64,000 nucleotides of DNA from Butyrivibrio sp. AC2005 (GTDB taxonomy: Bacteria > Bacillota > Clostridia > Lachnospirales > Lachnospiraceae). This document shows positions 1 to 64,000 of this stretch, piece after piece; positions within the stretch are counted from its first letter, which is position 1; each line of letters starts with the position of its first letter. The position numbers were made by a program, and so were the translations under genes. Below the pieces are notes generated by a model. That model made no database searches, had not been told where the DNA came from, and saw only the letters and a program-made list of their open reading frames with translations. The stretch covers positions 262,104 to 326,103 of the forward strand of contig NZ_KE384138.1 of assembly GCF_000424145.1 (NCBI RefSeq), in the 5' to 3' direction.

Positions 1-30
1 GCCATTGATCAGGTAGGTTAAAAAGCTCAT
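1..30 (-). CDS. livH: Branched-chain amino-acid ABC transporter permease, LivH type (first 10 codons only)
   Basis: An ATG at position 30 on the minus strand is preceded by a GGAGGA ribosome binding site (about 38-44), and the ten codons visible read MSFLTYLING, a typical beginning for LivH permeases. The rest of the gene lies outside the window. It follows the substrate-binding protein gene in the same direction, which is the usual liv order, although a terminator-like hairpin lies between the two. The family identification rests on ten residues plus context. Confidence 0.7.
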   Translation of the reverse strand, partial: MSFLTYLING

Positions 31-100
31 ACAAGTTCCTCCAAAAAAAACTAAATTCAAATTCTATAAATATTTTACAACAAAACTTTGTGTTGTAGTT

Positions 101-140
101 AAAAAACTGCGAGGGGTGCCGAATTTTCAGCATCCCTCGC
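101..140 (-). terminator. Terminator-like hairpin between the binding protein gene and livH
   Basis: The arms GCGAGGGGTGC (109-119) and GCATCCCTCGC (130-140) pair over 11 bp with one G-U, and are followed on the minus strand by six Ts (101-106). In this position it could reduce transcription from the abundant binding protein gene into the permease genes. The remaining 141-300 stretch has no gene; I see only a weak TCACC/GGTGA inverted repeat in it. Confidence 0.75.
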
Positions 141-300
141 CGATAGTCCATGAAATAATATTCTTTTTCACAAGGAAGTTCTGCTCTACTCTGTATGACA
201 TCTCACCAAACTCGATAATACCTCGTTAGGTGATCTGCACATCGCTTCGCTCGCCAGAACGACGTTCACACTAGGTTCGACAAAACCTCACCAAGTGTTC

Positions 301-1536
301 TCAGTCTGCAGTTACGTAAGCACCATCCTTGATTACGACAGCCTTAGGCTCTTTGTTGGGCTCGCCGTTAGCTTCCCATGTCATCTTAGCTGATGTAAGA
401 CCTGAAGCCTCAATCTCTGTCATAGCGCCCTTAAGAGCTTCGCAGAGGTCGCTTGTGCTCATGTCAGGTGTTGCTCCCTTAGCTTCGAGTGCCTGCTTGA
501 TGATGAAAACTGCATCATAAGCATCTGCTGCGAACTGGTTCGGAACCTCACCGTATTTTTCCTGATAATTCTTAACGAAGTTAACTGTAAGATCATCTGT
601 TGCATCTGCTGCAAAAGGTGTAAGGAGCATAAGTCCCTCAGCAAGAGATGTGTCGAAGTTCTCAACTGTAAGGATACCGTCCATACCATCTACACCGAAG
701 AATACGGGCTTGTAACCCATTGTGTCAGCCTGTGTAAGGATAAGTGAAGCATCCTTGTAGTAGATAGGAAGGAATACGAGGTCAGCACCTGCATCCTTAG
801 CCTTCTGAAGCTGTACTGAGAAATCTGTGTTGTTATCTGCTGTGAAAGCCTCAGCTGAAACTACTTCGTAGTTCTTACCGTTTGACTCTTCAACGAACTT
901 CTGATAAATACCGCTTGAGTATACATCTGAGCTGTCATAGATGATACCAACCTTTGTAGCAAGGTTGTGATCATTGATGTACTGAGCTGATGCAATACCC
1001 TGGTTAGGATCTGAGAAGCATACACGGAAAACATTGTCATATTTTACACAGTCCTCAGCAGAACCTGAAGGTGTGATCTGGAACATGTTGTCCTCTTTTG
1101 TATACTCTGAAACTGCGATTGAGCAGGCACTGGTTGTTGAACCAACAAGAATCTGCATACCCCAATCCTTAAGTGTGTTGTAAGCATTAACTGACTTCTC
1201 AGCGTTGAGCTCGTCGTCTTCCTTGCTGTACTCAACCTTGTAACCATTGATACCGCCTGCTGCATTTACTTCTTCAACCGCAAGCTCTGCCGCGTTACAT
1301 ACTGCGTTACCGTAAGCTGCTGCACCGCCTGTAAGGGGTCCGATGGCACCGATCTTGAATACACCGCCTGCGCTCTCTGATCCGCCCTGAGCCTCAGTAG
1401 ATGTCTCCGCTCCTGCATCTCCGCCTGCATTACCACCTGCATTACCACCTGCTGCATTTCCACCACAACCAGCGATAGTGCCAAGAAGCATTGCTGATGC
1501 TGCCATTACACTTACTACGCTTTTGAATCTCTTCAT
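301..1536 (-). CDS. ABC transporter substrate-binding lipoprotein, branched-chain amino-acid (LivJ/LivK) family
   Basis: This 411-residue protein has a lipoprotein signal peptide with lipobox IAGC (Cys about 24), a Gly/Ala/Ser-rich linker to about residue 60, then a Peripla_BP_6 type I periplasmic-binding fold starting with IGAIGPLTGGAAAYG and containing the repeat-like AAELAVEEVNAAGG helix typical of Leu/Ile/Val receptors. It should be anchored outside the membrane and deliver branched-chain amino acids or related ligands to the LivHMGF permease. An upstream GAGGAGG site fixes the start. livH begins about 270 bp downstream. The ligand cannot be told from sequence alone. Confidence 0.9.
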   Translation of the reverse strand: MKRFKSVVSVMAASAMLLGTIAGCGGNAAGGNAGGNAGGDAGAETSTEAQGGSESAGGVFKIGAIGPLTGGAAAYGNAVCNAAELAVEEVNAAGGINGYKVEYSKEDDELNAEKSVNAYNTLKDWGMQILVGSTTSACSIAVSEYTKEDNMFQITPSGSAEDCVKYDNVFRVCFSDPNQGIASAQYINDHNLATKVGIIYDSSDVYSSGIYQKFVEESNGKNYEVVSAEAFTADNNTDFSVQLQKAKDAGADLVFLPIYYKDASLILTQADTMGYKPVFFGVDGMDGILTVENFDTSLAEGLMLLTPFAADATDDLTVNFVKNYQEKYGEVPNQFAADAYDAVFIIKQALEAKGATPDMSTSDLCEALKGAMTEIEASGLTSAKMTWEANGEPNKEPKAVVIKDGAYVTAD

Positions 1537-1584
1537 AATTTTTTGTCCTCCTCGTAATAATCACGCTCTCGCGTTTCTTATTCG

Positions 1585-1617
1585 CATTGTATAAACAGAA
1601 AATACGTGTATACAATG
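1585..1617. promoter_or_regulatory. Inverted repeat in the leader of the binding protein gene
   Basis: CATTGTATA (1585-1593) and TATACAATG (1609-1617) form a perfect 9-bp inverted repeat separated by 15 bp. It lies between the predicted -10 box and the ribosome binding site, so it could be a repressor operator or a leader hairpin. No run of T follows it. Confidence 0.45.
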
Positions 1618-1629
1618 TAGTTATTTAAA

Positions 1630-1658
1630 ACTTTACAGTAATGAAGTGATTATGTCAA
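1630..1658 (-). promoter_or_regulatory. Predicted sigma-A promoter of the binding protein gene
   Basis: On the minus strand the sequence reads TTGACA (1653-1658), 17-bp spacer, TAAAGT (1630-1635). The -35 box is a perfect consensus and the spacing is optimal. Confidence 0.65.
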
Positions 1659-1726
1659 CCAATAAATATTCTCTGATGCCTTGTAATTATTTTACTCAGA
1701 TTTCGCACACCGGATAGTTGACTGAG

Positions 1727-3136
1727 TTATCTTATCATATTCACCGCTTCCTGAATTGAGGAAACACCTATTATTTTTATATCTTTAAAAGAACTCTTCA
1801 GCTTAGCCTCAGCTGACTTGGGAACAAGACAGGTCTTAAAGCCAAGCCTGGCAGCCTCAGATACCCTGACATCCGGCATTGTAACCGAGCGTACTTCACC
1901 GGAAAGCCCAACCTCGCCAAAGGCAATGACGTCATCAGGTATAGGCCTGTTGCGGAAGCTTGAAACTATCGCCATGCACATGGACAGGTCAAGCGCAGGT
2001 TCTATAAGCTTCATTCCACCTGCAAGGTTTATGTAGCAATCGTAGGACGAAAGCTCTAGTCCCACTCGCTTTTCAAGAACTGCCATCAATAGATTTACTC
2101 TGTTGTAGTCAGTTCCATTGGCCTGCCGCCTTGGGAAGTTAAAGTTGGTATGACTGACAAGCGCCTGTATCTCTATAAGGATTGGTCTTGTTCCTTCTAT
2201 TGAACAGGTAACCACTGATCCACTGGCATTCTCAGGCTTTCCCTCAAGCATGAATTCGGAAGGATTCTCAACTTCAGCAAGTCCCTCCTGCCTCATCTCA
2301 AATACTCCGATCTCATTTGTGGATCCAAAACGGTTTTTCACCGCTCTGAGTATTCTGTAGGAAGCATGTCTGTCTCCCTCAAAGTACAGTACAGTATCAA
2401 CCATGTGCTCGAGAACCCTTGGTCCTGCCACAGTTCCTTCCTTCGTAACATGTCCCACTATAAAAACCGAGATTCCAAGCTGCTTCGCAATACGCATCAG
2501 AACTGCTGTGGACTCTCTTACCTGGGATACGCTTCCGGGGGCAGAGCTTACATTCTCGTTAAACATGGTCTGAATTGAATCAATAATCACAACTTCAGGA
2601 GCGTCACGCCTTATGACCTCTTCTATAGTTCCAAGGTCTGTCTCACACAAAAGCGTCATGTCGTCCGTAAACTCACCTATTCTGTTGGCACGAAGCTTAA
2701 TCTGCTGAAGTGATTCCTCACCTGATATGTAGAGAACCTTTCTATGGTCTGATGCCAGAAGTCTTGCTGTCTGAAGGAGAAGCGTTGATTTACCTATTCC
2801 CGGATCTCCTCCGACAAGTGTAAGAGAACCTTTTACAAGACCACCACCCAGTACCCGGTTTAACTCTCCAATATGAGTATCAAATCTGTCTTCCTCATTT
2901 AATGTGATTTCTGAGAGCTTCATGGGCTTGTTCTGACCATCTCCCGCAGAGCCATAACCACTTCCACCAATTCCTCTTCCCCCTGCACCTTTTCCTGATT
3001 TTCCGGTAATCGAGGGTTTTATTGTCTCCTCCACAAAGCTGTTCCACTCCTTACATCCCGGGCATTGTCCCATCCACTTCGCAGATTCATATCCACAACT
3101 CTGACAAAAGAATACTGTCTTAATTTTTGTTGCCAT
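1727..3136 (-). CDS. radA: DNA repair protein RadA
   Basis: RadA is a RecA-like branch-migration helicase that acts with RecA in recombination. The 469-residue protein has the family length and layout: an N-terminal four-cysteine zinc finger (CQSC at about 11-14, CPGC at about 25-28), Walker A GGDPGIGKST, Walker B VVIIDSIQT, the RadA signature KNRFGSTNEIG, and a C-terminal Lon-protease-like domain. A glycine-rich insert lies at about 47-65. An AGAGGA site precedes the ATG. It appears to stand alone, with the hairpin-repeat array upstream and the liv promoter downstream. Confidence 0.96.
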   Translation of the reverse strand: MATKIKTVFFCQSCGYESAKWMGQCPGCKEWNSFVEETIKPSITGKSGKGAGGRGIGGSGYGSAGDGQNKPMKLSEITLNEEDRFDTHIGELNRVLGGGLVKGSLTLVGGDPGIGKSTLLLQTARLLASDHRKVLYISGEESLQQIKLRANRIGEFTDDMTLLCETDLGTIEEVIRRDAPEVVIIDSIQTMFNENVSSAPGSVSQVRESTAVLMRIAKQLGISVFIVGHVTKEGTVAGPRVLEHMVDTVLYFEGDRHASYRILRAVKNRFGSTNEIGVFEMRQEGLAEVENPSEFMLEGKPENASGSVVTCSIEGTRPILIEIQALVSHTNFNFPRRQANGTDYNRVNLLMAVLEKRVGLELSSYDCYINLAGGMKLIEPALDLSMCMAIVSSFRNRPIPDDVIAFGEVGLSGEVRSVTMPDVRVSEAARLGFKTCLVPKSAEAKLKSSFKDIKIIGVSSIQEAVNMIR

Positions 3137-3332
3137 TAGTTATTGTTTTCCTCTTCTTAAATTCATAATTTTAATTTTCTTAAAAAAGGCTTCACATAAT
3201 AAGTTGTGCCTATAGAAATATTCTCAATCTGAAAAATCCATTTCAAGTTGATACATTTTCTATAAATGATACCACAGTATTTATGCGATGATATATGTAC
3301 TTTTTTATATAATATGGCGCGTTACAACTAAT

Positions 3333-3735
3333 GCCCTGATATCATCGAGATTTGTTGTTTTCTGGGTAATCACAGTACAACTATTACCCTGATTCTTTCT
3401 TATTTTGTTGTATGCAGGGCAGGCTTGTACAACAACTACCCTGAAATCAGCATATTTTGTTATTTTCAGGGTTATCACTGTACAGCTAGTACCCTGATAT
3501 TATCTTATTTTGTTGTATCCAGGGTAGACCCTCACAACAACTACCCTGAATCCAGCACATTTTGTTGTTTTCAGGGTTATCACTATACAGCTATTACCCT
3601 GATTTTATCTTGTTTTGTTGTATTCAGGGTAGACCCTCACAACAACTACCCTGAATCCAGCATGATTTGTTGTTTTCAGGGCTTTCCCATTACAGTAAAT
3701 GCCCTGATTTTATCTTGTTTTGTCGCACACAGGGT
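3333..3735. repeat. Array of eight 35-bp hairpin repeats (array 1)
   Basis: Eight units of 35 bp start with RCCCTGA and end with TCAGGGY or a close variant, carry an inner TTTGTTGT word, and are separated by about 18-bp linkers that often contain ACAACTA or ACAGCTA. The period is about 53 bp. Each unit can fold into a short stem of CCCTGAA with TTCAGGG. The linkers fall into two alternating types rather than being unique. The array fills most of the 668 bp between radA and the next gene. The same family recurs in opposite orientation at 38237-38587. Function is unknown. Confidence 0.9.
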
Positions 3736-3762
3736 AACTGCCATGTAAACATAATACACAGC

Positions 3763-3785
3763 AAAAAGGGCTGTAAATACAGCCC
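3763..3785 (-). terminator. Rho-independent terminator of the small conserved protein gene
   Basis: GGGCTGT (3768-3774) pairs with ACAGCCC (3779-3785) around a 4-base loop, followed on the minus strand by five Ts (3763-3767). It is 20 bp past the stop codon of the gene ending at 3805. Confidence 0.85.
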
Positions 3786-3804
3786 TCTTAATCTAACACG
3801 ATAT

Positions 3805-4212
3805 TTATTTATGAATTTCTACTTTTGATGGAGCTGTACCAAGTGGAACACTGAAGCTAAGTTTGCCTCCTACTCCTGTCTGCATCGGACCAATATTCTT
3901 ACCATCCACGAGGATGTGATAACCTGTATTTTCCTCAAGTCCGACTGTAATCTGTGCGTCGCCGGGTCCTTCAACCTCAAATGCTACGCCTCCTTCACTC
4001 TCCTTAAAGTGAGTGACCGTTGTCCCCGGAACAGATTCGTAAAGGAACATCTCGTTCTGCTCAAGCTTTGTAATGTCCTTAAAGGTCTTTACCTTCAAAA
4101 CATTACCTTCGTGCTTGAAGTCATCAAGCTTCTGTTTAGCAGGTAACTCATAATTGCCAAAGCTAATTGTCCCATCAGATTCCGCCCTTAGTAACTGTTC
4201 TACGACAGCCAT
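3805..4212 (-). CDS. Conserved protein of unknown function, about 135 residues
   Basis: A small cytoplasmic protein with no signal peptide or membrane segment; it begins MAVVEQLLRAESDGTISFG and is mostly beta-rich, with a final segment that looks like an Ig-like or carbohydrate-binding sandwich (GLEENTGYHILVDGK...GGKLSFSVPL). I recall similar short proteins throughout Lachnospiraceae that databases sometimes label endosialidase, but nothing here resembles a sialidase active site (no Asp boxes), so I do not endorse that name. An AGGAGG site (GGAGGTAG) lies just before the ATG, and its own terminator follows. It lies between clpC and the hairpin array. Confidence 0.75.
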   Translation of the reverse strand: MAVVEQLLRAESDGTISFGNYELPAKQKLDDFKHEGNVLKVKTFKDITKLEQNEMFLYESVPGTTVTHFKESEGGVAFEVEGPGDAQITVGLEENTGYHILVDGKNIGPMQTGVGGKLSFSVPLGTAPSKVEIHK

Positions 4213-4401
4213 TTTCTACCTCCTGTTTTAGGCACTGCACAGAATACTCTGTGACAGTAAATAATAGAATGTTTTCTCACTTAATTATAAAGCATATACC
4301 ACTATAATTTTATTAAAAATTTATGAATCCTTAAGAGCCTTTGGCGACATTTTTGCAAATATCCGCATTTTAAGTCTTAGTCAGCATTTATAAAAATATG
4401 A

Positions 4402-6969
4402 TTATTTTTTTGTACCCGTTTTACCTGCGGTAGTTTTCTTTGTTGTAGACTTTTTAGCAGATGCTTTCTTTGCAGGTGCCTTTTTTCCTGAAGACTTACT
4501 ACCGGATGACTTTGATACTTCGCCCTTATCACCTTTTTGCGAAAAGACAATCTTATCGTCCTTAAGTCCAATAGTAACCTTGCTGTCGCGCTTGATATTA
4601 CCCTTAAGAAGCTCCTCAGCCATAGCATCCTCAATAACTGACTGGATTGCTCTCTTAAGAGGTCTGGCACCCATCTTAGCATCCGAGTATTTCTTAACAA
4701 GATACTGCTTAACCGGCTGTGACATCACGAGATCGATGCCAAGCTGCTCCTTGCATCTCTTACTGAGATTCTTACTAAGAAGCGCCACAATCTCCATCAT
4801 TTCCTTCTCATTGAGAGGATGGAATACCATAATCTCATCGATACGGTTTATGAATTCTGGTTTGAAAAGTCGTTTAACCTCTTCCATAACGCCGCTCTTC
4901 ATGTGCTCATAATCCTTCTTTTCATCGGAAGCTGTATCAAAACCAAGCTTCTTGGGCTCGATGATTCGCTGAGCACCGACGTTTGAAGTCATGATAAGAA
5001 TCGTATTCTTGAAGCTGACCTTACGTCCCTTGGCATCAGTGATATGACCATCATCAAGAACCTGCAGGAGCACATTGAAAATATCAGGGTGTGCTTTCTC
5101 AATCTCATCAAAGAGAATGACTGAATACGGATGTCTTCTTACCTTCTCTGAAAGCTGCCCGCCCTCATCATATCCAACATAACCCGGAGGTGAACCGATC
5201 ATCTTGGATACTGAATGTCCTTCCATATACTCGGACATGTCAACTCTTATAAGGGCATTCTCATCACCGAACATAGCCTCTGCAAGTGCCTTTGAAAGCT
5301 CTGTCTTACCAACACCTGTGGGTCCGAGGAAAAGGAATGACCCGATGGGTCTGTTTGGATCCTGCAGACCTACGCGGCCTCTTCTTATTGCCTTTGATAC
5401 AGCAACTACTGCATCCTCCTGCCCGATAACTCTCTGGTGAAGGATTTTCTCGAGCTTAAGAAGTCTCTCGGATTCCTTCTCGGCAATCTTCTTAACAGGT
5501 ATCTTGGTCCACATCGCAACTACTTCCGCAATGTCATTTTCAGTAACAATATAGTCTGCGTTCTTTTCCTTCTTATCCTCTGCAGCCTTCTTGCGGTTGT
5601 ACTTTTTGATAAGTGCTTCCTGCTCACGGTGTACCTGTCCTGCGCCTGCAAAGTCCTCCTTTGCAAGGAGCTCTTCAACCTGAGAGTCCATCTCTCTGAT
5701 CTCCTGCTCCATGTCACGAAGTGCAGATGATGATCCTGTAAGTCTCAGCCTTACAGCTGATGAAGCTTCATCAATAAGGTCAATGGCCTTATCGGGAAGA
5801 TTTCTGTCATTTATATAACGACTACTGAGGTCAACAGCTGCCTGAATAGCCTCAGGTGTAATCTGCACATGATGATGCTCTTCGTATTTTCCGACGATTC
5901 CATTCATAATAGCAAGTGTCTCGTCCCTGTCAGGTTCCTCTACACTTACAGGCTGGAAACGTCTCTCAAGAGCTGCATCCTTCTCGACATACTTGCGGTA
6001 CTCAGTTATGGTTGTAGCACCTATCATCTGAATCTCGCCTCTTGCAAGAGAAGGCTTTAAAATATTTGAAGCGTCTATTGCACCTTCAGCACCACCGGCA
6101 CCGATAAGTGTGTGCATCTCATCCACGAAAAGGATAATATTTCCGTCATCAATAACTTCACGGATAACTCTTTTTATACGCTCCTCAAATTCACCTCTGT
6201 ACTTGGAACCCGCAATCATTCCTGATAAGTCAAGTGTAAGCAGTCTCTTATTCTGCACAGTAAAAGGAACATCACCTGACACGATTCTCTGGGCAAGCCC
6301 CTCCACTACTGCTGTCTTACCTACACCGGGCTCACCGATAAGGCAGGGATTATTCTTGGTTCTGCGGCTAAGGATCTGTATAACACGCTGAATTTCATTG
6401 TCTCTGCCAATTATGGGATCGAGCTTATTATCAGCAGCAAGGGCTGTAAGATCGCGACTGTACTGGTCAAGCATGGATGCTTTTTTCTTGGCATTGTTCT
6501 TTCTTCCAAGATCCTCTTTTACCAGACTTGCATCCTCTCCCATGGCTGAAAGTGTCTCAGCATAAATCTTCTGAATTGAAACATTCATGGTGCCAATCAG
6601 ACGAACGGCAACATTCTCACCCTCCTTAATAAGCGCAAGAAGAATGTGCTCCGTACCGATCTTGTCAGCACGAAATCTTGATGCCTGCCTGTCAGCCTCA
6701 TCAAGTACGCTCTCCGCACGGGGAGAAAAACCTTCCTTATCAAGGAGTGTAATATTACCACCCTCAACAATAAGGTCTCTGATGACATCCATCATCTTGT
6801 CTTCATTGATTCCGTTATCAATAAGTATTCTTGAAGCCACGCAGCCCTCTGTCCTTATGAGTCCCATAAGCAGATGCTCCGTACCAACATAATTAAGTTT
6901 AAGTGTTCTTGCGGTTTTTCTTGCAAGCTTAAGCGCTTCCTGCGCTTTCTCAGTATATTCTTTGCTCAA
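4402..6969 (-). CDS. clpC: ATP-dependent Clp protease ATP-binding subunit ClpC
   Basis: A Hsp100 unfoldase that feeds substrates to ClpP. The 855 residues show two N-terminal Clp-N repeats (about 1-145), AAA1 with Walker A GEPGVGKT, a UVR/middle-domain helix (EELLAKEDFAGAGQVHREQ), AAA2 with GPTGVGKT and VILFDEIEKAHPD, an LGF loop of the kind that docks on ClpP, and the D2-small domain. The last about 43 residues are a Lys/Ala/Ser/Thr tail with about one third lysine (repeated SAKKSTTKK-like pieces), unusual for ClpC. ATG follows AAGGAGTTTG. The gene follows a GntR regulator by 49 bp; no ctsR-mcsA-mcsB genes are next to it, unlike the Bacillus operon. Confidence 0.95.
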   Translation of the reverse strand: MSKEYTEKAQEALKLARKTARTLKLNYVGTEHLLMGLIRTEGCVASRILIDNGINEDKMMDVIRDLIVEGGNITLLDKEGFSPRAESVLDEADRQASRFRADKIGTEHILLALIKEGENVAVRLIGTMNVSIQKIYAETLSAMGEDASLVKEDLGRKNNAKKKASMLDQYSRDLTALAADNKLDPIIGRDNEIQRVIQILSRRTKNNPCLIGEPGVGKTAVVEGLAQRIVSGDVPFTVQNKRLLTLDLSGMIAGSKYRGEFEERIKRVIREVIDDGNIILFVDEMHTLIGAGGAEGAIDASNILKPSLARGEIQMIGATTITEYRKYVEKDAALERRFQPVSVEEPDRDETLAIMNGIVGKYEEHHHVQITPEAIQAAVDLSSRYINDRNLPDKAIDLIDEASSAVRLRLTGSSSALRDMEQEIREMDSQVEELLAKEDFAGAGQVHREQEALIKKYNRKKAAEDKKEKNADYIVTENDIAEVVAMWTKIPVKKIAEKESERLLKLEKILHQRVIGQEDAVVAVSKAIRRGRVGLQDPNRPIGSFLFLGPTGVGKTELSKALAEAMFGDENALIRVDMSEYMEGHSVSKMIGSPPGYVGYDEGGQLSEKVRRHPYSVILFDEIEKAHPDIFNVLLQVLDDGHITDAKGRKVSFKNTILIMTSNVGAQRIIEPKKLGFDTASDEKKDYEHMKSGVMEEVKRLFKPEFINRIDEIMVFHPLNEKEMMEIVALLSKNLSKRCKEQLGIDLVMSQPVKQYLVKKYSDAKMGARPLKRAIQSVIEDAMAEELLKGNIKRDSKVTIGLKDDKIVFSQKGDKGEVSKSSGSKSSGKKAPAKKASAKKSTTKKTTAGKTGTKK

Positions 6970-7018
6970 GCAAACTCCTTTCTGACTCTCACAGTCAAGT
7001 CCCGGATATTAGTCATTC

Positions 7019-7390
7019 TCACATTCCATAGCTGCCGTAGATTCTGTCTACCATCTCGTGTATCTCATCCTTGGTCACGCCCTTACACATGGCCCTGGCA
7101 AGAACCACACTGAGCATATCCTGGGCCTCCTCAAGTGCTTCCAGCTTATTTAAGTCAATGGCTATTATGGCACCACGCCGTCTGTCTATCTTGACAAAGC
7201 CTTCCCTCTGTAAAATGGAATAAGCCTTGTTGACTGTATGCATGTTAATGCCAATCATGTCTGCAAGCTGTCGTACACTTGGAAGCTGTTCACCCTCCCG
7301 GAACTGAGACGTTGCTATGCCCATTATGATCTGATTACACAGCTGAACATACAGGGCTTCATCACTGTTAAAATCAATTTCAATTACCAT
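7019..7390 (-). CDS. GntR-family transcriptional regulator, short YtrA-like type
   Basis: The 123-residue protein has a GntR winged helix (about 5-72: ALYVQLCNQIIMGIATS, then SVRQLADMIGINMHTVNKAY as the helix-turn-helix) and only a short helical C-terminus, as in the YtrA subfamily, with no effector domain of FadR or HutC type. A longer reading frame exists, but the ATG at 7390 is the only one with a good site (AGGAAAGGAG) and it follows the predicted promoter. It is followed directly by clpC, so the two are probably co-transcribed. A palindrome overlapping its -10 box suggests autoregulation. YtrA-type regulators usually sit next to ABC transporters; a clpC neighbour is less usual. Confidence 0.88.
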   Translation of the reverse strand: MVIEIDFNSDEALYVQLCNQIIMGIATSQFREGEQLPSVRQLADMIGINMHTVNKAYSILQREGFVKIDRRRGAIIAIDLNKLEALEEAQDMLSVVLARAMCKGVTKDEIHEMVDRIYGSYGM

Positions 7391-7407
7391 GAACAGTCTC
7401 CTTTCCT

Positions 7408-7426
7408 GTGATACATCTAGTATAAC
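7408..7426. promoter_or_regulatory. Candidate GntR operator overlapping the gntR-clpC -10 box
   Basis: The 19-bp sequence GTGATACATCTAGTATAAC is a near-perfect palindrome (arms GTGATAC and GTATAAC, 5-bp centre, one mismatch). GT...AC ends are typical of GntR-family operators. It covers the predicted -10 element (7419-7424), so binding would block transcription. Confidence 0.55.
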
Positions 7427-7446
7427 AAAGGAGACTCTCATGTCAA
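7419..7446 (-). promoter_or_regulatory. Predicted promoter of gntR-clpC
   Basis: Minus strand TTGACA (7441-7446), 16-bp spacer, TATACT (7419-7424). The spacer also contains the palindrome GAGAGTCTC. Confidence 0.8.
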
Positions 7447-7454
7447 TAAAAAAA

Positions 7455-7597
7455 GCTATGTGGTTTTCTAAAATAAAAAACATGGATATCTCCTCTCTCG
7501 TTGTTCGAAACAGTCGATATCCATGTTTTATTAAATTTTGAAAACCATCTCCTCGTCCGAGAACTGCAAATCTATGATACCCACATCCTGGGCTAAA
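7455..7597 (-). repeat. Terminator-bearing palindromic element, copy B (partial)
   Basis: Reading the minus strand from 7597, this copy has GGGTATCATAGATTTG, the conserved block TTCTCGGACGAGGAGATG, then a long stem-loop whose inner arms GATATCCATGT (7516-7526) and ACATGGATATC (7480-7490) end in a T-rich tract. It matches the plus-strand element at 45124-45337, including four positions where both partners of a base pair have changed together. Copy B lacks the outer 3' arm. It lies immediately after the SH3 protein gene and probably terminates it. Confidence 0.85.
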
Positions 7598-7622
7598 TAA
7601 AATTTACTTTATGGTTTAAATA

Positions 7623-9053
7623 TTAATTCTTATCATCATTGTCTAAATCAAGGAACTCGAATTCAAAGTCCTCATCGTCGATTAAGAAATTACGTGATTT
7701 ACGTGTTGCAGGCTGTGCCGGCTTGGGTTCAACAACTCTGCTCTCACTTCTGTCTCTGGAAGGAGCCGGTCTCTCAGGTCTCTCTACTCTTTCAGCCCTC
7801 TCAGCTCTTGAATCTGAAACAGGTCTTCTTGAAGGCTTATCATCAGAAAGAAGAGATGCAGCTGTTCCCATGGGTGCTCCCCTTCTTACTGCGGAAGAAG
7901 CAGCGGGCTTTTTGCTGTCTGCAACAACTCTGCCTGCTGACTTGGGCTCATCATCAACCTTATCTCTGTCAAAGAACTTTCTGGCCGGTTTCTGAGGCGG
8001 AAGCTCCTCATACTTGTTTTTCTTTGAATTGGACTCCTCTTCGTCATCCTCGTAGTACATATAATCACGAAGCTTGTAAACAAGAAGAAGTACTGCAAGT
8101 ACCAGAACCAAAATAACAATGCCCATTCCGATAAGTGCACCGCGAAGCTTTTTAACCTGACCCTCAAGGGCAGTAGCCTGCTGGCCTGTCTTAGCATAGT
8201 CGAGAAGATCGTTAAGCTTAACCTGTGTACTCTCAACATTATCGTAAAGGTACCATGTCTCTGTACCTGTTCCGTCATCCTTATACGCAAGTGAGAACTC
8301 GCCGTTGCCTACTACTGAAGTGTCAACTGCAGGCTGTTCTGTAGGCTGCTCACCCTCTGCAGGCTGCTCTCCTTCTACAGCTTCACCGCCCTCAGCTCCT
8401 TCTGCAGGTTGCTCACCCTCTGACGGAGCCATCTCTCCGTCTGTCTGGGGATCATCTGTCTGTGCAGGTGCAGGAGCGCCCATCTGAAGAAGATCTGCGC
8501 GAACAAAGCCTGTTCTGCCGCTGTCACCAAACTTTATCTGATACCACTGTTTACTATCTGTTCCTGTAGCTTCACCGGTTACGGTAACACCCTCACCACT
8601 TTTTACAGTACCAACTGTGCTGTATCCGGTTCCTGCTCCTGATCTTACATTTGCACTTGCAACCGTTACTGTTGCAGCCTGTTCTTCAACAGCAGTTACC
8701 TGTGTCTCAGGCTGTGCAGCATTACTTGTTCCGGCATCAGTACTCTTAGTCTCTCCTGACTTAGAAATCAGATCACTTCTTACATAGCCGTATTCCTGGC
8801 CGTTTACATAAATTCTGTACCATACATAGCCCTGTGCATCAGTTGTCTCATCTATGATATCAACCGTATCTCCTGAATCCAGGCTTGATACCTGCTGAGA
8901 AGATGTGCTTGCCTCTGATCTGACCTTTACATTTGAAGATGTTACGGTTCCTGTAGCAGCAAGAGCCATTATGGGCTGGCCAAAAACCAAAGCACCTGCA
9001 GTAATTACTGATGCAGCATATATGGCCTTGCGCCCGTATTTCTTGTTTATCAT
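7623..9053 (-). CDS. Membrane-anchored protein with two extracellular SH3b domains
   Basis: The 476-residue protein has a signal-like N-terminus (about 1-33), two bacterial SH3 domains (about 35-98 and 128-190, with VKVRSEAS and ANVRSGAGTGYSTVGTVKSGEGV), an acidic Pro/Glu linker with EGEQPAEG repeats (about 200-243), one transmembrane helix (about 300-325) and a long basic, disordered cytoplasmic tail rich in Arg/Pro/Ser ending in an acidic FEFEFLDLDNDD segment. SH3b domains commonly bind peptidoglycan. I infer a link between cell wall and cytoplasm, but no catalytic domain is visible. It is a single gene with its own terminator element downstream. Confidence 0.85.
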   Translation of the reverse strand: MINKKYGRKAIYAASVITAGALVFGQPIMALAATGTVTSSNVKVRSEASTSSQQVSSLDSGDTVDIIDETTDAQGYVWYRIYVNGQEYGYVRSDLISKSGETKSTDAGTSNAAQPETQVTAVEEQAATVTVASANVRSGAGTGYSTVGTVKSGEGVTVTGEATGTDSKQWYQIKFGDSGRTGFVRADLLQMGAPAPAQTDDPQTDGEMAPSEGEQPAEGAEGGEAVEGEQPAEGEQPTEQPAVDTSVVGNGEFSLAYKDDGTGTETWYLYDNVESTQVKLNDLLDYAKTGQQATALEGQVKKLRGALIGMGIVILVLVLAVLLLVYKLRDYMYYEDDEEESNSKKNKYEELPPQKPARKFFDRDKVDDEPKSAGRVVADSKKPAASSAVRRGAPMGTAASLLSDDKPSRRPVSDSRAERAERVERPERPAPSRDRSESRVVEPKPAQPATRKSRNFLIDDEDFEFEFLDLDNDDKN

Positions 9054-9227
9054 GTGTTCTACCTCCGGTATGTGCAGCGATGATATTTAAAAAGCATAAT
9101 ATAATGAATGAGTATCGCTATACACACATTATTAACAACATTTGGTGTCATTATAGCATATAACCACTATATTTACAGCTTAAATGTAATATTTTTGTAA
9201 AAATTCAAATGTCATAATCATGATAAG

Positions 9228-9255
9228 TAAAAACCGGCTCCCAAACGAGAACCGG
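9228..9255 (-). terminator. Terminator of the pur operon
   Basis: The minus strand reads CCGGTTCTC, 4-base loop, GGGAGCCGG, then TTTTT. The 9-bp stem includes two G-U pairs. It lies about 30 bp after the purD stop codon. Confidence 0.8.
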
Positions 9256-9281
9256 CCTTATTATGTATTTTTGTTTAAAGC

Positions 9282-10556
9282 TTACGCTTCATCAATCGCT
9301 TTTCCTATGTCATGGCGCATGTATTTATTCTCGAAGGAAACCCATTCTGTTGCTTCGTAAGCCTTCTTTCGAGCCTCGGCAAGCGTATCTCCCTTAGCGG
9401 TAATTCCAAGGACACGGCCTCCGTTTGTAACAACCTTGCCATTCTCGTCGAACTTCGTTCCGGCATGGAAGCAATAGTAACCATCCTTGCCCTTAAAGTT
9501 CTCAAGTCCTGTTATTTCCTTGCCCTTTTCATAGCTTACGGGATAGCCGTCGGATGCAAGAACCACGCAGACTGCTGCCTTATCTTCAAATTGAAGGTCA
9601 AGCTTATCCAGAGTTCCGTCTATTACTGCCTCGCAAACTTCAATCATGTCGGTCTGTAGTCTTGGAAGCACAACCTGTGCCTCAGGATCTCCAAATCTTG
9701 CATTGTACTCAAGAACCTTAGGGCCATCCTCTGTGAGCATCAGTCCGAAGAAAATTACTCCCTTGAACTCTCTGCCCTCTGATCTCATGGCATCAACTGT
9801 CTTCTGATAGATGTGCTCCTTACAGAACTTATCTACCTCTTCAGTATAGAAGGGGCTTGGTGAAAAGTTGCCCATTCCGCCTGTATTCAGACCTGTATCA
9901 CCGTCTCCTGCTCTCTTATGGTCCTGAGCAGAGCTCATAAGCTTAATTGTTTTTCCGTCAACGAATGAAAGAACCGATACCTCGCGCCCTGTCATGAATT
10001 CCTCGATAACCATGCGGTTTCCTGCATCCCCAAACTTCTTGGTCTCCATGATTTCGCGCACACCTGCTTCAGCATCTGCCTTTGTTTCGCAGATAAGAAC
10101 GCCCTTCCCGAGAGCAAGTCCGTCAGCCTTAAGCACGATGGGGAACTTTGCTGTCTCAAGATATTCAAGCGCTTCCTTGGGATCATCAAAGGTCTCATAG
10201 GCAGCTGTAGGTATGTTGTATTTTTTCATAAGGTCCTTGGAAAAGGCCTTACTTCCTTCAAGTATAGCTGCGTTTTTCCTAGGTCCGAATACCTTAAGTC
10301 CCTCGGCCTCAAATGCATCAACTATGCCGCCAACAAGTGGATCGTCCATTCCGACTATTGTGAGATCAATCTGCTTTTCCTTAGCAAATGCGACCAGTTT
10401 ATCAAATTCCATCGGGGAAATCGGAACACATTCAGCAAGCTCTGCGATTCCGGCATTACCGGGCGCACAGTATAATTTATCCAGGTGCTTGCTTCTGGAA
10501 ACTGCTTCTGCTATGGCGTGCTCACGGCCGCCGCCACCAACTATAAGTACGTTCAT
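9282..10556 (-). CDS. purD: Phosphoribosylamine-glycine ligase
   Basis: The GARS enzyme of purine synthesis joins glycine to phosphoribosylamine with ATP. The 424-residue protein has the family length, the N-terminal GGGGREHA motif, an ATP-grasp core (FPIVLKADGLALGKGV, MVIEEFMTGREVSVLSF, LNTGGMGNFSPSP, VLEYNARFGDPEAQVVLP) and a C-terminal GARS-C domain. ATG follows AGGAGGAT. It is the last gene of purE-purM-purN-purD; about 145 bp containing a palindromic element separate it from purN. Confidence 0.97.
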   Translation of the reverse strand: MNVLIVGGGGREHAIAEAVSRSKHLDKLYCAPGNAGIAELAECVPISPMEFDKLVAFAKEKQIDLTIVGMDDPLVGGIVDAFEAEGLKVFGPRKNAAILEGSKAFSKDLMKKYNIPTAAYETFDDPKEALEYLETAKFPIVLKADGLALGKGVLICETKADAEAGVREIMETKKFGDAGNRMVIEEFMTGREVSVLSFVDGKTIKLMSSAQDHKRAGDGDTGLNTGGMGNFSPSPFYTEEVDKFCKEHIYQKTVDAMRSEGREFKGVIFFGLMLTEDGPKVLEYNARFGDPEAQVVLPRLQTDMIEVCEAVIDGTLDKLDLQFEDKAAVCVVLASDGYPVSYEKGKEITGLENFKGKDGYYCFHAGTKFDENGKVVTNGGRVLGITAKGDTLAEARKKAYEATEWVSFENKYMRHDIGKAIDEA

Positions 10557-10577
10557 TTCATCCTCCTAATATAGTCC

Positions 10578-10657
10578 GGCGCCTCGATAATATATGCAAA
10601 TTTTTCTCTCGTTGCTTCCGCATAATCGTTCAAAATTTGCATATATAATCTCAGCGC
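10578..10657. repeat. Palindromic intercistronic element between purN and purD
   Basis: Left arm 10578-10604 and right arm 10632-10657 form a long imperfect inverted repeat: GGCGC/GCGCC at the outside and ATATGCAAATTTT/AAAATTTGCATAT inside, around a 27-base loop. No long T run follows on the minus strand, so it is not an ordinary terminator. It resembles a REP/MITE-like element or an mRNA-stabilising hairpin. Confidence 0.75.
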
Positions 10658-10701
10658 CTCACTCATCTATCAGCACTTTTCTTATTCATTTCACGATTTA
10701 T

Positions 10702-11346
10702 TCAGATAGTATCCGGGTCGTAGTCTTCTATCACAACCTTACCGTCAACCACCTTTACCTTATTATTTGCGATGAGATCGATGGCCTTGGGTAGTAGCTT
10801 CCATTCAGCCTGCTCCATGATGCGCTGCTGAAGCGATTTTGCAGTATCATCAGGACGAATCATCACGGGTTTCTGAAAAATAATCGGTCCTGTGTCAGTA
10901 CCCTCATCAACAAAATGAACTGTCGCTCCGGACACTCTCACACCGCGCTCAAGCACCTTTTCATGAACCTTAAGTCCGTAATAGCCTGTTCCGCAAAAGG
11001 ACGGTATAAGCGAAGGATGGATGTTTATTATCCTTCCCGAAAAAGCCTTTACAATCTTCTCCGGAATTACCACAAGGCAGCCGGCAAGAACAATAAGATC
11101 GGGATTCTCGGTCACTAAGAGGTTATAAAAAGCTTCATTAAAAGCATCGCGGTTTTCAAATTCCTTTGGAACAAGAACCTCTGTCTTTATCCCATGCTTC
11201 TTCGCTCTCTCAAGAGCATAGGCATTGCGGTTATTTGAAAAGACCATTCCTATTTTAGTATTGGTAATAGTGCCGTTTTCCACAGCATCTATTATGGCCT
11301 GAAGATTTGTTCCACCTCCGGAAACAAGGACTGCAATGTTTAGCAT
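10702..11346 (-). CDS. purN: Phosphoribosylglycinamide formyltransferase
   Basis: GAR transformylase uses 10-formyl-THF for the third step of purine synthesis. The 214 residues show the formyltransferase Rossmann core ([15 protein letters not shown]), the catalytic region [19 protein letters not shown] and the [17 protein letters not shown] motif, all typical. The ATG overlaps the end of purM by 7 bp, implying translational coupling. Confidence 0.97.
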
Positions 11347-12374
11347 ATCTCCACTCCCTTGTCACCTGCTTCTACGGAACCTACAATCCACGCCTTCTCA
11401 CCTGAAGCCTTGATTGCTTCAAGAGTCTTATCAGCATCTGCAGGATCCACAGCTATAACCATTCCAAGACCACAGTTAAAGGTATTGAACATCATCTTTT
11501 CATCAAGATTACCAGTCTTTTTCATGAGTGCGAAAATAGCGGGAGCTTCATAGCTGTCCTTCTTAATTACAGCCTTCACACCATCGGGAAGCATTCTCGG
11601 AATGTTTTCATAAAAACCGCCGCCTGTGATGTGACTGCAGCCCTTAACCTTGACGCCTGCATTTTTAATGCTTTTAAGCATCTTTACATAAATTCTTGTG
11701 GGCTCAAGAAGTGCCTCTCCAAGTGTGCATCCGAGTTCGTCATAGTACTTCTCAAGGCTCTCTTTTGTCATGTCGAATACTTTTCTTACAAGTGAAAAGC
11801 CGTTTGAATGAACACCGCTGGAGCCTACGCCGATAAGTGTATCGCCGGCCTTTATTGTGCTTCCGTCGATCATATCCTCTCTGTCGACGACACCTACTGC
11901 AAAGCCTGCCACATCATACTCATCCTCAGGCATAAGTCCGGGATGCTCAGCAGTCTCACCACCGATAAGAGCACACTCTGACTGCTTGCAACCCTCAGCA
12001 ACACCCTTAACAATTGCAGCAATTTTCTCAGGATAGTTCTTGCCGCAAGCTATGTAATCAAGGAAGAAAAGAGGCTCACCACCTGCGCAGATTACGTCGT
12101 TTACACACATTGCAACGGCGTCAATTCCGATGGTGTCATGCTTATCCAAAAGGAAAGCCAGTTTAATCTTTGTTCCTACTCCGTCAGTTCCGGACAAAAG
12201 CACCGGATCCTTCATATTCTTAATATTTGCAAGGGAAAAGGCTCCAGAAAACCCTCCAAGACCACCAAGGACCTCAGGTCTCATGGTCTCCTTTACATAT
12301 CCCTTGATCATCTCCACTGACTTGTAGCCCGCTTCGATATCGACACCTGCGTTTTTGTAGTTAAGCTCTGCCAT
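11340..12374 (-). CDS. purM: Phosphoribosylformylglycinamidine cyclo-ligase
   Basis: AIR synthetase closes the imidazole ring in purine synthesis. From ATG 12374 the protein has 344 residues, starting [16 protein letters not shown], with the AIRS signature ([50 protein letters not shown]). The frame stays open upstream to 12500, but that extension is translated from the GC-rich repeat at 12387-12484; a GGAGGAAAA site fixes the shorter start. It overlaps purN by 7 bp. Confidence 0.97.
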
Positions 12375-12386
12375 GTTTTCCTCCAT

Positions 12387-12484
12387 CCCCTCATCCGGCA
12401 CTTCGTGCCACCTGTCTTCGCTCCGCTTCGGTCCGCGCAAAACCGACGTCCCCCGGACGTCGTGCGCCCCCACGGGGAAGGCTT
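12387..12484. repeat. GC-rich dispersed repeat, copy 1 (long form)
   Basis: Starts CCCCTCATCCGGCACTTCG and ends CGGGGAAGGC, with nested small palindromes (GGCACTTCGTGCC, GACGTCCCCCGGACGTC). Its GC content is clearly above that of the neighbours. Copies with the same ends lie at 19570, 21671 and, as a fragment, 53214. It sits between purE and purM. Repeats with these ends are common in gut Firmicutes genomes as I recall; no name is certain. Confidence 0.8.
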
Positions 12485-12502
12485 CTAAGGGTTCTTGCAT
12501 TT

Positions 12503-13006
12503 TTATTTGTAATTTTGATAACCAACTTCCTGAAGATGCTCGTCCTTTTTGATAACGGCTTCCTTCAGGCCTTTGGAATAATCCTTAAGCTTGGATAAAA
12601 GCTGTGCATCACTTGTAGCAAGAATCTTTGCTGCAAGAAGTCCTGCGTTAGCTCCTCCGTTTATAGCAACAGTCGCAACAGGAATACCTGTAGGCATCTG
12701 TACAATACTGTAGAGCGAATCTCTACCGCCTAATGAAGTTGTATGCATGGGAATTCCGATAACAGGCATTGGGAAAATAGCGGCGCACATACCAGGAAGA
12801 TGTGCTGCCATTCCTGCTCCGGCAATGATAACTTTGAAACCTTTGTCCTCGGCGCTCTTCGCATAGTTAAAGAACTCCTCGGGTTCACGATGTGCTGAAA
12901 TAATGTTCATCTCGTAAGAAATACCGAGCTCGTCAAGTATTCCAGCTGCTTTGGCCATGACCGGCATATCCGAGTCAGAGCCCATAACAATTCCAACCTG
13001 TGCCAT
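12503..13006 (-). CDS. purE: 5-(carboxyamino)imidazole ribonucleotide mutase
   Basis: Class I PurE moves the carboxylate from N5-CAIR to give CAIR. The 167-residue protein carries [23 protein letters not shown] (active-site His) and [11 protein letters not shown], all characteristic. It is the first gene of the operon, with a GGAGGAAAAT site before the ATG. No purine or PRPP riboswitch motif was recognised upstream; only about 90 bp separate it from the bidirectional terminator at 13097-13135. Its promoter must share this space with the plus-strand promoter at 13021-13048, and I could not pick one with confidence. Confidence 0.96.
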
Positions 13007-13020
13007 ATTTTCCTCCGAAC

Positions 13021-13048
13021 TTGATAAAACAGCAAAACTTGATATAAT
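13021..13048 (+). promoter_or_regulatory. Predicted promoter of a plus-strand small RNA
   Basis: TTGATA (13021-13026), 16-bp spacer, TATAAT (13043-13048), a near-consensus sigma-A promoter. No plus-strand gene follows it; transcription would reach the terminator at 13097-13135 after about 80 nt. Confidence 0.75.
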
Positions 13049-13054
13049 AGAAGT

Positions 13055-13135
13055 ATCAAAGGGTGATAGCAGAACCCTTGTTAGTAATTAACGATTAAAA
13101 ACCGCTCACTACTATCGCAGGCAGGAGCGGTTTTT
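13055..13135 (+). ncRNA. Candidate antitoxin RNA (about 80 nt), convergent with a small toxin-like gene
   Basis: Predicted from the strong promoter upstream and the terminator at its end. It contains a 5' hairpin (CAAAGGGT paired with ACCCTTG) and the terminator stem. The word CACTACTATC at 13107-13116, in the terminator loop region, is a near direct repeat of CACTACCACC at 13250-13259 in the toxin leader; because the two RNAs are made from opposite strands, this gives about 10 bp of pairing (two G-U). That is the arrangement known for the par/Fst family. The RNA itself is inferred. Confidence 0.5.
13097..13135. terminator. Bidirectional terminator shared by the toxin-like gene and the convergent RNA
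   Basis: CCGCTC (13102-13107) pairs with GAGCGG (13125-13130), flanked by five As and five Ts that extend the stem to 11 bp. It has T tracts on both strands. Confidence 0.85.
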
Positions 13136-13137
13136 GA

Positions 13138-13218
13138 TTACTTTCTGCTTATAGTATAGACAAGTCCTATAAGCTCTACCAGAAAAATACCCATCGTGAA
13201 TATCTCTGTCATACTCAT
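13138..13218 (-). CDS. Putative type I toxin-like hydrophobic peptide, 26 residues
   Basis: The frame begins MSMTEIFTMG, continues as one hydrophobic helix (IFLVELIGLVYTI) and ends in a charged SRK tail. This size and shape match small membrane toxins of type I systems (holin-like/TxpA/Fst-like). An AAAGGGG site lies 7 bp before ATG 13218, inside a leader with the stem CCCT...AGGG (13232-13245). A promoter (13267-13296) lies upstream and the shared terminator begins at the stop codon. The locus is only 280 bp, between the DegV-kinase gene and purE. Toxicity is inferred from form and context, not shown. Confidence 0.6.
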   Translation of the reverse strand: MSMTEIFTMGIFLVELIGLVYTISRK

Positions 13219-13266
13219 AGGCTGCCCCTTTCCCTAATACAAGGGAAACCACTACCACCAGAAAAG

Positions 13267-13296
13267 AATATATCATAGTTTCCATTAACAATCCAA
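13267..13296 (-). promoter_or_regulatory. Predicted promoter of the toxin-like peptide gene
   Basis: Minus strand TTGGAT (13291-13296), 18-bp spacer, TATATT (13267-13272). It gives a leader of about 45 nt. Confidence 0.45.
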
Positions 13297-13315
13297 TAAG
13301 CAATTTTAATAAAAT

Positions 13316-16000
13316 TTACCCATGCGCTTCACTATCCCCGAGCATATATAACAGTCCGAAAGCACCGCTGCCATGTATAGCAGCCATGGATGCAGATTCC
13401 TTCTGGACGATTATCTCATCAAAAACCATTATGTTAGCGATCCACCTCTTGATTTCCTCAAGTTCGGCAACCGACAGATCCGTATGCGTCAGGAACAGAA
13501 GCTTCCTGTCGATTGGTGCAAAGCGTGTAAGCTGATCATCCACATAATTTTTTCTGCACTTCTGGGCAGGCCCCACCATCATCCTTCCAAGAGTTCCTCT
13601 TCCATCCCTGAAAAGTATGGCCGGTTTCAGCATGAATACTCTGCTAAAGCCACCCACTCTTCTTTTAATTCTTCCCATACGTATCAGATAATCAATATTA
13701 TCAACAAGGAAGCTGGTATGTACGCGCTTTTTGATCACGTTGAGCTCCGCTATACATTCCTGAACATTTCTGCCCTCCTGACAAAGTCTTATTGCCTGAA
13801 GGACAAGTATGCCAATGCCGCTGGAGAGGCTCTCGGAGTCAATTACAGTGACCTTATCAAAGGAAGCTGCTGCCTCCCTTGCCACATGGTAAGCACCACC
13901 CGCTCTTCCCGACATACTGATATGAATGATGTTCTCAGCATCAGATAAATGCGCAGCAAAGAAATCCTCATACTCCTGAACTGACGGAATATCCGCCGCA
14001 AGATCTTCGGAACCGCCTTCGCTCATGTACTTTAATATTCCCTCTGTCTCTACCTCAACGCCATCCAGGAAAACTCCGGTCTTGGTTTTTATATAAAGCG
14101 GAATTGTAGGAATTCTGAGCTTTTCAAGCATCTCCTTTGGTATATCGCAGGCACTCTCCGTCGTAATGAGAATAGGCAGTCTCTCCTTATCCGACATAAG
14201 CTTGTCATCCTCGGGATTAATGTACATAGGAGTGATTCTTCTGACCTTGTCTGCAGGAAGAACACGAAGTAACGTGTTTTCAAGCATCTCTCCGGAAACA
14301 GGCTTAAGCAGATATCCATCAAAACCGGCTACCCTGTACTTCGCCTGGTCATCAGCTGATGAATATGCGGTAATAACTATGACAGGAGTCTCACGGCACA
14401 TACCACCCACCTGGGAACGGAGCTGTCTGAGCGTCTCTATACCATCCATTTCAGGCATCTCGTAGTCCATGAAAATGCAGTCATATTCCACATCAGCACA
14501 TCTGGACAGACATTCTGCACCGCTCTCTGCCTGATCGATGACCATCTTGGTATCCCTTAAGAGCTTGGCAGTCACAATTCTGTTCATAACATTGTCATCA
14601 ACAATGAGAACCCTGCATGACGGAGCTTCAAAGCTCTGTCTGTAGAACTGTGTTGCCTCACGTTTTTTAAGAGTTTCAAGCGCAAGCTCTCCAACAGGAT
14701 CAGGATTAACAACCTCCTGCGGAATAGTAACCGTAAAGGCAGAACCCTTTGTATAAATACTGTTTACCTGTATCTCGCCATTCATGGCATCAGTCAGCTG
14801 TTTTACAATCGCAAGTCCGAGACCGGTGCCGCTTATTCCTTTTGTCTCCTCAACATTTACTCTCTTGAACTCATCGAACAGGTATGGCATGCTGTCCCTC
14901 TTAATACCCATTCCGGTATCTTCTATGGAAAAAGACAGCGATATCTGGCTATTACTGAGAGGTTTCCACTTAACTGTAAGTTTTACACTACCCTCACTTG
15001 TATACTTGATAGCATTACCTATGAGATTCATAAGTATCTGCTCTATTCTTACATCGTCACCAAGAAGTCTCTTTGGAATTGTTTTATCAATATCAACATG
15101 AAAAGCCAGACCTTTTCGTGAGGCCTCTCCCCATATCAGATTAACCGTCTCCGACAAAAGCAGCGCCACATCATACTCCGCAGGAACGATTTCCATCTTC
15201 CCGGACTCAAGCTTACTCATATCAAGAACGTCATTCATAAGCGACAGAAGAATTTTGCTTGCACTTTTTATATTACTTGCATTCTCTGCAATCTCATCAG
15301 TAGTCGCATTCCTGAGGATCATCTCATTGAAGCCCAGTATGGTGTCAATGGGAGTTCTGATCTCATGACTTACGCTTGAAAAGAATCTGCTCTTCGCCTG
15401 TCCAAGCTCCTGAATCTCTTCCTTCTGCTGCTCAATCAGCTTATTCTCAGATTTGTATATCTGATTCTGAAAAAGAATCATGACCGTCATCAATGCGCTG
15501 ACAAGCAACACACTTGTAAGCGAGTCAAAATGCGCAGCCTCAACAGTATGCTGCGTTACAAAATTTGGAAAGGTATAGGAACAATAATATGAAACGGCTG
15601 TCATTATTCCGCCGATTACAAGAAGAACATATTTCCTTAGTCCCTCCACCGTCATTCCGATAAAGGTAAATCCAAATACAAACCAGATCGGTGATCCGCC
15701 ATAGATTCCGCCACCAAGAATAAAAGCCACAGGAAGAATGAAAAGCACAAGTATGGATGCTATTATCGTCGCTCCAAGCTGTACCTTTCTCTTTTTTATG
15801 GAGAACATTACAATGCCCGAAAAGATTACAAGAAAGACAGATATAATAAAGATATTTATAATATCATCACCAACCAGTATTCCTATAAAAATGAGCAAAA
15901 ACATGGTAAGAAGCCCTATTACAGGAATGACGGCAAACATCTTTTCCTGAAGGGTTTTGTTCCTATCGTATGCCACGTTGAACAAGCGCTTAAAAATCAT
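13316..16000 (-). CDS. Hybrid histidine kinase fused to a C-terminal DegV lipid-binding domain
   Basis: The 894-residue protein has five or six membrane helices (about 20-180), a HisKA domain with H212 in SHEIRTP, a HATPase_c domain (N box GNAIKYT about 328-334, G1 DTGMGI, G2 GTGLGLAIVK), a receiver domain (463-582; acidic pair DD468-469, phospho-acceptor D512 in MDYEMPEMDG, K566), and then a full DegV domain (about 608-892) starting LPILITTESACDIP and containing HISMSGRAGGAY, VIDSESLSSGIG and IDYLIRMGRIKRR. DegV/FakB proteins bind fatty acids and present them to FakA kinase. All kinase residues look intact. The start overlaps the upstream kinase stop (ATGA), so the two are coupled. Confidence 0.93.
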   Translation of the reverse strand: MIFKRLFNVAYDRNKTLQEKMFAVIPVIGLLTMFLLIFIGILVGDDIINIFIISVFLVIFSGIVMFSIKKRKVQLGATIIASILVLFILPVAFILGGGIYGGSPIWFVFGFTFIGMTVEGLRKYVLLVIGGIMTAVSYYCSYTFPNFVTQHTVEAAHFDSLTSVLLVSALMTVMILFQNQIYKSENKLIEQQKEEIQELGQAKSRFFSSVSHEIRTPIDTILGFNEMILRNATTDEIAENASNIKSASKILLSLMNDVLDMSKLESGKMEIVPAEYDVALLLSETVNLIWGEASRKGLAFHVDIDKTIPKRLLGDDVRIEQILMNLIGNAIKYTSEGSVKLTVKWKPLSNSQISLSFSIEDTGMGIKRDSMPYLFDEFKRVNVEETKGISGTGLGLAIVKQLTDAMNGEIQVNSIYTKGSAFTVTIPQEVVNPDPVGELALETLKKREATQFYRQSFEAPSCRVLIVDDNVMNRIVTAKLLRDTKMVIDQAESGAECLSRCADVEYDCIFMDYEMPEMDGIETLRQLRSQVGGMCRETPVIVITAYSSADDQAKYRVAGFDGYLLKPVSGEMLENTLLRVLPADKVRRITPMYINPEDDKLMSDKERLPILITTESACDIPKEMLEKLRIPTIPLYIKTKTGVFLDGVEVETEGILKYMSEGGSEDLAADIPSVQEYEDFFAAHLSDAENIIHISMSGRAGGAYHVAREAAASFDKVTVIDSESLSSGIGILVLQAIRLCQEGRNVQECIAELNVIKKRVHTSFLVDNIDYLIRMGRIKRRVGGFSRVFMLKPAILFRDGRGTLGRMMVGPAQKCRKNYVDDQLTRFAPIDRKLLFLTHTDLSVAELEEIKRWIANIMVFDEIIVQKESASMAAIHGSGAFGLLYMLGDSEAHG

Positions 16001-18477
16001 GATGCACTACCTCCGTAAAGCCGCATAATATCCGATCTTACGGCATCAATTTGTCGTTTCAGGTCATCGTGATTTGCAACAACAAAAGCTTCCCATTTTT
16101 CTTCGGCAGCCCTCTCTATCTCGCCTGCCTTCCTGGAAAGATCATTTGCACCTATTATTCTTGATGAGAGCTTAAGCCCCTCAAGCTTTATCCTGTAGTT
16201 ATCCCAGTCTCTTGCATCGTAAAGCCCCTGAAGCTCTGAGATAATTCCGTCCGCCTCTCTGTCAAATTCAAAGAGCATCTCAGCATAAAATTCATTGCTT
16301 CCGCGGCATATTCTCACGCCGTTTTGCTGATTGAGCATTCCAAAATTCATGGGCATATCTGTACCGTTATAGCCACTTAATGCACTTGCTTCGTCAACTT
16401 CCTCCTTGACTGTCACATATTCCCACATGGTTGAAGGCAGCAGCTTTTTCAGAACTCTTTCAAGCTCTGACAGTTCGATGGGCTTTGCAAGGAATTCATC
16501 AAAGCCTTCCTTCATGAACATTTCCCTGACACCACTAACCGCATTTGCAGTAAATGCAATTATCGCAGTGCGGTCATCGGAGCCTGCATTTTGTCTTATG
16601 AGCTTCATCGCCTCCACACCGTCAACATCAGGCATCATATGATCCATGAAAACAATGTCATACTTCTTTTTCTCGCAGAGAGTAACAGCTTCCATTCCGC
16701 TATGGGCAAGATCTGCATCCATTCCATAGCCTGCCAGAATCCCCTTTGCAACTATAAGGTTCATTTCCTCATCATCAACAATGAGAGTATTTACATTCTT
16801 AAATACAAGCTTTTTACCGCTTGTCTCAGGATCAAACTCCCATACAGCCATTTTTCTGTTAACCGCATTAACAATGGAATGGCTGAAAATGGGCTTTCTG
16901 ATATAGGTAACATTGCTGTTTTCAGGTATTCTAAAGCCCGGTGATACTGTAGCAATTACAGAAATCTCCGACTTAACATTCTCATAGTATTCTGTATTCT
17001 CAAGGTATTCTTCCTCAGCTATGATAATATGCGTAATCTGACTCTTAGCGCACAATCTCTTAAGCTCGTCGAATTCAACTACTCTGTGGATTGGAACAGA
17101 GAGTCCCTTAAGAATATGCATTATCATTGTTGTATAATATTCTCTTACAGCAGGGCTCTTATACTTGTCGTTTCTGAGATAGCAGGCTATCTCCAGCTTT
17201 TCGGGGTGATCTACTACTACACTTGGCTTTTCATCGATTACCTTCTGTGGAACACTGACTGTTACTTTGGTTCCATTTTTCAGCTCGCTCTCGATTCTTG
17301 CAAAACCTCCCATTTTTTTAGTAAAACCATATACTATGGAAAGTCCGAGACCGATTCCCTCTACCCTTCTGCTTCTTCCGGAATCAATCTGATAGAGTCC
17401 TTCTATAACCCTTTTTCTCTCCTCATCAGTCATACCGATTCCGGTATCCGTAACCTCTATGCACAGGTTTACGCCATATTCCTTTTTTCTGGCAAAAACA
17501 TGAAGATTAACACAGCCATTGCCATCCGTAAACTTGACGGCATTGACCATAAGATGCCTTATTATCCTTTTTATTCTTGCGGAATCTCCTACCATTCGCG
17601 CAGGAATATTTGCATCCATATCTATGATTATCTCAGGTGCGCCCTCCTTCTGGAGTCTGAACTCGGTTGAAATATCATTAACCACTGAGGATATGCGATA
17701 TTCATCCTCCGACAAAACAAGGGAGCCCGTATCTATCTCAGTATAGTCAAGAATATCTTCGATCCTGCTGAAAAGTCTGCGACCTGCACCCTGAATGGCA
17801 CTTAGATCGGCCTTCTTTTTTTCTTCCTTTTCACTGTTTAAAAGAAGTCCCGAAAGACCTGTTACCACGTTGATTGGTGTACGCAGTTCATGTGAGATGT
17901 TGGCCATGAAATCCTCTGATTTTTCCTTCATCTCAGCCATCTCTTCTTCCAATTCATCAGCCATACTCTTGGAAACAGCGAACATTTCGCAGATATAGCT
18001 CGCAACTCTGTCAGCAATTGTTACTGCCATACAGTCCAGTATAATGGTTCCCACATTAAACTGACCTCTCTGCTCAATATTTGTCAGTATCATAATGAGG
18101 TGATACCCCAGAAGCATCGCATATGCCATAAAAAATATGCGAAGAACAGGCTTTTCCTCAGTAAGAGAAAAAAGCATCATCGCAAGTACAAATATTAGCG
18201 CCGCATTATTAAACTGTTCAACATGGGATCCGTAATAGAACACCGCGAGCGAGATAAAGCCCGCATAAACGAAGACCCGGAACCTGAAGACAAACTGTCC
18301 GGATATATAAATACTCCAGGAGGTAACGGTTCCGATTACAATAATCGGAATCGCCCACAACTCCCATTTTTCAATAATTGAGACAACAATAAGCCCAAGC
18401 GAATACAGCGAATAGCACACAAGTATCACTATCTGTATACTTTTTCGCATTTCCTCATTCCGCCTGCCTCTGTCCAT
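15997..18477 (-). CDS. Hybrid histidine kinase with degenerate receiver, receiver and a pseudo-phosphotransfer domain
   Basis: The 826 residues contain six membrane helices (about 15-165), HisKA with H196 (ANISHELRTP), HATPase_c (VNAVKFT, DTGIGM, GIGLGLSIV), a receiver-like region without acidic residues (about 427-540), a true receiver (563-680; DD568-569, D612 in MDHMMPDVDG, K665) and an Hpt-like helical domain (about 705-815). In the Hpt motif the position of the phospho-accepting His is Glu766 (YRIKLEGLKLSSRIIGA, versus YTTYVHGLKSSARAIGA in the kinase at 21809-24829). A GAGGTG site precedes the ATG. It lies 9 bp downstream of a small membrane protein gene, in the pyrE unit. Confidence 0.92.
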   Translation of the reverse strand: MDRGRRNEEMRKSIQIVILVCYSLYSLGLIVVSIIEKWELWAIPIIVIGTVTSWSIYISGQFVFRFRVFVYAGFISLAVFYYGSHVEQFNNAALIFVLAMMLFSLTEEKPVLRIFFMAYAMLLGYHLIMILTNIEQRGQFNVGTIILDCMAVTIADRVASYICEMFAVSKSMADELEEEMAEMKEKSEDFMANISHELRTPINVVTGLSGLLLNSEKEEKKKADLSAIQGAGRRLFSRIEDILDYTEIDTGSLVLSEDEYRISSVVNDISTEFRLQKEGAPEIIIDMDANIPARMVGDSARIKRIIRHLMVNAVKFTDGNGCVNLHVFARKKEYGVNLCIEVTDTGIGMTDEERKRVIEGLYQIDSGRSRRVEGIGLGLSIVYGFTKKMGGFARIESELKNGTKVTVSVPQKVIDEKPSVVVDHPEKLEIACYLRNDKYKSPAVREYYTTMIMHILKGLSVPIHRVVEFDELKRLCAKSQITHIIIAEEEYLENTEYYENVKSEISVIATVSPGFRIPENSNVTYIRKPIFSHSIVNAVNRKMAVWEFDPETSGKKLVFKNVNTLIVDDEEMNLIVAKGILAGYGMDADLAHSGMEAVTLCEKKKYDIVFMDHMMPDVDGVEAMKLIRQNAGSDDRTAIIAFTANAVSGVREMFMKEGFDEFLAKPIELSELERVLKKLLPSTMWEYVTVKEEVDEASALSGYNGTDMPMNFGMLNQQNGVRICRGSNEFYAEMLFEFDREADGIISELQGLYDARDWDNYRIKLEGLKLSSRIIGANDLSRKAGEIERAAEEKWEAFVVANHDDLKRQIDAVRSDIMRLYGGSAS

Positions 18478-18486
18478 AGCTGCACC

Positions 18487-18849
18487 TCATAAAAATGAAA
18501 AGTACAATAGCAACCCTACCCATATGAGCGAAAGCACATTGAGTATTATCCCCAAAGTCGGAAATAGCCTAAATATATCCTTTTCCATCCTGGACATTAT
18601 TCCAAGTACAAGACCCGCTATGGAGTACACCAGGCAGATCATAACTGCCACGGCGTACTTACCTTCAGCCTCTCCGCCATTTTTATAGCTTAGAAAAACA
18701 GCATATATAATGGTGACTACCGAAATAAGTCCCAGTGCCGCCGAAAGAACTCCTTTCTCAGGATGTTTCTTGTCAGTAAACACGTATCTGCCGTGCCCCC
18801 GGCCAGGAAACTTTATATTCAGTTTTCTCCTCTTTTTTCTCTCCTCCAT
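18487..18849 (-). CDS. Small membrane protein of unknown function, 120 residues
   Basis: A basic N-terminus (MEERKKRRK...) is followed by three predicted transmembrane helices (about 35-53, 64-85, 95-118). I recall similar proteins as a family of unknown function (possibly DUF6142) in Lachnospiraceae, but this assignment is from memory and uncertain. It lies 7 bp after pyrE and 9 bp before the kinase, so it is probably co-transcribed with both. Confidence 0.75.
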   Translation of the reverse strand: MEERKKRRKLNIKFPGRGHGRYVFTDKKHPEKGVLSAALGLISVVTIIYAVFLSYKNGGEAEGKYAVAVMICLVYSIAGLVLGIMSRMEKDIFRLFPTLGIILNVLSLIWVGLLLYFSFL

Positions 18850-18856
18850 ATATCAG

Positions 18857-19549
18857 TCAGTTCGCAGAAGCTCCGCCTGCGCCATACTCCTTGTAGTACT
18901 CATCGATGGCTTTCTTGATATTCTTGTCGATAATGACCTCGCCATCAAAGGTCTTACCATAAAGATGCTCAACAACCTCCTGCATTGTTACAATAGCACC
19001 TGCCTCAAATCCGTATCTCTCACGAATCTCGTCAAGGGCACTCATATCTGTCTCAAGGCCCTTCTCCTGTCTGTTGAGTGAAACCATAAGGCCTACTATA
19101 TCTGCATCCGCCTGCTCTCTGATGATTGGAACTGTCTCCTCGATGGATTTACCGGAGGTTGTGACATCCTCGATGATCATGACTCTGTCGCCGTCTCTAA
19201 GCTTTGTGCCGAGAAGGATACCCTTATCACCATGATCCTTTATCTCTTTTCTGTTTGAGCAGTAGCGGATCTCTCTTCCGTAAAGCTCGCTGATAGCGAT
19301 TGTTGTTGCAACAGTAAGGGGTATTCCCTTATATGCAGGTCCAAATAACACATCGAACTCAAGTCCGAAGGTGTCATGAATTGCTCTTGCGTAGTATTCG
19401 CCGAGCTTCTTAAGCTGAGCGCCTGTAACATATGCTCCGGCATTCATGAAAAACGGCGATTTACGTCCACTCTTTAAAGTGAAGTCTCCGAATTTAAGGA
19501 CATTGCTGTCCACCATGAATTCAATAAATTCTTCTTTGTATCTTTCCAT
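18857..19549 (-). CDS. pyrE: Orotate phosphoribosyltransferase
   Basis: OPRT makes OMP from orotate and PRPP. The 230-residue protein contains the N-terminal FGDFTLKSGRKSPFFMNAG motif, GPAYKGIPL and the PRPP loop VMIIEDVTTSGKS. An AAGGAGA site precedes the ATG. It follows pyrF, from which it is separated by 340 bp of repeats, and leads into a small membrane gene and two kinase genes. No PyrR-type attenuator was seen. Confidence 0.97.
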   Translation of the reverse strand: MERYKEEFIEFMVDSNVLKFGDFTLKSGRKSPFFMNAGAYVTGAQLKKLGEYYARAIHDTFGLEFDVLFGPAYKGIPLTVATTIAISELYGREIRYCSNRKEIKDHGDKGILLGTKLRDGDRVMIIEDVTTSGKSIEETVPIIREQADADIVGLMVSLNRQEKGLETDMSALDEIRERYGFEAGAIVTMQEVVEHLYGKTFDGEVIIDKNIKKAIDEYYKEYGAGGASAN

Positions 19550-19569
19550 TGTAGATATTCTCCTTTGTT

Positions 19570-19613
19570 CCCCTCATCCGCCCTTCGGGCACCTTCCCCC
19601 AGAGGGGGAAGGC
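19570..19613. repeat. GC-rich dispersed repeat, copy 2 (short form)
   Basis: CCCCTCATCCGCCCTTCGGG...CCTTCCCCCAGAGGGGGAAGGC, the same ends as copy 1 with the middle missing. It directly adjoins the tandem repeat at 19611-19856. Confidence 0.85.
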
Positions 19614-19856
19614 ATTATATTGTTCTTACCCCTTTGGGAAAGGCATTATATTGTTCTTACCCCTTTTGGGGAAGGCATTATATTGTTCTTACCCCTTTTG
19701 GGAAAGGCATTATATTGTTCTTACCCCTTTTGGGGAAGGCATTATATTGTTCTTACCCCTTTTGGGAAAGGCATTATATTGTTCTTACCCCTTTTGGGAA
19801 AGGCATTATATTGTTCTTACCCTTTTGGGAAAGGCATTATATTGTTCTTGCCCCTT
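19611..19856. repeat. Tandem repeat, eight copies, 31-32 bp period
   Basis: Eight copies of GGCATTATATTGTTCTT, each followed by a variant of ACCCCTTTTGGGGAA. Unit ends repeat the terminal GGGGAAGGC of the adjoining dispersed repeat, so the array looks like an expansion of its tail. The frames through it in all phases encode only low-complexity repeats. With 19570-19613 it fills the gap between pyrF and pyrE. Confidence 0.92.
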
Positions 19857-19889
19857 AAGAAAAAGATTTCGGATGATATTATTCATATT

Positions 19890-20810
19890 TTATCTGAGCG
19901 CGCCTGCGATGTCTTCCTTCATATCAAGAACTGCTGCTCTTGCTGCTTCTCCGAGGAGTTCCTTTGAAGGATCCGCGAATTTTTCATTTTTCCATGCGGC
20001 TATTATTCCTCTTGAGGAATTAACAATTGCTCCGAGTCCGTCCTTGTCAAAGAAATGAACCAGGTCAGAGCCCTTACCACCCTGTGCTCCGTAGCCGGGA
20101 ACAAGGATAAATGCGTGGGGCATGATATCACGAAGTACCTTACCCATCTCAGGATAGGTGGCTCCTACTACCGCACCGACATTACTGTAGGATCCGTCCA
20201 TTGATTCCTGTCCCCAGGTTTCAACCAGCTCTCCTACTGTCTCATAGAGTGGCTTACCATCTGCGATCTTATCCTGAAGCTCACCACTGCTGGGATTTGA
20301 AGTTTTTACAAGGACGAATATTCCCTTGTCAAATTCATTACATACATTTATGAAGGGCTTTACTCCATCTGAGCCAAGATATGGATTGACTGTTGCAAAG
20401 TCTGCATCAAAGCCTTTTACAAGTGTATCGCCAACCTTGGATGCTCCGAGATGAGCAACTGCATAGGACTCTGAGGTTGAGCCTATGTCTCCCCTTTTCA
20501 CATCAGCGATAACAAGGAGTCCCTTTTCATGACAATAATCTATGGTCTTCTTGTAAGCAATAAGGCCCGGCAGTCCATACTGCTCGTACATTGCAACCTG
20601 AGGCTTAACTGCAGGAACAAGGTCATAGATATGATCAACTATTTCCTTATTGAATTCGAAAAAGCTCCAAGCCACAGCCTCGGCTGTCTGCCCGTACTCT
20701 GAAAAGGCCTTATCAAGGATCCTTTTAGGAATGAAATCGGTCTTAGGATCAAGACCTACAACAATAGGTGCTTCTGTCTTTTTGATTCCGTCAATCAATC
20801 TTTTTATCAT
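19890..20810 (-). CDS. pyrF: Orotidine 5'-phosphate decarboxylase
   Basis: This is the final step of UMP synthesis. The 306-residue length and motifs (IVVGLDPKTDFIP, VIADVKRGDIGSTSEAY-type active site with Asp-Lys-Asp, NPYLGSDGVKPF, VPGYGAQGG) fit the longer type 2 OMP decarboxylases. ATG follows AAGGAGAACC. It has its own promoter upstream, so it probably starts the pyrF-pyrE-kinase unit. Confidence 0.96.
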   Translation of the reverse strand: MIKRLIDGIKKTEAPIVVGLDPKTDFIPKRILDKAFSEYGQTAEAVAWSFFEFNKEIVDHIYDLVPAVKPQVAMYEQYGLPGLIAYKKTIDYCHEKGLLVIADVKRGDIGSTSESYAVAHLGASKVGDTLVKGFDADFATVNPYLGSDGVKPFINVCNEFDKGIFVLVKTSNPSSGELQDKIADGKPLYETVGELVETWGQESMDGSYSNVGAVVGATYPEMGKVLRDIMPHAFILVPGYGAQGGKGSDLVHFFDKDGLGAIVNSSRGIIAAWKNEKFADPSKELLGEAARAAVLDMKEDIAGALR

Positions 20811-20851
20811 GGGGTTCTCCTTGTGAAAAATATTCAGTTACATTCCACGAT

Positions 20852-20880
20852 AGTATACATGATTTTTATATGTAAGTTAA
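20852..20880 (-). promoter_or_regulatory. Predicted promoter of pyrF
   Basis: Minus strand TTAACT (20875-20880), 17-bp spacer, TATACT (20852-20857). The transcript would start about 35 bp before the pyrF ATG. Confidence 0.6.
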
Positions 20881-20891
20881 GATTGATTTTA

Positions 20892-21665
20892 TCATTTTTT
20901 ATCATCAAAAAAATCATCTATGCTGCTTATGAGCTTTGCCTTGGGCATGGTCTTAAGAAGATACTTCTCAGGCCTTAGTGCCGCAACGGAAACCACGCTC
21001 TCCTTGTCACTCTTGGAGGTGAGGAACATTACGGGTAAATTCTTTAGCTCATCGCTTTTTCTTATCTGCACAAGAACCTGCGGTCCGTCCATCTGAGGCA
21101 TCATATAATCAAGAAGGACCAGGTCAACATCATTGCTCTGTAAAAAATTCAAGGCAATTTTACCTGAGCTTGCCATATAGACTCTGTATTTTACCGAAAG
21201 CCAGGTCTTTATCATTCTGAGCATTGTGCCATCGTCGTCCACTACCAGAATCTTCTTTTTCTGCTCGTCTCCAAGGGCATTGCTCTGAACAACCATATCA
21301 AGCTGCTCTGCAAGCTGGTTGACATCAAGAGGTCGCAGGAAGCTCTCCGTGATTTTAATCTTGGACAAAAACTTTGCTGCATATTCCAGCTCATCGGTAT
21401 TTCCCACTTCATATAGATAGAAGCGTTCCTTGTCGATGGCTTCGTCCAGATATTTCAGCTGTTCTATGCCGTTTCGCTCGGGACTTGCAGGGTCTATATC
21501 ACCGAGGTAGAGAACGTACATCTCGGGCTTGTTCTCAATTGCTTTGATATCCTTTTTGGTAAATTCGCTTTTTATTACTTCATAGCCTGCATTTTCAAGT
21601 CCTTTTGCAATGGCACTTACCATGAAGCTTTTTTGTGATCCTATAAGTAGTACGCGTTTATCCAT
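20892..21665 (-). CDS. Response regulator: degenerate N-terminal plus canonical C-terminal receiver
   Basis: The first 120 of 257 residues look like a receiver fold lacking the phospho-acceptor pattern (MDKRVLLIGSQKSFMVS...). The second half is a normal receiver (KKKILVVDDDGTMLRMI, LLDYMMPQMDG, FLTSKS, YLLK). There is no output domain, so it may act through protein contacts or as a phosphate sink. It follows the 1006-residue kinase, separated by repeats, and is its most likely partner. Confidence 0.88.
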   Translation of the reverse strand: MDKRVLLIGSQKSFMVSAIAKGLENAGYEVIKSEFTKKDIKAIENKPEMYVLYLGDIDPASPERNGIEQLKYLDEAIDKERFYLYEVGNTDELEYAAKFLSKIKITESFLRPLDVNQLAEQLDMVVQSNALGDEQKKKILVVDDDGTMLRMIKTWLSVKYRVYMASSGKIALNFLQSNDVDLVLLDYMMPQMDGPQVLVQIRKSDELKNLPVMFLTSKSDKESVVSVAALRPEKYLLKTMPKAKLISSIDDFFDDKK

Positions 21666-21670
21666 AGTAT

Positions 21671-21716
21671 CCCCTCATCCGGCACTTCGTGCCACCTTCC
21701 CCCCTAGGGGAAGGCT
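21671..21716. repeat. GC-rich dispersed repeat, copy 3 (short form)
   Basis: CCCCTCATCCGGCACTTCG...CCTTCCCCCCTAGGGGAAGGC, nearly the same 5' half as copy 1 and the same end as copy 2. It lies between a kinase and a response regulator gene. Confidence 0.85.
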
Positions 21717-21740
21717 ATAGATTGTTTATATCCTTTTTCC

Positions 21741-21800
21741 CAAAGGCTTTATATTTTTTCCAAAGGCTTTATATTTTTTCTAAAGGCTTTATATTTTTTC
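21741..21800. repeat. Tandem repeat, three 20-bp copies
   Basis: Three consecutive units of YAAAGGCTTTATATTTTTTC (21741, 21761, 21781), with a degenerate copy on each side. Like the array at 19611 it begins where a GC-rich repeat ends and re-uses its AAGGC word. Confidence 0.9.
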
Positions 21801-21808
21801 TAAAGGAA

Positions 21809-24800
21809 TCAGATTTTCAATAATTCCAACAATCCGTCTCTGTCTACTGCTGCCAGGAGTCGTTTTATCTCCCTGTAGGTACTCTTGAAGTCATCCGGCA
21901 TCCGGTAATCATCCATCATGGAAACTACATCATCTGCACTGTCAAAATAGGATCCTTCCACAAATTCCCTAAGGCTCGTCAGGGCGCCCTTTAGTTCCTC
22001 CGGTTCTATCAGAGGTTTGTTCATATCCTCCTCTGTATCACCTTCCGCCACTTCGATAAGTGACTTGAAAAAATCCAGATATCGTTTGTAATTTTCAAGC
22101 AGCTCAGGTGTGCGTCTCTCAATTTCATCTATGTCCTTCTTAAGTCCACACTGTTCAAGGTACGCCGCCAGATTGGAAAGCTCCGCGGCACCTATTGCCC
22201 GTGCTGAACTCTTAAGTCCGTGGACATAGGTAGTATAGTTCTCATAATCCTCGTAGTGCCAGGAATCCTCAATGGATTTGGCATTGGACTCTATTGCAAG
22301 AGCAAAGTTGGTAGCAACGTCTTTTAATGCAGCAGGACCTCCACAATTTTTGCAACCCGCTTCGTAATCGATGCCATCAAGGTTGGCAACCATTCCGATC
22401 GCTTCAAGCTCATCTGCTCCAATTGCCTCAGCTTCCATAACAGCGTCAAAGCCTTCATCCTCAGGCCTTATTACCAGCTCCGGAGGAAGAGCCTTCAATA
22501 TGGCATCCTCAAGCTTAGCTGAATCTATCGGCTTTGGAAGATATCCTTCGAAGCCTTCCTTTAGGTACAACTCCCTTGCACCGCTTATTACATTGGCTGT
22601 AAGTGCATATATCGGCACGTCCTTGTTTAAGTTTTCATCAAGATCCTTCATGGCGCGTAGCGTCTCTACACCGTCCATCTTGGGCATTCTGTGATCCAGG
22701 AAAATTATGTTGTACTTATTTTCACATACCTTTTCAAGTGCCTCAAAGCCACTCTCTGCAATGTCCACCTTAATCTGTGTCTGCTTCAAAAGTCCCTGGA
22801 CTACCGTCAGGTTGGCAATGGTGTCATCCACAACAAGTATACGTGCTTCCGGTGCGTGGAAGGCCTCATGGTAAGTCTCCTGTCCAAGCAGTGATTCTTC
22901 ATAAGTAGCAGCGAAATCGCCCATAGGCGTTCTGCTTATAACTTTCTGTTTTATCGAAAATGAAAACTCACTGCCCTTTCCGTATTCACTACTGACAAGC
23001 AACCTTGAATCCATAAGCGCAAGGAGCTGCTTTACAATGTTCATTCCAAGCCCCGTGCCCTCTATAGTACGGTTCCTGTTTTCCTCTATGCGCTCAAAGG
23101 GAGCAAAGAGTTTATCCATATCCTCCTTGCGGATTCCGATTCCCGTATCCTTCACCCTGAATCTGAGGAGTATATTTTCATCATCAAGTTCCTTGTAATC
23201 GATGCTTATCGTAACGCTGCCTTCATTGGTATATTTGATGGCATTTGTAATGACATTCATAGCGCACTGCTTTATGCGGATTTCATCTCCCATGAGCATG
23301 CAGGGAATGTCAGTTGATATGTTGGTTTTCAGCTCCAGATTCTTGCCCTTCATACGCATGTAAGCCGTATTCACAAGATCATTTATCATCGAACTAAGGT
23401 CATACTCAACCGGAATTATCTCCGTTTTTCCTGCTTCTATTCTTGAAAAATCAAGAATATCATTTACAAGACCAAGAAGGAGCTTTCCTGAGCTGCTGAC
23501 GTTGGAGGCATACTTTATTATCTCCGGATCCTTACTTTCCCTGAGTATCATTTCATTAAATCCGAGCATGGCATTTATAGGTGTTCTTATCTCATGCGAC
23601 ATACTCGAGAGGAAATTGTTCTTTGCCTCGTTTGCAAGTTGCTGGGACCTGAGCTCATCCGCAAGTGATTTCTGTGCCTGTATCATTTTGATATAGTTCA
23701 CCATGGTCTCAGCTGTTTGGGTAAAATTGGTATACATATACTCAATTTCATCATTGGTGTGAATATCCAGTTCGCGAAGCTGCTCCAGATTTTCATCCAT
23801 TCCCTTGGCACCCTTGTCATAGAATGCCTGTATAGAATCAGCCAGCTTCATTATAGGTCTCGCTATTCTGTACTGCGCGTACTGGTTTGCAATCAAACTT
23901 AACGGAATGACCACTATCAGAATAAGCAGGATAAGCTTGGTATCGAAAATAAGCGTGTCATTGTTTAATTCAAGCCTTATATATCCCGGAGTCTTAGCTG
24001 CCTCAATCTTACTTACTTCCTGCTCCAGCACTATGATATTTGTCATAGTACTCCAGTCGATTTCATCAGTTATACTCCTGACTTCCTCATTGACGTCCGT
24101 ATCAACCGAATTTTTAATAGTAGGTATCAGGGTGTTGGCATATATAGCCGCTGTCAGTCCAAGAGCTATTGACAGCACAAAAATAATCTGTGCCACTATC
24201 TGGCTAAGTTTACTTTTCCTGATATCCGCCATTTTTCTTGTAAGCGAATCTATATCACTTCTGTAATATACTCCGCTGAAAAACAGAGCCTTAACACTGT
24301 CAGGCATTTTGGCATAAACGACGTAGATTATGACAACTGCCACAAAAGCTTCAGGCATCTCGTTTATGAAATAGAAAAAAGAGCGCGTGGGCATAAACTC
24401 TTTGAACCCGCGTCCTGCAAGAATTCCCAGGCATCCGCCCCATACACTCCCATATAAAAACATGTAAAACAGCATGACCATAAGCGCTGTTCTTTTCTTT
24501 TTAAAAAACTCACTCATGGTGAAGTAATGAGTAGCAGCTGCTCCTACAATATATATACCGGTAACAAATGCAAGCTCTTTGTTTATTGACGTCTTAACCG
24601 CAAAAAGAACAAAGCATGACAAAATTGAGGGAATAACTCCCTCAAAAGCAGTAAGTACAATCAGGGGTGAAAACTTGAAAAGATAAACAGATACATACTG
24701 CCATTTGGTCAGAATATCCCCATTATCTATATGCAGGTTATTTTTGATTGTGATTGTTGTAGTAAATATAAACAATGCTATCAGAACAATAATTCTGATA

Positions 24801-24829
24801 TAAAACTGTTTATCACGCTTACGGTTCAT
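21809..24829 (-). CDS. Hybrid histidine kinase with HAMP, receiver and phosphotransfer domains
   Basis: The 1006-residue protein has an N-terminal membrane region (about six helices to residue 180), two more helices (208-232, 297-315) bracketing an extracellular segment, a HAMP-like linker (316-385), HisKA with H412 (SSMSHEIRTP), HATPase_c (TNAIKYT, DTGIGI, GTGLGMNIV), receiver (663-780; D712 in LDHRMPKMDG, K766), Hpt (about 820-915; H870) and a C-terminal helical region. Every phosphorelay residue is intact. GAGGTTAAAGAC precedes the ATG. It follows the GGDEF-EAL-GGDEF gene by 36 bp and precedes the response regulator. Confidence 0.94.
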   Translation of the reverse strand: MNRKRDKQFYIRIIVLIALFIFTTTITIKNNLHIDNGDILTKWQYVSVYLFKFSPLIVLTAFEGVIPSILSCFVLFAVKTSINKELAFVTGIYIVGAAATHYFTMSEFFKKKRTALMVMLFYMFLYGSVWGGCLGILAGRGFKEFMPTRSFFYFINEMPEAFVAVVIIYVVYAKMPDSVKALFFSGVYYRSDIDSLTRKMADIRKSKLSQIVAQIIFVLSIALGLTAAIYANTLIPTIKNSVDTDVNEEVRSITDEIDWSTMTNIIVLEQEVSKIEAAKTPGYIRLELNNDTLIFDTKLILLILIVVIPLSLIANQYAQYRIARPIMKLADSIQAFYDKGAKGMDENLEQLRELDIHTNDEIEYMYTNFTQTAETMVNYIKMIQAQKSLADELRSQQLANEAKNNFLSSMSHEIRTPINAMLGFNEMILRESKDPEIIKYASNVSSSGKLLLGLVNDILDFSRIEAGKTEIIPVEYDLSSMINDLVNTAYMRMKGKNLELKTNISTDIPCMLMGDEIRIKQCAMNVITNAIKYTNEGSVTISIDYKELDDENILLRFRVKDTGIGIRKEDMDKLFAPFERIEENRNRTIEGTGLGMNIVKQLLALMDSRLLVSSEYGKGSEFSFSIKQKVISRTPMGDFAATYEESLLGQETYHEAFHAPEARILVVDDTIANLTVVQGLLKQTQIKVDIAESGFEALEKVCENKYNIIFLDHRMPKMDGVETLRAMKDLDENLNKDVPIYALTANVISGARELYLKEGFEGYLPKPIDSAKLEDAILKALPPELVIRPEDEGFDAVMEAEAIGADELEAIGMVANLDGIDYEAGCKNCGGPAALKDVATNFALAIESNAKSIEDSWHYEDYENYTTYVHGLKSSARAIGAAELSNLAAYLEQCGLKKDIDEIERRTPELLENYKRYLDFFKSLIEVAEGDTEEDMNKPLIEPEELKGALTSLREFVEGSYFDSADDVVSMMDDYRMPDDFKSTYREIKRLLAAVDRDGLLELLKI

Positions 24830-24865
24830 GTCTTTAACCTCTTTATCACAAGAGTGTATTGCCTG

Positions 24866-27235
24866 TTATTGTTTATACATCATTCCCATTCCTTTTCCGG
24901 CATTTTTTGCAGCACAAAGTGCGGTATCAGCTTTTCTGTACAGGTCATGGTATCCCCTGCCCTGATCAGGATGTATTACATATCCTGCTGAAACAGTAAA
25001 AGTAATCCTGTCTTTATGGAAGCCTACCTTAAAGATATTATCGCAGAGCTCGGAAATCCTGCTTTCAAGATTACTCATCTCCACATTTTCAATAAAAATC
25101 AGGAACTCATCCTGATCGATATGGCAAACTATTCCATCTCTTCCGAAGATTTCATCAAGCTTTGCCGATATACGCCTAAGGACCTCATCTCCCGCAAAGC
25201 TTCCGTATTTGTCATTGATTGTCCTGAAGTTATCAATATCCGCCATAATAAGCGCAGACTTACCATTCTGATGTCTGTAAAGTCTGTTTCTTATAAGCGG
25301 CACAGCTGTATGTCTGTTGTAAAGTCCTGTGAGAGAATCCCTCTCAGCCATCTGTCTCACAAGATCCTTGGATCTCTTGTACTCATCAATATCAAAGGAC
25401 AGGAAATATGCAATAATATCCCCATCTTCCTCCAAAATCTGATAGATGGTGTGAGTCCATCTCGGTGCCATTTTTATATCAACGATCCGGTGGAATTCAA
25501 AATCATCAAAGGTTATTCCACTGTGATACGCAAGTATGAGTCTGTCTTTATTAAAAAATTCCAATGCAATGCTATGCTCGTCAGCTATGACAGATTTTTC
25601 AACGATTTCATCTATCATGGCACTGTAGGATTCCTTTTTGTGATAGGACTTATCAAGGATCTTGCGCTTGCTGCTAAGATGTACTCTCAGAAGCTCATCC
25701 CTGGACAGGTTGGCAACTATGAAGAAGGAATGCTTCTGGAACTGAGAGTATGAGTTGTATTCAAGGAGCGATACAAAGCCTCTTGCCGCAAGGCTCAGAT
25801 ACACAGGAGATTCCGACATAAATATTTCATCGTCCTCTATACCTGTGCGGTCCTCTTCCTCCTCTTCCTCCTTTTCTTCCTCTTCCTTCTTAAGCTCAAT
25901 TATGTTTTTCCCATAATCAAGCGCTGCATTATCCTCTGTCTCTGCCTTTTGTGCAGGAGAACCTTTTTCCTTGTCCTCATCAAGATAGTCGAGGCACTCT
26001 TCCTTGGTCATTGGTCTTCCAAAGAAGTATCCCTGAGCCTTCTCACAGCCCACGCGCTTAAGGAAATCCCAGGCTTCAAGCGTCTCAACACCTTCTGCCA
26101 GTGTCTGTATTCCAATCTCCTCAGCCATGTTTATAACGTTCTCCCAAATGGCTGTCTCTCTGGGATTAGAACCGAAATTCTGCAAAAACTTCATGTCGAA
26201 TTTAAGTACGTCAAATTCATAATCCTTCAACAGATTAAGAGATGAATATCCTGCTCCGAAATCATCCATCCAAACCTGATATCCGCCACGTCTGAATTTA
26301 TCGATAGTCCCCCTGAGGACATCCTGATTGTCGTCCATGGCACTCTCAGTAACCTCAATGTGAATGAGGCTTTTAGGAATGTTGGATATTTTAACCGCAT
26401 CATTAACCACGCGGTACATGTCTCTCTGATGAAAATCTGTACGTGATAAATTTATTGAAACAGGGTGTGGCTTTAATCCCTGATCCATAAATTCCCTGAT
26501 ATCCTCGCACACCTGTCTGACCACAAAGGCATCAAGCTTGTAAATAAGATGTGCATCCTCTAAGATAGGTATGAAAACTCCGGGCATAAGAAATCCGTGA
26601 ATAGGATCAACCCAACGCGCAAGCGCCTCGAATCCGCAGACTCTTCCTGTAATTACTCTTACAACAGGCTGATAATAAACCTGTATGTATCCTTTGAGAA
26701 CTGCTTCGCTTATGTTATGAATAATGTAATGAGCAAGGTCAAGCTGATTTCCCAGTTCCTGGTCATAATATCTGAAATTATAGTCGTAGTTTTTCTTAAT
26801 ACTGTTGCAGGCAATCCTTGCCTTGTCACAGGCTATACTTATATCCGTGTCGTCGGGCTCAAGCTCATATATTCCGGCTCTCAGTTCTATACCCGCATCC
26901 GGATTATAGCTGTGTACACGTCTCTCCAGATCATCAATTCTGGCTTCTATGCTGTTAAAGGATGACAGCGCAACGAAATGGTCATCGGAAAATCTGGCAA
27001 CAATAAGCTCCGGGAATATCTTCTGAATATGTTTAGCCATATTCTGCAGAAACCTATCCCCAGCCTCAAATCCATATCTGGAATTGTAGTTTTTGAAATT
27101 CTGCACATCAAAATAGATGATGGCGAATTCTCTTTCACTCTTTTTCCTCTCATCCATCAACTTCTGTGCATCTTTTCTGAAAGAATACAGATTTGGCAAA
27201 CCTGTCAGCTGGTCAATCTCTTCATTTCTTAGCAT
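24866..27235 (-). CDS. GGDEF-EAL-GGDEF protein, probable c-di-GMP phosphodiesterase
   Basis: The 789 residues contain GGDEF-like domain 1 (1-155; signature replaced by FSDDHF 82-87), an EAL domain (170-420) with EAL 203-205, EVTES, DDFGAGYSS (324-332), AEGVET and QGYFFGRP intact, a linker of about 14 glutamates (451-461), a PAS-like region (480-620) and GGDEF-like domain 2 (625-789; signature DQDEF). The expected activity is hydrolysis of c-di-GMP, with the GGDEF domains as regulatory modules. There is no membrane segment. It is the second gene of a small unit: 65-residue protein, this gene, kinase, response regulator. Confidence 0.92.
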   Translation of the reverse strand: MLRNEEIDQLTGLPNLYSFRKDAQKLMDERKKSEREFAIIYFDVQNFKNYNSRYGFEAGDRFLQNMAKHIQKIFPELIVARFSDDHFVALSSFNSIEARIDDLERRVHSYNPDAGIELRAGIYELEPDDTDISIACDKARIACNSIKKNYDYNFRYYDQELGNQLDLAHYIIHNISEAVLKGYIQVYYQPVVRVITGRVCGFEALARWVDPIHGFLMPGVFIPILEDAHLIYKLDAFVVRQVCEDIREFMDQGLKPHPVSINLSRTDFHQRDMYRVVNDAVKISNIPKSLIHIEVTESAMDDNQDVLRGTIDKFRRGGYQVWMDDFGAGYSSLNLLKDYEFDVLKFDMKFLQNFGSNPRETAIWENVINMAEEIGIQTLAEGVETLEAWDFLKRVGCEKAQGYFFGRPMTKEECLDYLDEDKEKGSPAQKAETEDNAALDYGKNIIELKKEEEEKEEEEEEDRTGIEDDEIFMSESPVYLSLAARGFVSLLEYNSYSQFQKHSFFIVANLSRDELLRVHLSSKRKILDKSYHKKESYSAMIDEIVEKSVIADEHSIALEFFNKDRLILAYHSGITFDDFEFHRIVDIKMAPRWTHTIYQILEEDGDIIAYFLSFDIDEYKRSKDLVRQMAERDSLTGLYNRHTAVPLIRNRLYRHQNGKSALIMADIDNFRTINDKYGSFAGDEVLRRISAKLDEIFGRDGIVCHIDQDEFLIFIENVEMSNLESRISELCDNIFKVGFHKDRITFTVSAGYVIHPDQGRGYHDLYRKADTALCAAKNAGKGMGMMYKQ

Positions 27236-27266
27236 AATTTCCTCACAAGAAACTATATCGTTCCTA

Positions 27267-27464
27267 TTAATTCACAGTTCTTACAGCAAAGTACTGATTA
27301 TTCTTGTTTATGATCACAGGTGCTGTACTGAATACTTCATCACCTATATAGCATCTGTCCTTCTGTTCATCACATTCAAAGGTTCTTCCGTCAGGGTCAT
27401 TTTTTATGACCTCCTCAAGAGCCTGACTTAAGGTCTCATCAGGCTGGCACAAATACATTTTCAT
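27267..27464 (-). CDS. Small protein of unknown function, 65 residues
   Basis: A soluble acidic protein beginning MKMYLCQPDETLSQALEEVI. A strong GGAGGAG site lies before the ATG. It is 31 bp upstream of the GGDEF-EAL-GGDEF gene and is the probable first gene of that signalling unit. The upstream TATAAT (about 27490) has only a weak -35 partner. I do not recognise the family. Confidence 0.75.
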   Translation of the reverse strand: MKMYLCQPDETLSQALEEVIKNDPDGRTFECDEQKDRCYIGDEVFSTAPVIINKNNQYFAVRTVN

Positions 27465-27581
27465 TTACTCCTCCTGCTATTATTGGCAATTATAATCTAA
27501 TGCTATTCTACAACGAAATATCCCCTAAAAAAGGTTTTTTATTGTTTTTTAAGGAACTGTTCAGAAATCAGTCTTAAAACT

Positions 27582-27612
27582 AAAAAGCTCCCGCAGAAAA
27601 TAACTGCGGGAG
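27582..27612 (-). terminator. Terminator of the YczE-like gene
   Basis: CTCCCGCAG (27588-27596) pairs with CTGCGGGAG (27604-27612) around 7 bases; the minus strand continues with five Ts. Confidence 0.9.
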
Positions 27613-27631
27613 TGTAAAACAAAACAATAAT

Positions 27632-28291
27632 TTATGCAAATTTGAATACCTTCTTTTTAAGGAACATGCCTACAGCAGTAATTGTAGGGCCAAGAAGAAA
27701 TACCATAAGGATTGTACAGATCTCAAGTCGTCCGCCAAAAAGGAGACCGATCAAAACCACTGTTCCGTCAAAGGCAATGCGCACAAACTTAAACGGTACT
27801 TTCTTAAATACCAGATTGCTGAGTATATTTGGAATCGCATCGTAAGGGGCAACTCCCATATCTGCATTCATATAAAATGATGCTGCTACAACAAAGCAAA
27901 GAAGCGCAACTATAAACACAGCTGCTCTGTAGGGCCACTGTTCAAAAACAAACCTTGGAATGGTCTTACTCCAAACCCATCTGCAGAAATCAGAAATGTA
28001 TCCGATAAATACCATATTGGCAATTGTTCCGGGTCCTATCTGATGGCGATCAAATAATACGACAAATACAAAAAGTACCAGGTTCAGTAACACCTGCCAG
28101 GTTCCGAAAAGAATGCCGAGACGCCCTGAAATTGTAAGATTCATAAATGTGCAGGGATCAGTCCCAAGACTTACCTCGATAAGAAATGAAAGGAAGAATC
28201 CCATAAGAGCTACACCCAGAGCCATTATGATGAATTTCTTTTTAAAGCCTTCCTGATGAAAATATTTGTCAATCTTTTTCCCGATATTCAT
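27632..28291 (-). CDS. YczE/YitT-like integral membrane protein
   Basis: From ATG 28291 the protein has 219 residues and five or six transmembrane helices; GTDPCTFMNLTI and GVAPYDAIPN are typical of the YczE/YyaS family, whose function is not well established. A longer frame begins at 28336, but only the 28291 start has a GGGAGG site. That site lies inside a long inverted repeat (28300-28375), so expression may be controlled by its accessibility. A terminator follows. Confidence 0.85.
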   Translation of the reverse strand: MNIGKKIDKYFHQEGFKKKFIIMALGVALMGFFLSFLIEVSLGTDPCTFMNLTISGRLGILFGTWQVLLNLVLFVFVVLFDRHQIGPGTIANMVFIGYISDFCRWVWSKTIPRFVFEQWPYRAAVFIVALLCFVVAASFYMNADMGVAPYDAIPNILSNLVFKKVPFKFVRIAFDGTVVLIGLLFGGRLEICTILMVFLLGPTITAVGMFLKKKVFKFA

Positions 28292-28299
28292 ATATATAT

Positions 28300-28375
28300 A
28301 AACCTCCCGGAATAAATCATTCTTAGATTTGTTCAAAAACGCAACACACCTATTTTGATTTATTTCGAGAGGTTT
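28300..28375 (-). promoter_or_regulatory. Leader inverted repeat that covers the ribosome binding site
   Basis: Arms 28300-28318 and 28357-28375 pair over 19 bp with one G-U and one mismatch on the minus strand (AAACCTCTCG... with ...GGGAGGTTT). The GGGAGG site of the YczE-like gene is part of the 3' arm, so folding would hide it. Confidence 0.6.
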
Positions 28376-28390
28376 GTAAAGACAATTTAT

Positions 28391-29599
28391 TTAATTCTCT
28401 TCTTCAGTTTTTGTATCTGTATCAGCCTTATTCTCTTCTTCACTCTTCTCGAGCGTCTTATCTATCAGGTCCTCACAGGTTATGAGTCTGATATCATCAG
28501 CGGTAGGCTTCTCCATTCCTGCAATTCTTCTTGCCTGATTGGTTACGATTTCCTCGAAGAGGTTACGTATTTCACGGGCGTTGGCAAAGTTCTCAAGGCG
28601 GGTGAGTTTTCGCTGGTTTATCATCTCACGAATATGCTTCTTGGCATCCTCTTCAAGCTCATACTCGTATTTGTTCAGGTTCATGTTGAAGATTTCCTCA
28701 AGCTCATCCACGGAATAATCCGGGAATTCAATGTACTTGTTGAAACGGGACTTAAGTCCGGGATTGGAGTTTATGAACTTCTCCATAGGCTCTGTGTAGC
28801 CTGCAACAATGACAACCAGGTCGTCTCTGTGATCCTCCATCGCCTTAAGGATTGTGTCTATTGCTTCCTGACCGAAGGCATCATTTTCCTGAGAGAGCGC
28901 ATATGCCTCATCTATGAAAAGTACACCGCCAAGTGCCTGATTTATCTTTTCCTGGGTCTTAAGAGCTGTCTGACCAACATAACCTGCCACAAGTCCCGAG
29001 CGGTCTACCTCAATAAGCTGTCCCTTTGAAAGGACACCAATCTGTTTGTAGATTCTTGAAATGATACGGGCAACGGTTGTCTTACCTGTTCCGGGATTAC
29101 CTGTAAATACGAGATGAAGTGAAACCGGAACGGACTTCATTCCCTCGTCTTTTCTAAGCTTCTGAACCTTGGCAAAATCCGTAAGTTCCCTGACATCGTG
29201 CTTAATTGATGTAAGTCCGATAAGTGCGTTTAAATCATCCATGGGATCTGTCTCAGGTTCCTTTGGCTTTTCCTCCTGCTCAGGTACCTTCTCCCCGGTT
29301 GCTGTCTGAGTCGGCAGCGGAGCCTTAGGCTTATTGGCATTTTCGAAAAGAGCGCGGGCTTCATTTAAGGCTTCATCTGCACTTACACGACTCTGTTCAT
29401 CATTTGAAAGCTGCTCTATTTTGTCAGGAACAGGTCCTGTTATATCCTTGCCTTCTTTTATTTTTTTGAAATCCTCGCTAACCTTTTTCTCTATTTCTTT
29501 TCCCTTGTCAGGATCATCAAAGACCGGAGGTTTACCATCTCCGCCTGATCCGGGGCCAAAAAAATCATTGTACATGTTACCTAAATAGTTGTCCGACAT
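28391..29599 (-). CDS. AAA ATPase, CbxX/CfxQ (SpoVK-like) family
   Basis: The 402-residue protein has a disordered acidic/proline-rich N-terminus (about 1-115) and a single AAA module: LNALIGLTSIKHDVREL, Walker A TGNPGTGKTTVAR, Walker B LFIDEAYAL, sensor VVIVAGYTEPME and arginine finger region SRFNKYIEFP. Members act as hexameric remodelling ATPases (Rubisco activase CbxX, SpoVK in sporulation). No Rubisco gene is present, so the target is unknown. AAGGAGC precedes the ATG. An acidic E/K/D/T tail ends the protein. Confidence 0.9.
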   Translation of the reverse strand: MSDNYLGNMYNDFFGPGSGGDGKPPVFDDPDKGKEIEKKVSEDFKKIKEGKDITGPVPDKIEQLSNDEQSRVSADEALNEARALFENANKPKAPLPTQTATGEKVPEQEEKPKEPETDPMDDLNALIGLTSIKHDVRELTDFAKVQKLRKDEGMKSVPVSLHLVFTGNPGTGKTTVARIISRIYKQIGVLSKGQLIEVDRSGLVAGYVGQTALKTQEKINQALGGVLFIDEAYALSQENDAFGQEAIDTILKAMEDHRDDLVVIVAGYTEPMEKFINSNPGLKSRFNKYIEFPDYSVDELEEIFNMNLNKYEYELEEDAKKHIREMINQRKLTRLENFANAREIRNLFEEIVTNQARRIAGMEKPTADDIRLITCEDLIDKTLEKSEEENKADTDTKTEEEN

Positions 29600-29634
29600 T
29601 ATTAATGCTCCTTGATTTAGTCTTAATTATATAG

Positions 29635-29664
29635 ATGCCTCAAGCAGTCTCCTGCCTGAGGCAT
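29635..29664 (-). terminator. Hairpin after the GH25 lysozyme gene
   Basis: ATGCCTCA (29635-29642) pairs with TGAGGCAT (29657-29664), with additional GCAG/CTGC inside. The following tract on the minus strand is only moderately T-rich, so termination may be weak. Confidence 0.65.
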
Positions 29665-29678
29665 TTAGGAAATTCATA

Positions 29679-31043
29679 TTACTTGTACCAGTTTGATACA
29701 TCACAACGGTTTGCTACACCATATCCTGTTGCATTTGAAGTATACTGCCATGCGAACTTACTTCCGCCATATCCGCAATATCCACGGTAATCAGCAACCC
29801 ATACGGAGAAAGGAAGCTGAGACATATCAACTCTGTTATACAGCCAGCTTGTAGAACCGTAAACACCTGCGGGAACTCCACGAGCCTGAAGCTGTGCACA
29901 GGCAGCTCTTACAGCTGTTGTTCTGTCTCCCTTGCTTAAGTTGTCTGATCTTCCGTTACCGGTTCCACTGCTCTCAGTATCGATAAATACAGGCATTGCA
30001 ATGTTCATTCCCGCAAGCTCATTAGCGATCCAGTTACCCTCTTCAGCACCCTCAGCTGCATTTACAGCTGTTGTAAAGAAGTATACTGAGAAAGGAATTC
30101 CATGCTGCTGACAGTTATATACATTACTTCTGAACTTGATGTCCTCCTGAAGTGTTCCATTAGTATATCCTCTGTAGCCCACTCGGATAATTACGCCATC
30201 GCAGCTATTCTTAAGCTGTTGCCAGTTGTTTACAGTATTATGGCTTGAAATATCCACCAGCTTACCCGTGTTATATGTAAGGGAAGAGATTCCGGATGAG
30301 CCGTTATTCTCTGAATCGTCAGGATTCTTGACCTTCATGGTACATTTTGCAGTAATGCCGTTTGAACCTCCCTTACAGTATATCTGGCAGGTTCCGTAAC
30401 CCGTAATCGTTACCAGTCCTCTGTTATTTACTTCTGCAACACTATCATCAGTTGTGCCCCAAAGAAGCGGAATATCTGTATGTTTCTTAGGCTTTACTTT
30501 TGCTTCCAGCTGGAACGTCTTTCCAATCTTCTTAAAGTTCTTGCTTGTCTCATTAAGCTTAATGCTTTTTACCTTGACCGTTTTACCGACTGTCATGTGG
30601 ATAACGTAAGGAACGCCATCCTTTTTATTGGTTACAGTGATATCACACTTGCCTGCTTTTAATGTGGTAACAAGTCCCTTCGCAGAAACCTTCGCTACTT
30701 TTTTATTGGATGATCTGAATTTGAAATTCGACTTGTTCTTGTTTGTGTTGACTTCATCACCGTATCTCGTCACACCGATAACAAATTTCATGCCTGTCAT
30801 TACACGTACGCTTTCGGACTGTACATCCTCAGGATTAGCCACTGTAGCACCTGTAGTGGCAGCTGCAGATGACGCTGTAGCTGATGCCGATGATGCACTA
30901 TTATCGACTTCATCGATTGAAATCTCTTTGGTGTAAACACCTGAATATTTCAGTGCAGCCGCATTTGCATGAAATGCAGGCATAGCCATAGCTATAACAG
31001 CAGCGGAAAAAAGACCCGCGATTATACTTTTTTTGATTTTCAT
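29679..31043 (-). CDS. Secreted glycoside hydrolase family 25 lysozyme with Ig-like (Big_2) domains
   Basis: A signal peptide (about 1-28) leads into an Ala/Ser/Thr linker, two bacterial Ig-like domains (about 70-240; KVAKVSAKGLVTTLKAGKCDITV and DDSVAEVNNRGLVTI patterns) and a C-terminal GH25 domain (about 262-454) with LVDISSHN, VIIRVGYRG, PVFIDTESSG (catalytic Asp/Glu region) and FAWQYTSNATGYG. It should cut the peptidoglycan glycan chain, in wall turnover or competition. GGGGGTA precedes the ATG. Confidence 0.92.
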   Translation of the reverse strand: MKIKKSIIAGLFSAAVIAMAMPAFHANAAALKYSGVYTKEISIDEVDNSASSASATASSAAATTGATVANPEDVQSESVRVMTGMKFVIGVTRYGDEVNTNKNKSNFKFRSSNKKVAKVSAKGLVTTLKAGKCDITVTNKKDGVPYVIHMTVGKTVKVKSIKLNETSKNFKKIGKTFQLEAKVKPKKHTDIPLLWGTTDDSVAEVNNRGLVTITGYGTCQIYCKGGSNGITAKCTMKVKNPDDSENNGSSGISSLTYNTGKLVDISSHNTVNNWQQLKNSCDGVIIRVGYRGYTNGTLQEDIKFRSNVYNCQQHGIPFSVYFFTTAVNAAEGAEEGNWIANELAGMNIAMPVFIDTESSGTGNGRSDNLSKGDRTTAVRAACAQLQARGVPAGVYGSTSWLYNRVDMSQLPFSVWVADYRGYCGYGGSKFAWQYTSNATGYGVANRCDVSNWYK

Positions 31044-31126
31044 GGAAAATACCCCCGAACTAACAAAACTTCTACATCAAATTAAGTATAACATATGAGG
31101 TTTTGCTATGCCATATAATCAGGGTG

Positions 31127-31182
31127 AAAAAAAATCGCGCAAGAATTCTGAGTTTCTTTTAAAGAACACAGAATTCTTGCGC
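31127..31182 (-). terminator. Strong terminator of the GGDEF gene
   Basis: Perfect 14-bp arms GCGCAAGAATTCTG (31137-31150) and CAGAATTCTTGCGC (31169-31182), followed on the minus strand by eight Ts. Confidence 0.92.
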
Positions 31183-31199
31183 AGTTTTAAAACACGTAG

Positions 31200-32582
31200 T
31201 CAAATCTTTCTTGCCTTAAGTTCAGGATGCTCAGCATAGAAAGCTTCCTTATCCCTATACATTTCAAGATCAGCATTTCTCATGGCTATACGTATATCAT
31301 CGCCATTCCCCGAGTAATGTGAACCGATGGACATGGTAATTTCTGCGGGATATGAAGTCTTTTTTCGTAAGTGTTCTATTTTTTCATAGAAACTATCCTC
31401 TGAATCCTTCGTACAGAAAACTGTAAACTCATCTCCACCTGCTCTGTAAATCTCATCTGCACCGAATACCGAAGAGATGATTGACGCTGCAGTCCAAAGC
31501 ATCTGGTCTCCGGCCTCGTGACCGTGTTTGTCATTAACATATTTTAATCCGTTCAGATCTATGAAAACCACGCCATAGGGTCTGTTTCGCAGCTCAGCAT
31601 CCGAAACATAATTATCCACGCGAAGGTTCATCGCATTGCGGTTCATGACCCCGGTGAGCATATCGCGATTGCTAAGCTCCTTCATCTGCTCCATAAGCGT
31701 GTTGTTTGCAAGCTCTGCAGCCAGGAAGAATGAAGTATGTTCCAGAAGCTCTTTTATTTCAATCGTTCTGCTTGTGTCAAAATTGATAACATAAAGATAT
31801 CCGATAGTTATCTTGTTTTGCATAAGTGGTACAAAGCATATGCTTTTAATACCATTTTCCATAAGTGAATCAGCCCATCCGGGATTTCTCCCTGCAAGGC
31901 TCTTCATGTCGGATTCATCAGTTATAATAAGGCAGTTGCTCTGCTCAATAGTTTTTGCCCAGGTTTTGACAACATCAGGTGGAATATTTTCTACTTCCTG
32001 CTCGCGTTCGGTCTCATCATCATATCTTGAAGTTCCGCCAATATATCTGAGTCCCTGTGTCAATTCATCGACACTTACAACGAATACGCGTTCTGCATCG
32101 CATTTTCCCAAAAGCTCATTGACCACCTCGCTCACAGCACTTTTAAAGTTGTCTGCGGTACGAAATACAGCGCAGCTCTTTATAACGGAAGTTGCTGTAT
32201 TCATGGTAACATTGCCTAATCTGTCCGGATCCATTGAATCTGTAAGCTCATATAAAAAAATACAATAGCCTATATCTTCTCTGTCTGAAGTCAGTGGAAT
32301 ATATAGCTGATCCATCCATTTATTTATTACTTTGGCTTCAATATATGTATGAATCTGCTTATGCTTTAGTGCAGCGGTTGCGACGAAATGCTCAAATTTC
32401 CTATCCATCGGAAACAGCTCAGTATAAAGCATTCCATCATAATATATGGGAGGCAGGGAATTCCTGTAATTATCGTTAGCTGCAACAATACGCAGTTCCC
32501 CTATATCTCCATTTGGAAGCTTCTCCACCGACAATATACACGCTATTGAGTTAATCGAATTTACTACAGCTGAAAAGTCCAT
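31200..32582 (-). CDS. Diguanylate cyclase with PAS-like and GAF-like sensor regions
   Basis: The 460-residue protein has an N-terminal PAS-like segment (about 1-115), a GAF-like domain (about 135-285; SVDELTQGLRYIGG, ICFVPLMQNKITIGYLYV) and a C-terminal GGDEF domain with DMLTGVMNRNAM, FIDLNGLKYVNDKHGHEAGD and an intact RAGGDEF. No RxxD inhibitory site precedes the signature, so product inhibition through that site is not expected. Start chosen at ATG 32582; a GTG four codons upstream is possible. It has no membrane segment. Confidence 0.9.
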   Translation of the reverse strand: MDFSAVVNSINSIACILSVEKLPNGDIGELRIVAANDNYRNSLPPIYYDGMLYTELFPMDRKFEHFVATAALKHKQIHTYIEAKVINKWMDQLYIPLTSDREDIGYCIFLYELTDSMDPDRLGNVTMNTATSVIKSCAVFRTADNFKSAVSEVVNELLGKCDAERVFVVSVDELTQGLRYIGGTSRYDDETEREQEVENIPPDVVKTWAKTIEQSNCLIITDESDMKSLAGRNPGWADSLMENGIKSICFVPLMQNKITIGYLYVINFDTSRTIEIKELLEHTSFFLAAELANNTLMEQMKELSNRDMLTGVMNRNAMNLRVDNYVSDAELRNRPYGVVFIDLNGLKYVNDKHGHEAGDQMLWTAASIISSVFGADEIYRAGGDEFTVFCTKDSEDSFYEKIEHLRKKTSYPAEITMSIGSHYSGNGDDIRIAMRNADLEMYRDKEAFYAEHPELKARKI

Positions 32583-32739
32583 ACACTTCACCACATAAAA
32601 AGAAATCTAAAAAAGCATTCTTTCACAAATATCATAGTTATAGCTTTACTACTATTGTATATGATATATCGTGAAAAAATGCTTAAAAGAATATAAACTT
32701 TTTCTTGATAGATTTTGCTTATTATATTTGAGTTTACAC

Positions 32740-33456
32740 TTACAGATTTTTAATGATCAGAGCCAGTCCTGATATTATGAGAAGAACAATGACAAGTTTC
32801 TTTACCAGCTTTTCATTTAGTACTGTTGCACTTTTCATTCCGGCAAAGACACCTGCAAGCATGAATGGAACAAGACAGACAACCAGTTTTAATGAATCAG
32901 GTGTGATCAGACCAATTGTTCCATACATTATTATCCGGAAGATATTTTCAACAATAAAAATCACGCTGAGATTTGCCTTGAACTCCTCGCTTGTATTGGT
33001 GACCCGGCTCACACATGCCGCCATAAGTACACCTACCCCAAAAAGTCCGCACATGAGTCCGCCCAGAAGCCCTACTATCATGAGAACTATCTTTGAGTCC
33101 TTCATGTGTATCCTGTCGTATTCCTTAAGCATCATCTCGGTTCCCACAAGTACCACGACCACACCGAATACAATCTTGATATTGCGCGCATCAACATTTT
33201 TTAATAAAAATGCCCCCGGAATACTTCCCAGAAGGACAAGAAGAATCATGGGCAGATATATTCTTGCATCAAGTTTCTTCCTGTTTTTCCACGTTAATAT
33301 GCAGTTGGAAGGGAACCCCAGTACCAGCTCCACCGGGGAAATATTCACATTGTTTACCCCAAATCCGAGTATTGTTGTAAACACCAGAGTGTTGGCAAAG
33401 CCGCATAGACCCTTAATAAAAAATGCGGCAAAGGTAGCAATAATCCACGTTATCAT
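32740..33456 (-). CDS. TauE/SafE-family membrane transporter
   Basis: The 238-residue protein has seven or eight transmembrane helices and the duplicated TauE motif (FIKGLCGFANTLVFTTILGFG, GGLMCGLFGVGVLMAACV). The family exports sulfite, sulfonates or other organic anions; substrate not predictable. The ribosome binding site is weak. It lies just downstream of the terminator following the GGGtGRT gene. Confidence 0.88.
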   Translation of the reverse strand: MITWIIATFAAFFIKGLCGFANTLVFTTILGFGVNNVNISPVELVLGFPSNCILTWKNRKKLDARIYLPMILLVLLGSIPGAFLLKNVDARNIKIVFGVVVVLVGTEMMLKEYDRIHMKDSKIVLMIVGLLGGLMCGLFGVGVLMAACVSRVTNTSEEFKANLSVIFIVENIFRIIMYGTIGLITPDSLKLVVCLVPFMLAGVFAGMKSATVLNEKLVKKLVIVLLIISGLALIIKNL

Positions 33457-33524
33457 AGATCAATTTCACTTTCATTTTAGTTTCTTTCTTAAGCGCAACG
33501 GGTCTATGATAGAACATTTTATGC

Positions 33525-33562
33525 AAAAAGAAAAGCGCCGCGAAATATAAATTTCGCGACGC
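33525..33562 (-). terminator. Terminator of the GGGtGRT gene
   Basis: GCGCCGCGAAAT (33535-33546) pairs with ATTTCGCGACGC (33551-33562) with one G-U; a TTTTCTTTTT tract follows on the minus strand. Confidence 0.88.
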
Positions 33563-33597
33563 CATAAACTCACGCTCTTCAATAAAGTAGTGTGATC

Positions 33598-34617
33598 TTA
33601 AAACTTACCAGCCTTTGCAGCTTCCTCGATGGAAACGGCTGTAGAAACAGTCATACCAACCATCGGGTTGTTGCCAGCGCCGATAAGACCCATCATCTCA
33701 ACGTGTGCAGGAACTGATGAAGAACCAGCGAACTGAGCATCTGAGTGCATACGACCCATAGTATCTGTCATACCGTAGGAAGCAGGACCTGCTGCCATGT
33801 TATCGGGATGAAGTGTACGTCCGGTACCACCACCTGAAGCAACTGAGAAGTACTTCTTACCAGCCTCAGTACGCTCCTTCTTGTAAGTACCAGCAACGGG
33901 ATGCTGGAATCTTGTAGGATTGGTTGAGTTACCTGTGATAGATACGTCAACGTTCTCCTTCCACATGATAGCAACACCTTCCTGTACATCGTTAGCGCCG
34001 TAGCAGTTAACCTTTGCACGAGGTGAATTTGCATCCTTTGAATAGCACTTTCTGAATACTTCCTCTACCTCACCTGTGAAGTAGTTGTACTTTGTCTCTA
34101 CATATGTAAAGCCGTTGATACGGGAAATGATCTGTGCAGCGTCTTTTCCAAGACCGTTAAGGATAACACGAAGAGGCTTTGTACGAACCTTGTTAGCCTT
34201 CTCTGCGATACCGATAGCACCCTCAGCAGCTGCGAATGACTCGTGACCTGCAAGGAATGCGAAGCACTCTGTATCCTCTTCAAGAAGCATCTTACCAAGG
34301 TTACCATGTCCAAGACCAACCTTACGACGGTCAGCAACAGAACCGGGGATGCAGAAAGCCTGAAGGCCGATACCGATTGCTGCAGCAGCATCAGCAGCCT
34401 TGCGGCAGTTCTTCTTGATTGCGATAGCAGCACCTACTGTGTAAGCCCACTTAGCGTTCTCAAAGCAGATAGGCTGAATGCCTTCGATGAGGCTGTATAC
34501 ATCAATGCCTGCTGCCATTGTAATTTCTTTACACTCTTCTATAGAAGAAATCCCATACTCCTTAAGGCAAGCCAGGATCTGGGGCTCTCTTCTTTCATAT
34601 GATTCAAATAAAGCCAT
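33598..34617 (-). CDS. GGGtGRT family protein of unknown function
   Basis: The 339-residue soluble protein carries the motif SVASGGGTGRTLHP (about 268-281) after which the family is named, plus conserved GLGHGNLGKML and GHESFAAAEG stretches. Ala- and Gly-rich repeats suggest a metabolic enzyme or cofactor-binding fold. It starts 21 bp after the Fe-S scaffold-like gene and shares its promoter. This pair is widespread in anaerobic Clostridia as I recall, and no function is established. ATG follows AAGGAGGAAA. Confidence 0.88.
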   Translation of the reverse strand: MALFESYERREPQILACLKEYGISSIEECKEITMAAGIDVYSLIEGIQPICFENAKWAYTVGAAIAIKKNCRKAADAAAAIGIGLQAFCIPGSVADRRKVGLGHGNLGKMLLEEDTECFAFLAGHESFAAAEGAIGIAEKANKVRTKPLRVILNGLGKDAAQIISRINGFTYVETKYNYFTGEVEEVFRKCYSKDANSPRAKVNCYGANDVQEGVAIMWKENVDVSITGNSTNPTRFQHPVAGTYKKERTEAGKKYFSVASGGGTGRTLHPDNMAAGPASYGMTDTMGRMHSDAQFAGSSSVPAHVEMMGLIGAGNNPMVGMTVSTAVSIEEAAKAGKF

Positions 34618-34638
34618 TATTTTTTCCTCCTTACCTTA

Positions 34639-35331
34639 TCACTGTTTTCTGGGATCGATGAATCTTGCAGCGTCTGCTACACGGCCATACTGACCCTTAG
34701 CCTTCTCAATAGCTGTGTTTGCATCATCACCAGCCTTGATGAAGTCCATCATCTTTCCAAAGTTAACATACTTATATCCGATGATCTCGTCATTCTCATC
34801 AAGAGCAAGGTCTGTGATGTAACCATCTGTAAGCTCAAGATAACGAGGTCCCTTATCAAGTGTTCCGTATGTAGTACCAACCATTGAACGTGATCCCTTA
34901 CCAAGATCCTCAAGACCGGCACCAATCTGAAGTCCATCCTCTGAGAATGCAGACTGTGTTCTACCATAAACAATCTGAAGGAACAGCTCTCTCATAGCTG
35001 TGTTGATAGCGTCACATACAAGATCAGTATTGAGCGCTTCAAGAACTGTAAGACCGGGAAGAATTTCAGCTGCCATAGCTGCTGAATGAGTCATACCGGA
35101 ACATCCGATAGTCTCTACAAGTGCCTCCTGGATGACACCTTCCTTAACATTAAGGGAAAGCTTACAGCCACCCTGCTGAGGAGCACACCAGCCAATACCG
35201 TGTGTATAACCGGAAATGTCCTTAATCTCTTTGGACTGAACCCACTTAGCCTCTTCAGGAATGGGAGCAGCACCATGATGTACCCCTTGTGTTACGGGAC
35301 ACATATTTTTTACCTCTGTTGAGTAAATCAT
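34639..35331 (-). CDS. Iron-sulfur cluster assembly scaffold-like (NifU/IscU-like) protein
   Basis: The 230-residue protein has an IscU-like core with conserved cysteines in GWCAPQQGGCKLSL and VETIGCSGMTHSAAM, then a C-terminal region with GRTQSAFSEDGLQIGAGLEDLG. Three of the cysteines could hold a cluster. It is the upstream partner of the GGGtGRT gene; the two probably form a functional unit in which this protein supplies or senses an Fe-S cluster (inference). AAGGAGG precedes the ATG; an internal ATG at codon 10 is possible. Confidence 0.87.
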   Translation of the reverse strand: MIYSTEVKNMCPVTQGVHHGAAPIPEEAKWVQSKEIKDISGYTHGIGWCAPQQGGCKLSLNVKEGVIQEALVETIGCSGMTHSAAMAAEILPGLTVLEALNTDLVCDAINTAMRELFLQIVYGRTQSAFSEDGLQIGAGLEDLGKGSRSMVGTTYGTLDKGPRYLELTDGYITDLALDENDEIIGYKYVNFGKMMDFIKAGDDANTAIEKAKGQYGRVADAARFIDPRKQ

Positions 35332-35398
35332 AAGTACCTCCTTAGAAATTTAAGATATAGTGATTTTATAGTGATGATTTTTTCAATCTATCTGCAAT

Positions 35399-35440
35399 GG
35401 AAGATACCCTGTTATAGATGCCAAAAGGGCGCACTCTTCC
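35399..35440 (-). promoter_or_regulatory. Leader hairpin upstream of the Fe-S scaffold/GGGtGRT operon
   Basis: GGAAGA/TCTTCC closes a 42-base structure with an inner CCCT/AGGG pair, in the middle of a leader of about 130 nt. There is no T run, so it is not an obvious terminator. Confidence 0.4.
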
Positions 35441-35465
35441 CTGCTTACTACACACTACAATTGTG

Positions 35466-35494
35466 ATACTACCAAAAATAGCTAGCATTATCAA
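35466..35494 (-). promoter_or_regulatory. Predicted promoter of the Fe-S scaffold/GGGtGRT operon
   Basis: Minus strand TTGATA (35489-35494), 17-bp spacer, TAGTAT (35466-35471). Confidence 0.65.
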
Positions 35495-35538
35495 GGTTTA
35501 TCTATTCTTTTCCTTTATAAAAAATTGATAAAATATAT

Positions 35539-35583
35539 AAGGGACTTCACCCGGATGATCTATCATCCAAAGTGACGTCCCTT
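35539..35583 (-). terminator. Terminator of the LRR surface protein gene
   Basis: AAGGGAC/GTCCCTT, TCAC/GTGA and GGATGAT/ATCATCC stack into one long hairpin; the minus strand continues TTATATATTTTATC. Confidence 0.75.
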
Positions 35584-35637
35584 ATTAACGTTACAAATTT
35601 CTCCGTACTTATTATGAGAGCTTGTACTCAGTCCCTT

Positions 35638-36930
35638 TTATGAGAGCTTGTACTTAGCGCCTTTTGTTATCTTCTTTTTAAGAAGCTTTTTGTATGCTGT
35701 CTTGTGTTGACTGTCAGGGCAGTATACTGCGCATTTAGCGCGAACGTTCTTGAATGCATCCTTGCCAACTGTGTTAAGAACTGTTGTATTGAATCTGATT
35801 GTCTTTAATTTCTTGCAGTTGCAGAAAGCAGCCTTGCGGATTCTTGTTATATTCTTACCAACATAGAGAGTAGTCAGCTTGTTTGCTCCCTTAAAGGCAT
35901 TCTTATCAATCTCAGTAACAAGATATGATATACCGTTGATTGCTACCTTATCCGGAATCTTCAAAGTCTTGGGACATGCATTTTTATCTGCAAGGCCTGT
36001 TACTGTAGCTGTACCTGTTCCATCACCCCTTACATTTGTGATCTTGTAAGTGAAGCCTTCTGACTTAGCCTGTGCATTCTTGGGAACTACTGTGGTGTAA
36101 TAAACTGTAGGGGAGTAAACGCAATTTGTAACCTTAACAGTGCTTTCCAGTGCAGATCTGTAGTTCTGAATTGAGCCAAGTCTTACACGGATCTTGTTAG
36201 CAGGATATCCAAGTGCGATAAGGTCAGCATCATCTGGCTTCAATGTGTAAGACGTAACTCCACCATTACCAATCTGTCTTACTCGTGTTTCCTTTCCGTT
36301 ATTAAGCTCAAGCTGGAATCCATCATATGAGCAAAGGCTGCTATATGTATTTGCCTTCTGAACATTGTTCCAGGTAAATGACATAGAACCATTGGCATTG
36401 TTTGTCATCTTGAAATCACCAGCAGGAATAAACGGAACAAACTTCACGTTCATTAAGTTGTTAACATCTATTCTCCTGTTGGAACTGTCTCCATCATATG
36501 TAGTCAGGCAAATATAATAGAATTCATTTTTGTGAAGTTCATTTGCAGGCATAACTATATCAATGATTCTTGTTCCTCCAACATCTCTGTAGCCTGAACC
36601 ATTTCCTGCAACAACCTTCTTTACTACGTTTCCGTAATTATCTTTAAGCTCTGCTGTTGTCTGTGCATTTGTCTTCGTTTCGCCACTGTACACTTTAGTC
36701 TCGAAGCTCAAAAGATAAACGCCTTCGTTATTTCCTGTTTTGAACTTGTAATAATAAGGTCTGTTATCCTCAACAAACTCTTCGTAATACGATGTATTAT
36801 AGTCCATGTTCTGAGCCTGTTCCTGAGTTGTGTATCCCTTTATGGGATCACCAGATTCTGCATGAACACCCATCGGAACTGCTGCTGCAAGCATCATACA
36901 TGCAAGCATAGTTACTAATCTTTTTTTCAT
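35638..36930 (-). CDS. Secreted protein with C-terminal leucine-rich repeats (BspA/LRR_5 type)
   Basis: The 430-residue protein has a signal peptide (MKKRLVTMLACMMLAAAVPMG...), a beta-rich N-terminal half (about 25-165), a fibronectin-like middle (about 170-285) and a short LRR_5 block (about 325-410; ITEIDKNAFKGANKLTTLYVGKN, ITRIRKAAFCNCKKLKTIRF). Such proteins are extracellular and often mediate adhesion or host/plant contact; no wall anchor is seen. It has a long leader containing a strong hairpin. Confidence 0.85.
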   Translation of the reverse strand: MKKRLVTMLACMMLAAAVPMGVHAESGDPIKGYTTQEQAQNMDYNTSYYEEFVEDNRPYYYKFKTGNNEGVYLLSFETKVYSGETKTNAQTTAELKDNYGNVVKKVVAGNGSGYRDVGGTRIIDIVMPANELHKNEFYYICLTTYDGDSSNRRIDVNNLMNVKFVPFIPAGDFKMTNNANGSMSFTWNNVQKANTYSSLCSYDGFQLELNNGKETRVRQIGNGGVTSYTLKPDDADLIALGYPANKIRVRLGSIQNYRSALESTVKVTNCVYSPTVYYTTVVPKNAQAKSEGFTYKITNVRGDGTGTATVTGLADKNACPKTLKIPDKVAINGISYLVTEIDKNAFKGANKLTTLYVGKNITRIRKAAFCNCKKLKTIRFNTTVLNTVGKDAFKNVRAKCAVYCPDSQHKTAYKKLLKKKITKGAKYKLS

Positions 36931-37010
36931 ACCGTTACCTCGCTAAAAATAAAAAAATTCAAAACTCCTCGTACGTCTTTAAGATGCATTAAGGGGTCAT
37001 TATGCTTATT

Positions 37011-37047
37011 GATTTACAGAGCATCTCTCCCCTTGCTCTGGTAAATC
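37011..37047 (-). promoter_or_regulatory. Strong hairpin in the leader of the LRR protein gene
   Basis: GATTTAC-AGAGCA (37011-37023) pairs with TGCTCT-G-GTAAATC (37034-37047), a 13-bp stem with one bulged G and a 10-base C/T-rich loop on plus (GGGGAGAGA on the transcript). An outer AAGATGCAT...ATGATGTATCTT pairing may enclose it. No T run follows. Otherwise the 433 bp between 36931 and 37363 hold only the divergent start signals of two genes. Confidence 0.55.
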
Positions 37048-37363
37048 GCACATGATGTATCTTATCGACATACCCTATACAGCATATAGTCTACCACAAA
37101 AAAGACAATTATGTTCGATTATGTGTTATTTTCTTTTATATTTCATAGTTTTTTTGTTTTTTTAAAAAAGAGATTCTATATTATTACGATTCATTGTAGG
37201 CATTACTTCAGAATTGGCGCTATAATATTGTTCTGACTTAGCGTATTTTTTGTTGTTTATCTGGAAAAACTGTTTTCATAAATAACAAAAACATGGTAAG
37301 AAAACAAACACAATTTCATTTTTATGGAATTAACAAAAAATTTAAATCATATTAAGGAATCTA

Positions 37364-38215
37364 ATGAAAATATATATTCTTCGCCACGGAACAACTGAAT
37401 GGAACAACAAACGTCTGATACAAGGTCAGACCGATATCCCCCTGGATGAGTTCGGAATACTCATGGCAAAAGAAACAGGGAAAGGTTTGAATAAAAAAGG
37501 TATTAAATTCGACAGAGTTTACTCAAGCCCGCTTTCAAGAGCCTATGAAACTGCAAAAATAATTTTGGAAAGCTACACCCTCGAAAATACTATTCCTTCA
37601 ATCATCACTGATGACCGCCTTAAAGAGCTTAGTTTTGGTTTTATGGATGGCGGAAATGTTATGGAAATGCAGGAGGACATGCATTGTCCTTTCAGATATT
37701 TCAAATCTGCACCGGATAAGTATGAAGAAGAAGTTATTGCCTGGAGAAAGAAGAATTTAAACTCTCCTAAGTCTTTTAGCGCTGTGGATTCTGACTCTCC
37801 TGAGCTTTTAAGTCATATGAGTTCCAGTGCCCCTGAGCTTCTAAGTCATGTAGATTCCGGCACCCCTAAACCTATTGGCCATGTGGATTCCAACGCCCCT
37901 GAGCTTCTAAGTGAGTTATGTAAAAGGGCTGGTGATTTTATGAATCAGGTAATTGAACCCCTTGCACTTTCCGCTGAAAACAGTTGCACCAACATCCTGA
38001 TAAGTGTTCATGGTGCTCTGAGTAAGGCCCTGCTGATGTATATCCGTGGCGAATCTGATCTGGCAAAATTCTGGGGTGATGGTCTTCTTCCAAATTGCGG
38101 CATGGCAATTGTGGATTTATCATTTATGGATGATGCTCCTATCTACAATATCCTGGAAGAATCCATAGTATTCTATGATGATTCCATAAAGAATATGGCT
38201 CCCAAGCTTTTATAA
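37364..38215 (+). CDS. Histidine phosphatase (phosphoglycerate mutase-like) with an internal repeat insertion
   Basis: The 283-residue protein opens with the phosphatase motif MKIYILRHGTTEWN (His8 nucleophile) and carries YSSPLSRAYETA, LKELSFGFMDG (acid) and SVHGALSKALL (second catalytic His). At about residues 141-184 four 11-residue repeats of the form VDSxxPELLSH interrupt the fold between the substrate-cap region and the second half; they correspond to 33-bp DNA repeats (37784-37915). Substrate unknown. AAGGA precedes the ATG. It is one of few plus-strand genes and stands alone. Confidence 0.9.
   Translation: MKIYILRHGTTEWNNKRLIQGQTDIPLDEFGILMAKETGKGLNKKGIKFDRVYSSPLSRAYETAKIILESYTLENTIPSIITDDRLKELSFGFMDGGNVMEMQEDMHCPFRYFKSAPDKYEEEVIAWRKKNLNSPKSFSAVDSDSPELLSHMSSSAPELLSHVDSGTPKPIGHVDSNAPELLSELCKRAGDFMNQVIEPLALSAENSCTNILISVHGALSKALLMYIRGESDLAKFWGDGLLPNCGMAIVDLSFMDDAPIYNILEESIVFYDDSIKNMAPKLL
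37784..37915 (+). repeat. In-frame 33-bp tandem repeat inside the phosphatase gene
   Basis: Four 33-bp units encode VDSDSPELLSH, MSSSAPELLSH, VDSGTPKPIGH and VDSNAPELLSE. The unit length is a multiple of three, so copy-number changes would keep the frame. Confidence 0.9.
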
Positions 38216-38236
38216 TTCTTATGAAATTTTGTTTAT

Positions 38237-38587
38237 ACCCTGATTACAACTTTTTCGAGTGTAATCAGGGTATTTGTTTGTACACCTTTGCCCTGATTTT
38301 AACAAATCTTCCTGCTTCCTGGGTAGTTATTGCAAGCCCTTACCCTGATTACAACAATTCTTCTAACTTTCAGGGTATTTGTTGCATCTCCATTACCCTG
38401 ATTCCAACAATTCTTCTTATTTTCAGGGTACTTGCTGTAACTCCGTGCCCTGATTGCAACAATTCTTCTTATTTTCAGGGCATTTGTTGTACTTCCACTA
38501 CCCTGATTGCAACAATTCTTCTTATTTTCAGGGCATTTGTTGTACTTCCACTACCCTGATTACAACAATTCTTCTAACTTTCAGGGT
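38237..38587. repeat. Array of seven 35-bp hairpin repeats (array 2)
   Basis: Seven 35-bp units with ACCCTGATT...TCAGGGT ends and inner CAACAATTCTTCT, separated by about 18-bp linkers such as ATTTGTTGTACTTCCACT. Its reverse complement matches the consensus of array 1 (3333-3735). Units 3-7 are nearly identical; units 1 and 2 have diverged. The first unit could terminate the phosphatase transcript. Confidence 0.9.
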
Positions 38588-38752
38588 ATTTGTCGTAATC
38601 AAACCTTTAAATCATTTTCCTCATGCCAACATAAAGCATAATAGACGTGAATTTTTAGAGACATAGTATTCCATAGACAAATAATTGACCAGAACATAAA
38701 ACTTAACCAGCCCCCTACAAGCATAACCCTCAATAAACATATATCTAACAGC

Positions 38753-38824
38753 AAAAAACACCGTGAGTACGCTCTGCCAGCATTACTGCAAAAGATAATA
38801 CTAAGCGCTCGTACTTCACGGTGT
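38753..38824 (-). terminator. Long terminator hairpin downstream of the UvrD-like helicase
   Basis: ACACCGTGAGTAC (38758-38770) pairs with GTACTTCACGGTGT (38811-38824) with one extra base; the minus strand then has six Ts. The loop is about 40 bases. Confidence 0.75.
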
Positions 38825-38846
38825 TATACAAAACCAGCGTCTCTAT

Positions 38847-38965
38847 ATAATTCCCTGCGCAACATAATTCCCTGCGCAATATAATTCCCTGCGCAACATA
38901 ATTCCCTGCGCAATATAATTCCCTGCGCAACATAATTCCCTGCGCAACATAATTCCCTACGCTAT
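38847..38965. repeat. 17-bp tandem repeat, seven copies
   Basis: Seven units of ATAATTCCCTGCGCAAY, mostly alternating C and T at the last base, followed by two decayed copies to about 38999. Each unit contains the palindrome TGCGCA. It lies between the helicase stop codon and its terminator. The remainder of 38588-39030 shows no gene. Confidence 0.93.
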
Positions 38966-39030
38966 ACGGTTCCTCACTCTATATAATTTCCTAAATTATC
39001 TCAAAATTATCCTGGCAAAATTCATTTCAT

Positions 39031-41187
39031 TCAAGCCTCAGTAAGCTTCACCTTAAAAGAAATCTGTCTGGGCGTCTCCATCTCATCAAACTGTACGAGG
39101 TAGCAGCCATCTACCGCGTCCACCTCAAGAATCGTTCCGATGCCAAGAATAGCATGCTGCACACGTAGTCCAGGCTCGAGGAGATTTACCTTCTCTGATC
39201 CTTTTAAGTGTCTCGAGTCGTTATCGATATATTTCCGCACGGCTGTCATCATGGAATCATCCGGTTTTTCTGTGAATTCAATATAATCAGGATCGATGTC
39301 CAAAATGAACCTGGAAGGGTATCGGGGTATTCCTTCAAAATTCATTCCGCCTGCCTCTGTAATGTAAAGCCGCTTCTTTGCTCTTGTCATGGCAACAAAA
39401 GCAAGTCTTCTCTCCTCCTCCATTCCCTCCAGGGTACGAATCTTGCGCGAAGGAAAAATACCCTCATTCATGCCACACAGGAATACATAAGGAAACTCCA
39501 GACCCTTGGCAGCATGGACTGTCATGAGGCGTACTTTATCCTCGCTCCCGGCGTCTGAGTCAGCATTTGTGAAAAGTGCCACATGCCTTAAGTAATCCTC
39601 AAGTCCGACCTCCTCACCGCAGGTTGTCTCATATTCGAAAACAGACTGCTTCAGTTCTGCAAGATTATCAAGCCTGTCCTGAGCCCCCTCAGTTCTGAGC
39701 ATCTCTTCATATCCGCTTTCATTAAGGATTTTGGCCAAAACCTCAGAAACAGGAAGTCCTTCATAGCCGTCAGCAAACTTCTCTATGAGATCAACAAATC
39801 TCTTTGCCTTAGTCCCTTTCATAATTTCATTATCAAGGTTTTCACTGAGTGCCTTGTACAATGAGCAGCTGTTTTCCGCTGCATACTGCTCAAGAAAAGA
39901 CATTCGTCTTTTTCCAAGATTCCTCTTTGGCACATTCGCAATGCGTCTAAAGGAAATATCATCACGATAAACAATCATCCTCAGATAACACAGCGCATCC
40001 TTGATTTCCATTCTGCCGAAAAACTGAACCCCGGAATAAATAGTATATGGAATCTTCTCCTTTAAAAGTCCCTCCTCAATAGTGCGGGTTACGTAATGTG
40101 CACGGTAAAGAATCGTCATATCGCGATACGGAATTCCCATTCCTTTCATGGCGAGAATCTCTCCCGTGATCCAGTCGGCTTCATCCGCAGTGTTTGGTGC
40201 AAGATGGCACAGCACACTATCTCCCGACGGCAGTGTAGGCACCAGTTCTTTTTTTATTCTCTGATTATTCTTATCAATCAGTGAATTGACCGCCTTGAGA
40301 ATCTCCGGTGTTGAACGATAGTTGTCGTTCATCATGATAGTTTTTACATCAGGAAAATTCTTATCAAAATCCAGCAGGTACTTAACATTCGCACCTCGCC
40401 AGGTGTAGATTGTCTGATCAGGGTCACCCACTATGAAAAGATTTTTATGATAACCTGATAAAACCTCCATTAGTTCGTACTGAAGGCTGTCAATATCCTG
40501 GAACTCGTCTATCATTATGTACTCAAGCCGTTTTTGCCACTTGAGTCTGATGTCTTCGTTTTGTGAAAAAATGTAGAGAGAAAACTTTATGAGATCATTA
40601 TAATCAAGTCCAAAGCACTTCTTTTCCTGGTAAAGGTAGCCATAAAAAAGGATGTCCTTAACATCTGTAGCCTTGTCGTATTTTTCCTTCAAGGTCTCAA
40701 GAGACATGGTAATCATATCGAGGTAGTACTCCGGCTCCTCGAAAATCTTGCGAATCTCAAACATATCCCGTGCCTTGCTAAAGGTCATGTCCCGAAGGGA
40801 GAGCCCTCTCTCCTCATAGATAATCTTAAGCATATCATCTATGTCTGAGTTATCGAGCACAAGGAAATTCTTGGGGTAGGAAACCGCGTGGGAATCCTCC
40901 TGCAGCACAGATACGCAGAATCCATGAAAAGTGTTGATATATCCGGTGTCATTATCGCCGGTCAGCCTATGGATTCGCTGCCTCATCTCATTCGCTGATT
41001 TATTGGTAAAAGTCACACAGAGTATATGCCCGGGCATGATTCCAAGTCCGTTTACAAGATAAGCAAAGCGGTGTGACAAGGCTCTTGTCTTACCGCTTCC
41101 TGCTCCTGCTATAACGCGCACATAGCCTTCTGTTGACGTTACTGCCTCACGCTGCGCTTTATTCAAACCTTCAAGAATATCCTGCAT
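39031..41187 (-). CDS. UvrD/PcrA-like superfamily 1 DNA helicase
   Basis: From ATG 41187 the protein has 718 residues with the SF1A motifs: LNKAQREAV (Q motif), AGAGSGKT (Walker A), DEFQDID (Walker B), GDPDQTIYTWRGA, LNDNYRS-like MNDNYRST, TVHAAKGLEFPYVF and VAMTRAKKRLYI. Family members unwind DNA 3' to 5' in repair and replication restart. A 23-codon upstream extension lacks a ribosome binding site and is rejected. The C-terminus has a Tudor-like tail (GLRVQHAILGIGTILEVDAVDG) as in PcrA. Confidence 0.94.
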   Translation of the reverse strand: MQDILEGLNKAQREAVTSTEGYVRVIAGAGSGKTRALSHRFAYLVNGLGIMPGHILCVTFTNKSANEMRQRIHRLTGDNDTGYINTFHGFCVSVLQEDSHAVSYPKNFLVLDNSDIDDMLKIIYEERGLSLRDMTFSKARDMFEIRKIFEEPEYYLDMITMSLETLKEKYDKATDVKDILFYGYLYQEKKCFGLDYNDLIKFSLYIFSQNEDIRLKWQKRLEYIMIDEFQDIDSLQYELMEVLSGYHKNLFIVGDPDQTIYTWRGANVKYLLDFDKNFPDVKTIMMNDNYRSTPEILKAVNSLIDKNNQRIKKELVPTLPSGDSVLCHLAPNTADEADWITGEILAMKGMGIPYRDMTILYRAHYVTRTIEEGLLKEKIPYTIYSGVQFFGRMEIKDALCYLRMIVYRDDISFRRIANVPKRNLGKRRMSFLEQYAAENSCSLYKALSENLDNEIMKGTKAKRFVDLIEKFADGYEGLPVSEVLAKILNESGYEEMLRTEGAQDRLDNLAELKQSVFEYETTCGEEVGLEDYLRHVALFTNADSDAGSEDKVRLMTVHAAKGLEFPYVFLCGMNEGIFPSRKIRTLEGMEEERRLAFVAMTRAKKRLYITEAGGMNFEGIPRYPSRFILDIDPDYIEFTEKPDDSMMTAVRKYIDNDSRHLKGSEKVNLLEPGLRVQHAILGIGTILEVDAVDGCYLVQFDEMETPRQISFKVKLTEA

Positions 41188-41343
41188 AACTGCTCCCTGT
41201 AGCATTTCATAGATTCTGTTTTTCATCAGAAAAACGGGAATCTGATACATAATCATTTAACAAAAAATGTACCAAACAAATGTTCTGAGAGCAAGACTTT
41301 TGTTAATCTATACCTCTCCGCTTTCCTACAGTTATAGCCTCCA

Positions 41344-43500
41344 TCACATAACCACAGCAGGCAGGTATTTCTTATTTTCTTCCTCTATAACCTGCTTAAT
41401 CCAGTCATTATCCATGATGTTTTCAGCGGCACCGGCGATAGAAGAATCGGCCGCAAAATTATCAAACTCCGCTGTTTTTTCAGCCAGAATTGCCATCATT
41501 TTTTCATCGACAGTATCCGGGCAAAGAAGATGATAAACAAGAACGTTTTTCACCTGTCCCATTCTGTAAACTCTTGAGAGTGCCTGGTTTGTGAGGGAAG
41601 GTTTTATCTGAGGTTCGCAAAAAATCACTATGCTTGCCGCCTGAATATTAAGCCCTACTCCGCCTGCCTGAATCTGGCATACGAGAACACTGCCATCCTC
41701 CGATTCCGAAAAGGCATCCACGATAGCCTGCCGGTTCTCCATCTTCGTCTCACCGCTTATTACGCCGGCACACCTTTCACCGAAAAGGCTGCTCACCTTT
41801 GCAACAGTATCTCTGAAAAATGAATAAATAACAACTTTTCGTCCTTCATCACGGGCTTCCTCGCAGAGCTCCAAAAGTCTTACGGCCTTGGACGACGTCT
41901 TCATATCCGTCTGTAAAAATGATACTCTCCGCATGTCTGCAAAGTTTCCACCCATAATTGCAGCAACGTAAGATGACTTGTCTTCATCACTCATGGCACA
42001 CCATTCTTCACGTTCCTCAATAGGTGGAAGCTCTGTTAAAACCTGCTGCCTTGTACGTCTTAAATAAACAGGTGACAGTTTTTCCTTAAATTCAGGAAGA
42101 CTGCTGATATGCGCAAGACTCTTTACCTCTTCTGTCATGTCGGGGCGCACAAAATCAATGAGATTGCACATTTCCTCAACCCTGTTTTCAAGCGGAGTTC
42201 CTGTCATCATAAGTATGCGACCGGACTCGTTATCAAGCCTTCTGATATACATGGTTCTCTTGGCGTCCGGATTTTTCATGTAGTGCGCCTCGTCCACCAC
42301 CAGCATGGACAGGTGCATGTGGTTGTCTATTCCGTCGACGATTTTCCCCATGGATTCGTAGTTGGTTATAGCAACTCCGCCGCCATTTCGCCAGCCCAAA
42401 AAAGAATCATCAAGCCCGCTTCCATGAAGTATATATGTTTTGAGAGCACCACTCTCGCTCAGATCTCCTGTGAATTTCTTAATCTCCCTGGCCCAGTTAA
42501 TGATCACGCTGGCAGGGCATATGATAAGAAAATGCGGTTTTTCCTCAATCGCGGCAATATGCGTCATCGCTGCAATCGCCTGGATTGTTTTACCAAGTCC
42601 CATCTCGTCTCCAAGAAGAACCTTTTCCTGATGGATTATATATTTTACGCCAAAGTTCTGATAGGCACGAAGATTCCCTGTAAATCCCGATAGGTTTAGC
42701 TCAACATTCTGAACCTCCGATGCTAGCCCCATGGGAATACTGTCATATAGAAAAGGTCTGTTGCCCGAGTCCGCTCCGAGATTTTCAAGAAGTGCATAAA
42801 AATCGGCACTGCTTTTCCTGAATTCAGGCAGTGCAACGTGCTGCGTGATGCGGATAGCTTCCTCATAACTGTCAAGATGACGCACCAGCTTCTCAAAGAA
42901 CGGGCTGTAATAGAAGTTTGAAAGGGCATCAACAACCGCTAAGGTCGCCTGTTTTTTTGCTGAACCCGAAAAGAACCAGTGAACACCATTCCTGATGATC
43001 TTCTCACTACTGATTTTCATATAAAAATTCCTGAAGTTAGCAGAGTCTTCCCTGGCAGCTATTCTGGTGTGCTCACTTTTCATATACCGAAAAAGTTCGG
43101 TAATAAGCTCAGCATCACTCTCCTCAAGTCTTACCGACGCCCTCGCAGCAAGACTGTTGGCAAATTCTGTCACAATATTATGTATTGCTTCAAGCTGCTT
43201 CTCACCAATCCCATCAACCTTAAGGAGGTCAGCATCCGTTGCCATGGCTACATCCCCTAAGTTGTTATACCCTGCATCCATCAGAGCTGAAACTCTGATT
43301 CCGACCTTGGCTTTTTTAAATTCGTCAGTGGAAATACCGGCCAGCTTTTTTCTGGCATCTCCTGCAGTTTTCCGGGCACACAGATGCTTTATGTTGTTTT
43401 CCTGAATCTGCTTGTCTGCATACATACTTGCAAAGGCATTATCTATATCGCTCATTGTTTTTGTGAGCTTATTTAAATTGTTGAAATCAGGTTTACGCAT
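41344..43500 (-). CDS. SNF2-family helicase with N-terminal helix-hairpin-helix
   Basis: The 718-residue protein has a helix-hairpin-helix (LLKVDGIGEKQLEAIHNIV, about 90-110), then a SWI2/SNF2 ATPase: LRAYQNFGVKYI, LLGDEMGLGKTIQA, VVDEAHYMKN, LMMTGTPLENRVEEM, and a helicase C lobe ending QALSRVYRMGQVKNVLVYHLL. Such enzymes translocate on duplex DNA and remodel protein-DNA complexes. ATG follows GAGGAT. It precedes the UvrD-like gene in the same direction with 156 bp between, so the two may act together in repair. Confidence 0.93.
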   Translation of the reverse strand: MRKPDFNNLNKLTKTMSDIDNAFASMYADKQIQENNIKHLCARKTAGDARKKLAGISTDEFKKAKVGIRVSALMDAGYNNLGDVAMATDADLLKVDGIGEKQLEAIHNIVTEFANSLAARASVRLEESDAELITELFRYMKSEHTRIAAREDSANFRNFYMKISSEKIIRNGVHWFFSGSAKKQATLAVVDALSNFYYSPFFEKLVRHLDSYEEAIRITQHVALPEFRKSSADFYALLENLGADSGNRPFLYDSIPMGLASEVQNVELNLSGFTGNLRAYQNFGVKYIIHQEKVLLGDEMGLGKTIQAIAAMTHIAAIEEKPHFLIICPASVIINWAREIKKFTGDLSESGALKTYILHGSGLDDSFLGWRNGGGVAITNYESMGKIVDGIDNHMHLSMLVVDEAHYMKNPDAKRTMYIRRLDNESGRILMMTGTPLENRVEEMCNLIDFVRPDMTEEVKSLAHISSLPEFKEKLSPVYLRRTRQQVLTELPPIEEREEWCAMSDEDKSSYVAAIMGGNFADMRRVSFLQTDMKTSSKAVRLLELCEEARDEGRKVVIYSFFRDTVAKVSSLFGERCAGVISGETKMENRQAIVDAFSESEDGSVLVCQIQAGGVGLNIQAASIVIFCEPQIKPSLTNQALSRVYRMGQVKNVLVYHLLCPDTVDEKMMAILAEKTAEFDNFAADSSIAGAAENIMDNDWIKQVIEEENKKYLPAVVM

Positions 43501-43676
43501 ATTTTTATAATCCTCTGTTTGCTGAGTCTTATTCTATTTTAACAACTGCACAAAACATTCGCCATACTCGTATGAATTACAATTATTTCAATTGCCTATA
43601 ATTATATAGCTTATAGTATATGTATGACTTACATTTTCAGTTAAACTATCCCTATACCTTAAGGGAGACATGGTTC

Positions 43677-44102
43677 ATGAGCGAAGATAACATTCTGATT
43701 GCTGCAAAACTTAAAGAACTTCGTAAAGCGCATGGATATACGCAGGATTTTGTAGCTGCAAATATCGATGTTAAACAGCCGACCTATCAGCAATATGAAA
43801 GCGGAAAACGCAAGCCCAGTACTACATCTCTGTATAAGCTTGCAAATTTTTACGGTCTCACCACTGATGAACTTCTTAAGTTATGCATCCCTCTCGATAA
43901 TGAGATATACTTTGATGCACCTGAAACTACCATCAGAACTTTGGAGGAGGCTGAGCTTACATCCTATGGTTCCTCTGAAAAATTCAAAAAGTTCAGTGCA
44001 TGGGAAATACAGATGCTCTTCTATTTTTCAAAATTAAGTGAGACTTCTCAAAAAGAACTTATCGAATATGCGAAATTCAAAATAGAACAGGAAAAGAAAT
44101 GA
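43677..44102 (+). CDS. XRE-family (Cro/CI-like) transcriptional regulator
   Basis: The 141-residue protein has an N-terminal helix-turn-helix (LKELRKAHGYTQDFVAANIDVKQPTYQQYESGKRKPS, residues about 12-48) and a helical C-terminus that ends SQKELIEYAKFKIEQEKK. The start at 43677 follows AAGGGAGA; an upstream in-frame ATG lacks a site. It is the first of two plus-strand genes, followed by its own terminator. It may regulate the transporter downstream or itself. Confidence 0.88.
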   Translation: MSEDNILIAAKLKELRKAHGYTQDFVAANIDVKQPTYQQYESGKRKPSTTSLYKLANFYGLTTDELLKLCIPLDNEIYFDAPETTIRTLEEAELTSYGSSEKFKKFSAWEIQMLFYFSKLSETSQKELIEYAKFKIEQEKK

Positions 44103-44150
44103 AAAAAAAGACGCTGCCTTTGATTAAAAATCTTTGCAACGTCTTTTTAT
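44103..44150 (+). terminator. Terminator of the XRE regulator gene
   Basis: AAAAAGACG (44105-44113) pairs with CGTCTTTTT (44140-44148), with inner TGC/GCA, directly after the stop codon. It argues against the longer transporter start at 44099. Confidence 0.75.
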
Positions 44151-44178
44151 TTGCGATTTTTTGTGTTTCTGATATCAT
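44151..44178 (+). promoter_or_regulatory. Predicted promoter of the EamA transporter gene
   Basis: TTGCGA (44151-44156), 16-bp spacer, TATCAT (44173-44178). The expected start of transcription is within a few bases of the ATG at 44189, so the mRNA may have almost no leader. Confidence 0.5.
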
Positions 44179-44188
44179 AGAACTCATT

Positions 44189-45124
44189 ATGAATAACACA
44201 CTCTCTTCAAGTATTAAAAGTGCATTATTGCTTTTTCTGGCATCTGTCGTATGGGGCGCAGCATTTGTTGCGCAATCAATAGCAGGTGGCAACGTCGGAA
44301 CATTCACCTTTAATGGTATCCGTTTTCTAATCGGCGGTCTTTGCCTGCTTCCATTTGTAATAAAAAACAAGGGCATTTCTAACAGCCTTGATAATAATAG
44401 CCATATCTCTTACAGTATTCCAACTGATAAACTGATAGGTGGTACCATTTGCGGAATAGCGCTTTTTCTTGCATCTACTTTTCAGCAGTATGGTATTGAG
44501 CTTGGAGCTGACGCAGGTGAAGCCGGTTTTCTTACGGCATGCTACATCGTTCTTGTCCCTATCCTCGGAATATTTATAGGTCGCAAGTGCTCCGCTCTCG
44601 TATGGCCTGCTGTAGCAATCGCCCTGGTTGGCCTTTACCTTCTCTGCTTTCCATCCTGGGGACAGTGGCTTAGTATTTCAACTGCTGATCTTGCACTCCT
44701 TGGCTGCGCCTTCATGTTCTCTATTCAGATTCTCTGCGTTGACTACTACGCTCCAAAGATGAGTCCTGTAGCACTGGCATGCGTGCAGTTCTTTGTCAGC
44801 GGCTTTCTGTCACTGATCGCTGCATTCATTTTTGATTTTTATCCTGATCCTTCTGCATGGATACAGGCTCTATCCATCCCATCTTCATGGATTTCCATCC
44901 TCTATACAGGACTTTTTTCCTGCGGAGTCGGATATACACTTCAGGCCGTTGGGCAGCGAAACCTTAACCCAGCCATCGCTTCGCTCATCATGAGCCTTGA
45001 ATCTGTTTTTTCAACTATATTCGGATGGCTGATTCTTCATCAGGTCATGACCGGACGCGAAGCACTTGGTTGTGCCTTCATCTTCGCAGCCGTAATAATC
45101 GCCCAACTACCGGTTCTAAAATAA
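44189..45124 (+). CDS. EamA/DMT-family transporter
   Basis: The 311-residue protein has ten transmembrane helices in two EamA halves (LFLASVVWGAAFVAQSIAG, GFLTACYIVLVPILGI, CAFMFSIQILCVD, GVGYTLQAVGQRNLNPAIASLIMSLESVFSTIFGWLIL). Members move drugs or metabolites; substrate unknown. A frame open from 44099 would add 30 residues but overlaps the XRE terminator hairpin, so I prefer ATG 44189, although this start has no ribosome binding site. Confidence 0.85.
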   Translation: MNNTLSSSIKSALLLFLASVVWGAAFVAQSIAGGNVGTFTFNGIRFLIGGLCLLPFVIKNKGISNSLDNNSHISYSIPTDKLIGGTICGIALFLASTFQQYGIELGADAGEAGFLTACYIVLVPILGIFIGRKCSALVWPAVAIALVGLYLLCFPSWGQWLSISTADLALLGCAFMFSIQILCVDYYAPKMSPVALACVQFFVSGFLSLIAAFIFDFYPDPSAWIQALSIPSSWISILYTGLFSCGVGYTLQAVGQRNLNPAIASLIMSLESVFSTIFGWLILHQVMTGREALGCAFIFAAVIIAQLPVLK

Positions 45125-45337
45125 AAACAGCCTCGAGGCGGTCGCCCCATGGGTATCAGAAATTTGGAGTTCTCGGACGAGGAGATGATTTTCAAAATTT
45201 AATAAAAATGGATGCCGATTGTCCCGAGTGACTACGAGATGAGGCATCCATTTTTTTATAATTTTAGAAAATCACGACGCAGACGTAAACCCAAATTTCT
45301 TATACCCATGGGGCAACTCGCCTCGGGGCTGATTTTT
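45124..45337 (+). repeat. Terminator-bearing palindromic element, copy A (complete)
   Basis: A single imperfect hairpin of about 214 nt: outer arms AAAAACAGCC..CGAGGCG / CGCCTCG..GGCT..TTTTT, then GCCCCATGGGTAT / ATACCCATGGGGC, AAATTTGG / CCAAATTT, an unpaired conserved block TTCTCGGACGAGGAGATG, ATGATTTTC / GAAAATCAC, and an inner terminator stem ATGGATGCC / GGCATCCAT with T tracts. It fills the space between the convergent EamA and MATE genes and can terminate both. A partial copy lies at 7455-7597 on the minus strand. Confidence 0.9.
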
Positions 45338-45345
45338 TACAGTAT

Positions 45346-46710
45346 TTACTCCTCCACCAGTGTCTTTACCTTCTTGCCGTAAACTCTCTTGAAGAAGAAT
45401 CCTGAAAGAATAAGTGAAGCAATCTCAGCAATGGGGAATGCCCACCATACCATGTTTACATCACCGGTCTGAGCAAGCAGCCAGGCTGCAGGAATCAGAA
45501 CCACGAGCTGACGTCCTACAGAAACAACCAGTGAATATATACTCTCCGAAAAGGCCTGGAACACAGATCCCATTGCAATACAAATGCCGGCAATAGGGAA
45601 ACTCAGGCTTATAATCCTAAGCGCAGGTTTTCCAATATTTATCATAGCAAGCGATGCGTTGAAAAGTCCAAGCAGCCTGTCAGGGAAAATCTGGAAGGTA
45701 ATGGTTCCGATTATCATAATCGTAAAAGCAAGTCCCATTGAAAACTTAAGCGCTTCCTCAATTCTCTTTTTCTTTCTGGCTCCAAAATTATAAGCAAGCA
45801 CAGGAATAAGACCGTTGTTAAGACCGAACACCGGCATGAAGAAAAAGCTCTGAAGCTTGAAATATACACCAAATACCGCTGTTGCAGTAGTTGAGAATGT
45901 AATCAGAATCAGATTCATTGCATAGGTCATGAGTGATCCGATCGACATCATCAAAATTGATGGTATACCTACGTAATAGATCTCCTTTACCACATCTGCT
46001 CTGGGACTAAAAATCAGGGAAGGTCTCAGATGAATGTCAGGGTTAAGACTCATATTACAGTAAAGACCTAGACATGATCCTACTATCTGTCCGATAACCG
46101 TCGCAAGTGCTGCACCTGCAACTCCCATCTTGGGAAGACCAAACATTCCAAAAATAAGAATGGGATCCATTACAATATTTATTATCGCTCCGGACATCTG
46201 CGAATACATACTGTACAGCGTACGTCCTGTGGACTGAAGCATTCTCTCGAAAGTCATCTGGCAGAAAAGTCCTATTGAGCAGCAGCAGATAATGCTAAGG
46301 TAAGACATTCCGTACTCAATGATCTTTTCATCATTTGTCTGTGTCATCAGGAACGGTCTGGCAACAAACAGTCCTATAAGCAGGAAAATAGCGTAATTTA
46401 TGAAGGTAAGCATAAGCGTAGTATTCGCTGCCCTGTCTGCTCTGTCAAAATTCTTCTCACCCAGTGATCTTGAAAGCAGTGCATTCATACCGACTCCTGT
46501 ACCTGAGCCAAGAGCGATCATAAGATTCTGCAACGGAAACGCAAGCGTAACCGCAGTAAGTGCGCCCTCATTGATCTGTGCAACGAAAATACTGTCCACC
46601 ACATTGTAAAGTGCCTGCACCAGCATTGATGCCATCATAGGCAACGACATTGATACTATAAGCGGTTTTATCCGCATTGTTCCCATTCTGTTTTCAGTAT
46701 AACCTGACAT
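45346..46710 (-). CDS. MATE-family multidrug/metabolite efflux transporter
   Basis: From ATG 46710 the protein has 454 residues and twelve transmembrane helices in two MatE halves (PLIVSMSLPMMASMLVQALYNVVDSIFVAQI; GVYFKLQSFFFMPVFGLNNGLIPVLAYNFGA). It exports cationic compounds or metabolites by cation antiport in the known family. GAGAGG precedes this start; a 12-codon upstream extension lacks support. Confidence 0.93.
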   Translation of the reverse strand: MSGYTENRMGTMRIKPLIVSMSLPMMASMLVQALYNVVDSIFVAQINEGALTAVTLAFPLQNLMIALGSGTGVGMNALLSRSLGEKNFDRADRAANTTLMLTFINYAIFLLIGLFVARPFLMTQTNDEKIIEYGMSYLSIICCCSIGLFCQMTFERMLQSTGRTLYSMYSQMSGAIINIVMDPILIFGMFGLPKMGVAGAALATVIGQIVGSCLGLYCNMSLNPDIHLRPSLIFSPRADVVKEIYYVGIPSILMMSIGSLMTYAMNLILITFSTTATAVFGVYFKLQSFFFMPVFGLNNGLIPVLAYNFGARKKKRIEEALKFSMGLAFTIMIIGTITFQIFPDRLLGLFNASLAMINIGKPALRIISLSFPIAGICIAMGSVFQAFSESIYSLVVSVGRQLVVLIPAAWLLAQTGDVNMVWWAFPIAEIASLILSGFFFKRVYGKKVKTLVEE

Positions 46711-46782
46711 AAATAACCTCTCGTTCCTTATATTTCTTACATTCATGCAGTCAATGATAACTGCACATCTTTTTTACTCAGT

Positions 46783-46815
46783 AAAAAAGAATGCCCCATC
46801 ACAGACATTCTTTTT
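46783..46815 (-). terminator. Terminator of the 155-residue secreted protein gene
   Basis: AAAAAAGAATG (46783-46793) pairs with CATTCTTTTT (46806-46815); a six-base T tract follows on the minus strand. Confidence 0.8.
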
Positions 46816-46853
46816 CGCATGCTTAGTAATACTACTATAAACAAATAAATTAA

Positions 46854-47321
46854 TCAATTTTGTGTAGTCGCAGCAGCATCATCCGAATTCAGATTATTCG
46901 GATCATAGGTACTTTTAATTCCTGCGGCTTTATTGAAAATCGTTGCCAGCGTTCTTCCGTCGTTAATATGAAGCTCGTGGCGATACCATCCGCCGGAAAC
47001 CTTTACGAACAGAAAACCGTCACATCTAACACTTGTTTTCTTTGAGCGCCTTACAGATTTATCAAGGAAATTAGCAAGTTCGCTTCCGTTGTAAATATAT
47101 GCAGCGGGAATATACCATCCGTTGTACTTTCTAATGAAAGTATATTTTCCGTAGGTAACGGTAACATTGCCATCCGCGTCTTTTCCCACAGTGATATTCA
47201 TCTGGTCTTCCTTGATTGCTGTCTTGCCCTTTGGCGCAGCAGCAGCCGGTATGGAAACCAGTGAAATTACAAGCGCAAACATCAGTAGCGCAGCACTCAG
47301 TTTTTTAAATAAGTTCCTCAT
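46854..47321 (-). CDS. Secreted protein of unknown function with two internal repeats
   Basis: The 155-residue protein has a signal peptide cleaved near AAAAP (about 28). The mature part holds two similar segments of about 35 residues, KYTFIRKYNGWYIPAAYIYNG...LANFLDKS and GFLFVKVSGGWYRHELHINDG...LATIFNKA, each with a GWY motif followed by a (Y/L)xxNDG-like turn. I do not recognise the family. An AGGAACTTATT-type context lies around the start, with a weak ribosome binding site. It lies 34 bp after the next gene upstream, so may be co-transcribed with it. Confidence 0.75.
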   Translation of the reverse strand: MRNLFKKLSAALLMFALVISLVSIPAAAAPKGKTAIKEDQMNITVGKDADGNVTVTYGKYTFIRKYNGWYIPAAYIYNGSELANFLDKSVRRSKKTSVRCDGFLFVKVSGGWYRHELHINDGRTLATIFNKAAGIKSTYDPNNLNSDDAAATTQN

Positions 47322-47355
47322 AATACTTACCCCACTTTTCTTCCCGTGACAATAA

Positions 47356-48078
47356 CTATCCCCTTACAACTACTCCTTGTACGTCTTTCCCGATAAGCTT
47401 CATGAGCTTCTCTCTGGCTTCATCTCTGTTGTCAGCCTCAACCTCAACTCCAAAAGCGAACATCTTGACGCTTTCCATTTTTGCGTCATGTTCATCGAAC
47501 TTCTCCTGCATAGCTGCAAGCGAATAATGTTGTCTCAGTTCTACAATATCCTTTGCAACAAAATCAGTGAGTTCTTTTTTCTCTTCATCCGACGGCGAAT
47601 ATTTTTCAATTATTCGCATGGTTGATGCAACATTGAGATAGTCAGTGGCTATATATTCCTCAAGACTTTTCCAGTGAAGACCTTCCTCATCGGGCAGCTG
47701 TGACAATCTGCTATCGATATAATCATCAAAGGATATACCCTGACTTTCAAGCCAATCCAGAGCGTACATTTTCCATACACTCTCGCGTTTATCGAATATC
47801 TCCTGATCATTCAGGGACTGCATTTTTCTGAAAAGCTCCTCGGCCACCGGAACAATATCTTCCTGGGCAGCCCTTTTTATATTAAATGCTCTTCCCGAAT
47901 ACTGCGAGCCATCCTTCACATTTTCAAGTGATAATGCAAAGGAGTTCTCATCAATGAGTGACATGGTTACCGCCAAATCGCCTAATCGGGCAACACAAAT
48001 ACTGCGGTTTTTAAGTATCGTGTCCCGCTGCTTACAAAATGCATGTATCATAAATTCAGGCTTAATGTAGGTAAACAT
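47356..48078 (-). CDS. Protein of unknown function, 240 residues
   Basis: A soluble, acidic, mostly helical protein with no signal peptide or membrane segment. A central part with DWLESQGISFDDYIDSRLSQLPDEEGLHWKSLEEYI and a C-terminal helical region (KMESVKMFAFGVEVEADNRDEAREKL) are the visible features. The predicted start (48078) has an AGGTGG site 16 bp away, longer than normal, and an ATG-TAA start-stop pair lies between them; a start at codon 10 (MIHAFCK) is possible. I do not recognise the family. Confidence 0.7.
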   Translation of the reverse strand: MFTYIKPEFMIHAFCKQRDTILKNRSICVARLGDLAVTMSLIDENSFALSLENVKDGSQYSGRAFNIKRAAQEDIVPVAEELFRKMQSLNDQEIFDKRESVWKMYALDWLESQGISFDDYIDSRLSQLPDEEGLHWKSLEEYIATDYLNVASTMRIIEKYSPSDEEKKELTDFVAKDIVELRQHYSLAAMQEKFDEHDAKMESVKMFAFGVEVEADNRDEAREKLMKLIGKDVQGVVVRG

Positions 48079-48188
48079 GGTTTACATTTGTATCCACCTT
48101 TCAATACAATCGCTCATCATGATTATAGAATATTTTGCAAAATAAAAAACACATTTTATAAAAATTTCATTATAAAATCAGAGCGTGT

Positions 48189-49850
48189 TTATGTATTTCT
48201 GTATAGCGGAAGTCTCTTAAAGTCCTCAAGGCTGACAGGTCTTGAATAGTAATACCCCTGATACAGATCAACGGGATACTTGAAAAGCTTGTGCTCAGTA
48301 TCTGCACTTTCAACACCGGTCGCACAAATATTCATATTCATGTTTGCCGCAAACCCTGTGATGGCCTCTGTCATGTATCTGCTCAGAGGGTTCTTACTTA
48401 TATTCTCTGTTATCTCCGGTCCCAGCTTTATTATGTTAATTGGCAGGCTGGTTGCAAGATCGAGAGTTGTAAAATCCGAAACGTCAAGCGCTATCCTGAT
48501 TCCACAGGACTTAAGGAATATTACCTGGCTCTTGAGGTAGTCAAAATTTATTTCCCTTGAAATATTGGAAAGCTCAATACATAAAGCAGTTCCCGGATAT
48601 CTGTTATTTCTTAGCAGTTCCATTATTGTTGTACGGAACTCGCTTCGCTCAAGCTGCACATATGCAAGATTTATGCTCAGGTAAAAATTCGGATGAACCT
48701 TAAGTATCTCAAGCCCATCCTTCATGGCCTTATCAAGTATCCAGTTTCCAAGACTGTAGAATGTGCTGTCCTGCTCAAGCCAGGGAACAAATTCGCTTGG
48801 TGATACATCTCCATAGGGTTCCATTTTCCAGCGAAGAAGCACCTCTGCACCGCACAGCTTTCCGTCATTTTTGGATATTATAGGCTGATAGTTAAGATAA
48901 AATCCCCTGTAATGATTTATGACGCTCTCTCGCACTGCACCGACGAGCTCAATCGTGCTCTTATTGAATTCCAGTTCGTTATTATGAAAAATGATAAGAT
49001 TTCCATGCTTCTCAGACTTGGAATGGGCAAGTGCATACTTGGCACTTGTATAGACCGCATGAACATCGATTCCCACTTCATCAACGACTATTACACCGCC
49101 GCCAAGCTCTGCAGATACTCTGTTCTGACCTATCTGCATGTTCTGCCTTACAAACTTTCTCATCTGCTGGTATAGCGCAGTCACTTCATCCAGATCCATT
49201 TTTACAGTACAAAGTCCAAGGATGGTTCCCTCTCCTCTGTACACATGCCCCTTTTCACCGGTCTCATTCTGAAGCCATTCTGCCATGAGTTTGAGCATTC
49301 TGTTTCCAAACATGTATCCGTAAAGTCTGTTTATATCACCAAAATCGATTACATTTACAAGGAGCAGAATATACTTCTCACGCTCCATCTCAAGGTGATG
49401 CATGTAATTAAACATCTCGTAATGATTGGCAAGACCGGTAATCGGATCTGTATTGTCCACAATACCCTTATTTGTAAGGGAGCAGGCATAAAAAGCGGCT
49501 TTGCCCGAATAGTCCTTAATAACAACTCCTCTGCAGGAGCAGGCGACATACTCACCATTCTTATTTCTGGCACGATATTCAAAGCTGGGATTTACGCGCT
49601 TTCCTTCAAAAGCTGTTTTCAGATGATCCCTGTAGGATTCCCTGTCCTCAGGATGAACGTGTACCTCCCACACCTGCGCTGCCTTATAGACATATTCTCC
49701 CGGCAGGCCAAAGTAGGTCACTGCGTTCTCCGACCACCTGGCCATATCGTTTTCTATATCATAAACATAGACATATCTGCTCTTGGATGTTACAGCAAAT
49801 GTGTCGTAGATTTTTGCAATATTCTCATATGCCCCCTGGTTCTTTATCAT
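48189..49850 (-). CDS. PAS-GGDEF-EAL protein with degenerate catalytic sites
   Basis: The 553 residues comprise a PAS domain (about 20-130, ending SLTNKGIVDNTDPITGLANHYE), a GGDEF-like domain (about 135-300) with RGEGT (205-209) in place of the signature, and an EAL-like domain (about 305-550) with EVL (336-338) for EAL, SDFTTLD in place of DDFGxGYS, and IKLG where KID is expected. QGYYYSRP at the end is kept. Neither synthesis nor hydrolysis of c-di-GMP is expected; a binding or scaffolding role is more likely (inference). GGAGG precedes the ATG. Confidence 0.88.
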   Translation of the reverse strand: MIKNQGAYENIAKIYDTFAVTSKSRYVYVYDIENDMARWSENAVTYFGLPGEYVYKAAQVWEVHVHPEDRESYRDHLKTAFEGKRVNPSFEYRARNKNGEYVACSCRGVVIKDYSGKAAFYACSLTNKGIVDNTDPITGLANHYEMFNYMHHLEMEREKYILLLVNVIDFGDINRLYGYMFGNRMLKLMAEWLQNETGEKGHVYRGEGTILGLCTVKMDLDEVTALYQQMRKFVRQNMQIGQNRVSAELGGGVIVVDEVGIDVHAVYTSAKYALAHSKSEKHGNLIIFHNNELEFNKSTIELVGAVRESVINHYRGFYLNYQPIISKNDGKLCGAEVLLRWKMEPYGDVSPSEFVPWLEQDSTFYSLGNWILDKAMKDGLEILKVHPNFYLSINLAYVQLERSEFRTTIMELLRNNRYPGTALCIELSNISREINFDYLKSQVIFLKSCGIRIALDVSDFTTLDLATSLPINIIKLGPEITENISKNPLSRYMTEAITGFAANMNMNICATGVESADTEHKLFKYPVDLYQGYYYSRPVSLEDFKRLPLYRNT

Positions 49851-49902
49851 ACCTGTTCCTCCAACAGTTGAAGAGTTTATACTTCAAACCGTCCCCTGTA
49901 AT

Positions 49903-49928
49903 ACTATATTGTGATACAATGTTATAGT
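49903..49928. promoter_or_regulatory. Operator-like inverted repeat between divergent genes
   Basis: ACTATA (49903-49908) and TATAGT (49923-49928) flank an inner TTGTGATACAA dyad. It lies between the divergent PAS-GGDEF-EAL and PH-domain genes, in a 197-bp gap with no other clear feature. Confidence 0.35.
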
Positions 49929-50047
49929 AATTATTCTAATATTATTTATATATTCTATCACATCGATAATAAAGTGGTAGTGCATATCCTTTCATCGTTT
50001 TTTAATGGGAAGTTTTCATTGCCACTTGGAAAATGGGGAAAACAATT

Positions 50048-50482
50048 ATGTCTAAAATTTCTAATCCGGCCCAGAATGAAGCTTCTATTATGGCAAAAGG
50101 AAATCTTCAGTACAAGGAATACGGAAGACTCCTTTTATTTGGTATTCCGTGGCCCTTCAAGCACTATGAAATCTACGAAAATGAGCTAACCATTACCTCT
50201 GGGTTCCTCAGCATCAAAGAGGATGACTGCTTCATGTACAAGATCACAGACGTAGAGCTTTCAAGGTCGCTTTTCCAGCGTATGGCAGGCTTATCCACCA
50301 TCACTCTCTTCACTTCTGATGTAACCGACAAGACAATAATCATGAAAAATATAAAGCACGGCCGTGAAATCAAGGATTTCATCAACCAGGAGTCCGAACG
50401 TGCCCGCCTTCGCCGTCGCACCGTCAACATGCAGAATATCGGCTTCGACAACGATGGCGACGGAAACATAGATGATATGTAA
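50048..50482 (+). CDS. PH-domain (bacterial Pleckstrin-like) protein
   Basis: The 144-residue protein has a bacterial PH fold (about 30-115; RLLLFGIPWPFKHYEIYENELTITSGFLSIKEDDCFMYKITDVELSRSLFQRMAGLSTITLF), with no membrane helix, then a basic helix (ERARLRRRTVN) and an acidic end. Start 50048 follows GGGGAAAAC; an ATG five codons upstream is less well placed. Function unknown; the type resembles the soluble part of YdbS/YdbT proteins. Confidence 0.8.
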   Translation: MSKISNPAQNEASIMAKGNLQYKEYGRLLLFGIPWPFKHYEIYENELTITSGFLSIKEDDCFMYKITDVELSRSLFQRMAGLSTITLFTSDVTDKTIIMKNIKHGREIKDFINQESERARLRRRTVNMQNIGFDNDGDGNIDDM

Positions 50483-50530
50483 TATGAAAGAGTACGAGCC
50501 AAGCGATACAGGCTGGCTAGTATGTATTCC

Positions 50531-50573
50531 AAAAAAATCCCCGAAAATGGCTGAACCAAAGCCATTTCCGGGG
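50531..50573 (-). terminator. Terminator at the end of the valS-to-carboxypeptidase gene series
   Basis: CCCCGAAAATGGCT (50539-50552) pairs with AGCCATTTCCGGGG (50560-50573), then seven Ts on the minus strand. The plus strand also has a T-rich tail, so it may serve the convergent PH-domain gene as well. Confidence 0.9.
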
Positions 50574-50583
50574 CGTATTATTT

Positions 50584-51714
50584 TTAGTTCAAATATGTTT
50601 CGTAGATTTCTACCTGGTCGTAGATGCAGCGCCAGGAGCTCCAGGCATTGGCGGATACACAGATGTAGTGACCACCGCTGTTAGATATTGAATAGCTTGC
50701 TGCACAGCAACCTGACTGATTTACAAAGCCTGTCTTTGCACACAGAACAGTTCCGTGAGTATCCTTATCCTCTATTCTTCTGAGGAACCAGTTGGATATT
50801 GTCATGCCCTCAGGATGCTGCTCCGTAGGACTTGTGGTGTATTTGTGTGCTGAAAGGATTTCCCTTGCAAGGTCATTTTCTACTGCTGCCTTCAAAATCA
50901 TAGCCATATCAGTAAGTGTGCAGTAATGATTTTCATCATATATTCCAACACAGTTTGTAAAGTGTGCAGAATCTGAAAGACCAAGCTCCTCAAGCTTCTG
51001 GTTCATCAAATCAACAAAAGCTTCATGTGATCCGGCAACATAGGTTGCAAGACCGATTGCCGCATCAGCTCCTGACGGAAGAATTGTTCCGTACATGAGA
51101 TCCCTTACTGTTACAGTTTCATCCACTTCAAAGCCTACGATGCTGCATTCATTTGAAAAAGAATAGTCTGTAATGTCCCTTGTTATGGTGAAGGTATCAT
51201 CCAGATTCTCAACATGCTCTGCAGCGACTAAAATTGTAAGAATCTTAGTCATTGAAGCAGGGGAAATTCTTACATCCGAAGCCTTTTTAGCTATGACCTC
51301 TGCCTTATCCACATCAATAAGAATCGCATTTTCACTTATGACATCTTCACTTACTATTTCTGCTGTGGAACCTGTGGTTTCAACAGTATAACCACGGGCA
51401 AAGCTCTGAACCTCGGGAGATCTCTCATCGACCTCCTCAACCGGCTCCGGCTCAGGTTCTTCCTCAACTACCTCCTGCTGAGTCTCAACCGGAAGGTCTT
51501 CCTCCGGGATACTCTCGGCTATTGTTGATATATCTTCAGCCTCACTGCTTTCATCATTCTTTTTATGCAAAACCAAAAAAATTACAGCTATGGTGGTTAT
51601 CAGTACAAGCGCGGCACATACACCGGCTATAACAAATCCCTTTATTTTTTTCTTTCTGGGTTTGCGACCTATATAATAGCTGTTGTCTAATGTTCTGTAA
51701 CGTTTTTTTCCCAA
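50584..51714 (-). CDS. D-alanyl-D-alanine carboxypeptidase (DacA/PBP5-like), membrane anchored
   Basis: The 376-residue protein has a basic start (MGKKRYRTLD), one transmembrane helix (about 27-48), a Glu/Pro-rich linker (55-98) and a peptidase S11 domain with SMTK (active Ser), SGADAA (usual SGN changed to SGA) and KTG (AKTGFVNQSG). It trims the terminal D-Ala of peptidoglycan stem peptides. The only possible start in frame is TTG at 51714: an in-frame stop lies nine bases upstream. AAGGAG is just two bases from this TTG, unusually close. The C-terminal PBP5 domain is absent. Confidence 0.9.
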   Translation of the reverse strand: MGKKRYRTLDNSYYIGRKPRKKKIKGFVIAGVCAALVLITTIAVIFLVLHKKNDESSEAEDISTIAESIPEEDLPVETQQEVVEEEPEPEPVEEVDERSPEVQSFARGYTVETTGSTAEIVSEDVISENAILIDVDKAEVIAKKASDVRISPASMTKILTILVAAEHVENLDDTFTITRDITDYSFSNECSIVGFEVDETVTVRDLMYGTILPSGADAAIGLATYVAGSHEAFVDLMNQKLEELGLSDSAHFTNCVGIYDENHYCTLTDMAMILKAAVENDLAREILSAHKYTTSPTEQHPEGMTISNWFLRRIEDKDTHGTVLCAKTGFVNQSGCCAASYSISNSGGHYICVSANAWSSWRCIYDQVEIYETYLN

Positions 51715-51720
51715 TACTCC

Positions 51721-52785
51721 TTACCTTGTAGAAAGAAAGATTTCCTCTCTTTCCGCATCCGCATCATCTGGATACGCCTTCCTATATTTTTCCATTAATG
51801 TTTTAGCCTGGGCAAAATTGCCTGCATGCTCATAAGCAGTTATCTCGTTCATAAGAAGTGCTCTGCTGTAGTCACTGTTCCCAAGCGCCAGACCAGCCTC
51901 AAAAGAAGTAACTGCTCCTTCATAGTCCCCCATATTTAACTGGCAGAGTCCAAGCTGATTGTAGATGTCCGGATGGTCCGAATCTTCAGCCAGGAATGTT
52001 TTATATACACTGATGGCATAGTTGAAGTCGCCCTGTTTTTCTCCTGTCTGCCCCAGAAGAAGCACCACAGGCGCCTTCTCCGTCTCTCTCTCATTTCTTG
52101 CAAGCTCAAGATAACTCTGTGCATCAGCATTGTTGCCAAGATAATATGAAATCTGTCCCTTTTCATAATTGGTCATGTTGGGGTCAGTATTATTCAGGCA
52201 CGATTGCAATATCTCTTTTGCTTCCTCCTCATAACCGCTTGCGGATAATGCTTTGTAAATCATTATCCTGAGGTCATAATTCCTTGGAGAAAGGGTCATT
52301 GCCTTATTAAAATCCACTACTGCTCCGTCATGATCAGTACTATAAAGCTTGGTCAGACCTCTCATATAATAAGCGTCTTTATCTTTCTTTCTGAGAGCCA
52401 GGATCGCATCATATACTTTCTCGGCTTCATCATATTTTTCAAGCTTCATATATGTATCAGCCAGATAGAAATTAGTGTCAAAATCCATGTCCCCGGGTAT
52501 TCCGCTTGTAGCAGCAAGAGATTTAAGAAAATCGTCTATTGCCTCATCGTACTGCCCAAGATTTCTGTTAAGAATTCCGCTGGCCCTGTATAGAAGTCTG
52601 TCATTCTCTCCTGCAGCCTTTGCCGCTTCGAAACACTCGGCAGCCTCCTCGTACTCATGACTATTTATATGAGCAAGCCCAAGATCAACATTTTTATGAC
52701 TGGACATGCTTCCGCAACCAGTACCAATCAGCAGTGTTCCCAACAAAATTGTAAGTGCGGCTGATTTTTTCCTTGATACCGCCAT
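51721..52785 (-). CDS. TPR-repeat lipoprotein
   Basis: The 354-residue protein has a lipoprotein signal (LLIGTGCGS, Cys about 25) followed by about eight tetratricopeptide repeats (for example HEYEEAAECFEAAKAAGEND, KYDEAEKVYDAILALRKKD, GDYEGAVTSFEAGLALGNSD). It should sit on the outer face of the membrane as a protein-protein scaffold. GGGGAGAG precedes ATG 52785. It is 6 bp before the carboxypeptidase gene, suggesting a shared role in wall assembly. Confidence 0.88.
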   Translation of the reverse strand: MAVSRKKSAALTILLGTLLIGTGCGSMSSHKNVDLGLAHINSHEYEEAAECFEAAKAAGENDRLLYRASGILNRNLGQYDEAIDDFLKSLAATSGIPGDMDFDTNFYLADTYMKLEKYDEAEKVYDAILALRKKDKDAYYMRGLTKLYSTDHDGAVVDFNKAMTLSPRNYDLRIMIYKALSASGYEEEAKEILQSCLNNTDPNMTNYEKGQISYYLGNNADAQSYLELARNERETEKAPVVLLLGQTGEKQGDFNYAISVYKTFLAEDSDHPDIYNQLGLCQLNMGDYEGAVTSFEAGLALGNSDYSRALLMNEITAYEHAGNFAQAKTLMEKYRKAYPDDADAEREEIFLSTR

Positions 52786-52812
52786 TTTCACTCTCCCCAC
52801 CTGTCGTAGCTT

Positions 52813-53187
52813 TTACTTTAAATACGCAATAATCTCTACTTCGCAAAGAACATCCTTGGGAAGCTTCTTAACTGCTACGCAGCTTCTTGCAGGCTTACTT
52901 GTAAAGTACTTCTCATAAACTGCGTTAAACTCAGCAAAATCAGACATTTCTGCAAGGAAGCAGGTTGTCTTTACTACATGGTCAAAATCTGTCTCTGCTG
53001 CCTTGAGAATTTCACCTATATTGCGGCAAACGAGATCTGCCTGTTCCTTAATATCATTTCCTTCTATATTTCCTGTTGCAGGATTTATCGGAATCTGTCC
53101 TGAAGCGTAGAGGAAATCCCCCGCCTTGATTGCCTGTGAATAAGGTCCTATTGCTGCCGGTGCCTTGTCTGTTGATACGTACTGCAT
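52813..53187 (-). CDS. ridA: RidA-family enamine/imine deaminase
   Basis: The 124-residue protein has the complete YjgF/RidA fold, with AIGPYSQAIKAGDFLYASGQIP, the RNIGEILKAA helix and the C-terminal motif ARSCVAVKKLPKDVLCEVEIIAY containing the conserved Arg and Glu. RidA clears reactive enamines formed by PLP enzymes. AAGGAGGAT precedes ATG 53187. The leader contains a fragment of the GC-rich repeat. Confidence 0.93.
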   Translation of the reverse strand: MQYVSTDKAPAAIGPYSQAIKAGDFLYASGQIPINPATGNIEGNDIKEQADLVCRNIGEILKAAETDFDHVVKTTCFLAEMSDFAEFNAVYEKYFTSKPARSCVAVKKLPKDVLCEVEIIAYLK

Positions 53188-53213
53188 TTTTTCATCCTCC
53201 TTCGTGTAAATCA

Positions 53214-53236
53214 TCTTTCCCCCAAGGGGAAGGCTT
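53214..53236. repeat. GC-rich dispersed repeat, fragment (copy 4)
   Basis: CTTTCCCCCAAGGGGAAGGC is the terminal palindrome of the repeat family, without the CCCCTCATCCG half, lying between two co-oriented genes. Confidence 0.65.
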
Positions 53237-53266
53237 TTTTATATTATCATTCAATTAGGGAAAATG

Positions 53267-53512
53267 TTAGTCTTGTTTATCAGAATCGAAAGCGGCCGTT
53301 ACATAGAAACCGCGATCGTTTTCTTCAACCTTTAATACCACGCCCTTGCGCTCGCTCATTCTCTCCCTGAAGGGATAATTGGCTGACATAGCAAGTGACG
53401 GATCTATCGTATAATACACGTTACTGGGAAGTTCTCCCTCGGTAACAGTGATCTCGTCGCCTTCCTTTAAAAGTCCCGGGCGCTCCATCTTAAAAACCAT
53501 CTCTCTGACCAT
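53267..53512 (-). CDS. Small protein of unknown function, 81 residues
   Basis: A soluble beta-rich protein (MVREMVFKMERPGLLKEGDEITVTEG...) with an EGDEITV turn and a KGVVLKVEENDRGFYVTAAF end, which suggests a small barrel. GGAGAAGGAA precedes ATG 53512; the seven-codon upstream extension is unlikely. It lies in the long minus-strand series between the SGNH and ridA genes. Family not recognised. Confidence 0.75.
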   Translation of the reverse strand: MVREMVFKMERPGLLKEGDEITVTEGELPSNVYYTIDPSLAMSANYPFRERMSERKGVVLKVEENDRGFYVTAAFDSDKQD

Positions 53513-53593
53513 ATTTTTCCTTCTCCAGAGCACTTGTCAGTGTAATTATTTTTTATAATTCCAGGCAATATTGCTTAGATTATAATCTGCTAT

Positions 53594-54829
53594 TTACTGA
53601 GGATTCTCCGCATTTTCAGCCTCTCTGCTCTCTATCTCCTGCTGGAGCAGCTGCTGTGTCTGTTCGAGATCCTTCTCTTTTACGAAAGCATGATTCTTTA
53701 AATAATCATACCATAATGAGTAGGACTTCGCTTTCAAATGAACATTATCAAATGACAAGTCCTGTCTCAACGCCCCGTTTTCATCATCGGTAGCTTCATT
53801 CATATCAATATAAAATACATGCTCGCCATCCGCTAATGTAGATAGCACCGCATTTCTGTCATTTATAGTAGAGTTCTTGAAAACTCTGTCGCTGCTGCTC
53901 TTAGAGTGAGTAACATGCATGATGCCCTGAATAATGATAATTGCATCAGGCTGCAGCTCTCTTATTTTATTAACCACCTCGCCATAGACTTCAGCATACT
54001 GTTCATGTGTACGGCTGCCAAGCTCATTGAGGCCAAGCATTATGTATATCTTAGCAAATTGTTTTCTTGAAAGTGCTTCCTCTACAGTTACCTTTTCTTT
54101 CGGAAGCTCTTCCTCCGGTATGTCTGTGCCCTCCTCAGTCTTTACAGGCACTACAACAAATTCTTTATCATCAAGTCCGAATATGGTGAGTGAGACCTTA
54201 GCATAGAAAGTACCATGTCCCTTAAGCTCTTCGCAGTACTCTGACAAGCCGACTGTCCTTGAATCTCCTATGAAAAGTGCATCATCGAAGTATGAATCGG
54301 GAACAGCGGTCATAACATAGTTGTCTTTTTCAGGTTCGGGTTCAGGTGCAGGCTCTTCTATATCACCTTCTGTCGCTTCAACATCGCCGCCTGACACTTC
54401 ACCTGAAGGCTCGCCTTCTGCTATATCACTATCTGCATCTCCGTCTGAAACCGCAGTATCTGTAGGAGCATCAGCAACTTCACTTCCGGCATCTCCTGAA
54501 GATACCACTTCTTCTACGGCTTCTGAAGAGTTACCATCAGTCACTTCCTGCTCTGCATTAGTATTCTGCATCTCATCCGTGTTTTCAGAATTATCGGTAG
54601 TTTCATTATCTCCCGCAGCTCCGAATAAATTTTTGCGTACAAGTTCTATGAGATAAGGTTGCTGTCCCTCCGCTATACGACGAAGAGTCAGCGACATAAT
54701 CGGTGCATCAAAAGAGTCATATTCAATTTCTTCATATGCGCTGTTTTGTCCAAGAGCGGAATCCACAGTAAATAATAGTGCTACTACCAGAATTCCCATG
54801 GACAAAATGTGCTGAAAAAATGTTTTCAT
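53594..54829 (-). CDS. SGNH-hydrolase-like extracellular protein, partner of the MBOAT acyltransferase
   Basis: The 411-residue protein has an N-terminal membrane helix (about 7-26), a low-complexity acidic Ser/Asp/Glu/Gly linker (about 75-165) and an SGNH/GDSL-like domain: block I FIGDSRTVGL (Ser nucleophile), block III LGLNELGSR and block V region FDNVHLKAK (Asp/His). Together with the MBOAT gene 22 bp upstream it forms an O-acetyl transfer pair like AlgI with AlgJ/X or PatA with PatB. The substrate, peptidoglycan or another surface polymer, is not determined. Confidence 0.88.
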   Translation of the reverse strand: MKTFFQHILSMGILVVALLFTVDSALGQNSAYEEIEYDSFDAPIMSLTLRRIAEGQQPYLIELVRKNLFGAAGDNETTDNSENTDEMQNTNAEQEVTDGNSSEAVEEVVSSGDAGSEVADAPTDTAVSDGDADSDIAEGEPSGEVSGGDVEATEGDIEEPAPEPEPEKDNYVMTAVPDSYFDDALFIGDSRTVGLSEYCEELKGHGTFYAKVSLTIFGLDDKEFVVVPVKTEEGTDIPEEELPKEKVTVEEALSRKQFAKIYIMLGLNELGSRTHEQYAEVYGEVVNKIRELQPDAIIIIQGIMHVTHSKSSSDRVFKNSTINDRNAVLSTLADGEHVFYIDMNEATDDENGALRQDLSFDNVHLKAKSYSLWYDYLKNHAFVKEKDLEQTQQLLQQEIESREAENAENPQ

Positions 54830-54851
54830 ACTCTGCCCTATTTATTGCTGT

Positions 54852-56249
54852 TTAAAAGTTAACATACATGAACGGATTACCGGCCTTAGTTGATACAATC
54901 GTTACGCATACCCAGAAAAGAATGAGCATCATAACCCTCATAGGCCAATCCTTCCTGCGCTTTACAATATTACTATATATCCCCGGAAAAAGGAGCATAA
55001 GGCCCGCAAGAAGAAAGCCCCAGTATGTCGATAACAATTTAGCAAAATCTCCGGGATTTACAGCTATTCCTGCTCCGTTAACAGGAAAAAGTCTTCCCAT
55101 ATAATTATACAGGTCTTCCTTAACAGGAAGTGCAAAAATCACCCAGGTTATAGGAATAATTATAAGCACATTTATTCTTCCGATAACAGCAAGAAGCTTT
55201 TCATTGGAAGACCATACAAATTTTTCCATAACTATCATAACAAGGAGAGCGCCTGCCCAAACTATGAAATTGAGCGTAACTCCGTGCCATAATCCTGTAA
55301 GTGCCCATACAACAAAAAGATTTCTTATGGTATTACTCTTGCTTTCCCTGCTTCCTCCCATAGGAAAATATACATAATCGCGAAACCATGATCCAAGGGT
55401 CATATGCCATCTTCTATAAAACTCACCAACCGTTTTGGAAGCATATGGGTGGTCAAAGTTTTTTATAAAAGGAAATCCCAGCATCACGCCAATGCCTGCT
55501 GCCATCAGGGAATATCCCCAGAAATCGAAATAAAGGTTAAGTGAGTAACAGACAACTCCTGCCCACGCCAAAGGAGTGGAAATACTCTCATATCCTATAG
55601 TTCCTATATCATTCCACATTGCTGCAAGATAATCTGCGAGCAGAGCCTTCATTGCAAAGCCCAGTGTGAAGAATACAAGTCCCTCCTCAATCTTATCGAG
55701 GTGAAGGTGAATTCTGTCCTTAAACACCAGAAATCTGTCCTCTGTTCCTGATAAGACCTTATTCTTTTCAAAATCGCAGTAGCGCATTATCGGTCCCGAC
55801 ATAAGCTGAGGGAACATGGAAAAATATGCAGCCACAGCAAAAATTCCGGGGCACTTTTTTATTTTGCCCTTATACAGATCAGCCTGATAGCTCACCATCT
55901 TGAATGTAAAAAAGCTGATTCCGAGTGGAAGTCCGGAAATTTTACCATACCCCGAAAGGAACTTGAAGGAAAGAAGCAGGATTACATCAGCCGCTATAAT
56001 AAAAATCAAGGCGGGCTTACTGTGTGCCTGACATCTATATGAAAAAATGAGATTAACTATAACCGCAACTGCAAAAATGCCCATGCTCTTCGGATCCCCG
56101 AAAGCATAAAATGCAAGGCTGCCCACAAAGAGAACAAAAGGACGCAGCCTTGATGGCAATACATAATATGCAATAAGAAATATCGGAAGAAATCTAAAGA
56201 TAAACGATAATTCCGAAAAATTTGTTATGTTTGGGTTAATTTGAGGCAT
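54852..56249 (-). CDS. MBOAT-family O-acyltransferase (AlgI/DltB/PatA-like)
   Basis: The 465-residue polytopic protein has about ten membrane helices and the MBOAT core: FFTFKMVSYQADLYKG, MFPQLMSGPIMRY, DFWGYSLMAAGIGVMLGF, YRRWHMTLGSWFRDYVYFPMGG and the invariant His in GLWHGVTLNFIVWG. It should move an acetyl group across the membrane to the SGNH protein encoded next. It overlaps the upstream TPR gene by 14 bp. Confidence 0.94.
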   Translation of the reverse strand: MPQINPNITNFSELSFIFRFLPIFLIAYYVLPSRLRPFVLFVGSLAFYAFGDPKSMGIFAVAVIVNLIFSYRCQAHSKPALIFIIAADVILLLSFKFLSGYGKISGLPLGISFFTFKMVSYQADLYKGKIKKCPGIFAVAAYFSMFPQLMSGPIMRYCDFEKNKVLSGTEDRFLVFKDRIHLHLDKIEEGLVFFTLGFAMKALLADYLAAMWNDIGTIGYESISTPLAWAGVVCYSLNLYFDFWGYSLMAAGIGVMLGFPFIKNFDHPYASKTVGEFYRRWHMTLGSWFRDYVYFPMGGSRESKSNTIRNLFVVWALTGLWHGVTLNFIVWAGALLVMIVMEKFVWSSNEKLLAVIGRINVLIIIPITWVIFALPVKEDLYNYMGRLFPVNGAGIAVNPGDFAKLLSTYWGFLLAGLMLLFPGIYSNIVKRRKDWPMRVMMLILFWVCVTIVSTKAGNPFMYVNF

Positions 56250-57648
56250 TATTAATCTCTGCTAATTTTGTCTCGGCGGAGCTTGCGCTACCTGTATCCG
56301 AGAAATCATTAATCACCTGGTCATAAACGACCTTGGCGTTATCAGTGTCACCGCTTTCATAATAGGCATTTCCTAAATTATAAAGTGCGTCAACATTGGT
56401 GTTATCATACTGAAATGCCTTTGATAATGCTCTGATCGCTGTCTCGTAATCCTGATTGCGATAAGCATCATATCCGGTTGCATAACTTCTTTTTGAAAGC
56501 TCAGTTCCTACAAGCACCATAAATGAATTATAAAGATCTGTAAACTGAGTGGAAGCACCACCCTCTATATTGTTAAGATCGATGGCGTCCATCTTTTCCT
56601 GTACAGCATCCATGTCATCGGAATTATTAAGATAAATCGAAACTGCAGCCATAAGATCATTATCTGCTGATCCTGAGCTACCGTTTTCCTCATATGAGCT
56701 CATCTCACTCTTGAGAGACTCAAGCTCTGAATTAAGAGAAGCAATCTGCTGCTCATACTCTCCCATCTTTGCAGATTTTGAATCCGACTCCTCACTTATT
56801 GAAGCAATCTGCTCTCTGAAGCTGGCATTCATCGACTGAATTCTTGCAGGTAATATCAGATAATATGCAGCTGCAATTCCAAGAACTACGCCCAGAACAA
56901 TGCCCCATATAGAGCCGCTTCTTGTAAATACATTTGATCTCACAGGCTGGATTATAGTCTCATTTCCACTTGTATATCTGACAACACCATTTTTCTTGTC
57001 GTTATTTTCATCACTGCTCTTGGCATCCTGAGGAAGCATCATAGCCTCAGCTTCCTTAAGGTATCTCTGTGCCATTACATTTCCGGTATCAAGCTTAAGA
57101 CTCTTTTGTGCCTCTGTCTTAGCCTTGGCATAATTGCCGTTGTTCAGATATAAAAGTGCAAGCAAAAGATGCGCCCTTATAAATCCGGGATTCATTGACA
57201 GAACCTTCTTAAGCTGTATAACAGCCATGTCAAGTCTGTCCTGATGGCAGTGATTAAGCGCAATATTGAACTTTTTGATAGTCTGGTTAAAAGTCTCAAG
57301 ACGTGAAGGATCATTTCTAACCAGATCCATATAATCATCTGCTGCATTTTCATCGGGCTTAAGGTTCTTACTAATAACCCATTCACTAAGTGCAGCAACA
57401 ACCTCTCCACATTCATAATAGACCAGTCCTAAAAGGTTTCTGGCCTGAATATTACTCTTATTAAGTTTCAAACTCTGGTGTAGCGATTCTATAGCTCCCG
57501 AAAGGTCTCTAACCTCGGCACGTTCCAACCCCTCATTGTAATAACGGTTGGAAAGCGAAATTATTCGTTTATAAACCTTAACCGCAGCACCACAATTCGG
57601 ACAGTATTCGCGCTCAGTGAGCTCTGCCCCACATTGATAACATTTCAT
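56236..57648 (-). CDS. Zinc-ribbon and TPR membrane protein
   Basis: The 470-residue protein starts with a zinc ribbon (MKCYQCGAELTEREYCPNCGA: two CxxC pairs), then cytoplasmic TPRs (about 25-195), one membrane helix (about 243-262), a coiled coil (about 265-320; SISEESDSKSAKMGEYEQQIASLNSELESLKSEMSS) and two more TPRs outside (about 390-465). This layout suggests a scaffold spanning the membrane. It overlaps the MBOAT start by 14 bp, so the two are coupled and probably function together. Confidence 0.9.
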   Translation of the reverse strand: MKCYQCGAELTEREYCPNCGAAVKVYKRIISLSNRYYNEGLERAEVRDLSGAIESLHQSLKLNKSNIQARNLLGLVYYECGEVVAALSEWVISKNLKPDENAADDYMDLVRNDPSRLETFNQTIKKFNIALNHCHQDRLDMAVIQLKKVLSMNPGFIRAHLLLALLYLNNGNYAKAKTEAQKSLKLDTGNVMAQRYLKEAEAMMLPQDAKSSDENNDKKNGVVRYTSGNETIIQPVRSNVFTRSGSIWGIVLGVVLGIAAAYYLILPARIQSMNASFREQIASISEESDSKSAKMGEYEQQIASLNSELESLKSEMSSYEENGSSGSADNDLMAAVSIYLNNSDDMDAVQEKMDAIDLNNIEGGASTQFTDLYNSFMVLVGTELSKRSYATGYDAYRNQDYETAIRALSKAFQYDNTNVDALYNLGNAYYESGDTDNAKVVYDQVINDFSDTGSASSAETKLAEINNASN

Positions 57649-57688
57649 AATAGAAGTTTGTCCTCTCTATCCTTAGCTATAGATTAGA

Positions 57689-57859
57689 TTACTGACGCGG
57701 ACGTGTCTGACGTCCCATCTCCTCAGCCTTTGCATCCTTAAACAGGCCTACAAGTACATCGGCCATATCATCGAGATCCTGGTTATAGATTATCTCCTCA
57801 GCGTCCTCTATCTCAAGGCTGGGACGAAACTTCTTAAGTTCATTCTCAAAATTAATCAT
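57689..57859 (-). CDS. Small protein, 56 residues, of unknown function
   Basis: The frame starts at ATG 57859 after a TTGGAG site and reads MINFENELKKFRPSLEIEDA, continues with an acidic helix (EEIIYNQDLDDMADVLVGLF) and ends RQTRPRQ. It fills the gap between folC (stop 57900) and the zinc-ribbon/TPR gene (start 57648) with normal spacing on both sides, so it is very likely a real gene of the unit. Family not recognised. Confidence 0.8.
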   Translation of the reverse strand: MINFENELKKFRPSLEIEDAEEIIYNQDLDDMADVLVGLFKDAKAEEMGRQTRPRQ

Positions 57860-57899
57860 TGTAAAGCTCCAACTTTAACTCATAAGAAACCACAAATTA

Positions 57900-59300
57900 T
57901 CAGTGACCGGGCATTATTCCCAGTGATTCTCTAACCTGCCCAACCAGGTACAATGAGCCTGCTGCAAATACAACATCTCCGGCTCCTCTGTCAGTAATAA
58001 TGTCCATAAGAGCATCTCTGACACTAGTGTAATAAGAGAATCTGATATCAGGTTTATCTTTAAAATGACGCATCTCCGATTCAAAAGCCGCACGCAGCTG
58101 AGATTCGGAAACCGATCTTCCTGTCTCAAGGACAGATACACAAATTCTGTCAAACAATCTGCTCTCAAGAATCTGTCTGATCATCAGATGGTACTGTTTG
58201 TCTGCAACTGCTCCAAACAAGAGTATTCTTTTCTTATCACAGGGCACATTACCCGCACAGTCAAGAAAAGCCTCCATACCATCGACATTATGAGCACCAT
58301 CGACATAAATTCCGGGAAGAATCAGTTCCATTCTTCCGCCCCACTTAGCCTTCCTAAGGCCATAGCTTATGTCATCATCGGTTATATTCACTCCAATGTC
58401 CCTGAGGGCTCTGGTGCACATTATCGCAATTGCGGCATTCTCTGTTTGAAATTTGGCAATAGATTGCAAACGAAGACCGCAATATTTATCATACTGAGAT
58501 TCATAGGAAAAATCAATGCAAATATTCCCTGCATCGTCAGGAGTGGTATTTATCTCTGTAACAAATTCAGGTTCAACCCTATATACCCTGGCTGAAAGCT
58601 CATCCGCTCTTTTTTCTATAACATCAGTACTCATATCACGTCTGTTATAAACTACGACCGGTGTATCTTTGCGAATGATTCCCGCTTTTTCACCGGCTAT
58701 CTCGGAAATAGTATTTCCAAGGTACTGCATATGATCAAGACCTATCTCTGTTATAACATCAAGGACAGGCGCATGAACACTGTTTGTAGCATCAAGTCTT
58801 CCTCCAAGTCCTGTCTCAAGAACAAGGTAATCCACGGGATACTTCTCATAAAGAAGCATCGCCATAAAAAACAGAAACTCGAAATAAGTAGGAAAATACT
58901 TTTCTGCTTCGTAATCCCTTATTTTTTTTATAAGATCTGCAAATATCTCACAGAAAATCGAATCCTCAATGGGCATTCCGTTTATGCAGAATCTCTCCGT
59001 AACTTTTACAAGGTGCGGCGAGGTAAACATTCCAACCTTAAAACCTGCCTGCCTTAAAATCTCAGACAGGTAATTGCACACAGATCCTTTACCGTTTGTA
59101 CCGGCAACATGGATAATGTGCATCTTAAGATCGGGACTTCCTATATATTCAAGGAATTTACGTGTATCCTCAACCGAATGCTTTTCAGTGAAGGCCGGAA
59201 TCTGATCCACAAAGCGATCACATTCATAAAATCCAAGCCTTTCTCCATTATCAAGACGCTCAAGCATATCGGAGGCATATTTTGTAAAATCTTCACTCAT
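57900..59300 (-). CDS. folC: Folylpolyglutamate synthase/dihydrofolate synthase
   Basis: FolC adds glutamate to (dihydro)folates. The 466-residue protein has MHIIHVAGTNGKGSVCNYL (P-loop), GLFTSPHLVKVTERF-like MFTSPHLVKVTERFCING, LVLETGLGGRLDATN, ITEIGLDHMQYLG and VDGAHNVDGM, all typical of Mur-ligase-like FolC. ATG 59300 is 10 bp after valS ends; its ribosome binding site is weak. A TTG ten codons upstream, inside valS, is an alternative start. Confidence 0.95.
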   Translation of the reverse strand: MSEDFTKYASDMLERLDNGERLGFYECDRFVDQIPAFTEKHSVEDTRKFLEYIGSPDLKMHIIHVAGTNGKGSVCNYLSEILRQAGFKVGMFTSPHLVKVTERFCINGMPIEDSIFCEIFADLIKKIRDYEAEKYFPTYFEFLFFMAMLLYEKYPVDYLVLETGLGGRLDATNSVHAPVLDVITEIGLDHMQYLGNTISEIAGEKAGIIRKDTPVVVYNRRDMSTDVIEKRADELSARVYRVEPEFVTEINTTPDDAGNICIDFSYESQYDKYCGLRLQSIAKFQTENAAIAIMCTRALRDIGVNITDDDISYGLRKAKWGGRMELILPGIYVDGAHNVDGMEAFLDCAGNVPCDKKRILLFGAVADKQYHLMIRQILESRLFDRICVSVLETGRSVSESQLRAAFESEMRHFKDKPDIRFSYYTSVRDALMDIITDRGAGDVVFAAGSLYLVGQVRESLGIMPGH

Positions 59301-59310
59301 AGTTCTATCG

Positions 59311-61983
59311 TCACTTTTTAAGCTGCGCAAGTCTTTCCTCTACCTGCGCAAAGGTCTGCTCGTACTTCTTCTGCTTTTCTTTTTCTTCCTCAATCTTCTC
59401 AGCAGGAGCTTTTGAAAGGAACTTCTCGTTTGAAAGCATGCTCTGTGATCTCTTGAGCTCGCCTTCAAGACGCTTTTTCTCCTTTTCAAGTCTCTCTATC
59501 TCTGCTGAAATATCAACAAGATCAGAGAAAGGAATATAAATAGTAGCTTCCGCAAGAACTACAGACACAGCATCTTCAGCAATTCCTGATTTATCCTTCT
59601 GGAAAACAGATTCCGAAGCGCTTGCAAGTGTCTCAAAGAACAATTTACCTGTGCGGAAAATATCAAGGACTTCGTCTTTTTCTGATACTACATAGACAAG
59701 TGCCTTACGTGAGGGAGCAACATTCATCTGTGTACGGATGTTACGGATGCCCCTTACTGCTTCCTTGATTGTCTCAATAGCCTTTTCATCTGAAGCGTAA
59801 TTCCACTCTTCCTTATACTCAGGCCACTTGGAGATCATGATTGACTCCTCTTCGTCCTGAAGTGTGCAGAATATTTCCTCTGTAACGAAAGGCATATAAG
59901 GATGAAGAAGCTTAAGTCCGTTGATAAGAACTGTCTGAAGTGTCCAAAGAACTGCCTCATGTGACTTCTTATCATCTGAATTATAAAGACGGGGTTTAAC
60001 CATCTCTATGTACCAGTCACAGAATTCATCCCAGATAAAGTCATAAACCTTCTGAACTGCGATTCCAAGCTCATACTTATCCATATTCTCTGTTACTTCA
60101 CGGATAGTATTGTTAAGTCTTGAAAGAATCCAGTGATCTACAGGCTCAAGTCCCTCAGGTGCAGGCTGGTTTATAGCACTCTTCTCATCCTCACCCATGT
60201 TCATCATGATGAAACGTGATGCATTCCATACCTTGTTGGCAAAGTTACGGCTATTCTCAACACGCTCGTTATAGAAACGCATATCATTTCCGGGTGCATT
60301 ACCTGTAATAAGTGTAAGTCTGAGGGCATCTGCGCCGTAGTTATCAATAATATCAAGCGGGTCAATTCCGTTACCAAGAGATTTACTCATCTTTCTACCC
60401 TGAGAATCTCTTACAAGACCATGGAACAGAACTGTATGGAAAGGATATGTTCCCATGTTCTCGTAGCTGGAGAATATCATTCTGATAACCCAGAAGAAAA
60501 TGATGTCATATCCTGTTACAAGCACATCTGTAGGGAAGAAGTACTTAAGCTCCTTCGTATCGTGCGGCCATCCGAGTGTCTCAAACGGCCAAAGTGCTGA
60601 TGAGAACCATGTATCAAGTGTATCGGGATCCTGTGTCAGGTGATCATGTCCACACTTAGGACATACAGTAGGAGCCTCTTTGGATACAACAACTTCTCCG
60701 CACTTGTCGCAATAATAAGCAGGAATTCTATGTCCCCACCAGAGCTGTCTTGAAATACACCAGTCACGGATATTGTCTGTCCAGTTGTAATAAGTCTTAT
60801 CCATTCTCGGAGGAATAAGCTTGATCTCACCTTCCTTAACTGCCTTAACAGCAGGCTTAATAAGCTCATTCATCTTAACAAACCACTGTGCCTTGATCAT
60901 AGGCTCTACAGTAGTATGGCATCTGTCGTGGGTACCAACGTTATGAGAATAGTCCTCGATTTCTACAAGAAGTCCCATCTCATCAAGTTCTTTTACAATG
61001 GCATCTCTTGCAGCATATCTGTCCATACCCTCGAATTTGCCACCATTAGCATTGATGGTTGCATCATCATTGAGGATGTTTATTTCTTCAAGATTGTGTC
61101 TCTTACCTACTTCGAAGTCGTTAGGGTCATGGCCGGGAGTGATCTTAACTACACCTGTACCAAATTCCATGTCTACATAGGAATCCTCTACAATAGGAAG
61201 TTCCCTGTTTACAATAGGAAGAAGAACCTTCTTACCCTTGAAGCTCTTATATCTGTCATCATCGGGATTAACGGCAACTGCTGTATCTCCGAGCATTGTC
61301 TCGGGACGTGTTGTTGCAAACTCGATGAACTCAGTCTTACTTACTGTTCCGTCCTCATCAATTACCGGATACTTGATGTGCCATAAGTGACCAGCCTGCT
61401 CCTCGTACTCAACCTCAGCGTCTGAAATTGATGTCTTACATACAGGGCACCAGTTTACGATACGACTTCCTTTATATATGTAGCCTTTCTCATGCATCTT
61501 GCAAAAGACCTCTGTAACAGCTTCGTTACAGCCCTCGTCCATTGTAAAACGCTCTCTGTCCCAATCGCAGGAAGATCCGAGTTTCTTCAGCTGCTGGATA
61601 ATGGTTCCGCCGTATTCCTTTTTCCACTCCCAGGCTCTCTCAAGGAACTTCTCACGTCCAAGATCTCTCTTATCAATTCCCTCTGCCTTGAGAGTATCAA
61701 TAATCTTAACCTCGGTAGCAATAGAAGCATGGTCAGTTCCGGGCTGCCAAAGTGCATTGTAGCCCTGCATTCTCTTATAACGAATAAGTATATCCTGCAT
61801 AGTATTATCAAGAGCATGTCCCATGTGGAGCTTACCCGTGATATTCGGAGGGGGAATTACGATAGTGAAAGGTTTCTTAGTCTCATCCACCTCTGCATGA
61901 AAATACTTGTTATCTTCCCATTTCTTGTAAAGTCGATCCTCTATTCCTTTGGGATCATAGGTCTTTTCTAATTCTTTTCTCAT
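59311..61983 (-). CDS. valS: Valine-tRNA ligase
   Basis: The 890-residue class I synthetase has the HIGH motif as KLHMGHALDN, the KMSKS motif as GRKMSKSLGNGIDP, a CP1 editing domain (FATTRPETMLGDTAVAVNPDD), a zinc-binding CDKCGE...CPKCGHD in the connective region and the C-terminal coiled coil (about 820-885). AGAGGA precedes the ATG. No T-box motif (AGGGTGGTACCGCG-like) was found in the 500 bp upstream, so another control mode is likely. It heads the long minus-strand unit. Confidence 0.97.
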   Translation of the reverse strand: MRKELEKTYDPKGIEDRLYKKWEDNKYFHAEVDETKKPFTIVIPPPNITGKLHMGHALDNTMQDILIRYKRMQGYNALWQPGTDHASIATEVKIIDTLKAEGIDKRDLGREKFLERAWEWKKEYGGTIIQQLKKLGSSCDWDRERFTMDEGCNEAVTEVFCKMHEKGYIYKGSRIVNWCPVCKTSISDAEVEYEEQAGHLWHIKYPVIDEDGTVSKTEFIEFATTRPETMLGDTAVAVNPDDDRYKSFKGKKVLLPIVNRELPIVEDSYVDMEFGTGVVKITPGHDPNDFEVGKRHNLEEINILNDDATINANGGKFEGMDRYAARDAIVKELDEMGLLVEIEDYSHNVGTHDRCHTTVEPMIKAQWFVKMNELIKPAVKAVKEGEIKLIPPRMDKTYYNWTDNIRDWCISRQLWWGHRIPAYYCDKCGEVVVSKEAPTVCPKCGHDHLTQDPDTLDTWFSSALWPFETLGWPHDTKELKYFFPTDVLVTGYDIIFFWVIRMIFSSYENMGTYPFHTVLFHGLVRDSQGRKMSKSLGNGIDPLDIIDNYGADALRLTLITGNAPGNDMRFYNERVENSRNFANKVWNASRFIMMNMGEDEKSAINQPAPEGLEPVDHWILSRLNNTIREVTENMDKYELGIAVQKVYDFIWDEFCDWYIEMVKPRLYNSDDKKSHEAVLWTLQTVLINGLKLLHPYMPFVTEEIFCTLQDEEESIMISKWPEYKEEWNYASDEKAIETIKEAVRGIRNIRTQMNVAPSRKALVYVVSEKDEVLDIFRTGKLFFETLASASESVFQKDKSGIAEDAVSVVLAEATIYIPFSDLVDISAEIERLEKEKKRLEGELKRSQSMLSNEKFLSKAPAEKIEEEKEKQKKYEQTFAQVEERLAQLKK

Positions 61984-62121
61984 AAATAATGTCCTCTATT
62001 TATATTTACACATATATTATCATATGATATTTCAATCGCAGTGTACTTGTCAATTCTTACGGCACTTCTCCCATGAAAAAAGTATCTCTTTTCCGATGTC
62101 TGCACATGTTACAAAACGCTC

Positions 62122-62137
62122 GTGACACTTGTGTCAC
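62122..62137. promoter_or_regulatory. Perfect palindrome upstream of valS
   Basis: GTGACACTTGTGTCAC has two 7-bp arms around TT, the form expected of a dimeric regulator site. It is about 140 bp upstream of valS. Confidence 0.45.
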
Positions 62138-62201
62138 CTAGCGCTTTAGGTTTACATAGTTTTATTGACTGTGATAGTATCAAGTTGAAATTTCGATTAT
62201 C

Positions 62202-62493
62202 TGTGGATTAATATCGTAAACCATCAAATATTGCCATTTTATGCGCATCTGAGAAATACGGTTTTCTGAATATCCCCAATTTCCACAGAGTTATCCACAT
62301 GTACACATGTGTCATTTTCCTAAAATTACCACCTTGAATTGTCTAGAAATCGCTATTATTTATCTAATAATTCGAATTGTTTGTAAAAATGTTTGGTTAA
62401 CATAATTATGTTTATATAATATATTATGTTAACCTCATCGTATTTTTACATGTAAAACACCGCTTTTGTTATGATAGTTTTCACTTATCCACA
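62202..62493. other. AT-rich intergenic region with DnaA-box-like words
   Basis: Two perfect TTATCCACA words lie at 62291-62299 and 62485-62493 (the second at the helicase stop codon), with a one-mismatch inverse TGTGGATTAA at 62202-62211 and TTTCCACAG at about 62280. Between them is a very AT-rich stretch. I see no gene in 61984-62484. Confidence 0.45.
62395..62434. repeat. Perfect 12-bp inverted repeat in an AT-rich region
   Basis: GGTTAACATAAT (62395-62406) and ATTATGTTAACC (62423-62434) are exact inverted copies separated by 16 AT-only or nearly AT-only bases. Confidence 0.85.
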
Positions 62494-64000
62494 GTCATCA
62501 ATCCGCTTCCAGAGCGCGTTTATGTCATTTTTGACTCGTCCGGTCGATGTGCGTATTATGCCCTTCCACTCACGCGGAAACAGTTCATAATATGATCTTT
62601 GAAGAAATCGTTCATCTAAAAGTGCAACAACTCCAAAATCTTTCTCACTTCTGATTACACGCCCTGCAGCCTGTAAAACCTTATTCATTCCGGGATATCT
62701 GTAGGCATAGTCAAAACCATCTTCACCACTCAGCTCAAAAAAGTCCTTAATTATTTCCCTTTCATTGCAAACAAGCGGTATTCCGGTACCTACAATAATT
62801 ACTCCTATCAGACTGTCGGCCTTTAGATCTATCCCCTCACTGAATATTCCGCCCATAATACAAAAGCCCAGAACACTCTTTGATGGTTCAATATCAATCT
62901 CCATATTTATGATGCTTTGAAGGTCTATGTCATTGCCGGCTGTAAAACGTCCGAGAAATTCCTCTCTTTCCTCCTCAGACATAGTCTCGTTCTGAACGAG
63001 AATCTCAGTAGTGTTTTCATTGTAGAATTCCTGCTCATATATATAGCCCACTTCATCCATAAAGGCTCTTGAAGGAAAGAAAATAAGATAGTTCCCGCTT
63101 CTTGCATTCACAATGCTGTCAATGTATGCCGCGATTTTTCTATATTCGGACTCACTGCGCCTCGTATACTTACTTGTCACATCGGATGCTACCATCCTGC
63201 CACACCTGTTGCTGTCAAAAACCGAGTGCGCATAAATCTCAAAGTCTTCTGCTTTTCCTCCCAGAAGCTTCTTATAATACTGAATCGGAAGCAGTGTCGC
63301 AGAAAAAAGAATTGTGGATTTGGCCCGTTCCATACAGTTAGCCAGATTATCCGACGGATCTGCACAAAGGAGCTTTATCTTAAAACTGCCATCTTCATCT
63401 GTTTCAGCATATATGACATATTTATCATTAATAAGTTCATATATATTCGCAAATCTGGATATCTCGAAATAGAACTCCAGGATTTCATCCCTGTACATAC
63501 CCTCAGCATGTTCCTCAAGCCATTTGGAAATAACAGACTGTAACAGGCTAAGCCGCTGGATTATAGGACTTATATCCTCAAGCACCTCCGCATCTCCCTC
63601 ATTTCCCATGAGCTTTTCCATCTCAGCAGAAAGATTCCTTACTATGCCTGCCATTCTGGGATGCACTCCGGAAATAAGTGTTTCAAATCCAAGAAGCATA
63701 TCCAGAACCAGCTCGGCGCTGTACATATTTCTTCCCCTGTCCAGAAGGTTATGCGCTTCATCTATCAGAAAAATATTGTCGCCGGTACTTCCTCCTGCAA
63801 AAAATCTTTTCAAGTAAATAAAAGGATCAAAAACATAGTTGTAGTCGCATATGATCGCATCAGCAAACAGACTCATGTCTAGTGATAATTCAAACGGACA
63901 GACTCTGTGCTTCTCTGCGTAGCTGATAATCGCTTCCCTGTCAAAGCTGTCTGAGTTCATCAGAAGGTCATATATGCAATCATTTATCCTGTCCATATGT
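62485..64000 (-). CDS. DinG/XPD-like superfamily 2 DNA helicase (N-terminus outside the window)
   Basis: The visible C-terminal part has about 505 codons; the frame remains open to the right edge, so the true start and Walker A lie beyond it. It contains the DEAH box (NIFLIDEAHNLLDR), STILFSATLLPIQYYKKLLGG, NYLIFFPSRAFMDEV and motif VI as LQAAGRVIRSEKDFGVVALLDERF, all typical of Rad3/XPD/DinG enzymes. A CPFELSLDMSLFADAIICDYNYVFDP segment corresponds to the Fe-S/arch region. It probably acts in repair or R-loop removal. Confidence 0.9.
   Translation of the reverse strand, partial: HMDRINDCIYDLLMNSDSFDREAIISYAEKHRVCPFELSLDMSLFADAIICDYNYVFDPFIYLKRFFAGGSTGDNIFLIDEAHNLLDRGRNMYSAELVLDMLLGFETLISGVHPRMAGIVRNLSAEMEKLMGNEGDAEVLEDISPIIQRLSLLQSVISKWLEEHAEGMYRDEILEFYFEISRFANIYELINDKYVIYAETDEDGSFKIKLLCADPSDNLANCMERAKSTILFSATLLPIQYYKKLLGGKAEDFEIYAHSVFDSNRCGRMVASDVTSKYTRRSESEYRKIAAYIDSIVNARSGNYLIFFPSRAFMDEVGYIYEQEFYNENTTEILVQNETMSEEEREEFLGRFTAGNDIDLQSIINMEIDIEPSKSVLGFCIMGGIFSEGIDLKADSLIGVIIVGTGIPLVCNEREIIKDFFELSGEDGFDYAYRYPGMNKVLQAAGRVIRSEKDFGVVALLDERFLQRSYYELFPREWKGIIRTSTGRVKNDINALWKRIDDCG

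Follow-up and report, generated by a model that had tools for sequence, protein, structure and literature searches.

A DegV/FakB-fold domain fused to a hybrid histidine kinase in a two-kinase gene pair of Butyrivibrio: a candidate ligand-responsive module uncoupled from FakA

Several hybrid histidine kinases are common to one pathway in the GacS/RetS/LadS and Rcs networks, and the RpfC hybrid kinase reads a fatty-acid signal via its membrane region. To our knowledge, none of these systems contains a DegV domain. The locus presented here would resemble them in having hybrid kinases that share one pathway and, in the case of RpfC, in the reading of a fatty acid. The DhaQ and DhaK regulators are separate proteins that act on transcription factors, not on kinase domains. 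In FakB, the carboxylate of the fatty acid is surrounded by a network of Thr62, Ser95, Ser171 and His270, Arg173 is required for the FakA reaction, and docking to FakA and to the membrane takes place through Arg205 (PMC8892158, PMC9136124), the R205E substitution lowering the affinity of FakB1 for FakA (PMC9136124). According to PMC5539427, SaeRS activity in S. aureus depends on fatty acid kinase, which makes a link between lipids and a sensor kinase plausible, the arrangement being different from the one described below.

The analysed window was a stretch of 64,000 nucleotides from Butyrivibrio sp. AC2005 (contig NZ_KE384138.1, positions 262,104 to 326,103), a genus placed within Lachnospiraceae by the NCBI taxonomy. 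The features of the studied locus are collected in Table 1.

Table 1. Features of the DegV-kinase locus and its surroundings (window coordinates)
Feature	Position	Strand	Basis
Hybrid histidine kinase-DegV fusion, 894 aa	13316..16000	-	ORF, Pfam, orthologues
N-terminal helices, predicted membrane, residues about 17-180	15461..15952	-	Full-length AlphaFold model
HisKA, residues 202-267, phospho-acceptor H212	15200..15397	-	Pfam PF00512; H-box
HATPase_c, residues 314-429	14714..15061	-	Pfam PF02518; N, G1, F, G2 boxes
Receiver (Response_reg), residues 464-575, D512	14276..14611	-	Pfam PF00072; motifs
DegV/FakB-fold domain, residues 610-885	13346..14173	-	Pfam PF02645; model; PDB matches; residues
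Partner hybrid kinase, 826 aa: HisKA, HATPase, receiver, Hpt-like tail	15997..18477	-	ORF; Pfam
Hpt-like tail of partner, about residues 715-815	16033..16335	-	Hpt model built from relatives
DUF6142 protein	18487..18849	-	Pfam; same position in orthologous loci
Tandem array between pyrE and pyrF	19605-19856		
Response regulator, about 260 aa, receiver in second half	20892-21665		
Neighbouring hybrid kinase, 1006 aa	21809-24829		

An earlier note on this DNA, made from the sequence alone, had read one frame as membrane helices joined to an intact HisKA-HATPase-receiver kinase and a full DegV domain, and had proposed it as a candidate for an undescribed signalling architecture. The ORF, Pfam and motif analyses confirmed the composition of the frame, which begins with ATG and contains no internal stops. 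Hybrid kinases and DegV proteins are both well known, and no report of their fusion was found in the open literature searched (most subscription journals lay outside the search), in agreement with the proposal; the available parts of PMC3146951, PMC12688256, PMC3533761 and PMC9912610 describe no such fusion. All four Pfam domains exceeded their curated cut-offs, the PF02645 match covering profile positions 2-277 of 280 (E 4e-40), and the NCBIfam DegV model TIGR00762 scored 151.8 bits against a cut-off of 99.7. The kinase motifs (H212, N-box, G1, F and G2) and the receiver residues (D468/D469, D512, T544 and K566) were all present; by its HisKA histidine, HATPase boxes and receiver phospho-Asp the fusion is a hybrid histidine kinase, with activity predicted from these motifs. 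The TorS, BarA and LuxQ models were among its top NCBIfam scores, all of them under the equivalog cut-offs. In comparison to such hybrid or unorthodox kinases, the locus is alike in the HisKA-HATPase-receiver order and in having an Hpt in one subunit, and differs in the DegV domain placed after the receiver and in the use of two adjacent genes with, in most loci, one Hpt between them. The full-length AlphaFold model placed helices at residues 17-43, 47-69, 73-95, 104-117, 121-143 and 153-231; its pTM was 0.39, so that its secondary structure was used and domain contacts were not read from it. The N-terminal helices are probably membrane-spanning, judging by their hydrophobic sequence.

The DegV domain was modelled separately with AlphaFold from 15 sequences (pLDDT 91.1, pTM 0.89), the region matching the FakB lid being of lower confidence (about 74). 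Comparison with the PDB returned DegV/FakB proteins as the first 45 of the best 50 matches, with VIA-align Z values of 27.5 to 33.1 for DegV/FakB structures, followed by DhaQ, DhaK and the FakA C-terminal domain with Z of 14 to 16. The Z value was 32.2 to S. aureus MW1315 (4x9x) and 31.9 to FakB1 (6nm1_A, 279 residues, rmsd 2.4), whereas it reached 16.1 to DhaQ (2iu4) and 15.6 to DhaR(N)-DhaK (4lrx), at about 10% sequence identity. In the model, the domain is a FakB fold over its full length. The PDB titles describe DhaQ as a co-activator (2iu4) and E. coli DhaK as complexed with DhaR (4lrx). These regulators share with the fusion a related fold wired to a regulator, and differ from it in the low identity to the DegV domain mentioned above.

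The residues characteristic of FakB were compared between 100 fusion DegV domains and 22 DegV domains outside kinases (two of these controls, L154 and L163, were taken from longer frames), and the numbering was consistent with the FakB1 chain. Thr62, Ser95, Ser171, Arg173, Arg205 and His270 of FakB1 corresponded to A669, G701, M775, R777, V809 and I875 of the window copy, I875 being followed directly by H876; the window copy retained R173 and was without Thr62, Ser95, R205 and H270. Arg205 was found in 2 of the 100 fusions and 20 of the 22 controls, His270 in 1 and 17, respectively, and the two jointly in none of the fusions compared with 17 controls. Arg173 was kept in 39 fusions, among them 9/9 members of the window clade, and in 22/22 controls. 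Thr62 was present in 17 fusions, with Ser in a further 60 (Ser or Thr, 77/100), against 20/22 controls. Ser95 occurred in 64 fusions and in all the controls, the fusion count being alignment-dependent (33/41, 61/86 and 64/100). Ser171 was a poor marker, as 20/22 controls had Gly at that position. Arg205 and His270 were missing outside kinases too, namely in the stand-alone domain L002 and in L154, a 601-aa frame (4568-6370) that by eye joins a FakA N-terminal part to DegV. The latter resembles our fusion in having DegV joined to another domain and in lacking Arg205 and His270; it looks like an enzyme fusion, with no two-component kinase, the FakA-like label being a reading of the sequence by eye. 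L028, L101 and L153, which were among the best-scoring non-kinase relatives compared (some equally high-scoring ones from the phylum and class samples lay outside the comparison), retained all five residues, and the residue loss therefore appears to be a trait of the fused branch. In L075, a stand-alone DegV gene (5729-6622) lay directly downstream of a DegV-kinase fusion, and its product retained Thr62, Ser95, Arg173, Arg205 and His270.

In comparison to FakB/DegV proteins (S. aureus FakB1, PF02645), the fused domain is thus alike in fold, full length, lid region and, in the window clade, Arg173, and differs in being part of a single 894-aa frame, kept in orthologues, rather than stand-alone, and in the absence of Arg205 and His270, to which the window copy adds the absence of Thr62 and Ser95. 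The window's genome additionally contains a separate FakA-like gene and five DegV matches in frames of 294-309 aa, corresponding to stand-alone DegV genes. The Pfam and TIGR00762 matches over cut-off, the FakB fold, the retained R777 (R173) and the FakA-like gene would all suit a working FakB that binds a fatty acid, presents it to FakA and is tied to kinase output. This explanation is improbable, however, since R205 is absent from 98/100 and H270 from 99/100 fusions, T62, S95, R205 and H270 are all missing in the window copy, and in FakB1 the R205E substitution weakens the affinity for FakA (PMC9136124). With the FakA link lost, and with the FakA-like gene and five DegV genes present separately, delivery of a fatty acid to FakA by the fusion appears unlikely on these residues, and a regulatory module uncoupled from FakA appears more likely. 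Of the FakB-type reading given in the earlier note, the fold was upheld (model Z about 32), while presentation to FakA was not, Arg205, Thr62, Ser95 and His270 being absent. The altered pocket may nonetheless bind a lipid or another small molecule.

A total of 101 distinct DegV-kinase fusions were gathered. Duplicates (L090, L092 and L126) were removed from the set, L087, L088 and L100 were left uncounted as the same loci as L039, L040 and L043, and L098, with a broken frame, was excluded from the residue counts and the tree, leaving 100. In quick trees without bootstrap, comprising 122 domains, the 100 fusion DegV domains formed one clade relative to the 22 non-kinase domains (SH-aLRT 100), which shows that, within the domains compared, DegV joined the kinase once. 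The window's genome encodes two further DegV-kinase fusions in frames of 1147 and 1156 aa. Within the genus, a DegV match in a frame of at least 800 aa was present in at least 18/25 genomes, its own genome counted, and, among the matches listed for 16 genomes drawn from the order's other families, none lay in a frame that long. In the family sample, DegV lay in a frame of at least 700 aa in at least 36/250 genomes; both counts were made by hand and are lower bounds, weaker matches not having been listed. One locus was fetched from each of these 36 genomes, and in two of the fetched loci (L156 and L159) no receiver was detected. Among the matches over threshold, DegV frames of at least 700 aa were confined to the window's family in the order sample (196 genomes) and in the phylum sample (398 genomes), and the class sample (291 genomes) added two genomes of one other family from another order (L133 and L134), whose pair architecture was the same as in the window's family. 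The order, phylum and class samples overlap and were searched at thresholds of 1e-40, 1e-45 and 1e-50, which weaker fusions would escape; within them, the fusions belonged to Lachnospiraceae, the window's family, and to the two genomes of the other order. By their records, the close relatives were assigned to Butyrivibrio and Lachnospiraceae, and 2/15 to other Clostridia.

A feature missing from the earlier reading is the pairing of the fusion with a second kinase, whose gene runs at its end into the fusion gene, with an overlap of 4 bases. The gene order DUF6142, partner kinase, fusion, purE is conserved between the window and its eight distinct orthologous loci in Butyrivibrio (L039 to L043, L089, L091 and L093). 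Across the whole set, a partner hybrid-kinase or receiver frame lay directly upstream of the fusion in 92/101 cases, and 88 of these 92 pairs carried exactly one Hpt, on either subunit. In 48 pairs, an HK-REC-DegV fusion was accompanied by an HK-REC-HPt partner, and in 36 an HK-REC-DegV-HPt fusion by an HK-REC partner; in three more pairs, the partner frame of an HK-REC-DegV fusion was REC-HPt (L094 and L127, where it lay at the start of the contig, and L143, where another frame encoded the kinase), and in L073 the partner of HK-REC-DegV-HPt was a REC piece lying at the end of the contig. The four exceptions were L123, with only a short receiver frame upstream, L144, and L168 and L169, whose partner tails had no detected Hpt and in which a separate downstream frame encoded an Hpt with His. 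Nine fusions were without a partner frame, five of them at a contig end (L045, L067, L098, L117 and L138); in L149 and L076 a partner was present beyond the distance limits used, and the remaining two were L156 and L159. The Hpt of the L076 partner carries Arg in place of the phospho-acceptor His, and in the L149 pair the Hpt, with its His, is encoded by a frame of its own. The placement of DegV differed in three loci. In L144 (5410-8304), it was N-terminal, before the membrane helices (DegV-TM-HK-REC), in a frame reaching the contig end, and in L156 (3707-6334) and L159 (3743-6337) it lay on a kinase frame in which no receiver was detected. The L156 kinase, having no H-box by eye, looks like a dead kinase.

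The Hpt position required two changes on the tree (one in a smaller tree), and the one-Hpt rule consequently represents a few events, not 88 independent ones. The phospho-acceptor His was kept in 37/37 fusion Hpts and 42/51 partner Hpts of the counted pairs. The nine partner Hpts without it were those of the window and its eight clade mates, in which His was replaced by E, S or N (9/9). In the window, Glu766 of the partner occupied the His position in the alignment to the Hpt model of relatives; Pfam at E 0.001 did not list an Hpt in the partner tail, and none was found in the fusion itself. As there is no Hpt His in either protein, the window pair is, by its predicted residues, not an unorthodox HK-REC-Hpt kinase. 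The distances between fusion kinases and between partner kinases were correlated (r 0.689 over 86 pairs), a value never reached in 1000 shuffles of partners among paralogues (mean 0.532, maximum 0.645), performed inside the ten Butyrivibrio genomes having several pairs. This correlation fits fixed, co-inherited pairs and does not imply physical contact; fixed pairing with correlated distances is expected of any old operon. The overlapping genes, the co-conserved partner and the single Hpt of most pairs together argue that the fusion is a subunit of a two-gene kinase pair.

The DegV part was 89, 82, 78, 55 and 51% identical to its orthologues, and fusion length and gene order were common to all those compared. 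Against L039, its dN/dS was 0.036 (0.021 for the kinase part), and against L041 it was 0.043 (0.068 for the kinase part), a rough estimate, as the synonymous sites of L040 and L089 were saturated and yielded no value for DegV. A chance or assembly artefact as the source of the fusion was ruled out by the orthologues, gene order and dN/dS. The near-universal presence of a full DegV domain in the fusions is no evidence of constraint, the set having been collected by that domain; the dN/dS values show, roughly, that fold and sequence are constrained. They make it highly improbable that the DegV part is a functionless, drifting relic, as might be supposed from the loss of the docking and head-group residues and, in the window clade, of the partner Hpt His. 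The absence of pocket head-group residues in the window clade, the closely co-conserved partner and the varying place of DegV (at the N-terminus in L144 and, in L156 and L159, on a kinase frame with no detected receiver) would also suit a ligand-free DegV fold that docks or assembles the two kinases or their response regulator. Ser/Thr62 and Ser95 persist in many fusions, however, and the predicted presence of the whole FakB fold, less surely of its lid, exceeds what a scaffold needs; we consider such a structural role possible, if rather unlikely.

We favour, with a probability of about 0.55, the explanation that the DegV domain is a FakA-uncoupled, ligand-responsive regulatory module of a paired membrane hybrid kinase. 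The modelled FakB fold, the loss of R205 and H270 in the fusions, the dN/dS constraint, the single clade, the upstream partner with one Hpt per pair, the correlated kinase distances, the separate FakA-like and DegV genes, and fold relatives wired to regulators (DhaQ, 2iu4; DhaR(N)-DhaK, 4lrx; by entry titles) speak for it. Against it, Ser/Thr62 in 77/100 and Ser95 in 64/100 fusions indicate that some of them may still hold a carboxylate, R173 is retained in 9/9 members of the window clade, Arg205 and His270 are also lost outside kinases (L154 and L002), the position of DegV is variable (L144, L156 and L159), and the ligand, the complex and the phosphotransfer are predictions. We infer complex formation, ligand, direction of control and output regulator as follows. 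The DegV module, hung on the receiver, would respond to a ligand on the DhaQ principle, in which a regulator learns of a small molecule from a carrier-type protein severed from its enzyme. The ligand could be an acyl or lipid molecule arriving from the membrane via the lid, or something else; its state would act on the receiver or on how the two kinases touch, and thereby on the phospho-flow towards the Hpt that they share. With no Hpt His, the pairs of the window clade would have to send their output directly to a separate receiver or via an Hpt elsewhere, the neighbouring 1006-aa hybrid kinase being an example of a possible Hpt donor. We offer only tentatively, and regard as doubtful, the fuller scheme of a lineage-specific signalling machine in which the co-encoded pair of hybrid kinases assembles into a single complex sharing one Hpt, the FakB fold, no longer able to serve FakA, reads the acyl or lipid state of the membrane and gates the phospho-flow, and, the Hpt of the window clade being dead, the lipid-type module together with transfer to a separate receiver or Hpt replaces the internal relay. 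If the favoured explanation is true, there would be a direct coupling of lipid or other metabolite state to two-component signalling in the Butyrivibrio group of the gut and rumen, bacteria with many hybrid kinases in their genomes. The domain resembles a substrate carrier that has become a regulator, and the natural series of carrier, fused copy and most degenerate copy would offer a way to ask how a sensor domain evolves.

An extra small receiver gene was located between the fusion and purE in 5/8 orthologous loci (L040, L041, L042, L089 and L093) and was absent there in the window. Replacement of the lost Hpt by its product was rejected, as the Hpt-like tail in L040 carries Arg where the His is expected, and the same protein in L041, L042, L089 and L093 showed no such His by eye. 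The neighbouring 1006-aa hybrid kinase, two to three genes from the DegV kinase pair, contains an H-box and an Hpt-type motif, the His of which is residue 865. The response regulator listed in Table 1 was considered as the cognate regulator and set aside as unsafe, since it adjoins this other hybrid kinase; proteins resembling it were found in 20/92 loci scanned, the window counted in. A response regulator of about 260 aa was observed directly downstream of the fusion in L049, L057, L060, L068, L076, L077, L078, L118, L125, L149 and L152. No RNA elements were detected in the window at gathering thresholds, and nothing was concluded from its promoter-like sites (16 versus 14.3 expected) or terminator-like sites (9 versus 4.3 expected, sd 1.9). 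The tandem array between pyrE and pyrF consists of 7.9 copies of a 32-base unit with 95% matches.
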